Source: Methanomicrobiales archaeon (GTDB taxonomy: Archaea > Halobacteriota > Methanomicrobia > Methanomicrobiales > Methanospirillaceae). Taken from it: a DNA stretch of 54,630 bases. Where the stretch lies: contig JAPKXQ010000056.1 of assembly GCA_026394765.1 (NCBI GenBank), positions 1 to 54,630 of the forward strand, written 5' to 3'. The position numbers and the translations under genes are program-made. Of the stretch, positions 1 through 54,630 are shown in pieces. Under the pieces are notes generated by a model. It saw nothing but the letters and a program-made list of their open reading frames with translations. It ran no database searches and was not told where the DNA came from. Position 1 is the first letter of the stretch; every line of letters starts with the position of its first letter.

Positions 1-188
1 TGTGATTCGTTCTTCTTCGGCTTCGCTCATCTTGCTCCACCAAATGAGCATTGAAATTCTGTCTATATCCTTGTAGGTGCACGATGTCCTGACCCTTACT
101 CATCAAAATGAAATGGTATACGATGTTCTGAGCCTTTCCATCTACTCAATAACAACCATTTAAAAACAGCGATTAACACATCCTATTT

Positions 189-420
189 TCATGCATCTCC
201 TTTGTGACGAATCTCCCTTATCCTCTCTATGATTCTCTCAATTGATCTCCTTAACGGTTTTATAAAGAGTGTTTCCTGATATTTTTGGAAGCTCCATCCC
301 AGAAACTCGAAACCATCGGAAATGTGAGTTATGACGGTTTTCTTTTCAGATAATTCCATCCCACGCACGGTGAGGAATTCACGGGTGACTTCCTAGATTT
401 CTTCAGCTATCTTCTTTTTT
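189..420 (-). pseudogene. Group II intron reverse transcriptase/maturase remnant, 3' part
   Basis: Read on the minus strand, this stretch continues the reverse transcriptase of 1487-1735 after the inserted IS element. The frame gives KKKIAEEI, an in-frame stop, EVTREFLTVRGMELSEKKT, then THISDGFEFLGWSFQKY. This is the post-catalytic region of group II intron RTs, whose consensus is close to ELSEEKT..THI..GFDFLGF. The frame ends at a stop near 189. Beyond it, around 1-60, another frame gives a weak maturase-X-like piece (DIDRISMLIWW), which I do not trust. The gene is dead: internal stop, frameshift and IS insertion. No intron domain V was recognised. Confidence 0.8.
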
Positions 421-479
421 GGGCACTGTCCTAGATAAGACAGCATAATTATTTATTCTTTTACGAGCAAGAAAATATC

Positions 480-950
480 ATGGCAAGACCTCGGAGCAAA
501 ATTGACATTACGTGTCAAAATCCTAAATGTTGTTATTACCTTATAGAAGAGGGCAAGGACATTGTAAAAAGAGGGAAGAATCGAGCTGGACATCAACAAT
601 ACTTCTGTAATAATTGCAACTCATGGTTCGTGGAGACTGCAAATACCCCACTATACCATAAACATCTTACATTATCCGAAATCATCCTCATTTGCAAACT
701 ACTTGTTGAAAAGCTGGGAATCAGAGGCATCGAACGTGCAACTGGTCATCATCGTGATACGATTTGTCAATTACTTGAGGATCTTGCAATTCACGCCGAA
801 GCGATAACTCAGTTTCTCTTAAAAGATGTCAAATTGAGTACATTTGAGGTAGATGAACTTTGGAGTACTGTAAAAAAAAACAAAAGAAAGTTAAGTCCAG
901 AAGCACAGGAGCAAATCATGAAGGTGACATCTGGATCTATACATGTTTGA
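480..950 (+). CDS. IS1-type InsA-like protein (zinc ribbon plus HTH)
   Basis: The protein is 156 residues long. The N-terminal half has paired cysteines (CQNPKCC near residue 12, CNNC near 43) of the InsA zinc ribbon. A helix-turn-helix region follows (ILICKLLVEKLGIRGIERAT). The C-terminal part already contains the first catalytic aspartate context, FEVDELWS. In IS1 elements InsA alone is the DNA-binding repressor. A -1 slip at 875-881 (A AAA AAC) joins it to the InsB frame to make the active transposase. The ATG follows directly after the left inverted repeat region with no strong Shine-Dalgarno sequence. Confidence 0.85.
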   Translation: MARPRSKIDITCQNPKCCYYLIEEGKDIVKRGKNRAGHQQYFCNNCNSWFVETANTPLYHKHLTLSEIILICKLLVEKLGIRGIERATGHHRDTICQLLEDLAIHAEAITQFLLKDVKLSTFEVDELWSTVKKNKRKLSPEAQEQIMKVTSGSIHV

Positions 951-1471
951 TACGCGGTTCCTGTCTTTTCCTCGCATATTCGTTAGGTTCTCGGACACGA
1001 GATGTATGCAGGGATATGGTGGAATCAGTGTTCATAAGAACAAAATTGCCAACCACCGATAATAAGATAGAAATCTATTCTGATGGAAATGACGATTATA
1101 CTGCTGTATTGGGAGAATATTATTCTGAAAACTGCTTAATTTACGGCCAGGTAATTAAAATTCGCGAAGGGGGTAAAGTTGTTGAGAAGATTAAAAAGCT
1201 CATCTATGGAAACCCGGACACAAAGCAAATTGAAACAACTGACGTAGAAAACTACAACAGTATTCTCCGTGAAAGATTGGGTCGACTTGTAAGAAAAACT
1301 AAATGCATTTCAAAAAAGAAATCTGCGTTAAATTATGCTTTAGGGTTTTTTCAATTCCATTGGAACTGGATGGACCCACTACCCTGCAAAAAGACACCGT
1401 CAATGATTGAAAATTTATCAGATCATATTTGGAGCTGGAATGAATTTTTATTTTATCGTTTTGCGGTCTAA
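860..1471 (+). CDS. IS1-type InsB-like transposase domain, expressed by -1 frameshift
   Basis: This is the catalytic DDE part of the transposase. Visible motifs are YSDGNDDY (second aspartate) and the basic motif SILRERLGRLVRKTKC with the glutamate, typical of IS1 transposases. The first aspartate lies upstream in the overlapping frame (VDELWS). The nominal start at 860 is probably not used. Ribosomes reading from 480 would shift -1 at A AAA AAC (875-881) to give a fusion of about 330 residues. The frame is open to its natural stop just inside the right inverted repeat, so the element may still be functional. Confidence 0.85.
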   Translation: MEYCKKKQKKVKSRSTGANHEGDIWIYTCLIRGSCLFLAYSLGSRTRDVCRDMVESVFIRTKLPTTDNKIEIYSDGNDDYTAVLGEYYSENCLIYGQVIKIREGGKVVEKIKKLIYGNPDTKQIETTDVENYNSILRERLGRLVRKTKCISKKKSALNYALGFFQFHWNWMDPLPCKKTPSMIENLSDHIWSWNEFLFYRFAV

Positions 1472-1486
1472 ATTAGGACAGTGCCC

Positions 1487-1735
1487 TTTTTTGGGGCTGT
1501 TACGAGAAAATCATCTGTGCATCTGATAAAGTAGACTTTCTTTTTGGAATATCGTTGTGCCAATACAGCCTCTATACCATCGAGTGTCAGGTTAGCGAGC
1601 AACGTAGAGATCACTCCTCCTTGTGGCATTCCTCGATCTTTAGGATAGAGTTTCTGGTCATAAACAAAATCAGGTTTTAAGGAACTGCGTGAGAATTGTC
1701 TGGTCTATCAGGACATTGTTCTTCAGCCATTTCAT
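1487..1735 (-). pseudogene. Group II intron reverse transcriptase remnant, catalytic part
   Basis: On the minus strand the sequence reads MKWLKNNVLIDQTILTQFLK. After a one-base frameshift it continues DFVYDQKLYPKDRGMPQGG, VISTLLANLTLDGIE and RCTDDFLVTAP. PQGG and TDDF are RT core motifs; the usual YADDF has become CTDDF, keeping both catalytic aspartates. The rest of RT domains 1-4 is missing or unrecognisable upstream (1740-2040), where only a piece like VKDRAR is suggestive. The gene is interrupted at 1486/1487 by the IS1-like element and resumes at 420. It is AT-rich like its surroundings. Confidence 0.85.
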
Positions 1736-1745
1736 GGATTGAGCA

Positions 1746-1760
1746 TGAGGCGAAGCCTCA
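1746..1760. repeat. GAA-loop hairpin
   Basis: This is a perfect hairpin with arms TGAGGC / GCCTCA and loop GAA. A 19-base core including it (AGCATGAGGCGAAGCCTCA) recurs in inverted orientation at 47047-47065. It lies inside the decayed intron region. Confidence 0.6.
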
Positions 1761-2040
1761 CCGGAGTTTTTATTAGAACCACCATAACCGCTTGTGGTCA
1801 GGCAAAACGAATGAAAATCGGAGGCAGCCCTCAATCTCGCACGGTCTTTAACAGGCTGCGTTGGGTGCTGGAATGGGATTTTCATTAGAATGGTAAATGG
1901 GAACTGAGGTATCTCCATATTCAATGAACCTTTCCATATAGGTGAAGAATATATTGAAGAATACCTCTGGGTACCTACGACGGCCATGGAACAATAACTT
2001 GTCATTCTTTACAATGACGAAGAGATGATTGTTCATTAGA

Positions 2041-3000
2041 TTAAAATTGCGAATGAAAAGTTCGAGATTGAACAGTTCGATTACCTCGATTACTACATTA
2101 GTTAATAAATTAATGAAGTTCTAATCGACTCTGTTCATTTATCCAGTTATTTTGTCAATTAAGTAGGTGTTAATGATTTGAAAGCAGCACAATTTCTGAC
2201 TTGATAACCTATTTCATCAATAATTAGTGAAATTTCTAATCGGAAGGTAATATGCCATTACTAGATTTTTGGACAGCGTCTTCTAATCCATAAATGATCA
2301 TTTTAAGTACACTATTTTCCTGAGCTTTGCACGATCTTCGATGCCCTCGAGTGATTCCAGTTATCATTCATTTCTATTCATTTGTTTCAACCGATACGCT
2401 TTTTTTGGTATTACATCTTAAACCAGGGGTTCATATGAAGGGCCTGTTTTATAAGAAAACAGACCTATATTCTTTTGGATTTTGAAGATCTCCTTATTAA
2501 ACCCAATATCTGCCACTTCGTTTTTCTCCAGTGGAAATAATGGGGTTCCCTTCCTCAACAGAGTATCTTACCTAATAGCTGATATCCGGTTTATTTGATG
2601 TAGGAAGGCACCGAACCATGCCAGGGACCTTATATCAGTTGGGCACTAATGCCTTTACAATAATCGCATTTGGTTGTTAAATATTGATATTACCCTCCAA
2701 ATATTCTGCTAATCAGGCGATATCACATATCAAGATACCATATTTACATGAATGTATCCGAACTATGGAACTGTCTTTTCACCGTCTTTTTCGATATAAA
2801 ACACATGATGTTTTATCGCTTTTCTACGAACCATCAGTTCCTTGATGAATTGTTGCTTGATATGAAAGAGCCTCCTCAAATCATGGTAGACCTGAAGTAT
2901 TCGCATACGGAAATCTTTTTTGTTGACCCGTCACGCTACCCGTTAAGAAGGCCTCGTAAGATAGATCTGCACCAATCGCCCACAAGGTATAGAACCGACC
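2041..3000. other. AT-rich non-coding stretch
   Basis: No gene was recognised. The stretch is markedly AT-rich, unlike the GC-rich housekeeping genes that follow, and probably continues the mobile-DNA scar. A small hairpin with arms CTGTTTT / AAAACAG lies at 2444-2462. An 88-codon open frame on the plus strand (2748-3014) runs into the moaB start but resembles nothing known. A TATA-like AT-rich block near 2680-2750 could serve moaB. Confidence 0.5.
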
Positions 3001-3492
3001 ATGGGAAAGATTGAGCATACAGAAAAAATTATGGTCAGGGCGGCAGTAATCACCGTCTCATCGACGCGAACACTGGCTACAGACAAGAGCGGGCAATGCC
3101 TCCAGGATCTGCTCTCCACTGCGGGTATTGGGATGACGCATTATTCTATTGTTCCTGATGATATACTTGCGATACGAAGGGAGGTGCTAGAGGCACTCAA
3201 GACATCTTCCTGTATCATCGTTCATGGCGGTACCGGTCTCACCCATGACGATTGTACCATCGAGGCCGTGGGACCTCTCCTTGAGAAACAGATGGACGGA
3301 TTTGGAGAACTATTCCGAATGCTCTCATTCCAGGATATAGGGAGTTCGGCTATACTTTCCAGGGCAATTGCCGGGACCATCAGAGGAAACGCGGTGTTCT
3401 GTATTCCAGGGTCCCAGGGCGCCGTGGAACTTGCCTTCACCCGCCTTATCCTCCCGGAGATTCACCATATACTCAGTCATGCAGGGAGATGA
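3001..3492 (+). CDS. moaB: MoaB/MogA-family molybdenum cofactor biosynthesis protein
   Basis: This 163-residue protein has the MoaB/MogA fold signatures: VRAAVITVSSTRTL at the start, HGGTGLTHDD (residues 75-84), FGELFRMLSF (101-110), and IPGSQGAVELA near the C-terminus. The family adenylylates molybdopterin before molybdenum or tungsten insertion. In methanogens the cofactor serves formylmethanofuran dehydrogenase and formate dehydrogenase. The length is normal for the family. The ATG at 3001 gives a usual N-terminal extension; an internal ATG at residue 11 is an alternative. The gene is monocistronic and convergent with cgi121. Confidence 0.9.
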   Translation: MGKIEHTEKIMVRAAVITVSSTRTLATDKSGQCLQDLLSTAGIGMTHYSIVPDDILAIRREVLEALKTSSCIIVHGGTGLTHDDCTIEAVGPLLEKQMDGFGELFRMLSFQDIGSSAILSRAIAGTIRGNAVFCIPGSQGAVELAFTRLILPEIHHILSHAGR

Positions 3493-3788
3493 TCCTTGGC
3501 CTTTCAGACCTGGGGAACTGTTTGGATCTCCTGCCCTCTCCAGGTGTGCAAATGGGTTTCACCGTGTCCAGGATGACGAATATAGCTATGCAGCACCTCG
3601 AACACGACCCTGAAAGTCGTTTCACAATAATTTCTCTAAGAAAATTGCGCTAAATTTTAAACCAAGAGCAAAAAGAGAGGTTTTTATTAAGTCAGTATGA
3701 GACAAAGCCTTATCAGAGTATTGTGCTACATGTGGGTAATTACTGGAACTCTCAACCACAATGTGGACCAAAACACGAGAGCTGGAAA

Positions 3789-4337
3789 TTACCTTGTTAT
3801 CCAGAGGAGCGCGACACGCTCTTTCACCAGGTCACGGATATGCCCTGGCCCTACACACTCCAATTCAGCTGCAGTGATTCCGAACTGTTCCATCAAAAAT
3901 CTCTCTTTATCTACATTGATCTCTTCCCAGTCCTCGGAAGATTCGGTCATATATAACCCAAGATCATCCCACACTCCTTTGGAATTGGGATAACACACGC
4001 AGTATGCCATGTTAAAACCTTTGTGGATACCAACCCGTGCAGCTTCTGTGCACTGACGGCTCCCTGCAGCAAAGAGAAGGGTTTCCATCTGAAATGTGCG
4101 TGCGATATTGGTCGATGTCTTCCATGAGCGCACTGCATGGTCAAGAGCCGAGCAGACATGGGCAAGACCTGCAACTCTCGTGGCATCTAGCAGAACGATG
4201 CTGCAGTGATGGCAAGAGCCGATCCTGTTGAGCACCTCAAGGAATAGGGGGATATCTTCGCATGTGAACCTGACTTTCCGTACATGATACGAGGGCTCAA
4301 TTTCCCCCGGCTTACCCAGATCTATCGTCATGGACAC
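3789..4337 (-). CDS. cgi121: KEOPS complex subunit Cgi121
   Basis: The protein has 182 residues. The conserved core QMETLLFAAGSRQCTEAAR, then a V/I-GIHKG segment and CYPNSKGVWDD, match archaeal Cgi121. Cgi121 is the KEOPS subunit that contacts the tRNA 3' end during synthesis of threonylcarbamoyl-adenosine at position 37. The C-terminal half (EINVDKERFLMEQFGIT, then AELECVG) is the usual helical tail. The gene lies downstream of hel308 on the same strand, a neighbourhood seen in other methanogens, but 355 bp separate them, so it may have its own promoter. Identification rests on motif recall, so an alignment would be useful. Confidence 0.8.
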   Translation of the reverse strand: MSMTIDLGKPGEIEPSYHVRKVRFTCEDIPLFLEVLNRIGSCHHCSIVLLDATRVAGLAHVCSALDHAVRSWKTSTNIARTFQMETLLFAAGSRQCTEAARVGIHKGFNMAYCVCYPNSKGVWDDLGLYMTESSEDWEEINVDKERFLMEQFGITAAELECVGPGHIRDLVKERVALLWITR

Positions 4338-4692
4338 TCCTTAAGAAAGGAACGGACAGAGTAAAGGGGCATCATGACCTCTTTTCGGATCCCTTTTCTT
4401 CCCCTGCTCAGGGTATGCGGATGAGTGGATGTGTGCCATCTGTTCTCTACCCTATCGTTATTCTGACCATAGTTCATATACCCCTGGCTCATTGATGCCC
4501 AGAGCGATATTCGCTTTTTTTAAGGAACGGGGGATGTTTCAGGTTTCATCTTGACCGTGCATCAATCAGAATCGTCCAATTACACAACACACTGCGTCTC
4601 TACTCAGGTGGCCGTAAACTGGATACTCGTTGAAACTATTCTTGGTACTGAGCAGCGACATTGTGGGATCTTTCATCCTGCCTGATGTTTCT
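4338..4692. other. Intergenic region between hel308 and cgi121
   Basis: These 355 bp hold no convincing frame. A T7 run at about 4514-4520, read on the minus strand, is an A-run within an AT-rich patch that could be promoter DNA for cgi121 or the 3' end of the hel308 transcript. Nothing else stands out. Confidence 0.4.
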
Positions 4693-6900
4693 TTAAAAGT
4701 CCGCTAGAGAAGCGTCATTACTGGCGCTTTTCTTTCCTTTTCTCTTTTTCTTTATGGGTGCCAGAGCGGGATCATCACTCACCTCCAGGGAAGGGTCCTT
4801 TCTCGCATGGAATGTCCTCTCGCCCTTTGTGAGGTGTTCGAGGAGCGGGCCTGCCACTCCGGAGCCTAGGATACCAGACAGACGGGAGAGCCCTGCTCCC
4901 TTCAACGCTTCTGGTGTGGAAAGGCCGTTGTTATAGAGGCGACGGGCCCGCACCCTGCCGATGTTAGGCAGGCGCACTAATGGAAGGAGTTCTCTCCTGA
5001 CACCATACTTCATACAGAGCTCAAGGTCCCTTACGAGGGGATAGAAAGAAGGCCTGAAGATCCTCGTGAGCTGCACGGTAGCATGGAGGAGCCAGTTCAT
5101 CACATCCACCATTGCGAAGATGTCCCCGGGTCCGGTAGAGAACCTCTCACAGAGTATCTTCTCCTCTACTTCACTGGACCATTCTGAGAGTAGCATGGCA
5201 GTCTTTAAACCCCGGAAGTAGCACTCCTCATCGTCAGTAAGATCTACCCAGAGTTTGTCCCCTTCACTGATCAGGAACTTCTCAAGATACGCGCTGTCTC
5301 TATTGCTCACATAGAGTCGGAACATGTCGGGGGTGACACAGATGAGGTGGATGAGAGCGATATCAGAATACTCCTCTCCAGCACGGATGTTGCTCACAAT
5401 GAGATCCGCACCCCAGGGATCGAGGTAGAGCTGTGAGACGAGAGAGCCATACTCTGTGGGAGCAGTGGTTTCCCCCTGGCATGTGATCATCCCTACCCGC
5501 TCAAGAAATACAAGGATATTGTCCAGGATCCGTGGGAGGAGGCGTGCATTCTTGTGCTGGTGGGAATAGAAGGTCTTTTCGAGGAACCTTAAGATCTCAT
5601 CCCTTGTGGTGGCAAAGCCAGAGGTAATGAGAGAGAGAATATGCGTTCTCAGCGCAACCTCATTGGCGCACTGGGAGTTGACGTCTTCGGCCGGGGCGTT
5701 GATATAGCACTCGAATAGGAGATCAGAGCGGTCTCCATCTTTTGCGATGAGTACTGCCTCACCATAGGGATCAAGGCGTGGCCGTCCTGCCCGCCCGGCC
5801 ATCTGGCGGTATTCCCGCACCGGTATTGGGACCATCCCCTCTCCGGCAGAGAACCTGAGGTAGTCCCTTATGATCACCCGCCTGGCCGGGAGGTTTAAGC
5901 CCGCAGCAAGGGTCGGGGTGGATGCAATACAGAGGATATGGCCATTCCTGAAACCTTCTTCCACAAGCGAACGCTCATCACGCTTCAACCCGGCGTGGTG
6001 GAATGCAGCACCCTTCTCGATGCACGCCGCGAGGGTCTTTCCCATTTCAGTTTCGGCCTGCGCTGCGATGCGGGTTGCGAGTGAGGTGAGTTCATGACTA
6101 TCCCGTTTTAATGCAGTAGCCATCCTCTTGGCGAAAGCCTCTGCATTCTTGCGCGAAGAGACAAAGACAAGGCACTGGCCTCCTTCATGCACCGTGTCGA
6201 GGCAGATGTTGGTATCATCGAACCGGGTTGTTGCCTCAATCTTTCGTGTAGTCCCATCGAACTGGATCCTGCCATTCCAAAAGACCCCCTCACGGAGGTC
6301 AACTGGGCGCCATGTGCTGGTGACCGCCGACCCATCGAGCCATCCTGCGAGGCTTCCAGGGTTTCCAATCGTCGCGCTCAGTCCTATCACCTGGACCTTG
6401 GGGTTTTTATACCGCAACTTTGTGATGACCATCTCAAGGGTCACCCCACGTCCAGGGTCGTCTATCAGGTGTACCTCGTCCACTACGAGAAGTGATATCG
6501 CATTAATCCAGGGTGCTGCATTCCGGATGAGAGAATCTACTTTCTCTGAGGTGGCAACGATAATGTCCTGATTCCCTAAGTACTCGTCCCTCCTGTCATA
6601 GTCCCCGGTTGCAATCCCCACCTTGATACCCTTCTTTCCAAATTCTTCGTGTTTCTCACTTGCCAGTGCTTTTAAGGGGACAATATAGAGGCATTTTCCT
6701 CCTCGGGCGACATGCTGATGCATCGCCATCTCTGCGACCAGTGTTTTGCCACTAGCAGTCGGGATCGAGACCAGAAGGTTCTTCCCCTCAAATAGCCCCT
6801 TTGAGATGCACTCGACCTGTGGTGGGTAGAGTGACTGTATACTGGCTTTTTCGTAGTGTGCCTTGAGGTATGCCGGGATCGGGAGGTCAGTGATATCCAT
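4693..6900 (-). CDS. hel308: ATP-dependent DNA helicase Hel308
   Basis: This is a 735-residue superfamily 2 helicase. In order: Q-motif LYPPQ (24-28), Walker A PTASGKT (47-53), DEVH box (141-144), SAT (175-177), the conserved [19 protein letters not shown], and motif [11 protein letters not shown] (366-374). The ratchet and C-terminal helix-hairpin-helix region ([18 protein letters not shown]) follow. Hel308 unwinds lagging strands at stalled forks and is the archaeal relative of human HELQ and POLQ helicases. The C-terminus ends in a lysine-rich tail (KKKRKGKK). Length and motifs are complete. A TATA-like box lies about 40 nt upstream and GGGG directly before the ATG. Confidence 0.95.
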
Positions 6901-6936
6901 TTGACCCCTTTATTTCCATTCGAAGATACCAGAAAA

Positions 6937-6950
6937 ATATGATATATTAA
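6937..6950 (-). promoter_or_regulatory. Putative TATA box for hel308
   Basis: On the minus strand the block reads TTAATATATCATAT, an archaeal TATA-like element about 40 nt upstream of the hel308 ATG at 6900. The short leader carries AAAGGGG before the start. The rest of 6901-7212 holds only a 77-codon minus-strand frame of no recognisable family, which I did not call. Confidence 0.45.
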
Positions 6951-7212
6951 TTTCTAAGCAATGATACCGGAATTATTATTCCAATAGAAATACCGCATGC
7001 TGAACTGAATTACTGGTGGTGGCGTGTCCCACTACAACCATCCCGAACTTCTCCATTAGCCCTTTTCTTAGGCGCCAGGATGGAAACAGTTTTACTTTCG
7101 TCATGCTCATTGGCGGTATCGTAGAGTGTCGTTCAGATTGATAAGGATATATCACCTTTGTGATTGCCTCCCGTATCCGAGATATACTGGTCTCATGTCT
7201 TCTCTGCACTCT

Positions 7213-7752
7213 TCAATAATAGTAACTGATCATGTCCTCCTTACTCTGCCGCTTCTTCTTCTCCAGGAATGAAAAGACAGTCTCATGGGGGACTCCTTTG
7301 ATGATCATCTCGATCGCTGCTCGTGCAGTCTTGATCTGCTCAGGGAGACCTATGAGTGCGATGGTCTTACCAAAGACTGATACCTGGGTCTGCGTGAGGC
7401 GTTCTATCTGTTCCCGTGCAGAACCGTCCTTTCCAATGATCCTGCCCCTCAGTCGGTCGAGCTGACGGGGGGTCTCGGCGGCGTGCGAGAGGTCTATCAC
7501 ATCGAGGAGGAGGTCCTCATCGTCTAGGAGGTCAAACGCCCGTTCCGGGGAGAAACCACGGTTAATTGCAGTGACTACATCGACGGTCCTCAGCACAGAC
7601 TGTGCATCTTCGCCACTGACGTCTACGGATCCTTCCTCACTGTCGATGGTGATACTGGTCTTTGTCCTCTCTTCAAGGGCTTTCTTGGTGATACCACTCT
7701 TTCCGATAAGGACGCCAATACGGTCCCCGGTGATCCTGGTCTCCTGAATCAT
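7213..7752 (-). CDS. KH-domain RNA-binding protein (archaeal Pno1/Dim2-like)
   Basis: The protein has 179 residues and two KH modules. The first is near residues 8-60 with GVLIGKSGITKKALE, a GxxG loop. The second is near 95-150 with GRIIGKDGSAREQIE (GKDG). The arrangement matches the archaeal relative of eukaryotic Krr1 and Pno1/Dim2, which act in small-subunit ribosome maturation. Its start overlaps the end of rio1 by 4 bases (ATGA), so the two are translationally coupled. Linkage of RIO1 and this KH protein is widespread in archaea and supports a joint ribosome-biogenesis role. Confidence 0.9.
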   Translation of the reverse strand: MIQETRITGDRIGVLIGKSGITKKALEERTKTSITIDSEEGSVDVSGEDAQSVLRTVDVVTAINRGFSPERAFDLLDDEDLLLDVIDLSHAAETPRQLDRLRGRIIGKDGSAREQIERLTQTQVSVFGKTIALIGLPEQIKTARAAIEMIIKGVPHETVFSFLEKKKRQSKEDMISYYY

Positions 7753-8564
7753 CTGTTCTCCTCCTCACGGTTCATGTCTTTTCCCCCCGGCATGAGGTTC
7801 TCCAGGGGTATTCCGGTGATCGCTGAAAGTGTCTGATTTGCATCACGCACATCGCAGAACTGTGAAAAGAAGCGGTTTATGTTCATGATATCCCTCCTAA
7901 GGAATCGTATGGCCTCAGGGTGGTCAGGTGTGACCGACTGGCCCATATCAATGAGGTGGGGCTTCTCCCCCATTAAGATATTGTACTCACTCAGGTCGCC
8001 ATGAACAAGGTGTGCAACCTGGTAGAGCACGCGGATGTCCTCTATGATCTGGTCATAGACCGCTGCAGGGTCGTTCAAAGGTACCAGGCGGAGCTGAGGG
8101 TATGCCTGGTCTCCGATCCCAAGGAATTCCATGATCAGTATATTGCGGTCCCATACCAGCGGCGTCGGAACGAGGAGTCCAGCATCACGGGCTCTTGTAA
8201 GGTTTGAATACTCTTTTCTCGTCCATGCAAAGACGATCTCTTTGCGCGTCTTCCTGACCCTGGAGAACCTACGGTCTCCAGTGATATACTTGCCCATGGC
8301 AGTGAAATCGGCAGTACGGATCCGGTATATCTTTACCGCTACGGTGCAGTTATCCCGTGTCCCTAGATATACGTTTGCTTCCTTTCCTGTTGAGAGTGGC
8401 CCGCCCATAGCGGTGAGCTTCTTTTTATGAATAAGATGGTAGAGGGTGAGGAGAGTTATCTCATCAAAGACGTCATCCCTCACCTTTCTCTGATCGCCAT
8501 CTCGAACGCGGACCCCTAACTGCTCGATCTCACGGTCGAAATCTTCTTCGTGGTGTTTTCCCAT
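7749..8564 (-). CDS. rio1: RIO1-type serine protein kinase
   Basis: The protein has 271 residues. The nucleotide loop GGPLSTGKEANVY (54-66) is characteristic of RIO1. K78 is the ATP lysine, HGDLSEYNIL (188-197) holds the catalytic aspartate D190, and LIDMGQSV (204-211) holds the metal aspartate D206. RIO1 acts as an ATPase/kinase in late 40S or 30S maturation. The start has GGTGA just upstream. Gene order gap-tyrS-rio1-KH has gaps of 38 bp, 23 bp and a 4-bp overlap, suggesting a shared transcript. Confidence 0.95.
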   Translation of the reverse strand: MGKHHEEDFDREIEQLGVRVRDGDQRKVRDDVFDEITLLTLYHLIHKKKLTAMGGPLSTGKEANVYLGTRDNCTVAVKIYRIRTADFTAMGKYITGDRRFSRVRKTRKEIVFAWTRKEYSNLTRARDAGLLVPTPLVWDRNILIMEFLGIGDQAYPQLRLVPLNDPAAVYDQIIEDIRVLYQVAHLVHGDLSEYNILMGEKPHLIDMGQSVTPDHPEAIRFLRRDIMNINRFFSQFCDVRDANQTLSAITGIPLENLMPGGKDMNREEENR

Positions 8565-8587
8565 GGGTCACCGGAGTTGTGCGGGAT

Positions 8588-9529
8588 TCACCCGACATAG
8601 TCCCGCACAGGAGCAAGGATTTCGATAAGGTACCTCGCGGCCGTCTTTTTAAGGTCAAGTGGGTGGACCTCCTTTGCAAGGTATGCCACTTCAAGGTCCC
8701 CGTACGTGAAGAACTCACGCGGTCCACCAAACTTCTCTGACCGTGCGAGCTGCACGCTGCTGACCCGGGGGAAGATATGGTACTGCAGGATCTGAAAGAT
8801 GGGGTTCCCGGTTGTCTCGGGTGGGCAGAACGCCTTCTCACACTTCTTCATGATGACGTCCTCCTCATCTGCCACTGATATGTAGTTTCCACTGGAAGAC
8901 GACATCTTCTTACCGTCCATGCCATTCAGAATGGGAGTATGGATGCAGACCGGGGGGGTTACCCCGATCGCGGCGAGGTGTTCGCGGGCGAGCATGTGGA
9001 TCTTTCTCTGATCTACCCCCCCGACTGCCGCATGGACGTCCAGTGTTGCGATATCGACCATCTGCATGATGGGGTAGATCATCTGTGAGACCATAGGGTT
9101 CTCCATCTGCCTTCCGACCTCGTCCATGCTCCGCTTGGCCCTATTGAGGGTGATCTGTTGAGAGAGCTCAAGAACCTTCATCTGGTAATCCGGGTTGAGC
9201 TGGAGATCTGAACCAAGGACATACCTCACTCCAGAGAGACCAAGTCCCTCGAAACACCGGCGGTTATACTTCGCGAGATCCCGTACCTCATCCATAGACC
9301 CCTTGCGATTGAGGAATGCGTGGAGGTCAGCGAGGAGCACGGTAATAGAGAACCCAGCCTCTGAAAGGTCGATCAGCTTGTTCACCGTGACCAGATGGCC
9401 GAGGTGGATCTCCCCACTCGGCTCATACCCTGCATAGACCCGGGGCTCACGGGTCTTGAGGAGTGCCACCAGTTCCTCATCTGTGACGACTTCCACGAGA
9501 TTGCGGGTTGCGAGCGTGAAAGGATCCAT
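8588..9529 (-). CDS. tyrS: Tyrosyl-tRNA synthetase
   Basis: This is a 313-residue class I synthetase of the short archaeal/eukaryotic type. The HIGH equivalent is HLGH (42-45) in GEIHLGHLVT, and the KMSKS equivalent is KMSSS (208-212). The tyrosine-pocket motif YAGYEPSGE lies at 32-40. It lacks a bacterial S4 domain, as expected for archaea. It charges tRNA-Tyr in the cytoplasm. It sits 38 bp downstream of gap and 23 bp upstream of rio1 on the same strand. Confidence 0.95.
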   Translation of the reverse strand: MDPFTLATRNLVEVVTDEELVALLKTREPRVYAGYEPSGEIHLGHLVTVNKLIDLSEAGFSITVLLADLHAFLNRKGSMDEVRDLAKYNRRCFEGLGLSGVRYVLGSDLQLNPDYQMKVLELSQQITLNRAKRSMDEVGRQMENPMVSQMIYPIMQMVDIATLDVHAAVGGVDQRKIHMLAREHLAAIGVTPPVCIHTPILNGMDGKKMSSSSGNYISVADEEDVIMKKCEKAFCPPETTGNPIFQILQYHIFPRVSSVQLARSEKFGGPREFFTYGDLEVAYLAKEVHPLDLKKTAARYLIEILAPVRDYVG

Positions 9530-9567
9530 GGGGATGTAATGGGAGGTTTCGTGGGTTAATGGTTCTT

Positions 9568-10587
9568 CTATATCGCCTGGAAGTGCAGTGCCTGATTTGT
9601 CATCCTGATCGAAGTATCAGGGTCTTTCTCCACTCCTGTCATGGCCCGGATGGCATCGACGTTCTCTACCACGACATCGGCTTCCTGGTGAATGGCCTGG
9701 AAGAGGTAGAGCTCGTTCCCATCGCATGCGACAGAGTCCTCAAATATGCCGTTCTCCCAGAGGTCTGAACGTGGGCGGCCGAGGTCCATCACGAACTCTT
9801 TCAGCTCTGCGGTACTGGTGATCCCGCTCGTCCTGGGAACAAGGCCCATACGCGGGTGCTTCCTGATGATCTCAATGACCCTCTCCCGTGCAGGAGCTGA
9901 CACCAAGTCCATCTGGATAGCATGCATGTGCATGAGGGTGGTGGGGACGATCATAGCGAGTGTGACTATGGAGATATTGGGGAGTACTGTCTGGACATCA
10001 GGGCCATGGTGACTGGGAATGGATACAGGGTTAAGGACGATTGCATCGATCGGCCCCTTCTTTATCTCTCCTGGATCTGCACCGCGCCGCACCATCACTG
10101 CCCTTACTTTGACGACTCCATACTCCCGGTCCATTGCCTTGATGATACGGCACAGGCCGGTGGTATTGCAGGAGACTACCCTGACAAACTGCCTTCCGAT
10201 GGCATCCTTGAAGTTGCAGTCCGAGTTGAATGAGAATCCTGCAACCTCGTGCTCCTCTCCTCCTTGAAAAATTGCTTTGACACCCGCCTTTTCATAGAGA
10301 ATCCGGTTTTTTGCACCCGTGTCTCCCGGTGTCGCATCCACGATTAGATCTGCTCTCTTGATCATATCCTCGATTGTTCCTGCAACAGCGATACCGGCCT
10401 TCTCGAATGCTCCCTTCTTTGCAGGGTCAGCGATGAAGAGGGGGAATCCACGGTTCATTGCTATGCTTGCATCAGCGTTAGGTCGTGTCTTTGAGACTCC
10501 GACGATCTGCATATCGGGCTGAGCAGCGACTGCATCGGCCACACGCTTGCCGATGGTGCCATACCCGTTAACTGCAACCTTGATCAT
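9568..10587 (-). CDS. gap: Type II glyceraldehyde-3-phosphate dehydrogenase (phosphorylating)
   Basis: The protein is 339 residues from the chosen start MIKVAVNGYGTIGKRV. The open frame extends 41 codons further upstream, but all archaeal GAPDHs begin at this Rossmann strand, and a possible TATA-like GTTAATACG about 25-30 nt upstream would give a nearly leaderless mRNA. The catalytic cysteine is C140 in SCNTTGL. FNSDCNF and the C-terminal region FEDSVACDGNELYLFQA are typical of the archaeal type. It interconverts glyceraldehyde-3-phosphate and 1,3-bisphosphoglycerate, mainly gluconeogenic in methanogens. It diverges from the PAS fragment at 10636. Confidence 0.95.
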   Translation of the reverse strand: MIKVAVNGYGTIGKRVADAVAAQPDMQIVGVSKTRPNADASIAMNRGFPLFIADPAKKGAFEKAGIAVAGTIEDMIKRADLIVDATPGDTGAKNRILYEKAGVKAIFQGGEEHEVAGFSFNSDCNFKDAIGRQFVRVVSCNTTGLCRIIKAMDREYGVVKVRAVMVRRGADPGEIKKGPIDAIVLNPVSIPSHHGPDVQTVLPNISIVTLAMIVPTTLMHMHAIQMDLVSAPARERVIEIIRKHPRMGLVPRTSGITSTAELKEFVMDLGRPRSDLWENGIFEDSVACDGNELYLFQAIHQEADVVVENVDAIRAMTGVEKDPDTSIRMTNQALHFQAI

Positions 10588-10635
10588 ATGATCTGGAATT
10601 ACCAGTCTCAACGTATTAACATTCCCTGAACAGAG

Positions 10636-11283
10636 ATGGCCCAGAAATATCCGATGGTCCGCCGTCTTGGAAACAACATCTTTGCAGAGACGTTCATTTC
10701 TTCTTTTCACAACGGAATGGGGGGGATGGTGTGGGGAAAGGCCTCAATACTGACCAATCGTGACGGGGTCGTAATTGGGGTGATTGAATCGATAAGGGAT
10801 ATCACGACATGGAAACGGGCCGTGGAGGGGACCATGTTTGTTGATCTACCTCAAATGCAGGCACAGCTGGATGCAGTCACTATGGAGTTGGCACCCCCGA
10901 TCAAAGATAATTCTCCAGTGGAAGAAAAGCATGAGCCAGCTGCGGGTGTCCAGTTACCTGAACTGTTCCGATCAGCGGGGGACCCCATCGTGGTCCTTGA
11001 TAGGGTGGGGCGTCTCCTCTATGCCAATGATGCATTCCTCGAGATCTCGGCTTCCAGTGACGGGACACCACTGGTTGGGAAGAGTATCGTCCAATTCGTC
11101 GCTTCGGAGTACAGACGCTCGATCCTTGGGATGATCAGGTACCTTCAGCAAAATAGCAAGCGGGAAGTCGTCTTTGGTCTCCTTACACCATCAGGAAGGG
11201 TGATGCTGTCAGGACACTTCTCGGCAGGAAAGGATCTTGATGGAACACTTATGGGTATCCTTGGGATCTTTCGAGTTGTTTGA
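10636..11283 (+). pseudogene. Truncated PAS-domain protein, remnant of a multi-PAS sensor
   Basis: This is a 215-residue open frame. The first 60 residues (GGMVWGKASILTNRDGVVIG, then ESIRDIT) are only the second half of a PAS/PAC domain. The first half is missing because the sequence begins at the gap promoter region. A complete PAS domain follows at about 105-215 (GDPIVVLDRVGRLLYANDAF, ending LMGILGIFR). There is no kinase or receiver module, so this looks like an internal piece of the large PAS sensors common in Methanomicrobiales. It could still be translated as a small PAS protein. The 58-bp two-hairpin repeat begins 8 bp after its stop. Confidence 0.65.
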
Positions 11284-11290
11284 TCTCTGG

Positions 11291-11348
11291 TATGCAACAC
11301 TTCGTGTTGCATAGCCTTCTATGGGCCTTCGTTCATCGCTGACTTTTT
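11291..11348 (+). repeat. 58-bp two-hairpin repeat, copy 1
   Basis: This sequence matches 44498-44555 at 55 of 58 positions with no gap. It starts with a perfect hairpin, arms TATGCAACAC / GTGTTGCATA and loop TTC (11291-11313). A second inverted repeat is imperfect here but perfect in copy 2, and the element ends GCTGACTTTTT. It lies between the PAS fragment and tsr3. The T-run end could act as a terminator on the plus strand. Confidence 0.85.
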
Positions 11349-11430
11349 GTACCCCCCGATGCAGGAACTGGTGCCGAGGGGATGGAGTGATAGTGATCCT
11401 GACAGGTCGTGAAACTATTCAGACCGAGTT

Positions 11431-11940
11431 TCAAAGGTAGTCCTGCTGAATGGCGATGATTTCTGTGCTGTCTGCAGCAGCCGCATATCGTGTAAGGGGT
11501 TCTTCGTTCACCTCAAAGAACCTTATACCCCAGGAGAATGGTCTGAGCACTTCAGTGGCCTGGTCCTGCGCTCCGAGGATGAAGAGAGCGGCTGCAAAAG
11601 CCTCAACAGTTGTGAGGCGGAAGGGCCGTCCGAAGTTGACGGGGTTTGCGGCGAGGAGGAAGGGGAGTGCCCGTCGTCGTTTTACGGGGGGCTTACCTGC
11701 CGCTTCGAGTACTTTCCATGAGCAGTCCATGGCGGTGATGGACCGGACCGGGAGATCAGCAGGAGAGAGGGCATATTCTGCGGTGGGGTCGAGGAGGAGG
11801 GTGGAACGGTGAACCTGGGCGAGGCGCGGAAAGATAGTGACGAGTCCGTACCGCGCGAGCTTTGCTGCGGTGCACTTCTTTGGGTCGCAGGAGTTGTCAC
11901 GATATGCGAAGAGCGGGGGCATGGGGAGATTATTATGCAC
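11431..11940 (-). CDS. tsr3: Tsr3-type rRNA aminocarboxypropyltransferase
   Basis: The protein has 169 residues. YRDNSCDPKKCTAAKLARYG near the N-terminus (an RLI-like metal-binding region followed by the DUF367 core), DCSWKVLEA, then LPFLLAANPVNFGRPF and LTTVEAFAAALFILG are hallmark segments of Tsr3. The enzyme transfers the aminocarboxypropyl group of SAM to N1-methylpseudouridine of small-subunit rRNA. An internal ATG at residue 7 is an alternative start. It is transcribed alone and away from the low-GC island. Confidence 0.9.
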   Translation of the reverse strand: MHNNLPMPPLFAYRDNSCDPKKCTAAKLARYGLVTIFPRLAQVHRSTLLLDPTAEYALSPADLPVRSITAMDCSWKVLEAAGKPPVKRRRALPFLLAANPVNFGRPFRLTTVEAFAAALFILGAQDQATEVLRPFSWGIRFFEVNEEPLTRYAAAADSTEIIAIQQDYL

Positions 11941-12369
11941 TCTGTTTTTGATGTTGGTATTTGATTATAATCGTAATCGAGTAAATGATCTGCCACATTC
12001 ACTACCGTCAATCGGATTAGTGATTCTCAACCCACCAGATAAATGTATCATTATGGTTGTTGTTGCAAGAATTACTAATGTTAATACAATAAGGTAATTA
12101 TCAGTCAGGAATAATGCAGAAAGTAATTATTTAAATAATTATTTAATTTATAAGGTAAATTCACTGAATTATGTTACAACCACAATTGGTTAAGAGAATT
12201 CGCTAATAATTGCGAAATTAGTTATTGGAACCATCATTCGGGTGTGGTTTGAGATTAGAAGATTCTTCCGAGTAGTTGGAAATGATTAATTAAAAGAATA
12301 ACGGATCAATTAGACAGAGTACCTATAGTTATTCTCTGATAAAGAACATTGAAATAAAAAAAGTAAGGG
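11941..12369. other. AT-rich intergenic region upstream of the glycan island
   Basis: About 430 bp of strongly AT-rich DNA with no convincing gene. It marks the left edge of the low-GC island (to about 16560). It probably holds promoters for tsr3 (leftward) and the GT39 gene (rightward), but several TATA-like blocks exist and I cannot choose between them. Confidence 0.5.
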
Positions 12370-13920
12370 ATGAGGGATGAGATGAAAGTCGATCATAAGA
12401 AAAGAAGAGCCCATGAAACAAAAAACGCCGAATGCAATCTTGATAGTTCCGTTCAACCAAGTGGTGATTCTAAAAATCGAAATAGTATTCAGTCACTCCT
12501 GTCTGTTTTAAGATCAAGCAGGTATATACAAGTACTAATTATACTAACAATTGTTGGATTATTCTTACGTTTCTATAATCTTACTTTTAATTCAATTTGG
12601 CTCGATGAGGCCATGACTTTTTATTTTGCTCAGAAGTCTCCATTAGATTATTGGAGCATCATTGCAGAAGGTGGAGAATTTCATCCTCCCCTATATTACT
12701 GGCTTGTGCATTATGCATTATCTATTGGAAATAACGAGTATATTTTACGATTTATTCCAGCTTTGGTTGGATTTTTAACAATTCCGTTGATATATTTCGT
12801 TGGGTCAGAATTTATTGACAGAAATGTCGGAATTCTTTCAGCTGCATTACTAACATTTTCTCCTTTTCATATTTTTTATTCACAAGAATCGAGGGCCTAT
12901 ACTCTTGTTTTATTTTTCTTTTCCATTGCATTGATCTATTATTTCCGTGCATTACGACGTAATAACTGGTTTGAGTGGAGTATCTTCGGATTTTTTGCTG
13001 CATTGTCTGTATGGGCACATTTCTATGTTGGTATTGCGATTGTTCTTCTTTTTCTCTATGCACTTGGAGACAATCTACTTTCTTTAAAGGGAAATATCAG
13101 AAAGATAATACCCTTTATTATGGGGTTTCTCGTCTTTTTTGTTGTATGTTTCCCACTGCTTTTACTTGGGGTGAATTTATTTTTTAAAATTACTTCCTCC
13201 GCACCAACATATGGCCTGCAAGGGCTATCAGTGATCAATGTGAGCCTAGAGCAGTTTTCTTGTTATAATATTCTTGTATTAGGTGTATTTCTTGCATTAT
13301 TTCTACTAGGGTGCATTCAGTTGATAAGAAAGAAAAGTAAGAGCGTTGTTCTCATCGCATTGATACTCGGAGTTTCATTTCTATTAAGTGTAATCTTGTC
13401 ATCAAAGATGCCAATGATCCCTCGATATCTTATTTTTCTTCTTCCATTCTACTTTTTTGGGATTTCATTCTCATATAATATTCTGTATGAATTAGTTCGA
13501 GATAATCGTATTATCTATATATTTATATTAATTTTCATTATCCTTTCTTTGCCTTTTCTCACCAATTACTATTCAACTTATACAAAAGAGGACTGGAGGG
13601 GACTTGCCCCGTTGATAACCGATGCCACAAAAGGAGGAGAGGTTATTGTCCTTATCCCCGCGTATATGAAATACCCTTTCGATTATTATTATTCAAATCT
13701 TTCTGATCAAACGTACGAATATGGTGCATCGTCGGTAGATGGGATTATTGGTATTAAAAGAAGTACAAACACAACTCAAACACTCTATATTGTTACGTCT
13801 GATGTTAATGCTGCAGATCCTGGAGGAAATATTCTTCGCTGGTTGGACAATCAGACACAATATCTTGGTCAGCATACAGGGATTCACCTCTTCACGTCCA
13901 GATCCTCTGAGTTTTTATAA
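12370..13920 (+). CDS. GT-C membrane glycosyltransferase (GT39/ArnT-like)
   Basis: The protein has 516 residues. After a hydrophilic N-terminus come about ten or more membrane segments. The first extracytoplasmic loop has IWLDEAMTF (D79, E80), the acidic catalytic motif of GT-C enzymes, followed by EFHPPLYYWLVHY, typical of the GT39/PMT_2 family. Such enzymes transfer a sugar from a polyprenyl-phosphate carrier to protein or lipid on the outer face. A soluble C-terminal domain follows the last helix. Low GC and AT-rich codons differ from the flanking core genes. The DPM1-like gene 160 bp downstream could supply its donor. An ATG at codon 5 is an alternative start. Confidence 0.85.
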   Translation: MRDEMKVDHKKRRAHETKNAECNLDSSVQPSGDSKNRNSIQSLLSVLRSSRYIQVLIILTIVGLFLRFYNLTFNSIWLDEAMTFYFAQKSPLDYWSIIAEGGEFHPPLYYWLVHYALSIGNNEYILRFIPALVGFLTIPLIYFVGSEFIDRNVGILSAALLTFSPFHIFYSQESRAYTLVLFFFSIALIYYFRALRRNNWFEWSIFGFFAALSVWAHFYVGIAIVLLFLYALGDNLLSLKGNIRKIIPFIMGFLVFFVVCFPLLLLGVNLFFKITSSAPTYGLQGLSVINVSLEQFSCYNILVLGVFLALFLLGCIQLIRKKSKSVVLIALILGVSFLLSVILSSKMPMIPRYLIFLLPFYFFGISFSYNILYELVRDNRIIYIFILIFIILSLPFLTNYYSTYTKEDWRGLAPLITDATKGGEVIVLIPAYMKYPFDYYYSNLSDQTYEYGASSVDGIIGIKRSTNTTQTLYIVTSDVNAADPGGNILRWLDNQTQYLGQHTGIHLFTSRSSEFL

Positions 13921-14078
13921 ATGTTATAACTGACAATAAACTCCTCAAAATTTTTCATAAAATATGATGAAATACTGCCTGATTTATTCAAAAAAGTGAA
14001 GACACCTCCAGGATGAAAGGCTTGTATATAAATAATAATTGTAAGATGCGAAGCGTATCGCAGCTGGGAGATAAATAA

Positions 14079-14786
14079 ATGTACGATTGTACTATTATTA
14101 TTCCCACTCTAAATGAAGAAATGGCAATCCCACATTTAATTCTAGAATTAATTATTGAATTGCAGACTCATAATATTCATGGTGAGATCTTAGTTATTGA
14201 TGACAATTCCAAAGACAATACCATTCGCTGTATTGATGATATTCGAAAGTCCAATACGAATGTACGCTATATAGTGAGAAGAGAAAATCCAGGACTTTCT
14301 CAATCAGTTGTTGAAGGATTTTACAAATCAGATTCATTGATATTTATTGTGATGGATGCTGATTTCTCTCACCCGCCCTCATTTGTTCCTCATCTTTATT
14401 ATGCAATTCGAGAAGGAAACGATATCGCCATTGCGAGTCGTTATATCAGGGGCGGTGGAATCGCACAGTGGCCACTCAAACGTAGAGTCCTGTCAATGGG
14501 TGCAACAACAATTGCAAGATTTATTGTTCCCTGTGTGAAAGATCCTGTGAGTGGGTTTTTTGCGGTCCATTATTCGGTGATAGAAGGAATTCGCTTGAAA
14601 CCGAGAGGATATAAGATCCTCCTTGAGATACTTGGGAGGGGAAATTGGAACAAAATCAAAGAAATTCCTTTTACCTTCTGTGATAGAAGAGATGGTACAA
14701 GTAAACTACGGATATTAACTCTTATAGATTATTTAGCCCAAATTGGGAATATTTTCTTTTTTCGTTTCGTTCAAACATTTAAGTAA
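14079..14786 (+). CDS. Polyprenyl-phosphate glycosyltransferase (GT2, DPM1-like)
   Basis: This 235-residue GT-A fold enzyme has IIIPTLNEE at the N-terminus, LVIDDNSKDNT (nucleotide-binding aspartates), VMDADFSHPP (metal DxD region) and ASRYIRGGG. KDPVSGFFAVH is typical of dolichol-phosphate-mannose synthases. It has no membrane tail, so it is the soluble DPM1 type. It would charge dolichyl phosphate with a hexose on the inner membrane face, matching the GT-C enzyme upstream. The GGGAG-like site before ATG 14079 supports the start. It converges with the flippase/methyltransferase gene, leaving 30 bp. Confidence 0.9.
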   Translation: MYDCTIIIPTLNEEMAIPHLILELIIELQTHNIHGEILVIDDNSKDNTIRCIDDIRKSNTNVRYIVRRENPGLSQSVVEGFYKSDSLIFIVMDADFSHPPSFVPHLYYAIREGNDIAIASRYIRGGGIAQWPLKRRVLSMGATTIARFIVPCVKDPVSGFFAVHYSVIEGIRLKPRGYKILLEILGRGNWNKIKEIPFTFCDRRDGTSKLRILTLIDYLAQIGNIFFFRFVQTFK

Positions 14787-14816
14787 TGTCAATTTATATT
14801 TAATTCCCCTACAAAT

Positions 14817-16472
14817 CTATTTTATTGCATGGAATATAATAATAACCCCCCATCCCCACCGCTCAAATATTGAATCAATTTTCAAACCATATTTTATTGC
14901 CCACTTATTTGATGAGAGGGCAATTAGTGGTGACAAAATGAATAGAGTAATCGCATGATATTCGGTATAATGACTAAAATATTTATAGAAATCATATCGA
15001 GAGAAGAAATGAAAATGTGTCTTTCCATAATTCCGCCCTCTTCCAAATATATCCCACAACACCTCATAAAAACCCCAGATTGAGATCTCATTCGGCGTTG
15101 AAATAACAACTTCTCCCTTATCCTGTAAAATTCTAGTTATCTCATCAATGAAGGTTTCTGGTTTTGGAAGATGCTCAATTATTTCTGCACTAATAATATG
15201 ATCAACACACGCATTTTTTAATGGAATCTGTTGGGCGTCAGCAATTAAAAAATCGGCATTTGGAATGTTCTTGGAGCGGGCAAATTTCAAGGCATTTTCA
15301 TTTATATCAATTCCAATAATGGCATTGAAATTTTCTGGATGTGAAGTAGCAATCTGAACCCCACTACCACACCCAATGTCAAGAAGAATGTTACCTATTT
15401 TTAAATTAAATGCTTTAATAATCTTATCTGTTCTTCTCTGCTGAAAAAATCTTTGGACGTGAAGATCCGAATAATAGGCCTTTTCATCGATGTCACCGTT
15501 TATAGAGTTATAATATTGTATGCGATCAGCATCGCCTAAACCCTTATAGAAAAAAGTGTATAAGCCAATAGAATCAATTGCCATCTCAATTATTCGGACT
15601 GTAAGGGCGAACAGTAATGCTATACTAGGTACAATCCCAAAAAGACTAATAATGCCTATTGCACCTGCTTCCTGAACTCCCAGTCCTGCTGGAGTAAGTG
15701 GTATAATTGAGAAGAGAGTAATAAGAGGGTTGAGAAATAAGGATTCGGTGAGACTAAGAGTACATCCTTGGATAGCAGCGGCAATTAAAAACCATTCGAC
15801 ACCCCTTAAAATCCACCCGAAAAATGATATTGAAAATATAAAAGGCAGCATAGTGTGTATTTTTTTATTTAGACTTAACATATCCAATATTTCCCTTTTT
15901 AGTTTGAATTTTTTAAAGAGCCTCTCTGAAAATTCATCTTTATAAGTTATAACTAAATATACTCCAATAATAAAAGTTACTAGAAGGAAAGATAAAATAA
16001 GAAAATATATTGATTCAATATAAAAAATGGCAGAGAAAATATATGCAATCCCAATTACTGCAATTCCTAATTTAAAGGTTAAATCAAATATAAATGTGCT
16101 TGTTATGCTGGCAAGCCCCTTGGAATAATCGATTCCATGTCCTTTCAATGCATATGCAGTATATATGTATCCACTTCTGGCAGGGGTAACGTCAGAAGCA
16201 ATCATTCCTCCCATGTGAGATAGAAATACAAATTTAAATCGGATATAACTCCCCAATTTCTTTAAAATCACCTTAAGCCGATATGCCATAAGCATGTTGT
16301 TCAGAAGATATGCAAAACCTCCTAGAATTAGAAACCGAAGATCTATACTTGATAGTTCAGAGAGTAGTAATTGGAAATTAAAAGAGAAAATGAGATAGAT
16401 GATAATTAGGATGGCAAAAAGGAATTGAATAAATTTTAACAAATCGTTTTTCATATAATTATGTAATTTCAT
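14817..16472 (-). CDS. Flippase-like membrane domain fused to SAM methyltransferase
   Basis: This 551-residue protein is a two-part fusion. Residues 1 to about 310 form a UPF0104/LPG-synthase-TM (AglD-like) domain with about eight helices and the signature PLTPAGLGVQEAG. The C-terminal part from about 345 is a class I methyltransferase with motif I LLDIGCGSG, the acidic end IIGIDINENALKFA, ADAQQIPLKN, and the post-motif AEIIEHLPKPETF of type-11 enzymes. It probably moves or modifies a polyprenyl-linked glycan or lipid and methylates it at the cytoplasmic face. Both halves are usually separate proteins. It is low in GC like its island neighbours. Confidence 0.85.
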   Translation of the reverse strand: MKLHNYMKNDLLKFIQFLFAILIIIYLIFSFNFQLLLSELSSIDLRFLILGGFAYLLNNMLMAYRLKVILKKLGSYIRFKFVFLSHMGGMIASDVTPARSGYIYTAYALKGHGIDYSKGLASITSTFIFDLTFKLGIAVIGIAYIFSAIFYIESIYFLILSFLLVTFIIGVYLVITYKDEFSERLFKKFKLKREILDMLSLNKKIHTMLPFIFSISFFGWILRGVEWFLIAAAIQGCTLSLTESLFLNPLITLFSIIPLTPAGLGVQEAGAIGIISLFGIVPSIALLFALTVRIIEMAIDSIGLYTFFYKGLGDADRIQYYNSINGDIDEKAYYSDLHVQRFFQQRRTDKIIKAFNLKIGNILLDIGCGSGVQIATSHPENFNAIIGIDINENALKFARSKNIPNADFLIADAQQIPLKNACVDHIISAEIIEHLPKPETFIDEITRILQDKGEVVISTPNEISIWGFYEVLWDIFGRGRNYGKTHFHFFSRYDFYKYFSHYTEYHAITLFILSPLIALSSNKWAIKYGLKIDSIFERWGWGVIIIFHAIK

Positions 16473-16572
16473 GTTTAATATTCCAATTAATTAATCTACA
16501 AGAAAGACCTTGTAGAGATGAGAATTATTTCGTTTTGAGTCCTAATTATAACTAACAGGTGACCTTACTTCA

Positions 16573-17538
16573 ATGCCCAACCTCACTGTAGCCCTCATAT
16601 CCCCCCCTGAGTATGCCAAAGACCTTGGCAAGAAAGGAACCGAGAGTGACATCACCTTCTACAACCTCAAGCGCGATGATGTCACTGTTACCCTCATCGA
16701 GCCGTCCCGCTACCCTGAGCGCCTCTCTTCACTCTTCTTCGCCATCTCCATGGCTGGGAAGGCCATCCTCGTCGTCGACGAGATCAATGCGGCATTTGGT
16801 GAGACGGTGCTCATGCTGGACTGTATCGGGCTAAAGAACGGAGTCCTTATCCTCCGGAATTACCTCACCCATGAGCAGATCCTCCCCCTCATCAGGGGGA
16901 CGGTTGTAGAGGGCTACCCCCTCATCCCCGACGACCGTATGGTCCTCCGGGAGCAGCTCCTTCTGGAGGCAGCAGCAGTACAACCCGATGAAGCGACCCT
17001 CAAGAGACCGGGGGCCCTCCCTGTGGACCACGCCTTCCCGGTGAAGGGGGTCGGCACGGTGGTGCTGGGTGGTGTTGTGAGGGGCTGCCTGAAGCGGCAC
17101 GAGACTGTGAAGGTCCTTCCCACCGGTAAGGCTGCGCTAATCCGATCGATCCAGCTCCATGACGATGATGCAGAGGAGGTGGGACCAGGTGAACGTGCGG
17201 GCCTCGCCCTCAAGGGAGTCGAGGGAGACGAGCTCGATCGGGGCTATGTCCTCTCTGCTGACTCTGCTCTCACAAGCAGTACCACGATTGCGGGGAGGGC
17301 GCACCTCGTGAAGTACTGGCCAGCGCCACTCCGCGAAGGAATGGTGCTTGCCATCGGACACTGGATGCAGTTCCTCCCCGCCCGTGTAGCCTATGTGGAC
17401 AATGCCGGTGACTGGCACCGCCCCCTCCTCACCATCAGGACTGAAAAGGAACTTGTTGCATTCCCGGGGGCGAAAGCCCTCCTACACTACCTCGAGGGTG
17501 GGAAGCTCCGGGTGGTCGGGTCGATCATCCTGACGTGA
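16573..17538 (+). CDS. EF-Tu/SelB-like translation factor homologue with degenerate GTPase domain
   Basis: The protein has 321 residues. The first about 120 residues occupy the place of a GTPase domain but keep no GxxxxGK[ST] P-loop, no DxxG and no NKxD. Only a vestige LGKKGTESDITFY remains. Beta-barrel domain 2 (HAFPVKGVGTVVLGGVVRGC, around 150-175) and a further barrel follow, as in SelB/EF-Tu. This matches a methanogen-specific family annotated as EF-Tu-like but not expected to hydrolyse GTP. The role is unknown. TATA-like AATTATAAC at 16544-16552 and AGGTGA at 16557 support ATG 16573. GC content returns to core level here. Confidence 0.75.
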   Translation: MPNLTVALISPPEYAKDLGKKGTESDITFYNLKRDDVTVTLIEPSRYPERLSSLFFAISMAGKAILVVDEINAAFGETVLMLDCIGLKNGVLILRNYLTHEQILPLIRGTVVEGYPLIPDDRMVLREQLLLEAAAVQPDEATLKRPGALPVDHAFPVKGVGTVVLGGVVRGCLKRHETVKVLPTGKAALIRSIQLHDDDAEEVGPGERAGLALKGVEGDELDRGYVLSADSALTSSTTIAGRAHLVKYWPAPLREGMVLAIGHWMQFLPARVAYVDNAGDWHRPLLTIRTEKELVAFPGAKALLHYLEGGKLRVVGSIILT

Positions 17539-17696
17539 GATGGATTTTAGCTATCGCTTTTAAGTGTTGGGTGGAGATCAGGAGGGAGGACACTTCCCCC
17601 TTCTTCTGAACTGCTTCACCCCACTGGGTTTCGAAGGTTGGTTCCGATGGTTTCAAGTGAATGGTTGCCCTTATTCCTATGAGGTGAGAGGTTCCT

Positions 17697-18266
17697 GTGC
17701 TCGGTGCTCTCATTCCCTGGATCGTTCTCGCAGTCATTGTAATAATCATAATCGCCCTTGTGCTCTATTTCATCGGTGTCTACAACCGTTTCTTCAGCCT
17801 GAAGAACTCCTCTGAAGCGACCCTTGGCCAGATCAGGGTTGCGATGAAGAAGCGGCTTGATATGATAGACGAGCTCCTCGGCGCAGTGAAGAGCTATGCG
17901 AAGTTCGAGAGAGAGACCCTGGAGAAGGTCACTGAGATGCGGACGAGTGTTGCTACCGCTGGACCGGGGGACCTCAATGAGGTAGAAAAGCAGTCACGGT
18001 CCCTTCTTGGGAGGCTATTTGCAGTCTTTGAGAACTACCCTGACCTCAAGACGAGCACCACGGTGACAAACCTCATGGAGGCTGTCCGTCAGGTTGAGGA
18101 TGAGATCGCGCGCCAGCGTTATACCTACAACAACATCTCCCAGCAGTTCAACACGATGTGCGACACCATCCCCTCCAGTTTCATCGCCCGTCTCATCGGC
18201 CTTGCAAAGCTGACGTACCTCGAGTTCGAGGAGCGGATCGCTACCCCGCCCAAGATCGAGTTCTGA
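17697..18266 (+). CDS. LemA family membrane-anchored protein
   Basis: The protein has 189 residues. It has one N-terminal helix (residues 4-28) followed by YNRFFSLKNSSEATLGQIRV and long coiled helices, the LemA pattern. NLMEAVRQVEDEIARQRYTY and NTMCDTIPSSFIAR are conserved family positions. GTG 17697 is chosen because GAGGTGAG lies 8 nt upstream and translation begins just before the membrane helix. It forms a two-gene operon with the DUF2207 protein (12-bp gap). The biochemical role of LemA is unknown; the pairing with DUF2207 is widespread. Confidence 0.9.
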   Translation: MLGALIPWIVLAVIVIIIIALVLYFIGVYNRFFSLKNSSEATLGQIRVAMKKRLDMIDELLGAVKSYAKFERETLEKVTEMRTSVATAGPGDLNEVEKQSRSLLGRLFAVFENYPDLKTSTTVTNLMEAVRQVEDEIARQRYTYNNISQQFNTMCDTIPSSFIARLIGLAKLTYLEFEERIATPPKIEF

Positions 18267-18278
18267 AGGGAACCGGCT

Positions 18279-20108
18279 GTGAGTGAGAAGAAGCAGATAG
18301 CGACCCTTCTTTGTATCAGTGTCATAGTAGTCGCCCTCCTTCTCCTCCTTATCAGTGTCCTCCCTGGATTTACGGCTGGGGATCTCTCGGTAGCGCGGTA
18401 TGAGGCGACGTTTCAAGAGGACGGGGCTCTCGAAGAGCGCTATAGTTATGATGTCCGTGTTGGTGATACTTACCGGATGCTATACCGGTACTGGGACGCC
18501 CCCCTCAATTCCGAATCCCTCTCGTATCCTTCGGTCCAGTTCAAAGCGATGGAGGTCCCGCCCGGCACTACTGGGTATATGAAGGACTCCGAAGGGAAGG
18601 TGACGTTCCCGGGGGGTACGGCGGGAGACTCTTATGCAGGGGTTATCCGATCCCTCGCAGAGCAAAACGAAGTGGGGATGTATGACCCGGGCTACTTCTC
18701 ACCCGGCATATACACCGCGGTATACACCTTCCGACTTGCACCCCCTATAGAGTCCGATCTCATAAACCGCCATGTCAATATCAAGCTCGCCACCCGCCAT
18801 GTCCCCTTCAGAGAGGTCGCGATCACAGTCCCTGGAAGGGATGTCATCGCTGTGTACCCCCATCCTCCCACGCTCTCGGTCCATGAGGGAGAGGGGACCT
18901 ACCTGATCACAGGACCAGTCGCAGCTGACGAGACACTGGGTATCGAGGTCCTCCTCAGTGCGGATGGCTGGCAGGAGCTGAAGGGATTCCCGGTATTTGA
19001 GGCGAATGTCAAGGAACAGACTGAGAAGTCCAACCCCTGGACTGCGATCCTCCCATCCCTCTTTGCCATGCTCATCAGTGGGCTCTCACTCCTCCTCCTC
19101 TTCTTCATCCCGGTTATCTTCCTCTGGATGTATACAAAATATGGAAGGGAGCGAGAGTTCACTGTCCCTGAGTATTTGAGTGATGTACCAAACCGGAAGA
19201 TGCGTCCATGGCAGGTGAACCTTCTCTTCAAGGGCGACGCCACTACCTTTGATGCCGACGGGCTCTACGCCACTCTGTTAGACCTCCATCGCCGTGGAAT
19301 CATCAGTATCACACCCAACCCGGGTAGAAAGGGGGCGAGGATCACGGTTTTAGAGAATGCAGCCGTGGAAGACCCCTATGAGCGGCGTGTTCTAATGGCA
19401 CTCCGTGCTAATGGGCAGGACGGGGTGCTTGACACGGCCTTACTAGAAGACCTCGCAGGGCGGGCAGCCAGAGACACAGGTGCAAGGAGCGAGATCTTGA
19501 AATTCCAGCGTGACCTCTCGGGCCTGACCGGGTATACCGACCCCTTCCTTATCACTGCGTACGTGGTGGACGGTCGGGAGCACCTGGTCCCGGTCCTCCT
19601 CATCGGAGCAGCCTTCTTTGCACTCTCAATCATGGGTATCCTCGTGGCCCCTGCTATTGCGGGGGTTTTTGTATCCTCTATTGTGGCGTCCTTTGGCATT
19701 ATCCTCCTGGGTGGAATTGCCCTTACCTTCCCCTCCACTCTTTTTGGTCACTGGCGTGAAGACCACTACCAGGAGAAGCTCCAGTGGGACGCATTCGCTC
19801 ACTTCCTATCAGACTTGGCCCTCATCCAGCAGTACTCTCCAGAGGACCTCTCGATGTGGGGGGAGTGGCTCGTATATGGCACCGCTCTAGGGGTGGGAGA
19901 GCGTGTGGAACGGGCGATGCAGGCCCTCGCGGTCAGAATACCCGAGACCGGGATGCCAATCGGATTGGTACCTGCCCTCTACGGGACATTCCTTCCAGTC
20001 ACCCATTTCACTCCTCCCTCATCGGGATCAGGTTCTGGGGGCTTTGGTGGTGGTGGGGGCTTTGGAGGCGGTGGAGGGTTTGGTGGCGGGGGTGTAGGGG
20101 GCCGTTGA
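18279..20108 (+). CDS. DUF2207 membrane protein with glycine-rich tail
   Basis: The protein has 609 residues: an N-terminal membrane helix or signal (8-32), an extracytoplasmic beta-rich domain to about 245, a helix around 255-285, a cytoplasmic domain, two helices around 435-490, and a final domain. The end is low-complexity glycine-rich (GSGSGGFGGGGG and repeats), a hallmark of DUF2207/YciQ-like proteins. GTG start, with GAAGGG upstream. It is the partner of the preceding lemA gene. Function is unknown; an envelope-stress or surface role is a guess only. Confidence 0.85.
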   Translation: MSEKKQIATLLCISVIVVALLLLLISVLPGFTAGDLSVARYEATFQEDGALEERYSYDVRVGDTYRMLYRYWDAPLNSESLSYPSVQFKAMEVPPGTTGYMKDSEGKVTFPGGTAGDSYAGVIRSLAEQNEVGMYDPGYFSPGIYTAVYTFRLAPPIESDLINRHVNIKLATRHVPFREVAITVPGRDVIAVYPHPPTLSVHEGEGTYLITGPVAADETLGIEVLLSADGWQELKGFPVFEANVKEQTEKSNPWTAILPSLFAMLISGLSLLLLFFIPVIFLWMYTKYGREREFTVPEYLSDVPNRKMRPWQVNLLFKGDATTFDADGLYATLLDLHRRGIISITPNPGRKGARITVLENAAVEDPYERRVLMALRANGQDGVLDTALLEDLAGRAARDTGARSEILKFQRDLSGLTGYTDPFLITAYVVDGREHLVPVLLIGAAFFALSIMGILVAPAIAGVFVSSIVASFGIILLGGIALTFPSTLFGHWREDHYQEKLQWDAFAHFLSDLALIQQYSPEDLSMWGEWLVYGTALGVGERVERAMQALAVRIPETGMPIGLVPALYGTFLPVTHFTPPSSGSGSGGFGGGGGFGGGGGFGGGGVGGR

Positions 20109-20235
20109 ACAAAAATTATTGTGTATATTATCAACTCTCCCTCATGTCCATCTTCTTATCACGAGATCTACTGCATAAGGGCAAAAAGGATCCTAAACAA
20201 AGTGGTGTGTCCAATTCTACCCCCGCAATGAGTGT

Positions 20236-20718
20236 GTGAATATGGTTCAGGTCACAGAGGGGAAGGTTGGGAGGGTCATCCTGGTGAGGATCGATCATGG
20301 AGAGGATCTGTTTCTCACCCTTACCCGGGTGGCTGAAGAGCGTGGCATCCGGCATGGTGCAGTTCAGATCTTCGGTGCGGTTGCCTCTGGGACGCTGGTA
20401 TCTGGCCCAGAAAAACCCGTCCTGCCCCCGGTAACTCATGAAGAAACATTTCATGGTGGCTGGGACCTCCTCGGTATTGGATCCATTTACCCCTGTGGTG
20501 CGGGGGTGAAGGTACACCTCCATGTGTCCGAGGGGAGGCACCGTACGGTCTTCACTGGATGTCTGCGTGCAGCTGAGGTCTACATCATCATCGAAGCGAT
20601 GATCATGGAACTCATCGGGATTTCAGGTGAGATCACCCATGATCCAAAGACCGGCATTGCCCTCCCTGATTTCAGGACCAGAGATGAGTTGCGGGATGGT
20701 CTCTCCCCTTCAGAGTAG
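20236..20718 (+). CDS. PPC/DUF296-domain DNA-binding protein
   Basis: The protein has 160 residues. ILVRIDHGEDLFLTLTRVAE at the start, GAVQIFGAVASG, HLHVS and CLRAAEVYIIIEAMI outline the PPC (plants and prokaryotes conserved) domain. In plants this domain is found in AT-hook proteins. Prokaryotic members are small trimers of uncertain role, sometimes metal-binding through the conserved histidines. GTG 20236 or ATG 20242 could be the start. Its stop is immediately followed by the ATG of the YgiQ gene, so the two are co-translated. Confidence 0.85.
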   Translation: MNMVQVTEGKVGRVILVRIDHGEDLFLTLTRVAEERGIRHGAVQIFGAVASGTLVSGPEKPVLPPVTHEETFHGGWDLLGIGSIYPCGAGVKVHLHVSEGRHRTVFTGCLRAAEVYIIIEAMIMELIGISGEITHDPKTGIALPDFRTRDELRDGLSPSE

Positions 20719-22527
20719 ATGAACTCAAAATTTTTTCCCCAGCCTGAGGTCCTCCCCGTGACGCGGGAGGAGGGAGATGCCCTAGGTATTGGGGAGTTTG
20801 ATATCGTCCTCGTGACCGGGGACGCCTATGTCGATCACCCCTCATTCGGCACCTCAGTCATTGGGAGAGTGCTCTGGGAGGCCGGCTTTTCAGTGGGCGT
20901 GATCGCCCAGCCCGACTGGCGCGCTAGAGAGGACTTCATGGTTCTGGGCAAGCCACGGCTCTTCTTTGGGGTATCGTCTGGTGCAGTCGATTCGATGGTC
21001 AACCACTACACCCCGGCAAAGAAGCCTCGCAGCCACGATTCCTACTCTGAGGGGGGTGTTAGGAAGCGACCCGACCGGGCGACAATAGTCTATGCAGACC
21101 TCATCCATGCATCGTATCCCAATACACCCATCGTGCTTGGGGGAGTCGAGGCGAGCCTCAGGCGGTTTGCTCACTATGACTACTGGGAGGATAGGGTCAG
21201 GCAGTCGGTCCTTGCCGATGCCCCTGCCGATCTCCTCGTCTATGGGATGGGTGAGACGCAGGTGGTGGAGGTGGCGCGGCGACTGGAGGCGGGAGCTGGG
21301 AGTCGGGGTCTTGAGGGGATCAGGGGGACCTGCCATACGGTCCCGGTACGGGAATGGAGGGCATCTCCCCTTCTGGGGGTCGTGGAGCTACCGACGTACT
21401 CAGAAGTTGCGACCAAGAAAGAGACGTATGCAAAGGCATTTGCACTCCATTCCCGTGAACAGAACCCTTTCCATGGAAAGACCGTGGTCCAGCCTCACCC
21501 CAAGACTGTGGTGGTTGGAAACCCACCTGCATTCCCCCTCACGCAGAGGGAGATGGACCGTGTCTATGCCCTCCCTTTCTCCCGTCGTTCCCACCCGTCG
21601 TACCTTAAGCCCATCCCCGCGCTTGACCCGGTGAGGTTCTCGATCACGAGTCACCGGGGGTGCTTTGGCGCGTGTGCGTTCTGTGCCATCACCCACCACC
21701 AGGGCAGGGTCATCCAGTCCAGGAGCGCGGTCTCAATCATGTCCGAAGTAGCACGCCTCACCAGGATGCCTGATTTTTTCGGGACCATCCAGGACATCGG
21801 AGGACCGACTGCAAACATGTTCGGTACAACCTGCTCCCAGTGGCAGAAGAAGACGACATGTCCGGACCGGGCCTGTTCTCCATCCTGTCCGGGCCTTGAT
21901 CTACATGCGGGTCATCATCGCCACCTTGCGATGGTCCGGGAGGCCAGTGCACTACCAGGAGTAAAGAAGGTCGTTATCTCATCAGGACTTCGTTATGACC
22001 TCATCCCTGTCGACGACAGCGGGTACCTCGAGGAGATCTGCACCCATCATATCTCTGGGCACCTCAAAGTGGCACCTGAGCATATCGCCGCACCTGTTCT
22101 CTCCCTCATGGGAAAGGCCGGTCCCCAGGCGTTTTTGGATCTTCTTGTGAGAGTCGAAGCGATTAAGAAGAAAAGAGGACTGCATCTCTACCCCCTCCCC
22201 TACTTCATGGCAGGTCATCCAGGATGTACTATCGCTGATATGGTCACTCTCGCGGAGTTTATCAGGGACCATCAGATATATACCGAACAAGTCCAGGACT
22301 TTACTCCCACCCCGATGTCATCGTCCACCTGCATGTATCACACAGGCCTAGACCCTGCCACCATGGCACCTGTCCATGTCCCGAAAGGGGACGAGAAACG
22401 ATTCCAGCGTGCCCTCCTTCACTACCGCGATCCCAAAAACTTCCCCCTTGTCAGGGAGGGGCTGCGCCGTGTTGGGAGGGAGGACCTTATTGGGACCTCC
22501 TGGAACTGCCTGGTCCCACCTCAATAA
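20719..22527 (+). CDS. YgiQ family radical SAM protein
   Basis: This 602-residue protein has the family N-terminus with VTGDAYVDHPSFG (32-44), GGVEASLRRFAHYDYW (141-156), and a radical SAM cluster motif CFGACAFC with cysteines at C315, C319 and C322. Further cysteines in CSQWQKKTTCPDRACSPSCP may bind a second metal site. The substrate is unknown for the whole YgiQ/UPF0313 family. Length and motifs are complete. It begins on the base after the stop of the PPC gene. Confidence 0.92.
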   Translation: MNSKFFPQPEVLPVTREEGDALGIGEFDIVLVTGDAYVDHPSFGTSVIGRVLWEAGFSVGVIAQPDWRAREDFMVLGKPRLFFGVSSGAVDSMVNHYTPAKKPRSHDSYSEGGVRKRPDRATIVYADLIHASYPNTPIVLGGVEASLRRFAHYDYWEDRVRQSVLADAPADLLVYGMGETQVVEVARRLEAGAGSRGLEGIRGTCHTVPVREWRASPLLGVVELPTYSEVATKKETYAKAFALHSREQNPFHGKTVVQPHPKTVVVGNPPAFPLTQREMDRVYALPFSRRSHPSYLKPIPALDPVRFSITSHRGCFGACAFCAITHHQGRVIQSRSAVSIMSEVARLTRMPDFFGTIQDIGGPTANMFGTTCSQWQKKTTCPDRACSPSCPGLDLHAGHHRHLAMVREASALPGVKKVVISSGLRYDLIPVDDSGYLEEICTHHISGHLKVAPEHIAAPVLSLMGKAGPQAFLDLLVRVEAIKKKRGLHLYPLPYFMAGHPGCTIADMVTLAEFIRDHQIYTEQVQDFTPTPMSSSTCMYHTGLDPATMAPVHVPKGDEKRFQRALLHYRDPKNFPLVREGLRRVGREDLIGTSWNCLVPPQ

Positions 22528-22587
22528 CAGACAGGCGGACTGATCGGTATGCCAGGGTGGCACCCCCATGAAGGACTGGCCCCTCTC

Positions 22588-23028
22588 TTACTCCACTCCC
22601 TCATTTGTGCAGGGGAGGCACTTGAGGAGTTTTTCGTCGATAATCCGGTAGGCGTTCGCAAGTACGGATGAGTTGGAGATGAGGCCTGATATCAGCACAA
22701 CCTCCAGGATCTCCTCCCGACTCGCCCCTTTCTTCAGTGCGGCCTGCATGTGGTATGCGGTACAGTGCTGGCATCGGAGAGCAGCCCCTACCGCCATGCT
22801 GATCAACTCCACGTACTTCGGGTCTAATGAGCTGGTGGTGGTGACCGCCCCCTTGTAGAGGAGGTGGGAGATGAGGACATCAGGCCGCTCGGCCATCCGC
22901 TTAAAAATGAGGGGAGTCTTTCCGTATTCCTCTTCAATGGCCGCCATCCATTTTTCAGCGGTTACATCAACACCCTTCTCCAATATCTGGTTGAGATTCT
23001 TCTCAAACTCTTCAAGTTCTTTGTGCAT
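22588..23028 (-). CDS. Carboxymuconolactone decarboxylase/AhpD-like protein
   Basis: The protein has 146 residues. It is an all-helical AhpD-like fold with the redox CxxC motif CQHC (C86, C89) followed by TAYHMQAALKKGASREEILE, the family signature. Such proteins act as disulfide reductases or peroxidase partners; true decarboxylase activity is unlikely in this organism. A second CxxC, CLPC (C137, C140), lies near the C-terminus and is not part of the usual motif. It is single-gene and convergent with YgiQ. Confidence 0.9.
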   Translation of the reverse strand: MHKELEEFEKNLNQILEKGVDVTAEKWMAAIEEEYGKTPLIFKRMAERPDVLISHLLYKGAVTTTSSLDPKYVELISMAVGAALRCQHCTAYHMQAALKKGASREEILEVVLISGLISNSSVLANAYRIIDEKLLKCLPCTNEGVE

Positions 23029-23215
23029 GGATCTATCAGATAGAATCGGTCTTCATCAGGGATGAGAGTAACACTTAGGTCAAAAATTGAACTCCCCGGT
23101 TCAAAACTCCAACAATTTTCGCAGTTTTCGAGAACTATTTATGAACTGCCCTGCATATGTTGGATTATACGTTCCCAACCCGGGAACCACAATGGACACA
23201 ACAGGAAGCTACAAT

Positions 23216-25276
23216 ATGGTCCGAAGATTTCTCATCCTGTTTGCCTTTGCCCTCGCTATTGTTGCAGGGTCAGTGGCAGGGGGATATGCCATTATCCCCC
23301 AGGGGGGCCCTGAATACGGTCCACCTCACACGAGCAGTACATCAGAGATACCTGGAGAGAGCTCATGCCTCCTGCTGGCGGATCCTGCGATCCTACCTGT
23401 ATCTGGATCCTTGGCATTTCCGCGCGCATATACACCTTTTGCATGGGTGGTGGATGAACTTCCCTCCCCCATCTCGGTCATTCGGGAGCCACAAGGCGTA
23501 TCCACCGTTAGTTCGGTGAATGCCCCTCCCTTCCCGGGTACATACCCTGGCATCATGCCATCAGGGTATGCCCCGGTGGCCCCCTCGGCCCAGGTGCTTA
23601 ACCCTGCGCACCCACTGGGGCCAGGCGGGTGGATGGGTACACAGCCTGTTCCTGGGCCCCTAGTTACCCCCGGGGTCATACGACCTGCCCTCACCCCCCA
23701 TATCACGACGAATGGGACTGTGGTCTTGGTGGACGGAGGGACCGTCTATGGCATCATTGCGGACGATAAGTCCCAGTACCTCCCTTCAAACCTCCCCACT
23801 GATATGAAGGTGGACGGCCTCAGGGTCAGGTTTACTGCCATTAAGCAGGTCCTCCCTGGGGTTACATGGGGAGTTCCGGTTATTATCACGGCGATCTCGG
23901 TTCTGAAAGACGAGGGGATCCCCCCTGGTCCCAAGGCATATGATGTCAATAGTACTGGAACCGTCCGCTACATCGACCTGGAAGGGGGGTTCTATGGCAT
24001 CATCGGCGATGATGGGGAGAGTTACCTCCCCGGGAACCTCGATGAGGCATACCAGAAGGACGGTCTGCGGGTCACTTTTACTGGGATGATGGATGAGAAT
24101 GCGTCAAACTTCTACATGTGGGGTGTCCCGATAACATTAAGTTCAGTGCGCGTACTCTCTCTGGAGCAGCTGGAACCATCCCCTGTCGTCTATCAGAGGA
24201 GTGGTGGGATTGCGGGAGTTGATGATGCCCTCACTCTCTCTGCCGATGGTCATGCGAGTGTGACTTGGAATGGTGGTTCAGCAGAGGAAGTGGTACCCGG
24301 CCACCTCCAGGTCGCCCTCCTCTCCTCCCTGGAAGCGGCAGATTTCATCTCGCTCAAAGCGAGATATCCTGCACCATCAGGGGGCGCTGACCTCTTCTCC
24401 TATATGATCACATACCGCAGCCATTCGGTCTGGACCCAAGATGGGGGAGTACCCGCTACCCTCTCTCCAGTCATCGATATCTTAAACGAGATCTTCGACC
24501 TGGTTAAGGGGAGCGGTCAGGTTCGGGTTGAGAGGGATCTCCTCACTGCCAGTGAGTGGAAACTCACTTCGTACAGGGGAGCGGAGAGATCCCTGGTCCA
24601 GATCCCATCAGGGATCTCGGTTACCGCACGCTTTGGCAGTGATGGGACACTTGGCGGTACCGCGGGGTGTAACCTATACTTTGGAGATTATCAAGCGTCA
24701 CAGGGAACAATTGCGGTTGGTGCCCTCGGAATGACCGAGATGTATTGCGAGAAACCAGACGGGGTCATGGACCTGGAACAGGATTTCCTCACGCTCCTCG
24801 GGACTGCGGAGCGCTATACCATCGAAGATGGGGTGCTCAGGATGACCGATGCGAATGGGAGAGCAGTCCTCGTCTTTGAGATTATCGTCCCTGATGAGGA
24901 TCTCCCTAATCTTATAGGCCCAGTATGGCTGCTCACCTCGATCGCACCAGATGGGGATCTGGTCAGTTCAGTACTTGCCGGCACGCAGATCACCGCAGAG
25001 TTCGGTAAGGACGGGACGGTATCAGGTGAAGCGGGGTGCAACCGCTTCTTCGGCCAGTACTCTGCTGATGAGGGGACAATAGAGATCGGCTCTCTTGGGT
25101 TGACAAAGATGTACTGCAGCACTCCTGATGGTGTCATGGATCAGGAGCAGGCGTTCATCGACCTCTTCAGTAAAGGAAAGGGATACATCCTCACCAACGA
25201 CTCTCTCATGATCAATGACAAAGATGGGCTGACGATCCTTACCTTTGCACTCCGACTCAGGAGGGATCCTGCGTGA
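23216..25276 (+). CDS. Secreted multidomain protein: OB-like repeats, emfourin-like domain, two META domains
   Basis: The protein has 686 residues from ATG 23216, chosen because AGGAAG lies upstream and a signal peptide begins there (MVRRFLILFAFALAIVAG); the open frame itself extends 43 codons further. A proline/glycine-rich stretch leads to two similar repeats of about 70 residues (near 165 and 245; both with YGII-DD, YLP-NL, DGLRV-FT). Next is a segment like protealysin inhibitor emfourin (YQRSGGIAGVDDALTLSADG ... DLFSYMITY, about 325-430). Then come two META/HslJ domains (about 444-558 and 568-685), each with AGCN and a CxxPDGVMD motif. Location is extracytoplasmic; function is unknown, possibly protease inhibition or envelope protection. 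Confidence 0.75.
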   Translation: MVRRFLILFAFALAIVAGSVAGGYAIIPQGGPEYGPPHTSSTSEIPGESSCLLLADPAILPVSGSLAFPRAYTPFAWVVDELPSPISVIREPQGVSTVSSVNAPPFPGTYPGIMPSGYAPVAPSAQVLNPAHPLGPGGWMGTQPVPGPLVTPGVIRPALTPHITTNGTVVLVDGGTVYGIIADDKSQYLPSNLPTDMKVDGLRVRFTAIKQVLPGVTWGVPVIITAISVLKDEGIPPGPKAYDVNSTGTVRYIDLEGGFYGIIGDDGESYLPGNLDEAYQKDGLRVTFTGMMDENASNFYMWGVPITLSSVRVLSLEQLEPSPVVYQRSGGIAGVDDALTLSADGHASVTWNGGSAEEVVPGHLQVALLSSLEAADFISLKARYPAPSGGADLFSYMITYRSHSVWTQDGGVPATLSPVIDILNEIFDLVKGSGQVRVERDLLTASEWKLTSYRGAERSLVQIPSGISVTARFGSDGTLGGTAGCNLYFGDYQASQGTIAVGALGMTEMYCEKPDGVMDLEQDFLTLLGTAERYTIEDGVLRMTDANGRAVLVFEIIVPDEDLPNLIGPVWLLTSIAPDGDLVSSVLAGTQITAEFGKDGTVSGEAGCNRFFGQYSADEGTIEIGSLGLTKMYCSTPDGVMDQEQAFIDLFSKGKGYILTNDSLMINDKDGLTILTFALRLRRDPA

Positions 25277-25504
25277 GGTGAGCCCTTATCCGGGCTTTCC
25301 TAATCCCTTTCTTTAAAACCTGTGCCGCGGAAATGCGATTCCTCAAAAAAACTTCTTCTCCACCTGTGATGGGGGCGAGACTCCACATTATTGCGCAGAA
25401 GTGAACCACCCCGATGCTTGGATTTGGCCCCTTCTGATCTGGGAGTTAAGACCTGACACACTGGGATCAGGCGCGGGATTGGGCCCGACCCCAGGAAAGG
25501 CAGC
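25277..25504. other. Intergenic region between convergent genes
   Basis: 228 bp between the META protein and mmp7, which converge. No gene or clear terminator was recognised; an A6 run lies near 25345. Confidence 0.4.
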
Positions 25505-26443
25505 TTATACCATTAGGGAGGTCTCTGAGAACGGCTTTACCCTGATGAGGATATAGTCGCGCATCCGTGAGGGAAGGACCTCGGCGACGTCACTGACCCG
25601 TACCCCCTCCTCTATCTCACACGCTTTCAGCTGACCTGCAAAGGTATCGTATGGGAGTTTGACCCTGAGTCCAGCGACCTGGACTGTGATGGGGGTCGGG
25701 GAGAGGACCTCATTGATGGCAGGGATCTGATCCCTCACCACCTCCATCAGTCGGGCGGGTGAGACCGAGAGGGGATCTTTCCCGATCTCCACCCGGCGGC
25801 GGTCAAGAACCCTGGTCACCTCGGCCACCACTCCTTCAAGGGTTGCTAACTCTTCAGACTCCTTGGTACGGTGCATGAACCTCCCGATCCCACCATAGTA
25901 CCCTTCAACCGGGGGGTCGATTATCTCACGAAGGGTCGCGGTGTCAGGTCCCCCACAGACTACGATGGGGACTGTGATCCCCCTCCGCAGCACCGGCATC
26001 TTCTTTTCGATGCAGTGCGCGAAGTTCCCGAAGAGGTAGATAGCAAGGTCATGCTCGTTAATCACGTCCCGCTCCTCATCATTCAGCTGAGCGATCCGCT
26101 TCCCAAAACCCCGCGCGAGTCCGATCACGTTGGACTTCGCGCCGTTCCTCCGGATGTACTCCGCGATATCGCAGGAAGGGTGGGGGAGGTGGTGGATCTC
26201 CAGACTCATACTCACCACCGCAATCTCTGTACCCACGAGGGGAGATGGGGTCACCTCGCCCATGAGGGGTCGTGCCACCTGCGCGAGGAGTTCGAGGTCC
26301 TCACGTGGGACGAGGGCCTGGAGGACCACCTCCTGGGCGATGACGTGCTTCTGGATGATCGAACCTCCGAGGTCCTCGATCAGGTCTACGACCTCATCGT
26401 GACGGTAGACACCCCCTTTGTAGGTGACTGGGACGAGGATCAC
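25505..26443 (-). CDS. mmp7: Methanogenesis marker protein 7
   Basis: The 312-residue protein matches Mmp7 by its start MILVPVTYKGGVYRHDEV, the core segments HHLPHPSCDIAEYIRRNGAK and VVCGGPDTATLREIIDPPVE, then GYYGGIGR, and the operon context. Mmp7 is found only in methanogens and related archaea. Biochemical work on methanogens has placed several Mmp proteins, including Mmp7, with component A2 in complexes that reductively activate methyl-coenzyme M reductase. It is the last gene of the operon and overlaps mmp17 by 4 bases. Conserved cysteines such as the one in HPSCD may bind metal (inference). Confidence 0.9.
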   Translation of the reverse strand: MILVPVTYKGGVYRHDEVVDLIEDLGGSIIQKHVIAQEVVLQALVPREDLELLAQVARPLMGEVTPSPLVGTEIAVVSMSLEIHHLPHPSCDIAEYIRRNGAKSNVIGLARGFGKRIAQLNDEERDVINEHDLAIYLFGNFAHCIEKKMPVLRRGITVPIVVCGGPDTATLREIIDPPVEGYYGGIGRFMHRTKESEELATLEGVVAEVTRVLDRRRVEIGKDPLSVSPARLMEVVRDQIPAINEVLSPTPITVQVAGLRVKLPYDTFAGQLKACEIEEGVRVSDVAEVLPSRMRDYILIRVKPFSETSLMV

Positions 26444-27021
26444 AGGGTCTCCCCCATACGTGCGAACTTCTCGCGGATGAGAGGCATGATATCCTCACAA
26501 ATGGTGTTCTCACTCGCAACGAACCAGAACTTCCCATCCCCGTAGAATTGCCGGCGGACCTTGAACCCCTCGGGCTGGATCACCTGGAGGGCATAGATCA
26601 GGTCCTTGTAGAGCGCCTCGCTCGGGTCGATGACTGGAAGTTCCATCAATGACCCAGCGTCCAGATCTACGCCGTGAAGGATGATAGTGAACCGGTCGGG
26701 TTGATCGACCCTCTCCTTTCCGAACTTGTCCCAGAGTAGGGTGAGGAGCGGAGCGAGGTGGGTCTCATGTGCGATGCTGATGGTGATGCGGCCTTCCTGT
26801 GCGTTCACATCCCCTACATCCCTTACCTGGACAGGTCCCGGTAGACGCTTGGTAATTCCCACTGCAACAAAGAGTGGGACGGTCGGGTCGATGAAGATGT
26901 GGAGTTTTGCGATGACCCTTATGAGGTCATGGTCAAGGAGGACGACCCCTGCAATCTTCTGGTAGAGCTCTCCACCCGTCGCTTCCTCGCATTCGACCTC
27001 GAAGTACTCAATGGGGAGCAT
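26440..27021 (-). CDS. mmp17: Methanogenesis marker protein 17
   Basis: The protein has 193 residues. The N-terminus LPIEYFEVECEEATGGELY, the GKERVDQPDRFTI segment and GFKVRRQFYGDGKFWFVASE match the Mmp17 family. It is specific to methanogens. It lies one base after mmp15 and overlaps mmp7 by 4 bases, so tight co-expression is expected. The family has been linked to the MCR activation machinery; no enzymatic motif is visible. Confidence 0.88.
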   Translation of the reverse strand: MLPIEYFEVECEEATGGELYQKIAGVVLLDHDLIRVIAKLHIFIDPTVPLFVAVGITKRLPGPVQVRDVGDVNAQEGRITISIAHETHLAPLLTLLWDKFGKERVDQPDRFTIILHGVDLDAGSLMELPVIDPSEALYKDLIYALQVIQPEGFKVRRQFYGDGKFWFVASENTICEDIMPLIREKFARMGETL

Positions 27022-27022
27022 C

Positions 27023-28261
27023 TCACCGCCCTTTGATGTACCCTGATGAGAGGAGTGCAGAGCCCACCGCCCCGATGAACTGTGAGTGGGGCGGGACGAC
27101 CATCTCGGTCTTTAGGAGCTGGCCCATCGCGTATACGAGGCCCTGTATCAAAGATGTCCCGCCCACCATGATGACGGGCTCCTTGATGTCCACCTCCTGA
27201 AGCTGCTGCTCAAAGACCTGCTCAGCGACAGAATGGCAGGCAGCTGCGGCCACGTCTTCACGACTGCTTCCCGTCGCGAGCGCGTTAACGAGGCTCTGGG
27301 TCCCAAATACGATACAGTAACTGTTCATCGGGACTTTTCTGGAAAGACCCGCCATAGCGAGGGGACCGAGCTCGGTGATATCGACCCCCAAACGTTTCGC
27401 CGTCATCTCAAGGAACCTTCCACTCGCCCCTGCACAGATACCCCCCATCGTAAAAGACCCTGGAATTCCGTTTGAAACACTGATCGCTTTGTTGTCCATC
27501 CCGCCGATATCTATCACTGTTGAAGGTCCGTGCTGAGCCCCTGCAAGGTATACTGCGCCCTTGGAGTTCACCGTCAACTCCTCCTGGATCAGGTCAGCTC
27601 CGATTCGCTTGCCGACGAGGTACCTCCCATAGCCAGTGGTCCCCACTGCATTGAGGTCTTCTCTCTGTATCCCTGCCTCACTGATGGCATGTTGGATCGC
27701 CTCATCAGCACTTGCGATCACTTCTGTTGTAGGGACCCAGCCAGTCCCGATGATCCGGTCATTCTGCATAACCACCGCCTTCGTGGTGCTTGAGCCTGAA
27801 TCGACCCCCATTGTGAGGCCCTCCTGGTGCTCTCGCGCAAGGAGGGTACGACGCCGCGCAATGGTGGTGAGGGCCTCCATCCGGGTGAGGAGTGTGCCTG
27901 AGGTGGTCCGCTCGGTGAATGAGTAGCTCACCACTGGGAGGTCGGAGTTCTCGTGGATATATCGCCGCAGTTCATTCCTGACTATTGCCGCCTCTGCGCA
28001 GCGAAAGCAGGTCGCGATGAAGACCGCATCAGCCTCTACAGTACCCTCCACGAGGGCTTTTGCACGGGCGATCGCCAGCTTAAGGTCCGAGCTCCTCACA
28101 TCGAGGCCAAATGCCTCAAATGATGACCTGATGTCAGAGAGCTTTAAGTCAGGGAAGAAGACCTCTGCATCCACAGCTCTGGCTGCCTCTTCGATCTCAG
28201 ATTGTACCCCGCTGTACTCCGGGCCGCAGGAGAGCTGTGCGATACGGACGGGACTGGTCAT
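27023..28261 (-). CDS. mmp15: Methanogenesis marker protein 15, BadF/BcrA-type ATPase
   Basis: The protein has 412 residues. The N-terminal about 140 residues have a small cysteine-bearing domain (CGPEYSG; CFRCAEA with C85 and C88). From 150 an ASKHA ATPase fold follows with [14 protein letters not shown] (phosphate 1), [11 protein letters not shown] and [13 protein letters not shown]. The last carries the cysteine that in 2-hydroxyacyl-CoA dehydratase activators (HgdC, BcrA/D) holds an interdimer 4Fe-4S cluster. Such ATPases drive electrons to very low potential, which fits a role in reducing the Ni centre of MCR. Overlaps mmp5 by 4 bases. Confidence 0.92.
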
Positions 28262-28704
28262 AGCCTGCCTCCAAGTGAGGCGAGGAATTGATGGATCGCA
28301 GCGACGAACTCCTCCCCCTCCCCTTCAGTCCGGGGATAGTTCAGGTCGAGGGTCGGGATGGAACGCTGGCGGATCATGAACTTCACCAGTTCATTGGTCC
28401 GCGCGCACCCCATACAGCCGAAGGCGAAGTCTGCATCATGCACGACAATAGCTGCTTCTGCATCTTCGATCAAGGGGCCATAAACTGCCATCCTCCCCCT
28501 GACTCCTGAAGGGACTTCGACAGCGGCATATTTGAGGCCACGCTTAGGGTCATCTGGTGTGATCTGGAGGGGAGGAGACTCCAGACCTGGGGTCTGGATC
28601 CGCTCCCTGATCCCCAGGGCGGTCCCCAGCGGGGTATGATCGAACCGTGCGACGAGGTCAGAGAGAATGAGGCTGGTTGCGGGATAGATAAACACCTTTG
28701 CCAT
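28258..28704 (-). CDS. mmp5: Methanogenesis marker protein 5
   Basis: The protein has 148 residues. The start [20 protein letters not shown] and the segment [20 protein letters not shown] are characteristic of Mmp5. The CMGC pair may be a metal or cluster ligand (inference). The family resembles the small subunits that accompany BadF-type ATPases. It lies between mmp6 (3-bp gap) and mmp15 (4-bp overlap). Confidence 0.9.
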
Positions 28705-28707
28705 AGG

Positions 28708-29166
28708 TCATGGCTCCTTTGCTGCGATAATCGCCTTTAAGCGGGCGCTATCAAGACGCCCGGTATGATCGGGAGTGGGTGGGTGTGGTTCGATGCCTGG
28801 GTCTCTTGATGGGAGTCGAAGCAGACCCCTTGAGATGTGGCGGATGATGCCCATCTCGAACTCATGGCCAAAGAATCCGGGGCGAGCCCCTCCGAGGTTT
28901 GCACGGCACCTTCTTGGGTCCCCAGGGGGAAACCCCCTGTCTTTGACAAAGATGTGGGTGGGATCAAAGCTGCGGATGCGACTAACCAGGTCCTCGACCT
29001 CACTTTCAGATCCGGTCACCTGGATGCCGAAGCAGGTCTCTTTTATCATCACGCCCCCGGCGATCTCGTATGCCCGTATGGCAAGATCACCGGGTGTCAT
29101 GTCAGGCGACTCCACAAAGACATATTTGGTGACAGATCCCCGATATTCAGGTTCATAATCAGCCAT
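28708..29166 (-). CDS. mmp6: Methanogenesis marker protein 6
   Basis: The protein has 152 residues. ESPDMTPGDLAIRAYE, IKETCFGIQVTG and the arginine/glycine-rich CRANLGGARPGFFGHEFEM are conserved Mmp6 segments. No enzyme motif was recognised. Its start overlaps the mmp3 stop by 8 bases. Restricted to methanogens; proposed to act with the MCR activation proteins. Confidence 0.9.
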   Translation of the reverse strand: MADYEPEYRGSVTKYVFVESPDMTPGDLAIRAYEIAGGVMIKETCFGIQVTGSESEVEDLVSRIRSFDPTHIFVKDRGFPPGDPRRCRANLGGARPGFFGHEFEMGIIRHISRGLLRLPSRDPGIEPHPPTPDHTGRLDSARLKAIIAAKEP

Positions 29167-30691
29167 GGCCTTTCACCTCCCGCAGATAGACTATCTCTTT
29201 TTCTGATATTCCCTTCAGCTTTTCGCAACTGAGCACCCTGCCAATGACATTGGTCCCGTCAAAGGGCTCTGACGTCGGACCGAAGTCGCGGTTGGTGGAG
29301 AGCCGGACACCGACGAGTCCCGTGCCTTTTCTGGAGTCGTTTGTGATGGCAAGTAATCCTGCGGCCACCTCTCCTTCAGGCAGGTTCTCTGGGATGATCT
29401 TCACTCCTGGTGGAATCCTTGGCTTGAAGAGATAGACGTCCTCGAAGGTGAAGTAGAATGGGACCTGTCCCACGTCATGGAATGAGAGCCCGGTCAACTG
29501 TCGAAAGATCTGACAGGACTGAGGTGCGCACTCATCATCAAGGGTGATATCGATCACCTTCTCCACCGGTATAGTGGTGAGCGAAACGGCTCTCTCTGCA
29601 AGGACCTCCAAAGTGGTCCCGGGCACCTGGCCGATCACGATACGCGCGCCCTCCCCGTGGTCCACCTTCACCTCGATCCCCCGTATCGATGCAACACTTC
29701 GTGCCTTCTCAAGGGGAAGCCCCAGGAGGTCGAACCGTGGAGGAGTGACCTTGATTGCGAAGACCTCTCCTTCACGGGCGAGTCTGGGGATCTCGATTCC
29801 ATGGACCACCTGGCCGACCACGCTGTGTGTTGCATGCGGGGGGAGGTCTATGGTGTAGATGTAGACCGCCCCACGGGATTTTCCACTTGTCCGGACCGTG
29901 ACGGTCCCCTCTCGGCGGCCTGACCTGAGTTCTTCATCAACTTCGCTCCCTGCGTGGCGTTCGTCGCGGAGGTGAGTGCTTCCCCGCCTCCCGACTACGA
30001 ACCTGCCGTCCTGGAGGGCTAGGAGGAGGTGTTCGACAGAGCCCGCGCAGGTTGTGCTGACACTCTCGTCCCCTGTCCCCCATGCTGCGATCTCTACACG
30101 GGTAACGACCTGCATCCCCTCCTCAAGGGAAAGGTCAAGGTCAGTCGTTGTGAATGAGCGGGTGGTATCTGCTGCGCTCATCACCTGAGAGATCCCGAGC
30201 ACCCTGTCCCCTATTGCCCACCGGTCCAGCATGCCCCGGCCGCTCACCACCCGTGCCATTACCCCTCCCCCTGCGGGTGCACCATGGTCTGCGATGTGGT
30301 TTTTCCGCGCAAATATGAGGTACGACCGACCTGGGTCATACCCACCACATCCCAGGATCAGATCTCCCCGAAAATAACGGAAAGGTCTCCTTTCAGGGAC
30401 AAATGCTCCTGTAAATGGGCCAAAGGCGACGCTGTACCGGTCTGACCAGTGTACGACCAGGTACTCTCGCAGGTCTATGACAGGGGCCAGCGGAGAAACA
30501 CCACTGGTAAACTCAAGGACAACTTCCCCTGCGTTCGTCTTCAACTGGAGGTTCTCGGTGGCCTGCGTGAGTGATCCTCCGGGGCGAATGACTGCGACTG
30601 ATATGCGCGAGTCCCACTCTGGCAGGAGTGATCCCAGGGTGCTCCCATCAGGGATATCTTTTGGGTCCCCGTCGAGGAGGAGCGATACCAT
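29159..30691 (-). CDS. mmp3: Methanogenesis marker protein 3 (cyclophilin-like C-terminal part)
   Basis: The protein has 510 residues from ATG 30691. A start 6 codons upstream is possible but would overlap atwA, and GGAGTG precedes 30691. Segments DLILGCGGYDPGRSYLIFA, CAGSVEHLLLALQDGRFVVG and RLSTNRDFGPTSEPFDGTN identify Mmp3. The last has the look of a cyclophilin/peptidyl-prolyl isomerase-like fold (FGPTSEPFDGTNVIGRV). In several methanogens Mmp3 co-purifies with MCR-activation proteins. The gene starts 4 bp after the atwA stop. Confidence 0.9.
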   Translation of the reverse strand: MVSLLLDGDPKDIPDGSTLGSLLPEWDSRISVAVIRPGGSLTQATENLQLKTNAGEVVLEFTSGVSPLAPVIDLREYLVVHWSDRYSVAFGPFTGAFVPERRPFRYFRGDLILGCGGYDPGRSYLIFARKNHIADHGAPAGGGVMARVVSGRGMLDRWAIGDRVLGISQVMSAADTTRSFTTTDLDLSLEEGMQVVTRVEIAAWGTGDESVSTTCAGSVEHLLLALQDGRFVVGRRGSTHLRDERHAGSEVDEELRSGRREGTVTVRTSGKSRGAVYIYTIDLPPHATHSVVGQVVHGIEIPRLAREGEVFAIKVTPPRFDLLGLPLEKARSVASIRGIEVKVDHGEGARIVIGQVPGTTLEVLAERAVSLTTIPVEKVIDITLDDECAPQSCQIFRQLTGLSFHDVGQVPFYFTFEDVYLFKPRIPPGVKIIPENLPEGEVAAGLLAITNDSRKGTGLVGVRLSTNRDFGPTSEPFDGTNVIGRVLSCEKLKGISEKEIVYLREVKGHG

Positions 30692-30695
30692 GGTT

Positions 30696-32318
30696 TCACT
30701 CCGTCGCAACCTTGCCCATCACATTGCGCTCCTCTTCGGTGAGGTTTGCGAGGACCTCAGCCGTCTTTCCTATCATCACGATCCGTCCTCCCCGCATCAG
30801 GGCCAGGCGGTCACATATGTCTTTTACAAAGTCCATATCATGGGAGACGACGATGAAGGTCTCGTCCATCTCGTCTCTCGCATGTAGGATGGAGTGTTTC
30901 ACATCGATCTTGGTGATAGGGTCCATCGTCCCGGTCGGCTCATCAAGGATCACGAGTCTGGGCTCCCGGATCAGGACCTGGGCGAGGGCCACCCGGTGGC
31001 GCTCCCCCTCTGAGAGCTGGCCAGGGAGGCGTTCCATTATCTCGTGGCTCTTCTCCTCAGTGAACCCTGCCATTCTGAGGGTGATGACCGCTTTTCGCAT
31101 TGCAAGCTCCTTGGGAAACTCGAGGCCAATCGCATCGGTGAGGTTGTCTAGCACGGTTCGATGCGGGAAGAGGTCGTACTCCTGGTGGAGAAGGCCGAGA
31201 TAGCATTTTGCCCTTCCCCGGTACTCAATCCCGGCCTTTGTCATGTCCACCCACTCGTCCCCGATCCTGATCATGAGCTCCCCGCTTGTAGGCTCAATGA
31301 TGCCGGAGATGAGGCGGGAGAGGGTGGTCTTCCCTGCGCCGCTCTTCCCGATGATCCCGAAGATCTCCTTCTCGTTCACCTCGAACGTGACCCCGTTCAC
31401 CGCTTTGACGACGCCTCTGTCCACTGAGATATAGCGCTTAAAGACATCCCGTGCGATCACGGTCCTCTCCCCAATCGCTGGCTGGCTGAACTCCTCAGTG
31501 TCACTATAATCTGCCATGAATCGGTGGATCACAGCCGTCGGGCTGCCGATGAGGACAACTTTTCCGTCTGCAATGAGAATAGCCCGGTCTGCGACATCCT
31601 CGATAACCTGGGAGAAGTGGGATGTTACGATCATGCTCATGTTGTTCCGCGCTGCGGCATCAGAGAGCATGGTATGCACGAGGCGGGCAGTCTCAGGGTC
31701 GAGGGTGCCGGTAGGTTCGTCGGCAAAGAGGGCAAATGGTTCCTTGGCGAGCTGGCGGGCGAGGACGACCCGTTGCTTCTCCCCTCCTGAAAGATCCCTG
31801 GCGATATGCATCATCCGGTGGGAGAGCCTGACCTGATCGAGAAGGTCTGCTGCCCGGGATATGGCGCGTTCCTGTGGGTATTCGATATCGTCGAGGGCAT
31901 GGAGGACGTTCTCGATGACGCGGTCATTCCCATAGAGCGCAAATGTTCTCTGGAACATGATCGCGCTCCTCCGCATGAGCCTCCTCTGCCGCTCCTCACT
32001 ACATCCCCAGAGGTCAAGGTCCTCCTTAAAAAGCACTCCTCCGCACACCGGGCATGGAATGCCAGCCGAACTGCCCACATCCAGGTACTCGCATGTCTGA
32101 CATACTGCTACATGGTATATGATGCGCCCAGCAGCTGGGGGCTGGTCTACCCCCCGCATGAGGTGCATGAGCACGGTCTTTCCGGCCCCAGACCTCCCGA
32201 AGATGCCGAGTGTCTCTCCCTCTCCAACTTCGAACGAGATCTCGCTCAGGACCCTCGTCCCATCAAAATCCATCGAAACATTGTCTACGGTGATCAATGG
32301 GGTCATCGCAATCCTCAC
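30696..32318 (-). CDS. atwA: Methyl-coenzyme M reductase activation component A2 (tandem ABC ATPase)
   Basis: The 540-residue protein has two ABC ATPase domains. The first has Walker A GRSGAGKT (41-48), an inserted zinc ribbon (C73, C76, C89, C92) and signature LSGGE (176-180). The second has Walker A GKSGAGKT (324-331) and signature LSEGE (435-439). There is no membrane domain, so it is not a transporter. Component A2 is the ATP-driven part of the system that reduces Ni of coenzyme F430 to Ni(I) in MCR. It heads the run of mmp genes. ATG at codon 5 (32306) is an alternative start. Confidence 0.95.
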   Translation of the reverse strand: MRIAMTPLITVDNVSMDFDGTRVLSEISFEVGEGETLGIFGRSGAGKTVLMHLMRGVDQPPAAGRIIYHVAVCQTCEYLDVGSSAGIPCPVCGGVLFKEDLDLWGCSEERQRRLMRRSAIMFQRTFALYGNDRVIENVLHALDDIEYPQERAISRAADLLDQVRLSHRMMHIARDLSGGEKQRVVLARQLAKEPFALFADEPTGTLDPETARLVHTMLSDAAARNNMSMIVTSHFSQVIEDVADRAILIADGKVVLIGSPTAVIHRFMADYSDTEEFSQPAIGERTVIARDVFKRYISVDRGVVKAVNGVTFEVNEKEIFGIIGKSGAGKTTLSRLISGIIEPTSGELMIRIGDEWVDMTKAGIEYRGRAKCYLGLLHQEYDLFPHRTVLDNLTDAIGLEFPKELAMRKAVITLRMAGFTEEKSHEIMERLPGQLSEGERHRVALAQVLIREPRLVILDEPTGTMDPITKIDVKHSILHARDEMDETFIVVSHDMDFVKDICDRLALMRGGRIVMIGKTAEVLANLTEEERNVMGKVATE

Positions 32319-32353
32319 TCTACCTACCTATTCTCGCACTTGTGACATATTAC

Positions 32354-32364
32354 CTTTTATTTAT
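32354..32364 (-). promoter_or_regulatory. Putative TATA box for the atwA-mmp operon
   Basis: In the 72-bp gap between the HAD gene and atwA the minus strand reads GGATAAATAAAAGG, an archaeal TATA-like box about 35-50 nt before the candidate atwA starts. It suggests that the operon has its own promoter even if read-through from the HAD gene occurs. Confidence 0.5.
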
Positions 32365-32390
32365 CCTTGCAGGACTGGATCTAATGGAAT

Positions 32391-33191
32391 TTAATGGGTA
32401 TTTTGGGCCGCCACGATCGTAACCACCTCGCCAACTGTCGTGACAACATGGTCAGCTGCTTCGTAGAGGTCAATGGGCTTATCACCCGACTGCTCTTCGG
32501 TGAGGATGGCGAGGTCTGCTTCCCGCATCGCATGGAGGTCATTGATCCCATCTCCCACCATAACCACGGTGCTATACTCCTTCTTCAGGTCCCTCACAAT
32601 CTGGGCCTTCACCGTGGGTGTTGCAATGCCATACACACGGTCCCGGGGAATCCCCAGGAAATCTGCCATTCGTTCCAGCTTTACCGTCCGGTCCCCGGAG
32701 GCGATGAAGGCAGGGACCCCCATCCTGTGGAGGGCGGTGATCGCTTCTTTTGCACCAGGAAAAGGCGTCCCTCCGGTGGTGATCGTGAACTCGATCTCGC
32801 GAGTGCCCATATGAACGATCACTCCGGAATTCAGGGTGAGGACCGACTCGCGGCTGCACATCTTCCAGACATACCGGATACACTCCTGGAGGTCTCCGAT
32901 CGTTGCCGTCCTGTCTGCATAGAGGGCTTTTGCGATCTCATCGGCAGCAACCACCTGGCACATGCAGGATACACCAAACCCCACCCCGCGAGAGGCTAGG
33001 AATTCAGAGAGGTACACCTCTGGGGGGGTGTCGATAACCTCCTGGGAGTGGATGTGGAGGACAAGGAGTACACGTTCCGGGTCGCTGAATGTGAGATTCA
33101 CAGTCTCGATGCCAGGCAGGAGGCGCCTGTTCGGGACGTCTTTTGCAACACGAAATGTACGAAGGAGTGTCCCTGCACTATCAAACACCAC
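32391..33191 (-). CDS. HAD-superfamily phosphatase/P-type-ATPase-like protein
   Basis: The protein has 266 residues. HAD motif I is FDSAGTL near the start, motif II IASGD, the motif III lysine is in TPTVKAQIV, and motif IV is MVGDGINDLHAM. The C-terminal part resembles the soluble phosphorylation domain of P-type ATPases. The residue two after the nucleophile is Ala, not the general-acid Asp. A cysteine-bearing insert (GFGVSCMCQVV, KMCSRES) precedes motif II. Tandem GTG codons at 33194 and 33191 are candidate starts; neither has a clear ribosome site. It lies 72 bp upstream of atwA on the same strand and diverges from the isomerase/RuBisCO pair. Substrate unknown. Confidence 0.8.
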   Translation of the reverse strand: MVFDSAGTLLRTFRVAKDVPNRRLLPGIETVNLTFSDPERVLLVLHIHSQEVIDTPPEVYLSEFLASRGVGFGVSCMCQVVAADEIAKALYADRTATIGDLQECIRYVWKMCSRESVLTLNSGVIVHMGTREIEFTITTGGTPFPGAKEAITALHRMGVPAFIASGDRTVKLERMADFLGIPRDRVYGIATPTVKAQIVRDLKKEYSTVVMVGDGINDLHAMREADLAILTEEQSGDKPIDLYEAADHVVTTVGEVVTIVAAQNTH

Positions 33192-33267
33192 TGCAACCCC
33201 AGACTTGACCAGGGAACCACCTCATAACTTCTATGTAGTTCCCCATCATTGAAGTTCCTGATATGGC

Positions 33268-34242
33268 ATGACCCTCGAGGAGACCGTGGTTGCGATAAGG
33301 GGAATGGAGGTACGGGGCGCCGGGCGTATTGCCCGTCTGGCAGTGGAAGCGCTCTGCTCTCATGCCGCCGCCCAGGAGACTTATGATCTTGCTTCATTCA
33401 GGTGTGCTATGGAGCAAGCTGCAAGGACCCTTATTGCGACAAGGCCGACCGCAGTCTCGCTTCCCAATGCGGTCCATGTCGTGATGGCAGCCATGAGGAG
33501 AGCAACAACAGTACCTGAAGCTAAGACTCGTATCCATGATGAGGGATCGGCATTCCTATCAGCTTCACGGGAGGCTGTTAAGAAGATCGGAGAGATCGGG
33601 GCCAGGCACATCAGGGACGGGGACGTCCTTCTCACCCACTGCAACTCAGAGGCCGCTCTTGCCTGTATCATCGCAGCTCACCGCGAGGGGAAGCGGATCG
33701 AAGTATATGCCACCGAGGTGCGGCCAAGGGGCCAGGGCCTCCTCACGATCACCGCGCTGAATGCCGAGGGGATCAGGACCAACTATATCGTGGACTCTGC
33801 TGTGCGGTTCTTCATGCAGAAGGTCGACCTCGTGGTGGTGGGAGCCGATGCCGTTGCAGTGAACGGTGCGGTGGTGAACAAGATTGGGACCTCCCAGATC
33901 GCCCTCACCGCACATGAGACACGAACAAGTGTGATGGTCGCAGCCGAGACCTACAAGTTTGCTCCCAGGACGATCTTTGGAGAACAGATAGCGATTGAGG
34001 AGCGGGACGGCGAAGAGGTCCTCGCAGGAGAGATCTCCAGGACACTACCCCATGTGACGGTGAGGAACCCCTCCTTTGATGTTACCCCGGCTGAGTATAT
34101 TGATCTGATCGTGACTGAAGTGGGGGCGATCCCACCCCAGATGGCTTACCTCGTCATCAGGGACCACTTGGGATGGGAGATAGGGGCATTATCAGGGAAG
34201 ACCTGGCCGCCCCTTGTCGGATGTGAGGGGAGATCCGAATGA
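33268..34242 (+). CDS. Ribose-1,5-bisphosphate isomerase
   Basis: The 324-residue protein of the eIF2B-alpha-like family has LLTHCNSEAAL with catalytic C125 and VVVGADAVAVNG with D194, the Cys/Asp pair known from the archaeal enzyme. EVYATEVRPRGQG (145-157) and NKIGTSQIAL also match. It converts ribose-1,5-bisphosphate to ribulose-1,5-bisphosphate, the substrate of the RuBisCO encoded next. The stop overlaps the RuBisCO ATG by 4 bases (ATGA). A translation-initiation-factor paralogue is the main alternative, but the coupling to RuBisCO makes the isomerase assignment strong. Confidence 0.95.
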   Translation: MTLEETVVAIRGMEVRGAGRIARLAVEALCSHAAAQETYDLASFRCAMEQAARTLIATRPTAVSLPNAVHVVMAAMRRATTVPEAKTRIHDEGSAFLSASREAVKKIGEIGARHIRDGDVLLTHCNSEAALACIIAAHREGKRIEVYATEVRPRGQGLLTITALNAEGIRTNYIVDSAVRFFMQKVDLVVVGADAVAVNGAVVNKIGTSQIALTAHETRTSVMVAAETYKFAPRTIFGEQIAIEERDGEEVLAGEISRTLPHVTVRNPSFDVTPAEYIDLIVTEVGAIPPQMAYLVIRDHLGWEIGALSGKTWPPLVGCEGRSE

Positions 34243-35438
34243 AAGATGTGGTGGCGACATACTACTTCAGGCCCCGGGGGGACACCTCCCCGGCGCAGGC
34301 CGCGGTGGCCATATGTGAGGAGGAGACGACCGGTACATGGACCGGGATCGGGACCAGGCAGGAGTATGTGAAGCGGCTCGATGGGAGTGTCGAGGCTGTT
34401 GAAGCCTGTGGCGAGGGATACACCACAAAGATCCATTACCCTTCGGAGATCTTTGAGGTAGGTAACGTGGCCCAGTACCTATCGGTCATCGCGGGAAACC
34501 TCTTTGGCCTCGCAAGGCTCCAGAGTGTCCGTCTGCTCGACATCGATTTCCCTGATGAACTTGTGCCTTTTCGGGGGCCGAAGTTCGGGATCTCAGGGAT
34601 CCGTCACCTTGTTGGCACTACGAAACGGCCCCATGTAGGTACTATCATAAAGCCTAAGGTAGGTCTTGACCCGGGCGACACGGCCGCAGTCGCTTATGAA
34701 GCGGCGATTGGGGGGATTGATCTGATCAAGGACGACGAGACTCTAACTGACCAGCCCTTCTGTCCTATCAGGGAACGCGTCCCGGCGGTGATGGCGCAGC
34801 TCGATGACGCGAAGGCCGAGACCGGGCAGCAGGTCCTCTATGCGGTCAATGTCACCACGCGGGCAGACCGGATCGTGGAGCGTGCAAAAGAGGCGATAGG
34901 TCTTGGGGCGAACATGGTGATGGTTGATGTGATAACCTCAGGGTTTTCGGCACTCGAGGCACTAGCATCGGACCCATCCATCAAAGTACCGATTCATGTC
35001 CACCGGACGATGCATGCCGCACTCACGCGAGACCCCTTCCATGGCATCGCGATGCGGCCTATTGCCCGCCTCGTCCGGATGCTAGGGGGTGACCAGCTCC
35101 ATACCGGGACAGTATCAGGGAAGATGAGCCACTCTGCCGATGAGGTCAGGGGTGACAACGCCGCCCTAATGGCGTCGTTTTATGGGATTAAGCGGACGTT
35201 TCCTGTCGCGAGCGGGGGGCTCCATCCTGGAAAGGTGGCAAAGGAGCTTGCCACTCTCGGTACCGACATCATACTTCAGGCAGGAGGAGGCGTTCATGGT
35301 CACCCGGGTGGCACCGCATCAGGGGCCCGTGCGATGCGACAGGCAGTGGACGCCTTCTTAGAAGGAATCCCGCCTGAAGAGTATGCCCGGGACCACCGCG
35401 AGCTCGCCCAGGCCCTCGAGAGGTGGGGCTTAGGTTGA
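34239..35438 (+). CDS. rbcL: Form III ribulose-1,5-bisphosphate carboxylase/oxygenase
   Basis: The protein is 399 residues, short at the N-terminus compared with plant enzymes but with a full catalytic set: K138/K140 in TIIKPKVGL, carbamylated K164 with D166 and E167 in DLIKDDE, H255 in HVHRTMH, H288 in HTGTVSGK, loop-6 K295 and S325 in ASGGLHPG. It fixes CO2 onto RuBP giving two 3-phosphoglycerate. In archaea it works in AMP/nucleoside salvage or, with phosphoribulokinase, in the reductive hexulose-phosphate pathway described in Methanospirillum. The co-translated isomerase points to R15P-derived RuBP. Confidence 0.96.
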   Translation: MKDVVATYYFRPRGDTSPAQAAVAICEEETTGTWTGIGTRQEYVKRLDGSVEAVEACGEGYTTKIHYPSEIFEVGNVAQYLSVIAGNLFGLARLQSVRLLDIDFPDELVPFRGPKFGISGIRHLVGTTKRPHVGTIIKPKVGLDPGDTAAVAYEAAIGGIDLIKDDETLTDQPFCPIRERVPAVMAQLDDAKAETGQQVLYAVNVTTRADRIVERAKEAIGLGANMVMVDVITSGFSALEALASDPSIKVPIHVHRTMHAALTRDPFHGIAMRPIARLVRMLGGDQLHTGTVSGKMSHSADEVRGDNAALMASFYGIKRTFPVASGGLHPGKVAKELATLGTDIILQAGGGVHGHPGGTASGARAMRQAVDAFLEGIPPEEYARDHRELAQALERWGLG

Positions 35439-35466
35439 TGGGCACGATCTTGAGGGTGACCTTGTA

Positions 35467-36515
35467 ATGGGACCTCGCAGGCAAAGTGCGGCCATAAAAT
35501 AAACCTATTCGTCCGAGGGGCGCTCCTCATCTCCTCAATTACGCTCATCTTACTTGCTGGCTCTGCAGTGTGTCAGCAATGGGGCCTTGCTACGATCCAG
35601 CCACCTCCCATCATCTTGAGTGTCCCTTTCGTCCCTACCCCGGTAACTGGGGACGAGGCAGACCACCTCGCCTATGATATCGAGGCGACTGGTCTCCAGA
35701 GGTCAGGGTACCGTCCTGTCTGCCTTGAAGTTCTCTCCTGGATCTCTGCCAGGGGGACTCTATCATCGGCTTATCCTCGTTGAAGAGGCATTTCTATGGC
35801 GAATGACTGCTGTTTCAGGAGCGTTCATTGATCCTGGCCAGGGTTTTCCCATTTCGATAGGTCCTCTGTTCCGGGGCTCCGTGTGGCTTGTCACTGAGAC
35901 GAGTGGCCCTGCGACCCACCACTTCAAGAGCCAGATCACTTATAGAGGATCTATGAGGGTCCCCCAGAGGTTCGCGTCCGACTGGAGCCGGGTGGATGAG
36001 TCTGGTTCCCGGTAGCAAGGCAGTGGCCTTGTCAATGAGACTGGCACTGCTATGGTGAGGAACTCCTCGCAGTGAAGGACGGCACTGTGGTAGCTACAAT
36101 GGATGGGATCTCTGATAACCCCCGGGTAGGGGAGATACGGGACCTCTCCATCGACGAGCTAGGGATGAACCAGGTCCTCCTGGAGGTGGCAAATGGAACA
36201 TATGCGTGCTATGCACACCTGCTGCCTGGGAGTGTGCAGGTGATGGCAGGTGATTACGTGAAGGGAGGGGATGTGGTGGGCAGCATAGGGAACTCAGATG
36301 CACCACACCTCCACTTCCAGGTCTGTGATGCGCCTGACCTCCTGGGGTCCGAGGGACTTCCGTTTGTGTTCCAGGGATTTGAGGAGACCGGGAGGTGTAT
36401 AGTGAACACCTATACCGGGAGGTTTACGTGTGTCACTTTCGATTCAGTCCGCCTGCATGAGGGGGAGATACCCGAGAACAACCGTATCATTCGTTTTCCA
36501 GAGATCCATGAATAA
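35467..36515 (+). pseudogene. Broken M23-family metallopeptidase
   Basis: Pieces of one secreted peptidase gene are spread over all reading frames. They are a start MGPRRQSAAIK (35467); a signal-like stretch FVRGALLISSITLILLAG with VPFVPTPVTGDEADHLAYDI (frame of 35568); RGSVWLVTETSGPATHHFKS and PQRFASDWSRVDESG (frame of 35674); then WHCYGEELLAVKDGTVVATM, YACYAHLLPGSVQV and NSDAPHLHFQV (frame of 36072). YAHL and HLHF are M23/LytM metal-site motifs. At least three frameshifts and stops separate the pieces, so no full enzyme can be made; the last 147 codons remain open. It follows rbcL by about 30 bp. Confidence 0.8.
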
Positions 36516-36575
36516 TAGAAAGGATCAGGTTTTATCGAACAGGAGAGAGCGAGAAAGAAGAGGGGGCAGGAGCCC

Positions 36576-37166
36576 TCAGTCAGAGAACTCTACCCGTGAT
36601 GACTCGCCGGGTGCCACGTCACTGTAGATGTAGAGTGTCCGGTATAAATAGGGCACCCGGTAGTACCCTGCATAGCCTGAAACACCAACACGTGCAATGT
36701 CATTGTCACCATTGTACCTTGATTTCCACCGCACGAGTGACTTCATTGTTCTATAGGGATAGATCTTCCGCCAGTCACTGTTGTAACCATGGTTCTCATA
36801 ATACCAGTCTGTATAGAGATAGCCATAGTTGGGACCCCCATAATAGCCGAGATCCGTGATGTATAGTGTCTGCCCGGGTCTCAAATGAGCTGTCGCAGTT
36901 CTTGTGTTCCACTTCAAAGTCTGACCGTTCGCAATTTTTAATGTCGTGGTATACAGATACACATATGCCTCGGGAGAAGGGCCAATGCTCTCTGCCATGA
37001 TCGTTCCATCGCCCATCGTGGCAATGATCTGCGCGGCATCGGCAGGGTCGGGGAAGTTAACAGACCAGTCCTTCCATTTTGGAGAGACGGGTGCTGCGAG
37101 GGCAGGTACGGCTAGGACCGTGAGGACAAGGAGTGCAACTACCACTCCAAATGCAACTTTTCGCAT
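36576..37166 (-). CDS. Secreted protein of unknown function
   Basis: The 196-residue protein has a clear signal peptide (MRKVAFGVVVALLVLTVLAV, cleaved near ALAAP). The mature part is rich in Tyr and aromatic residues with repeated short motifs (LYTTTLKI, LYITDLGYYGG, LYTDWYY, YLYRTLYIYSD), suggesting a beta-strand surface domain. No family was recognised. The start is secure: on the minus strand AGGAGGT (complement at 37175-37181) lies 8 nt before the ATG. The neighbouring envelope genes suggest an exported structural or adhesive role, but that is only inference. Confidence 0.75.
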   Translation of the reverse strand: MRKVAFGVVVALLVLTVLAVPALAAPVSPKWKDWSVNFPDPADAAQIIATMGDGTIMAESIGPSPEAYVYLYTTTLKIANGQTLKWNTRTATAHLRPGQTLYITDLGYYGGPNYGYLYTDWYYENHGYNSDWRKIYPYRTMKSLVRWKSRYNGDNDIARVGVSGYAGYYRVPYLYRTLYIYSDVAPGESSRVEFSD

Positions 37167-37181
37167 ATCAGATTACCTCCT

Positions 37182-37638
37182 GTCTGTTCTAACAATAGGT
37201 TACTTCCCCCTCTCTGCTTAAAAAAACATCTCTTGATACCTGGTAGGAGTAATAGAAACCTGTATCCTCTACATGAATAAGTACGATCGTCCTGTTATTT
37301 CCTGTATAGACGGGCAACAGGCCTGTCCTGGTGAGGTCGCACGTATCTTGTAAATCTTCTCATTGAGGTGTAAAAGCCCTGGAACGACCTCCACCAATTG
37401 CCCCTCATCCCTTCGGGAGTAAGGATAGAATAAATATAAAGATGAACCTGGGCGTACTGATGGTTTGGGTCATCCGCCAAGGTTTATAGAGAGAGTTCGG
37501 TTATCTTGTTACTTGATCGATCAGGTAAGTGCCGGGCATATATATGTGGGCACATGAACAGACTGTGCCGTCTTTTAGTGGTAATGTGGAGGGCAACCAG
37601 GAATACCTACATGTAGGGGGAAGACGAGAAGAACAGGC
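37182..37638. other. Intergenic region with divergent promoters
   Basis: About 460 bp without a convincing gene. It separates the secreted unknown protein (leftward) from the C1 peptidase (rightward). A TATA-like GCATATATATG at 37537-37547 lies about 90 bp before the peptidase ATG. Confidence 0.5.
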
Positions 37639-38682
37639 ATGAAAGATAACTCCATATGTAGAAACATTATCCTTGTTTTGTTCATTAATTTCATCCTTAT
37701 TTATCCCTTGAGTGCCGCGTCTCTTTTATCTACCTCCCCTGTAGAAGATTGTAATGCGTGTTGCAGCGGGGTCGAAGGGGCAGTGGAACGAGTCTCCCCA
37801 GAGGTTGCAGCTGCTGACCTCGCACGGATCAATTCGGTCATACAGGAGGAGGGCCTCGCATGGGTTGCTGGTGAAACCTCAGTCTCAGACCTGACCTCTA
37901 CATCATTCCAGCGTTTATTGGGCGATAGGAGCAGCACCATCTTACTCCCTCAGTATGCAAATGATGCGGGTGCGGTGGTAAAGATCGATGCGCTCCCCGC
38001 CTCATTCGACTGGAGGTACCATAATGGCGACTATACGACGCCAGTCCGTGACCAGAAGAACTGCGGGAGCTGCTGGGCGTTTGCCGCAACAGCGGTCTTT
38101 GAGTCCTATACAGAGATATCGAAGAGGAGGCCGGGATATAACCCGGACTTCGCAGAGCAGTACCTCCTCTCATGCAACCGTGAAGGGATGAGCTGCAACG
38201 GGGGCAGCGTACTCGTGCTCGCATACTTCGTGGACAAGGCTGGAAAGACAGGTGGGGTTGGTACGGTAGTCGAGCGTGCATTCCCTTACCTTGCGGCAGA
38301 TGGAAGGTGCAAGCAGTGGGGGGGCACGACTAGGTTTTCCGTGCCACAAAGGGGTGGATGGAACTGGCTCTACCGTCCGAACTCAGCGAAGATAAAAGAT
38401 CTCGTCTACACCTATGGCCCGGTATACGCGAATATGTACGTGGATGATGAGGGATTCTTTGCATACTATACGAGTGGCATCTTCGAGTACCCTGACACCC
38501 CTCGCGGAGAGACCAACCATGCCATCACCATCGTGGGATGGGGCCACGACGATACAAAAAACAGGGACTACTACATCGCAAAGAACAGCTGGGGTAAGTC
38601 CTGGGGTGAGAATGGGTGGTTTAAGATCTATGTCGATACCTGCAATATCGGGAATAATGTTGGGTACCTCAAGCGGCCCTGA
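37639..38682 (+). CDS. Secreted papain-family (C1A) cysteine peptidase
   Basis: The 347-residue preproenzyme has a signal peptide (about 1-27), a short propeptide (to about 118) with a CNACCSG cluster at 38-44, and a mature papain fold. The catalytic set is complete: Q139 (oxyanion), C145 in CGSCWAF, H294 in NHAITIVGWG, and N316 in AKNSWGKSWGENGW. It hydrolyses peptide bonds outside the cell. Papain-like enzymes are uncommon but present in some methanogens. It has C1A disulfide-type cysteines (LLSCN, MSCNGG). A double chagasin inhibitor is encoded 2.5 kb downstream on the same strand. Confidence 0.94.
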   Translation: MKDNSICRNIILVLFINFILIYPLSAASLLSTSPVEDCNACCSGVEGAVERVSPEVAAADLARINSVIQEEGLAWVAGETSVSDLTSTSFQRLLGDRSSTILLPQYANDAGAVVKIDALPASFDWRYHNGDYTTPVRDQKNCGSCWAFAATAVFESYTEISKRRPGYNPDFAEQYLLSCNREGMSCNGGSVLVLAYFVDKAGKTGGVGTVVERAFPYLAADGRCKQWGGTTRFSVPQRGGWNWLYRPNSAKIKDLVYTYGPVYANMYVDDEGFFAYYTSGIFEYPDTPRGETNHAITIVGWGHDDTKNRDYYIAKNSWGKSWGENGWFKIYVDTCNIGNNVGYLKRP

Positions 38683-38840
38683 CCTGGGGTTTGTAGTGGG
38701 ATGGTTCACCAGGGGGGAAGAATCCCTCTGTAAGCACTCAACCAAAAAGATCCCGGAAGGTCATGATATCCCTGGAGAATTAAACTATCTCCGGGCGATA
38801 ACCCACTGCTGTCCTTGGATGTTAACCGGGACCTCACCAG

Positions 38841-39227
38841 GTGCCGATGGTTGATCCTGGTATTGGGGCGTTCCCTTCACTCCTGGAGACCGGGTTCCCC
38901 TGGGTGGTCCATGGGTTCACCTTTGTCTTTGGGGTGGCGGGGGCAGCACTGATAATCTATGGGGGTCTCCATGCGGTCTGGTCCCTCCTCTTTGGAGAGG
39001 TGACCAACCGTCAGGGTGGGTACGCACGTATCAGGCGTGGGTTTACCGACCGTATCATCTTCGGCCTTGAGTTTTTCATCGCTGCTGACGTCCTCGCAAC
39101 AGTACTCGCCCCTTCACAGGAGGAGCTTATTGTGCTGGGGATGGTGGTTGTGATCCGTACGGTCCTGGGATATTTCCTTGCGAGGGAGGCGAGGGAGTAC
39201 CCCCTCATGGAGACGAAGGGGGAATAG
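38841..39227 (+). CDS. DUF1622 family membrane protein
   Basis: The 128-residue protein has three predicted membrane helices (about 20-45, 70-90, 95-115) with VTNRQGGYARIRRGFTDRII between the first two and LARE near the end, the DUF1622 pattern. Function is unknown; the family is widespread in archaea and bacteria. GTG 38841 is the longest start, but ATG 38847, with AGGTG just upstream, is equally likely. Converges with the lipoprotein gene (6-bp gap). Confidence 0.8.
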   Translation: MPMVDPGIGAFPSLLETGFPWVVHGFTFVFGVAGAALIIYGGLHAVWSLLFGEVTNRQGGYARIRRGFTDRIIFGLEFFIAADVLATVLAPSQEELIVLGMVVVIRTVLGYFLAREAREYPLMETKGE

Positions 39228-39233
39228 GAACGT

Positions 39234-40487
39234 TTATCGCTCTTCTGTCACGTTCCCGCATCCCATGGGGGTCGCAGCGCCAACGATGTACTGCACCCCG
39301 TCACTCCCGTTGACGAGGTGGTAGTAGGCCTTTTTAGTGGCCAGAGCCCGCTGGCCCCCGAGTGTATAGACATACTCGACCGTCCCTGACCCTTTCATGA
39401 GGGCCCCATCGACGATTTCATCTCTGAAGAGTGTACCATTCACGTCCGGCTTGCCCCGTAAGTTCATCCCAACGGTGCGTGGATTGTCTGCGTTTGCGAC
39501 GCTGTTCACCTGAGAGTCGAATACAAATATGTAGAGGTCGGGGTTGAGAGGATCGCGGTATGGTGCTTTTCCGGAGTTGATGGCTGAGATTGTACCCTGG
39601 GCATCCTTTTGGAATGCCCGTGCGGTCAGGTTGACGAGCCCTGCCACGGTCTCCATAGGGACAGGGTCCCCGCCGCATGAACTTCCGGCATAATGGTAGT
39701 AAATACGTTGGTACCGGCTTGTCCCACTGGCGTCGAGATCTTTTTTGACAGAATCAACCGCCTCCTGGAGGGCATATACGATGCTGGCTGGAGTTTCACG
39801 GTTCAGGGCGAGGTAATAGTCGTGGGTTGCGAAGCGGGACGCTATGGTGATATCGCCCGGATTTTGTGCATACCGACTGATGAGGGCCTTCCCCGGTTCT
39901 TCTGAATACGCGATCCCATCGATCTCACTCTTTTCCAGCATACGGACGAGAGTCGCGAAATCGGTCCTTGCAATGACCTGGTCGCTCCTCACCCCCTGAT
40001 CTTTAAGGTCAAGGCCTGCGATGTCGTCTTGCACCACCCCATATTTCAGGGAACTTATATCAAGTGCAGACCCGTTCGCATGCAACCATCCCTCCCGCAT
40101 AAAAATGACTGTTTCTGACTGGATTAACGGGCCCACCCAGACGAACAGGTCCTCTCGTGCCGGGGTCCTCGCAGTGGAGAAGACTGCGGTATAGGGGGAA
40201 ATCCGGGCGGACTGGTATGCTTCGGTCCATGTAGTGAGCCTGATCTTCTGATCAGGGTCACGTACCCCGGCGCTGCTGAGCGCTTCGGTGAGGACGTCCA
40301 CTGCAATGCCCCGCACCGACCCATTCTCTGCAAAGTTAAAGGGGGGATACTCCTCGGTGAGAAACGTTATGTTCTGGATTGACTTTGTGACGGGTGGTGT
40401 CGTTGGAGTCTGCCTGTCAGTGCATCCGGATAGCAGCAACACCACGATCAGCAGCCCAAAAGACATTACAACTACCTCTCTGTGCAT
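39234..40487 (-). CDS. Substrate-binding domain/Cache-domain lipoprotein
   Basis: The protein has 417 residues from ATG 40487, preceded by GGAGAGG; the open frame extends 30 codons further. It begins with a lipoprotein signal (LLSGC, C22). Residues about 40-265 form a type 2 periplasmic-binding fold (ITFLTEEYPPFNFAENGSVR, then GIAVDVLTEAL), as in amino-acid ABC receptors. From about 280 a Cache-like module follows (AFQKDAQGTISAINSGKAPY, LYIFVFDSQVNSVAN, GALMKGSGTVEYVY). No permease genes are adjacent, so it may be a free-standing sensor or receptor rather than a transporter part. The Cache-lipoprotein at 53850 resembles its C-terminal half. Confidence 0.8.
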   Translation of the reverse strand: MHREVVVMSFGLLIVVLLLSGCTDRQTPTTPPVTKSIQNITFLTEEYPPFNFAENGSVRGIAVDVLTEALSSAGVRDPDQKIRLTTWTEAYQSARISPYTAVFSTARTPAREDLFVWVGPLIQSETVIFMREGWLHANGSALDISSLKYGVVQDDIAGLDLKDQGVRSDQVIARTDFATLVRMLEKSEIDGIAYSEEPGKALISRYAQNPGDITIASRFATHDYYLALNRETPASIVYALQEAVDSVKKDLDASGTSRYQRIYYHYAGSSCGGDPVPMETVAGLVNLTARAFQKDAQGTISAINSGKAPYRDPLNPDLYIFVFDSQVNSVANADNPRTVGMNLRGKPDVNGTLFRDEIVDGALMKGSGTVEYVYTLGGQRALATKKAYYHLVNGSDGVQYIVGAATPMGCGNVTEER

Positions 40488-40980
40488 CAGTATTCCTCTC
40501 CAGGAACGGTGGGCATGAGAGGGGATATAGATCTCCTGCACCCTGGGATAAGGGGCGGTAGAACAATTTTGCAGCATGCAGAATAAGATTGTTCATAGAT
40601 CACCGGTAAAAAGTGTTCATTCATTAGATACCTGCCTGGGAGTGGATCCTGGGTCAGGCCCTACCTCGATGCCTTCACCCATCAGTTCCCTGGAGGGATT
40701 ATCGAACACCCCTTTCTCATGCTAGACGGCGCTATCCGCTTGAAATAATGGATAGAAGGCGCGATCTTTAATTTGGGAATACCTTAGAGTACCCTTCGGT
40801 GGGCAGGGAGATCACCAGGCGGAAACAATTCGAGGTCTTTGGAGGTCTTCTCATGCAGAAGATCTTTTTGATTCTCATCTTGTATGCGGTTTTACCTACG
40901 GAACCCCACCTCTCCATTATCTGAATCATCTCATCCGGGCGGTATGGGCGATTCAACAGTCAATTACGTGGGTGATTGGG
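40488..40980. other. Non-coding stretch with degraded sequence
   Basis: About 490 bp between the Cache lipoprotein and the kinase remnant. Open frames are short and look unrelated to known proteins. It may be eroded coding DNA. Confidence 0.4.
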
Positions 40981-40986
40981 TGGGTG

Positions 40987-41080
40987 CCCCAAAAGATGAG
41001 GAAGAGAAGATATTCATGCGGGGGTATCGGAGGAACACTGACATAAGATATTTTCTTTGCCCGTGAGGCTCTCTCAATCA
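40987..41080 (+). pseudogene. Histidine-kinase ATPase-domain remnant
   Basis: The frame reads APKDEEEKIFMRGYRRNTD, and after a one-base shift FFAREALSIT. This matches the lid region of methanogen sensor kinases, as in the decayed kinase at 46800-46900 (ESDKEKVFDRGYGKNTGFG, then FLVREIFAIT). Only about 30 codons remain; the rest of the gene is not recognisable. Confidence 0.65.
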
Positions 41081-41199
41081 CATGACCACACCTCCATGAG
41101 ACCGGGGAGTCTGAAACTGTGGTCATGTTCAGGATCAGGATTAGCCTGGGGGTAATCTATAACTACTTAAAAAGATATTCCCCTTTTATGCAAGGTGGC

Positions 41200-42201
41200 A
41201 TGATAAAGGTATCTCTCCTCTTTATGGGGTTTTTAATACTCATTGGGACCTGTAGCGGGGTGATACCCAGTAATCCTGGATATTCTACAATGGGAGACCC
41301 CAAATTCGGTGGAGTCTCTCCCACGTTGGTCCCCGATTCTTTGGTGATGGGAACGGGTGTGTGGAGGGACTCTTCCGTGTCGTTCAGGCGGGTCGCGACA
41401 TGGTCCATGGCCCATCCCTTTATGGGTGAATCATCCGATATCGGGTGGGATCAAAGGGCCTGGCAGTATTGCGGTGATGAACCGGGTCAGGATATTGAGG
41501 AAGCGCGCACACGGGGGGATGAAAAAAGTAGTATATCCATAGAAGGGGTCACGGAAGCTGAAGTCCTCCCACCTGTACTCCCTGACAACAGCACCCTCAC
41601 TATGAGGCTCGGCGATCAGGATGTCATCCTGGTCGCCCTGGAGGAGAATCCCTCGAATGGGTATTTCTGGAACGCGACGGTGAGCGAGGGCCTTGCAATT
41701 GTTAACACCACTCTTATCGAGAACCCTGCCGATGCAGGAGGCAAAGGTGCCGGAGGTCTGCGGGTCTGGAGTATACGACCACTCCGTGTGGGAAACGAGA
41801 CATTTCACGCGGTGTATGCGCGGGAGTGGGAACCCACCGGGGGAGGTCTCACCTATACCCTCTATGTCGAGGTTACTGGGATGCGGTTTAGTGAGAGGGA
41901 GAATGGGGAGACGGTGAGGGTCACCCTCGGATCCCAGGAACTCATCATAGTCGATCTGGTCGAGAACCCATCAACCGGGTACAGCTGGGGGACCTTCATC
42001 ACTCAGGGCCTTGAGGTGGTGAACAACTCCTATCTCCAAGACGTCGGAACAGAGGGACTGAGTGGGGCCGATGGGGTGAGAGAGTGGACCCTCAAGGCAC
42101 TCATTCTGGGGAACCAGAGTTTCTCTGCAGTTTACCGTCGTCCCTGGGACCACCAGGGAGTAGGGGCATCACGCTACTCACTTTATATCCTGGTAGAGTA
42201 G
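41200..42201 (+). CDS. Secreted protein with two chagasin-type (I42) inhibitor domains
   Basis: The protein has 333 residues from ATG 41200 (AGGTGG before it, signal peptide MIKVSLLFMGFLILIGTCSG); the frame is open 27 codons further upstream. Two I42 domains follow a spacer. Domain 1 has NPSNGYFW (150-157), GAGGLRVW and REW; domain 2 has NPSTGYSW (256-263), GADGVREW and RRPW. These are the three loops by which chagasin plugs the active site of papain-like peptidases. It is exported, as is the C1 peptidase at 37639, its obvious candidate target. Most I42 proteins have one domain. The 100-residue N-terminal spacer has no recognised fold. Confidence 0.92.
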   Translation: MIKVSLLFMGFLILIGTCSGVIPSNPGYSTMGDPKFGGVSPTLVPDSLVMGTGVWRDSSVSFRRVATWSMAHPFMGESSDIGWDQRAWQYCGDEPGQDIEEARTRGDEKSSISIEGVTEAEVLPPVLPDNSTLTMRLGDQDVILVALEENPSNGYFWNATVSEGLAIVNTTLIENPADAGGKGAGGLRVWSIRPLRVGNETFHAVYAREWEPTGGGLTYTLYVEVTGMRFSERENGETVRVTLGSQELIIVDLVENPSTGYSWGTFITQGLEVVNNSYLQDVGTEGLSGADGVREWTLKALILGNQSFSAVYRRPWDHQGVGASRYSLYILVE

Positions 42202-42800
42202 CGCCCCCCTATTAAGGGAGGCAACTCCCTTTCGCACGTCACCTAGGGGTGTTATGGGGCAGGCACTTCTTCCTGAAAAGGTAGATCTGTCTGAAAGGGA
42301 CGGTGGAGAGTCAGGTCACCAAGGTTGGGTGGCCAGATCAGAAATACCTCGAAGAGTCTGCAGGGCAAGTCTGTGAGGAATGTGAGTGTACAACTCGTCA
42401 CTATCTCATTCGGAAATGGTCCATGTCTGCTGTTTTTTGCTCATTCATATGTAACAGGTTCAGGGCACAATATCTGTTTTATAATTTTTATTTAATATTA
42501 TATGGATTAAAGGACCAGTCAGCGCGTACACCTCGTGGGTGACAGAAACAATCAGTTCTTCCAAATAGTACCAGACCAGTCAAAAGAATATAAAAAAATA
42601 TAGTATTGGACAAGGTAGCGATAATGCGCACACCACTTGGGTGTGCAGGTGAACTCATTGAATCAAGGTTATGAGGGTGATTCACCTTGCTGCAATTTAG
42701 CCATGTACGGTCTTTTTGCCTCCACCTCCTCTCAATATATTTCACTTCTCTCTCAAACAATATAATTGTAATATAATTAACAAGTTTAGCAATATGAGCA
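42202..42800. other. AT-rich intergenic region with two related hairpins
   Basis: 600 bp without a convincing gene. Two related inverted repeats lie about 105 bp apart: GCGCGTACACCTCGTGGGTG at 42522 (imperfect) and, at 42628-42646, perfect arms GCACACC / GGTGTGC around a 5-base loop. The 12-mer CCACTTGGGTGT of the second recurs at 50188. An AT-rich block near 42750-42795 may be the 3' flank of the DUF6293-like gene. Confidence 0.55.
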
Positions 42801-43649
42801 TCAGACTTCTGGTCCCCTCTGGCTGGAAGTGGAGGGTGGTATCATGCCACTGATCGAGGCGAGGTACTTCCCGGAACCTGTGACCGTGACGATTGTGTGC
42901 CGCCCCACCCTTCTGCGCACTACATGCCCATCGCGTTCAAGCCGCGTGAGGATCCCTTTGTTCAGGCGCATCAGGTAGTTGATCTGGTGACGTCGTCGTG
43001 CAGAGGTGTCGAGCAGACGGAAGTCGACGTCGTAACCCTCTACCCCACGTTGGTGGAGAAATGCGAGGATCTCATCGGTGGTCAACCCCCCCTCATGGCG
43101 GGAGAGTTCGGCGAGGATGATCTCGCTCACATCGTCCGGTCTCGCGATATGGAGGTTCTCGAGCATCCTGATCTTGGTCCCGTCACTGATCGAGAGGCCA
43201 TGATCATGCTCTTCATCTGGGCTCTCGGCGTACCTGTCAGCCCAGACATAGTAGGCGGTGACATGATGGGCCATCGCTGCAAGGGTTGCTGCAACAGAGG
43301 TCAGTCTTCCACATGCCGACATGTTTAAAAAGACCCTGTTCCCCTGGACCCTCTCTGCAATGATCAGGCTGGAGATGCACTGCAGGACCGAGAGGACGTC
43401 GAACATGTCCACTCGCACCAGGCGGACCTCAATTCCCATCCCAGTAAGAGCCTCTGTCACCTTCATGTCAAAAAATTCCTGTTTAGCGTTCTTTCTCACT
43501 GCATCAGGACCAGTATACCGGCCGGGGTCGATGGTGACAAGGTATACCCGGTTCACCTTGACGTGCTCGAAAGGTTTTACCGCACGGTCGAACTCATAGC
43601 CGAGTGGCACAATATGAACCGTTTCTTCAAGTCCTTCCATCTCCCTCAA
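42801..43649 (-). CDS. CARF-like domain/winged-helix regulator (HFX_2341/DUF6293 type)
   Basis: The 282-residue protein has an N-terminal Rossmann-like domain of about 150 residues. Its features are VHIVPLGYEFDRAVKP, VYLVTIDPGRY and FLNMSACGRLTSVAATLAAM, the last resembling the ligand loop of CARF domains. A C-terminal winged helix follows (about 170-275; GGLTTDEILAFLHQRG, LNKGILTRLERDGHVVRRRV). It matches the archaeal HFX_2341-type regulator family. CARF proteins usually sense cyclic oligoadenylates in CRISPR systems, but no CRISPR locus is visible here, so its ligand is unknown. ATG at codon 4 is an alternative start. Confidence 0.75.
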   Translation of the reverse strand: MREMEGLEETVHIVPLGYEFDRAVKPFEHVKVNRVYLVTIDPGRYTGPDAVRKNAKQEFFDMKVTEALTGMGIEVRLVRVDMFDVLSVLQCISSLIIAERVQGNRVFLNMSACGRLTSVAATLAAMAHHVTAYYVWADRYAESPDEEHDHGLSISDGTKIRMLENLHIARPDDVSEIILAELSRHEGGLTTDEILAFLHQRGVEGYDVDFRLLDTSARRRHQINYLMRLNKGILTRLERDGHVVRRRVGRHTIVTVTGSGKYLASISGMIPPSTSSQRGPEV

Positions 43650-43970
43650 CCTCTGTGAAACCGACGAAATAGAAGACCGATCGTGCAGGAAGGGCCGATG
43701 AAGTCAGTTTTGGTCATGAGATAACGGCACTGCCTGGCACCCCTTGCACCCTATGGGTCTCTCTTTGTGGAGAAGAATGGAGGGGTCTGGACTTTGTCCC
43801 GCAAGCGCCTACATTACCCGTCGCGCAAGTATCCTGCGAACATATCCTGGTGAGATAGAATGAGAGAGATCTCTGTAAAAAGTATCTTCTCTGATTGAAA
43901 CGCGTTGTGATCATCGCTTTCTAACCTTAACGGGGAATATACATTAGATAATCTCTACAAAAGTATCACT

Positions 43971-44456
43971 ATGTTTTCGCGAAGGATATTTGAGCAGGGT
44001 TTCAGGGCCGCCCTAGAGGAGGAGCTCAAGCGACAGGATATAAGTATCAAAGAGCTCTCACGGAAGGCCGGGGTTCCCCTCCCCACGCTCTACAAAGTCA
44101 CTGCCGGTGATCGGGATGTCCGCTTTTCAACTGTCCAGCGCGTGGTAAAGGCACTTGAACCGATACGGCATGATTTCATCGCAATAATTGCGGTCAAGTT
44201 CCTCCTTGAAGAGGTGGAAGGGCAGGAGATTGAGGTGAAGGGGAGGAGCTACCAAATTCGAGGGTATACGGCGAACTCTATCGAAGAGTGTATCGTTGCT
44301 GCGGTGAAAGCCGAGAAGGAAGGTGCAGCTGGTATCGTCTGTGCCCCGGTGCTCGCATCAATCGTTGAGAAAGTGGTCGACATTCCTGTTGCGATCATCA
44401 AACCAAAGCCTACGACGGTGCTAGAGGCAATCGACACTATTGCAAAGCGTATCTGA
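43971..44456 (+). CDS. HTH transcriptional regulator with conserved archaeal C-terminal domain
   Basis: The 161-residue protein has an XRE-type helix-turn-helix at about 14-62 (DISIKELSRKAGVPLPTLYK, then VTAGDRDVRFSTVQRVVKAL). The C-terminal domain (about 70-160) has EIEVKGRSYQIRGYTANSIE and AGIVCAPVLASIVEKV and resembles a small-ligand sensing domain found in a methanogen regulator family. Target and ligand are unknown. A TATA-like ATATACATTAGATA lies about 30 nt upstream (43937-43950). Confidence 0.75.
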   Translation: MFSRRIFEQGFRAALEEELKRQDISIKELSRKAGVPLPTLYKVTAGDRDVRFSTVQRVVKALEPIRHDFIAIIAVKFLLEEVEGQEIEVKGRSYQIRGYTANSIEECIVAAVKAEKEGAAGIVCAPVLASIVEKVVDIPVAIIKPKPTTVLEAIDTIAKRI

Positions 44457-44497
44457 TAGCGAGTTACCTTTAACCAAACCATGGAACCATAACCTGA

Positions 44498-44555
44498 TAT
44501 GCAACACTTCGTGTTGCATAGCCATCTATGAACCTTCGTTCATCGCTGACTTTTT
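44498..44555 (+). repeat. 58-bp two-hairpin repeat, copy 2
   Basis: This is the partner of 11291-11348 (3 mismatches, no gaps). It has a perfect hairpin TATGCAACAC-TTC-GTGTTGCATA (44498-44520) and a second perfect hairpin ATGAAC-CTTC-GTTCAT (44528-44543), then GCTGACTTTTT. It lies 42 bp after the HTH regulator and directly before the first recognisable codons of the decayed kinase, where a start codon would be expected. Confidence 0.85.
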
Positions 44556-44596
44556 AGGAAAATTCCGGCCAGCTCACACTTGGGGCACTTCAAACC

Positions 44597-47005
44597 CGAT
44601 ATTCTGTTCTGCTGTTGGATGGTGATCCAAACTTCCTCACAACCGGGATGCTCCTCCTCAATTATGAGGGGGAGATTGCGGTCTGCACCACAGATACGGG
44701 GGAACCTGTGCATCAACTGGTGCACGAGGGAGGGATCGATGCGGTCGTCGTATCAGACAATATGCCCGATATGGGCCCTTTCACACTCATTCCCTGGGTA
44801 CATTCGCTCGATAGGGTGATCCCGTTCCTGCTCCTCACCGACAGGATAGATGACCCGGGATGGATCAGAACTCTCGAATCTGGCGCTGACTGTATTCTTG
44901 ATAGAACAAGTGATTATGAGCATTTCTTCCGCGAGATTGCTATAAAGATCAAGGGGCTGATAAGGGAGCGGAGCACGACTATTGCCAAGGCCAGTGGCAT
45001 TGGAATCTATGATCTTGTCTTTTCCCACATACCCGTTGCCTGTGCAGTTCTTGCAGTCGTTTTGGACTGCGGGGGAATGCCAGTCTAATATACAGCATTA
45101 TCTGGGCAAACCCTGCATTCCATTCCATTTTTGGGAATAAGTGCGGAGATGTCATCGGGTATAGCTTCACGGAAATCGTAACCGACCTGGGAGGTAATTG
45201 CCTCGCCCTCCTGGGAAGAGTCGCCCTTTCCGTACTGGAAGAACGATTTGAGGTCTCCCCGCAGGATAAAGGCCAAATTAAGACCCTGCTGGCATTCAAG
45301 TGCGGGGAGGGAATGATAGCAGTAGTTGCCTGTGATACCAACATCACGATTCGGGAACGGGAATATATCAGATGGCATGATTCCCTTCATGGGAAGATCG
45401 TAAAGATTGCATCCGGATTCCTCACTACGTCGCTCAATGGTGCCATTACTGGAGCCCTTGAGCGGCTCGGGACCGCAGCTGGAGTGAGCCGTGTCGCCAT
45501 CGTCCAGTGGGGAGGTGACCCCGGCAGTAAAGACCTTATTACACCGTGGTTTGGATGGGAGGCAGCCGATATCAGTTCAACGGGGACTGTCCTTCCGCAC
45601 CATCCCATCCCCTTGCGTTCATTTGGAAAGACCCGTCTTGAGGACGTATTGCGTGGGATGCGAACTGTGCAGGGTCTTACCACCAAACTCGAGGGAGCTG
45701 AACGCCTTGTACTCGCATCGGCAGATGCACAGTCTTTCCTTCTGATCTCTATCCCGATCGAGCGCGGTGTATGGGGCTTTATCAGGTTATAAGACTGTCA
45801 CAGTGCAAGGGTTTGGACCAGGGAAGAGTTTGAAGCCCTGGAGACTGTGGCCAATATCTTTGGCGGGGTGTTGCTACGAGAACGGACTGCCACTGCGCTT
45901 CGTGAGCGGGAGGCATGGTTCGAACAGGCCCTCAATGCTGCTAGAGTAGGGACATTTTAGATTGATCTTGTCTCACGGAACATTCAGTTATCAGCCCAGG
46001 TGGCAGAAATGCTTGGGTACTCTCTGGATGAGATCGGGACAAGCTCAGTCGATGTGAGCTAGCTCATACACCCCGATGATCGTGTTTCAGTCCTTGACGT
46101 AATCATCTCCCAGGCTTCTTGTGGCGATGTGGTTAAAAAGGCTGAAATGCGGATGAGAAATCCCGAAGTAACGAGTGGCGGTGGGTTCAGGTGACCGAGA
46201 GGGCCTCCGGATGCAGTGGGGGCAGCACATCTGGGCGCATTATAGGTGTCGTTGTTGATATCTCTTCGCGAAGGAAGGCTTAAGAGGCATTACGAGAGGC
46301 ACATTCCAAGATCAACCTCCTCAACAGCATCACTCGACATGACATCCTCAACCAGCTCATCATTCTTCAAGGATACATGGAGATATTAGATGATGATTTG
46401 TTAATTCCTCTTGGTCAGGGGTCCATGGAGGATCAGCTGACAACTCGACTAGGCGACAGAATCAAGAGTACTTCGCACGGATGCGGCGTGCTACTGAGCA
46501 AATCACAAGGATCATCTGGTTCACGCGGGACTATCAGGATATCGGGATCCTTTCTCCCTACTGGCAGGACCTCTGCGACGTAATAGAGGCCGGACGAAAG
46601 GAACTGAATGCTGAACAAGTCCTGGTTTCAGATGAAATCAGGGGTATTTCGATATTTGCCGACCCTATGATCGTCCGGGTCTTTTACAATCTCATTGAAA
46701 ATGCATCCGTCACGGTGGCTCCGGATTTACCAGGATAATGTTCTCTGCCATGGGAAGACGCCACAGGTCTTACAGTATGGTGCGAGGACGATGGGACCGG
46801 AATAAGTGAGAGTGATAAAGAGAAGGTATTCGATAGGGGGTACGGGAAGAACACGGGCTTTGGCCTCTTCCTTGTGCGGGAGATCTTCGCAATCACCGGG
46901 ATTGCCATCCGTGAGACCGGAGTGCCAGGGGAGGGGGCACGGTTTGAGATCCGGGTTCCGGAGGGGTGCTACCGCATACCGGTGGGCGCAGTCCGGGCAC
47001 CATGA
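44597..47005 (+). pseudogene. Decayed receiver-PAS-GAF-PAS histidine kinase
   Basis: A complete sensor kinase can be read by switching frames. The receiver is VLLLDGDPNFLTTGMLLL to about 44990. A PAS follows (IIWANPAFHSIFGNKCGDVI) after a frameshift near 45088, then a GAF (GKIVKIASGFLTTSLNGAI) ending in a stop at 45790. The next PAS (REREAWFEQALNAARVGTF, stop, IDLVSRNIQL; stop again in SVDVS-LIHPDD) leads to the phosphoacceptor INLLNSITRHDILNQLIIL and the ATPase lid VFDRGYGKNTGFGLFLVRE. At least four stops or frameshifts. The receiver lost its start codon next to the 58-bp repeat. No single product of normal size is possible. Confidence 0.85.
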
Positions 47006-47046
47006 CCATGACAGACCGAAACTGCTTGGTTCCACAGGAAAACCCA

Positions 47047-47065
47047 CATGAGGCTTCGCCTCATG
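47047..47065. repeat. TTC-loop hairpin
   Basis: A perfect inverted repeat with 8-bp arms CATGAGGC / GCCTCATG and loop TTC. On the minus strand 19 bases are identical to 1742-1760. It lies between the decayed kinase and the stop of the substrate-binding lipoprotein gene. Confidence 0.75.
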
Positions 47066-47160
47066 CTTAACCTATACAAGTCTTGAATCATGTCTCCGAT
47101 TTGAATTCTATCCCAAATTTCATGGAAAATTATATTCAGTGGGGGAGGTTTCCATATTTA

Positions 47161-48369
47161 TCAAATAGTTGGCCGCACTGATACCTCCGAGATATTGAAG
47201 GCATATCTGATCATGATGTCCTGGATAGTACCCTTTCCAGGTACTGCAATCGTGATGTCTTCCCCTGCATCAGATCGCTCTTGAGCCCATTTGAGGAGAC
47301 TTTTCCAGTCTTTTGCAGGTGAGTCGTTCCGCACCACGAGACCTGATCCCTCTGTGTTGACCGGCATCAGGATACCTATCGGCACTCCCTGGTCTATTGC
47401 CTGGATCACAGGGACTGTACCTGATAGTGCAAGGTCAAGAGTCCCGTTTGCGAGGAGGTCCATCAACTCTTTTCCGTTCCTTGCCGGGACCAGGTGGATC
47501 TCTGCAGCACTACGATTCCCGAAGATGAGGGATGCTTGTTTCGGGGTCAGACTTCCATCCCCTTGAGGTTGGAGGGAACCATATGCACCCTCCACTTCTT
47601 CACCCTGCATCACCGCGATAAAGAGGGATGCATGGTGGTTTGTAGGGAGATACCCTATCCGGACGCTCCCTCCCAGATCTGGAACCTGGAGGAGGCCTCC
47701 GCTGGCGAGGTCCTCATGAGCGCGCATGGATGGGGCCGGATCGAGGAGCATAGCCAGAGTATTCTGGTCCTGGCTGTCACGGAGTCTACCCATAAGGGTC
47801 CCCTGTCCCCTCATCGCATAGACGAACCTCAGTATTCCTTCACGCCACTGGGCGGTTGGTTCGGTAGAATACTTCATGCTGGGATCAGAGCCGGCAAGGA
47901 CTTCAGAGTTGTATACATCAGGTTCTGTGAATGTCTGCCCCTTCATCCCCCCAAGCCAGGTGGCCACGGTGTTCGCACTCTCTCCCGGGTGTGCGGTGGC
48001 GAACTCAGATGAGCGGATGAGGACAGAAAGGATACTCTCGGTGAGCGCTGGGTTTTTTTGGACGTATTCAGACCTCGCCACCAGGACACAGCAGGGGTGA
48101 TCACGCCATCTCCCTGCGGGTGGAAAGTCTCCTGAATAGACTGCGACCCTCCCTGTACCGGTGAGGGGTTCGATCACATCATAGGGATGCCATACGAAAT
48201 ATGCGTCTACTTCACCTCTTTGCAGTAGTCTTGGCATATCACCAACGGTTGGTACATATGTGAGGTTCACGGTGGTGTTCTCTGGATGTGGCAGGGTCAA
48301 ACACCCTCCCAGCGACATCACAACGAGGAGCAGGCCCCCAATGACCAGACCGAGGAGGATCGATCGCAT
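47161..48369 (-). CDS. Substrate-binding lipoprotein with lobes in swapped order
   Basis: The 402-residue protein has a lipoprotein signal (SLGGC, C23). Directly after it comes what is normally the second half of an NMT1/SsuA-type binding protein: VPTVGDMPRLLQRGEVDAYF, WHPYDV, DHPCCVLVARSEYVQKNPAL and HPGESANTVATWLGG. After about residue 230 the normal first half appears: VRIGYLPTNHHASLFIAVMQ, LANGTLDLALSGTVPVIQA and AVPGKGTIQDIMIRYAF, where the protein ends. It is either a circularly permuted receptor or the middle of two fused receptors trimmed at both ends. No permease or ATPase gene is adjacent. Ligand unknown (sulfonate, nitrate or pyrimidine-precursor-like families). Confidence 0.75.
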   Translation of the reverse strand: MRSILLGLVIGGLLLVVMSLGGCLTLPHPENTTVNLTYVPTVGDMPRLLQRGEVDAYFVWHPYDVIEPLTGTGRVAVYSGDFPPAGRWRDHPCCVLVARSEYVQKNPALTESILSVLIRSSEFATAHPGESANTVATWLGGMKGQTFTEPDVYNSEVLAGSDPSMKYSTEPTAQWREGILRFVYAMRGQGTLMGRLRDSQDQNTLAMLLDPAPSMRAHEDLASGGLLQVPDLGGSVRIGYLPTNHHASLFIAVMQGEEVEGAYGSLQPQGDGSLTPKQASLIFGNRSAAEIHLVPARNGKELMDLLANGTLDLALSGTVPVIQAIDQGVPIGILMPVNTEGSGLVVRNDSPAKDWKSLLKWAQERSDAGEDITIAVPGKGTIQDIMIRYAFNISEVSVRPTI

Positions 48370-48447
48370 ATTAGGAGTTTCTTCCCATGAGAATAAACAA
48401 TACTGGTCTTCTTGGTTGTACCCGTATGCAGAGGATTCATTTTTTAT

Positions 48448-50154
48448 TCAGTGGGTGAAGTGGAAGATCACGCTGGTCCTACCCTCTCTCGTTCCGGTTG
48501 TGACCCGGTCTGCGTATCGGCCTATGAGGAACCCTGCCATCTGGCTGAGGCCTGCACCGCCTGCGAGGATCTCATCCTCTGTGGGGGGCCCGTCAGGTAC
48601 AACGAGCGGTCTTCCATGGTAGAGCACTGTGATGTCGAGGTTATACTCATCGAACCGCGCTTCAACTGTTGCAGGACCTCTCACCGCACCAGAGAGGGTG
48701 GCCCACTCAAAGAACGCAGTGAGCGCAAAGGAAGCCTGCGTAACCACCTCCCGGCGTGCTCCCCACTCTTCCCCAAGCCCCTCCATCCAAGGGAACAGTA
48801 CATCTCCTGTATCTTCTTGGCAGGAGACTTCAAGGGTGACTCTTGTCCCTCCCCCAATCCTGAAGATGAGGGTGAGGCAGACCGCGAGGGTGGTAGCGAG
48901 GGTGAGGGGTGTTGCGACGATCCCGCTGATGAGGGGGTGGGAGATATACCGGAAGAGGTCAGGGACTGCGAGAACAGAGAGGCCGAAGATGAAAGAGAGG
49001 CCGACCACAAAGACCCTCCGTATGTCCATCATGCGTGAAGTCAGAATCTGAAATCCGGTTACCACGAGGAAGGCCGCTGCATAGATCATGATCGCCCCGA
49101 TGACAGGTTCAGGCATGAGGATGAAGAATCCCGCGATAACCGGTATGAATGCGCAGATAATGACAATGGCCCCTGCAACCAGCGCAATATAGCGTGACGT
49201 GGCCCCGGTGGCGAGGGAGAGCCCGATATTACTTGAGGATGTGGTGGGGGCCATCCCTCCCAGGAGGCCTGAGGCGATGACCGAGACTCCCTGCGCGAAG
49301 ACGCCCCTCCCGATCCTCTCCATATCTGGTCTATTCCAGGCTGGGTCATTGATCTTTTCACACGAGGTGAGATCACCGATAGCCTTGAATGTGCCTGCAA
49401 GCCCCATCAGGAGTGATAGGAGGAGGAGCCTTGGATCGAGGGCCAGGGAGAGATCGGGGACGTGGGGGAGTGAGAGGAGCGGAGCTCCGGAGAGTATGAG
49501 GACCTCATTAGGTCCCAGCAGGCCTGCAGCAATAGCGGCCATATAGCCAGCTGCGACCCCCACGAACACTGAGAAGAGGCGTAATATGCCTTTGCCCCAG
49601 ACACTCAGTCCAATGATTACCCCAATCGTGAGGACTGCAATCCAGAACGGGGTGAGTTCTATTCCGAGCGCTGTGGTGCGGAAGAAGAACTTCATCGCGA
49701 TGGGTATGATTGAAACCCCTGCCATGACCACGACGAGCCCGGTCACTTCAGTGGGGAAGAGGGACCGGATGGAGACCAATACCTTTGAGAGTACGGTCTG
49801 GATAACCCCACCAAGTACATTTACTGTTGCGAGGAGCGCGAACCCACCCATGGTTATCGCCTCAATTGAGGTGGGGATGGTGAATGCAGCTGCGTATGAA
49901 GGGCAGAGGAACCCAGATCCGACTCCCTTCCGGCTTATGGCCTGGAGAATGGTCCCAATCCCGATTGCCAGCATTGTCATGCTCACAAAGAAGGCAGCCT
50001 CTGCATTGGTCCCTTGAATTGCCCTGACCACTATTACTGGGAAGATAAATGAGGTGGCGATGATGAAGACGTGCTGGACTCCAAGGAGGAATGAGGTGGC
50101 GGGAGGGGGAATATCTTCCACCCCAAATATGAGCTGGGAGGGTTTTCGGGTCAT
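48448..50154 (-). CDS. NCS2-family nucleobase permease fused to a kinase-like ATPase domain
   Basis: The protein has 568 residues from ATG 50154 (MTRKPSQLIFGVEDIPPP), preceded by AAGGT; the open frame starts 22 codons earlier. About 14 membrane helices (to about residue 430) carry NCS2 features such as QHVFIIATSFIFP, GGMAPTTSSSNIGLSLATGA and MPEPVIGAIMIY. The last about 130 residues are soluble: FALTAFFEWATLSGAV, VEARFDEYNLDITVLYHGRP, then GAGLSQMAGFLIGRYADRV and TSVIFHF. This resembles the HATPase/anti-sigma (RsbW-like) fold. The permease would import xanthine/uracil-like bases by cation symport; the role of the added domain is unknown. Confidence 0.8.
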   Translation of the reverse strand: MTRKPSQLIFGVEDIPPPATSFLLGVQHVFIIATSFIFPVIVVRAIQGTNAEAAFFVSMTMLAIGIGTILQAISRKGVGSGFLCPSYAAAFTIPTSIEAITMGGFALLATVNVLGGVIQTVLSKVLVSIRSLFPTEVTGLVVVMAGVSIIPIAMKFFFRTTALGIELTPFWIAVLTIGVIIGLSVWGKGILRLFSVFVGVAAGYMAAIAAGLLGPNEVLILSGAPLLSLPHVPDLSLALDPRLLLLSLLMGLAGTFKAIGDLTSCEKINDPAWNRPDMERIGRGVFAQGVSVIASGLLGGMAPTTSSSNIGLSLATGATSRYIALVAGAIVIICAFIPVIAGFFILMPEPVIGAIMIYAAAFLVVTGFQILTSRMMDIRRVFVVGLSFIFGLSVLAVPDLFRYISHPLISGIVATPLTLATTLAVCLTLIFRIGGGTRVTLEVSCQEDTGDVLFPWMEGLGEEWGARREVVTQASFALTAFFEWATLSGAVRGPATVEARFDEYNLDITVLYHGRPLVVPDGPPTEDEILAGGAGLSQMAGFLIGRYADRVTTGTREGRTSVIFHFTH

Positions 50155-50176
50155 TTTGAACCTTATGCACCAAGCT

Positions 50177-50197
50177 ACCCGAGTGTTCCACTTGGGT
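50177..50197. repeat. TTC-loop hairpin upstream of the NCS2 permease
   Basis: Arms ACCCGAGTG / CACTTGGGT with loop TTC (one G-T wobble), 23 bp upstream of the permease start on the minus strand. It may fold in the 5' leader of that mRNA. It shares CCACTTGGGTGT with 42633-42644. Confidence 0.55.
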
Positions 50198-50451
50198 GTA
50201 TCAGATCCCCTATAGACCATGGCACCATGGGAGGGAATATCGCAATTAGGGAGAATGGGGGGGAACTTCTCATGAACCTATGCCCCCCGGGTCTACAAGG
50301 TCTACTTCATGCAGGGTCGCCTTCTATGGGGTGTTCTTCCCCGGAAACGGGGGGAAAGGTGGTGGTACAGAATCCCCAGAAGATGGAGATCACGTCTAAT
50401 CTGCAGGTCAGAACTATACTGTTATCCCAATGTTCACCCTACCGCTAGTCC

Positions 50452-51273
50452 ATGCGAGCCGCAGCATTCAGGTTCAGGATCTACCTCATTATCCTCGCCT
50501 CTGTGTTTTTGGCTGGATCAGTCGGGTTTATTGTCATCGAGGGCCTCAGTCCCCTCGATGCGGCATATTTTCTCATTGTTACGATCGCAACCGTGGGGTA
50601 TGGGGACATCCACCCGGTTACTCCTGAAGGAAGGGCTCTTGCTATCTTTGTGATCATTGCAGGTGTCGGGAGTTTCATCGCAGTGGCCGCGGATGGTATC
50701 GAGATGATGATCGTACAGCGGGAAGAGCGCGTGCGGGGGCGCAAGGTCGCAATGATCATCGGGGTCTTCTTTGCCGAGGCAGGCGTCCATCTACTCCGCA
50801 CCTGCAGGAAGGCCGTGATAGACATTGACGCGGTCCGAAACGACCTCCTGGTAAAGTCTGATTGGGATGCTGCACGATTCAGCACGGCAAAGGCGCACCT
50901 CTCCTCGCACAAGTTCCCTGTTGATATCCACCGCGTAGACCTCCCTGCGCTCAAACACTTCCTTGGCGCCAGGCGTTCATTCTTTATCCAGCTCCTCCAG
51001 CACCCCGCCCTCTTTGAGCACGAGGACTTCACCGACCTGATCACCGCGGTCTTCCACCTAGAAGAGGAGCTGATCGCCCGTGATGATTTTAGTACACTCC
51101 CAGAGAGTGATTACGCTCACCTCTCCAGCGACCTCCTGCGCGTATTCGGTCACCTGGTCCTCAGGTGGCTCGATCATATGGGTCACCTCCAGGAGCACTA
51201 CCCTTACCTGTTCTCCCTCGCAGTCAGGACCAACCCTTTCGACCCCGATGCCTCCCCTGTCATTACCGGTTGA
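50452..51273 (+). CDS. Two-helix potassium channel with novel cytoplasmic domain
   Basis: The 273-residue protein has helix 1 at residues 9-29, a pore helix with selectivity filter TVGYGD (47-52), and helix 2 at 60-85, as in KcsA/MthK-type channels. The remaining about 185 residues are cytoplasmic and mostly helical. They do not show the GxGxxG Rossmann motif of an RCK/TrkA-N gating domain; instead the region is rich in His, Leu and Asp (HLSSHKFPVDIHRVDLPALK, LLQHPALFEHEDFTDLI). Gating stimulus unknown. Complete gene; a decayed kinase starts just after its stop. Confidence 0.85.
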   Translation: MRAAAFRFRIYLIILASVFLAGSVGFIVIEGLSPLDAAYFLIVTIATVGYGDIHPVTPEGRALAIFVIIAGVGSFIAVAADGIEMMIVQREERVRGRKVAMIIGVFFAEAGVHLLRTCRKAVIDIDAVRNDLLVKSDWDAARFSTAKAHLSSHKFPVDIHRVDLPALKHFLGARRSFFIQLLQHPALFEHEDFTDLITAVFHLEEELIARDDFSTLPESDYAHLSSDLLRVFGHLVLRWLDHMGHLQEHYPYLFSLAVRTNPFDPDASPVITG

Positions 51274-51276
51274 GGG

Positions 51277-51836
51277 GGGGGCTTATGAAGAGTCGAAGAG
51301 TCTTATAAACCTTATCAAGCGGAATATCGAGGACATGTCTGCCCTGATCGATGGTCTCCTCACTTACTCCCGTGCCGGGAGGCATACCCTTGATATTCAG
51401 GAGATTGACATGGGGTGGCTCGTCCAAGAAGTCTATGATGAGATCATGAGCGGGCATGTCGGACGGGATGTCAGGCTAACCCTCCATCCCCTGCCATTAA
51501 TGCATGCTGACTCTTTCCTCATCAGACTTGTCTGGCGAACCTACTTGAAAATGCCATCAAGTTCACCCGTTCCAGGAGTGTTGCAGAGGTGGAGGTGGGA
51601 GTCATGGTTCTGGAAGACAAGCAGGTCTCCTATATCCATGACAATGGGATCGGATTCCCGATGAAGTATAAAGAGAAGGTCTTTGATGTATTCAGAGACT
51701 ACACCGGTCGCATGAGTACGAGGGCACTGGTGTCGGCCTTGCGATTGTCCAGCGGGTCGTCACTCGCCATGGCGGAACGGTCTTTGTGGAATCCGTGGAA
51801 GATGTGGGCACTACGTTCTATTTCACACTCGAATGA
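51277..51836 (+). pseudogene. Histidine kinase C-terminal remnant
   Basis: Two frames together give a phytochrome-like kinase end. These are ESKSLINLIKRNIEDMSALI, DGLLTYSRAGRHTLD (second dimerisation helix), then after a frameshift near 51530 [40 protein letters not shown], and after another shift near 51715 [19 protein letters not shown] to TTFYFTLE and a stop. The first dimerisation helix with the phosphoacceptor His is missing. It begins 4 bp after the K+ channel stop, so the channel gene may once have lain beside an intact kinase. Confidence 0.85.
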
Positions 51837-52139
51837 AAGGAGAAGAGGTATCTCAATCTTCAAGTCCATGAGTCTTTTGCACAATCAGGGAATCAGTCCG
51901 GCTAAAAAAATAAGAAACTCGGCCTGTGTTTGTCGGGATGAAGACCATCTCGTAATCAAGGGCTATAATTGAATGCCTGTGAGGTGAAGATCCAGGCGCT
52001 CCCACCAGGTGGCCCTAATAAGAGATCCAAGCACCTAATGAATAAAAAGAGTGAGGACCAGAGTGCATGAGAGGGGTTTCATGACAGGTAACATCCATCC
52101 TGTCAGCCATCGATGGTAAAGGAGAGGACACGCGCTTCC
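51837..52139. other. Intergenic region before cardiolipin synthase
   Basis: About 300 bp without a recognised gene. GGAGAGG at 52121-52127 lies 12 nt before the ATG at 52140. Confidence 0.4.
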
Positions 52140-53633
52140 ATGATTGACTTCCCCTTTGATCTCCTCCTCAATCTCATAATCCCCCTTGCGCTTGGGATTG
52201 TCGACTTTGCGATCATCATCTACAACATAGCGGCTGTGGTTGTGATCATCTTCTATGAGCGGCGGAACCCTACTGCAGCACTCGCCTGGGTCCTCGTCCT
52301 CCTCTTCATACCCCTACTTGGATTCCTCCTCTACCTCTTCTTCGGGAGGGCCCTGTACAAAGAGCAGATCTTTGGGAGAAAGACAGTACGTGACGAGGCG
52401 CTGATCACACTGGTCAGGGAACAACTTGACCATATTGGCACTGTCCAGGTTCCTCCAGGGTATGAGAAGACAGAGCCCTTCCTCGGGGTGATGCGAATGC
52501 TTCTCGCCCTTGACCAGGCTTTCATCACACTGGACAACAAGGTGCAGATCTTCATCCGGGGGACCGACAAGTTCGAAGCGTTCTTTGCTGCGATCGAGGG
52601 TGCGAGGTCCTTTATTCACATCGAGTACTACATCATCCGCAATGACGACCTTGGGAGGCGTGTGGTCGCAGCCCTCGCAAAGAAAGCCGGTGAGGGCGTA
52701 TCTGTCCGACTCCTTGTGGACGGGGTGGGGGGGAATAAGCTCCCCAAAGATTTCTTTGCAGCACTCACCTCATCAGGAGGTCATGTCGCAGTCTTCTTTC
52801 CCGGGGTGATCCCTGGGGTATCAGTGAGCCTGCGGATGAACTACCGGGACCACCGGAAGATCATGGTGGTGGATGGCACGGTTGGGTTTATCGGCGGGTT
52901 CAATATCGGTGACGAGTACCTCGGCCTTGACCCACGTTTTGGCTTCTGGAGGGACACTCATTTGAGGATCGAGGGCTCTGCAGTGCACGGCCTCGAGATC
53001 CGGTTCCTCATGGACTGGAACTGGGCCACAAATGAGGAAATCGGGGTTGAATCCCACTACCTCCCCCCTGTCCAGGGGACAGGGAAGGCAGCGATTCAGA
53101 TCGTCTCGAGCGGCCCTGACTCCCGGAACCAGTCGATACGTGACGGATATATGGGGCTGGTCGCATCAGCACGGGAGTCGGTGTACATACAGACCCCCTA
53201 TTTCATCCCTGACGAAGCTGTCTTCCAGGCGATCCGCCTCGTCGCGCTCGCAGGTGTCGACGTCCGGATCATCATTCCGGAAAAAGCCGACCACCCCTTC
53301 GTGTACTGGGCCAATCGTTCCTATCTCGGAGACCTCCTCGAGGCTGGTGTGCGAGGCTATGAGTACCTCGGTGGCTTCATCCATGCGAAAGCGATCGTGG
53401 TAGACGGTGTAGCAGGCGCGGTAGGAACTGCGAACTGGGACATACGCTCATTCCGTCTCAACTTCGAGACGACTGCGTTCTTCTATGACGAGGATATGGG
53501 CGATGAGATGAGTGGGATCTTTTTAAAGGATCTCTCGTATTGTAGGGAGATCACCAGGGATGAATACGAGCGCCGTGCGAGATCCATAAAGTTTCGGGAG
53601 GCAATCTCCCGTCTCTTCTCATCCCTCCTCTGA
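52140..53633 (+). CDS. cls: Cardiolipin synthase (phospholipase D family)
   Basis: The protein has 497 residues from ATG 52140, just before two N-terminal membrane helices (LIIPLALGIVDFAIIIYNIA and ALAWVLVLLFIPLLGFLLYL, the PLDN region). A GTG-like start 9 codons upstream is possible. Two HKD motifs are complete: H-R-K...D in YRDHRKIMVVDG, and H-A-K...D in FIHAKAIVVDGVAG followed by GTANWD. Bacterial-type Cls condenses phosphatidylglycerol or, in archaea, archaetidylglycerol into glycerol-bridged dimers. A membrane enzyme; complete length. Confidence 0.93.
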   Translation: MIDFPFDLLLNLIIPLALGIVDFAIIIYNIAAVVVIIFYERRNPTAALAWVLVLLFIPLLGFLLYLFFGRALYKEQIFGRKTVRDEALITLVREQLDHIGTVQVPPGYEKTEPFLGVMRMLLALDQAFITLDNKVQIFIRGTDKFEAFFAAIEGARSFIHIEYYIIRNDDLGRRVVAALAKKAGEGVSVRLLVDGVGGNKLPKDFFAALTSSGGHVAVFFPGVIPGVSVSLRMNYRDHRKIMVVDGTVGFIGGFNIGDEYLGLDPRFGFWRDTHLRIEGSAVHGLEIRFLMDWNWATNEEIGVESHYLPPVQGTGKAAIQIVSSGPDSRNQSIRDGYMGLVASARESVYIQTPYFIPDEAVFQAIRLVALAGVDVRIIIPEKADHPFVYWANRSYLGDLLEAGVRGYEYLGGFIHAKAIVVDGVAGAVGTANWDIRSFRLNFETTAFFYDEDMGDEMSGIFLKDLSYCREITRDEYERRARSIKFREAISRLFSSLL

Positions 53634-53849
53634 CCGGGCGTGCCAGGGCATCTCCCCCATCATTACGCCTTTTTGAAAGAGTGGGGGTGGACGATCCCAT
53701 ATCTCGTGCCTCTGATGTCTCGGGGTGTATCCCGCCAGCTTTTATGTCTTCTTTCTCATTCTGCATCGTACCCCCCTCGGCGACCATTCAGGAAGGTACC
53801 GAAGATCGTTATAAAAACCCAGATATCTTTTGGCAGGGTATACTGGGCT

Positions 53850-54407
53850 ATGCGCGAGATCTCCTCCTTCACTCTCATGCTTGTAGTACTGGCTGGAACT
53901 CTGCTCCTGGCGGGATGTTCACAGGAGGGTCCCATCACTCCTGCCCTGCAGACGCCCACCGCGCTCCCTGCAGTGGCTCCTTCTGGCCCCTCAATTGCGG
54001 CGATGGTGGCCGCTGTTGAGCGTGCTTTTGAGTATGCGCGGGACCATGGAAAGGAGGCCGCAATAAAAGCATTTAATGACCCATCGGGGCCGTTTGTCCA
54101 GGGGGACCCCTATATCTTTGCCTATGACCTGAATGGCACCACCCTCGCCCTTCCGTTCCAGCCCGATCTGATCGGCACAAACAGGATCGATATGAAAGAC
54201 CCGGACGGAGTTCCATTCATCCGGGAACTCATCAGAGCAGCATGTGACGGGGGTGGCTTCGTATACTACCGTTATCCTAACCCTGCGCAAAACTATACCG
54301 TCCAGCGAAAGATCAGCTATGCCATGCAGGGAGGCCCGGACTGGATCCTTGGGTCAGGGGTCTATGAAGAATTGGACATCTCAGGCCGGGTCACAACTAA
54401 GTTTTAG
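53850..54407 (+). CDS. Single-Cache-domain lipoprotein
   Basis: The protein has 185 residues from ATG 53850 (the open frame extends 70 codons further upstream, but a lipoprotein signal starts here: LVVLAGTLLLAGC, C23). The mature part is a Cache-type sensor fold: VERAFEYARDHGKEAAIKAF, GDPYIFAYDLNGTTLALPFQ, DPDGVPFIRELIRAA and a C-terminal GGPDWILGSGVYEEL. Such domains bind small organic ligands, often upstream of kinases; here it stands alone. Similar to the C-terminal half of the lipoprotein at 39234. Confidence 0.8.
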   Translation: MREISSFTLMLVVLAGTLLLAGCSQEGPITPALQTPTALPAVAPSGPSIAAMVAAVERAFEYARDHGKEAAIKAFNDPSGPFVQGDPYIFAYDLNGTTLALPFQPDLIGTNRIDMKDPDGVPFIRELIRAACDGGGFVYYRYPNPAQNYTVQRKISYAMQGGPDWILGSGVYEELDISGRVTTKF

Positions 54408-54630
54408 AAATCAAATTTTTCTATCGCGCATGATCTAAACTACAAAATTATGGAATTGATACTATGGCGTCAAAATAAGGTTGTTTTTTAGATAATTAAA
54501 ATCCCTCAAGATTGCGTTATTTCACCTATTCATATCGAATGTGGCGTTACTATGATAGATCCGTAGTGGTATATAGTAGTGGAACGTTACACTACGTTAT
54601 GAGTTATATCCGGAAGAACATCCGACATAA
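54408..54630. other. AT-rich end of window
   Basis: 223 bp of AT-rich DNA with no recognised gene. Confidence 0.5.

Follow-up and report, generated by a model that had tools for sequence, protein, structure and literature searches.

Proximity of a secreted papain-like peptidase and a two-domain chagasin in a methanogen is most likely coincidental

The window analysed here is a 54,630-nucleotide contig (C23) from the 1.83 Mb genome (107 contigs, 79% complete) of a Methanomicrobiales archaeon that groups with the Methanoregulaceae. On its forward strand, about 2.5 kb apart, lie genes for a papain-family (C1A) cysteine peptidase and for an inhibitor of the chagasin family (I42), both ordinary members of two known families. 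That they lie close together is most likely a coincidence: we put at roughly 0.7 the probability that these are two independent, ordinary secreted proteins, with a general envelope chagasin that happens to be encoded near a C1A peptidase. The first-pass annotation had proposed a protease with its own inhibitor. What it said about the families and the export signals stands, and inhibition is possible in principle, but the dedicated pairing fails the test of adjacency among relatives and is weakly backed by co-occurrence.

The peptidase and the inhibitor

The peptidase gene (37639..38682, + strand) encodes a predicted secreted zymogen of 347 residues, recognised from its translation, a PDB match and a PF00112 match at residues 119-341 (E = 1.2e-47; 163 bits, cut-off 20.7); the best solved relative is cathepsin V (2e-33). 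The Gln-Cys-His-Asn set of family C1A is complete. The oxyanion Gln139 and the catalytic Cys145 lie in DQKNCGSCWAF (38053..38073, +), the catalytic His294 and Asn316 in NHAI and KNSWG (38518..38586, +), and all four are invariant across the 11 archaeal C1As aligned (the window protein and ten others), bearing out the earlier reading of a papain-like peptidase with a full catalytic set. A signal (about residues 1-27) is followed by a propeptide to about residue 118 and by the catalytic domain (119-341). Over 12 residues the N-terminus scores 3.35 for hydrophobicity, a strong value, and the SAA that ends the hydrophobic segment is a plausible signal peptidase site. The catalytic domain is preceded by the motif WVAGETSVSDLTSTSFQRLLG, variable forms of which occur in some other archaeal C1As in the alignment, and the segment that contains it is probably the propeptide. 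The protein resembles cathepsins L/V and cathepsin C in that its catalytic set is complete and it is laid out as a secreted zymogen, but it is archaeal and its propeptide is short and non-canonical; it would be exported as a papain-like zymogen with that short propeptide. Its closest paralogs in the same genome (G000) are two tandem C1A proteins of 660-670 residues on contig C33 (L059, 2866-7260).

The inhibitor gene (41200..42201, +) encodes a predicted secreted protein of 333 residues containing two stretches that match PF09394 (whole-protein E = 6.3e-37; 126 bits, cut-off 27.2). Translation most likely starts at ATG 41200 rather than GTG 41119, because that ATG is preceded by the ribosome-binding site AAGGTGG and, about 30 bases upstream, by the TATA-like TTAAAAAG, and because the protein read from it opens with the signal-like segment MIKVSLLFMGFLILIGTCSG. 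This N-terminal segment is strongly hydrophobic, as is that of the peptidase, so that the shared strand and paired export signals noted at first pass stand.

The first I42 domain occupies 41578..41868 (+; HMM domain 154-250 of the 360-residue open reading frame) and the second 41890..42189 (+; HMM domain 258-357). In domain 1, loop L2 reads NPSNGY (41647-41664), L4 GAGG (41746-41757) and L6 REW (41821-41829); in domain 2 they read NPSTGY (41965-41982), GADG (42064-42075) and RPW (42139-42147), all on the + strand. Measured against the canonical NPTTG, GxGG and RPW, most loop residues are kept in each domain, but neither carries the full set, domain 1 having REW for RPW and domain 2 GADG for GxGG. 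The claim of two complete sets of chagasin loops was therefore overstated, since both domains deviate from the NPTTGY / GxGG / R[PS]W consensus of most I42 relatives in the alignment.

These departures raise the question of whether one or both domains have lost inhibition, leaving a binding or structural protein of the envelope. Besides the REW and NPSNGY of domain 1 and the GADG of domain 2, this reading draws on the long branches of the two domains (1.55 and 1.32, in a tree built from a short alignment) and on the finding that mutation of the TT of NPTTG weakens the Pseudomonas chagasin Cip1 (PMC5014320). It is nevertheless improbable: the majority of loop residues survive in each domain, domain 2 retains both NPSTGY and RPW, serine for threonine in L2 is seen in relatives, and REW also occurs in a chagasin encoded in an operon-like pair with a C1A gene (L040, below).

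The identification as a double chagasin is secure, resting on the two PF09394 domains and on matches to solved chagasins by sequence as well as by predicted fold. In the AlphaFold model pLDDT is about 75-96 across most of the two beta domains, which have the Ig-like chagasin fold, and Foldseek aligns the model with EhICP2, Amebosin (EhICP1) and chagasin at target TM-scores of 0.80-0.86 (2nqd_A, 3m88_A). Residues 1-124 have pLDDT below 50 and are predicted to be disordered; searches of 101 relatives with the N-terminal region (query residues 1-114) gave no match and no ortholog. The window protein thus shares the Ig-like beta domain and the L2/L4/L6 motifs with Trypanosoma cruzi chagasin and the Entamoeba amoebiasins EhICP1/2, but differs from them in its two domains, signal peptide, long disordered N-terminus, and REW and GADG loops.

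The two-domain architecture had been considered less usual, which proved wrong: members of this order often encode chagasins of this kind. A single open frame holding two or three I42 matches is present in at least 14 other relatives, and two I42 domains occur in 7 of 80 named archaeal loci. A chagasin from the Methanoregulaceae (UBA467, L071) has the same layout as that of the window, one genome encodes three I42 domains in a single protein (G067), and another has two adjacent genes that each specify a two-domain I42 protein (G013). Other methanogen chagasin domains, assigned by eye, are apparently fused to a fasciclin domain (L091, 9083-10321) or a TolB-like beta-propeller (L153, 3733-5028), or accompanied by apparent PEGA-like repeats (L156, 2546-3631, and L158) or PKD-like domains (L155, 5160-6410, and L157). 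No C1A-I42 fusion was seen among the chagasin fusions inspected.

Gene neighbourhood and the odds of proximity

Two genes lie between the peptidase and the chagasin. The first encodes a DUF1622 membrane protein (38841..39227, +; PF07784, 2e-22). The second, on the opposite strand (39234..40577, -), encodes a predicted lipoprotein that combines a family 3 solute-binding domain (SBP_bac_3, PF00497) with an sCache domain (PF17200). This opposite-strand gene rules out an operon, and makes it very unlikely that the peptidase and chagasin genes share one transcription unit. Elsewhere in the window, a short M23-peptidase open reading frame (36072-36515, +) adjoins a gene for an exported protein of 196 residues without a family match (36576-37166, -), and at 33268-35438 an IF-2B-family gene, probably for ribose-1,5-bisphosphate isomerase, is directly followed by a gene for a RuBisCO large subunit that is probably of form III, of the AMP pathway.

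The genome carries six C1A domains; its I42 domains number three and are shared between two genes. With these numbers, random placement would leave at least one C1A no more than 2.4 kb from an I42 gene with a probability of about 0.03, or 0.016 for the same strand, and since the pair was chosen after inspection of the window, the figure of about 3% is weak evidence. The contigs bearing the genome's other C1A domains have no I42.

Comparison with relatives covered 101 genomes drawn from the organism's own family and order, the window's own included. I42 is present in 86 of these and C1A in 76; 69 have both, 17 I42 only, 7 C1A only and 8 neither. Genomes with one of the two families tend to have the other as well (odds ratio 4.6, Fisher p = 0.01, in a test that ignores kinship), so that co-occurrence, one of the checks suggested at first pass, is found, but weakly, given the I42-only and C1A-only genomes. 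Adjacency, the other check, is not. Among the matches listed, which may leave out weak ones, pairs within 3.5 kb occur in 3 of the 101 genomes (the window's, G074 and G041) where about 1.2 are expected, roughly the frequency that chance would give. When 84,980 species genomes were scanned with an archaeal I42 profile, the 80 named loci emerged, nearly all from methanogens, and no C1A was found in the flanks of any (0/80; up to 10 kb on each side, as the contig allowed). A conserved C1A-I42 neighbourhood is therefore rejected.

These results bear most directly on the proposal that the two proteins form a cognate pair specific to this lineage, in which the two-domain chagasin would act outside the cell as a regulator dedicated to the neighbouring C1A and shield the cell surface from it. 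The common strand, the short distance and the export signals on both proteins are compatible with such a pair, as are the role of protozoan chagasins as endogenous regulators (PMC7863939) and the positive association of the two families across genomes. The window species also has no near relative within the set compared, which leaves room for a pairing peculiar to its lineage. We nonetheless consider the proposal unlikely in view of the opposite-strand gene in between, the 80 I42 loci without an adjacent C1A, and the absence of I42 from the contigs that carry the genome's other C1A domains. Closeness by itself is no reason to pick the neighbouring C1A as the target of the chagasin.

C1A-chagasin gene pairs in other archaea

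True C1A-chagasin gene pairs do occur in other archaea, which speaks for a cognate pair in the window, but those found use signal-less C1As and a different clade of chagasins, which speaks against it. They came to light in a stratified look at C1A loci, prompted by C1A-adjoining I42 genes in two genomes (G074 and G125). In six loci from several archaeal families (L174, L175, L186, L199, L201 and L040) the gene for a signal-less C1A precedes, on the same strand, one for a single-domain chagasin. Where the C1A is compact, the chagasin gene starts 59 bp after it in L174 (G275, 6679-8314), adjoins it in L175 (G311, 6831-8416), follows by 38 bp in L186 (G580, 1187-2767; the C1A frame is broken), overlaps its stop in L201 (G464, 1127-2325) and lies 782 bp after it in L199 (G518, 117-2421; the chagasin N-terminus is hydrophobic). 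The chagasin start is ambiguous in L174 and L186, and so is the location of these two proteins. In L040 (G074, judged to be Methanoculleus sediminis; 8058-10065) a protein of 163 residues is encoded between C1A and chagasin (8469-8960); it has no match in Pfam, and its C-terminal segment (IGLWAINEDRNAWVHIQGLGW..) is common to the neighbouring C1A. In G125 (L167, 7567-8971) the genes for a weak C1A of 307 residues and for a chagasin converge, with about 20 bp between them.

Five operon-type pairs were seen in 30 loci, three of them from one genus, where about 0.01 would be expected by chance, and the arrangement looks like an endogenous protease-antidote unit. In a tree that is rough because the alignment is short, the six operon-type chagasins group together in a single clade (support 98/83) that excludes all other archaeal chagasins sampled; both window domains fall outside it, within the secreted-chagasin part. 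The flanks of a further eight compact secreted C1As (L042, L044, L045, L046, L172, L173, L176 and L177) proved free of I42. Although the operon-type pairs draw on the same two families as the window, they are operon-like and combine a signal-less C1A with a single-domain chagasin of a separate clade; the window pair belongs with the compact secreted C1As.

The role of exported methanogen chagasins

Chagasins bind tightly to papain-like proteases and inhibit them broadly, by means of three loops (PMC7863939). The literature searched says almost nothing about how archaea use chagasins. A precedent comes from bacteria: Pseudomonas secretes chagasins although most Pseudomonas genomes lack a C1A, and Cip1 inhibits foreign C1As (PMC5014320). 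The window chagasin is similarly a secreted prokaryotic I42 protein from a group whose genomes often lack a C1A, but Cip1 is single-domain, has canonical NPTTG/GxGG/RPW loops and is proven by experiment, whereas the window protein is known from sequence and a model.

With independent proteins as the preferred reading, we infer from these comparisons that the window chagasin, which is exported and belongs among the envelope chagasins of methanogens, most likely inhibits papain-like proteases outside the cell. There it would act with two inhibitory modules, each I42 domain using L2, L4 and L6, by homology, to plug the active-site cleft of such a protease. Its target would be any accessible extracellular C1A, own or foreign, rather than specifically its neighbour. 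Because chagasins inhibit C1As broadly, an interaction between the two window proteins could well occur if both are present in the same compartment.

That I42 is retained without an endogenous C1A is indicated by the Methanoculleus family, where 26 of 26 good genomes have I42 and 4 of 26 have C1A. A tentative extension, possible but short of even odds in our judgement, is that methanogen chagasins form two functional groups: exported shields against foreign papain-like proteases, which would include the window protein and often have several domains or a fused surface module, and a second, distinct clade whose genes sit beside those of signal-less C1As and would form endogenous protease-antidote pairs with them. 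Real C1A-chagasin gene pairs exist elsewhere within the same archaeal phylum, and exported methanogen chagasins persist in genomes without any C1A (17 of the 86 that have I42), which makes foreign targets testable.
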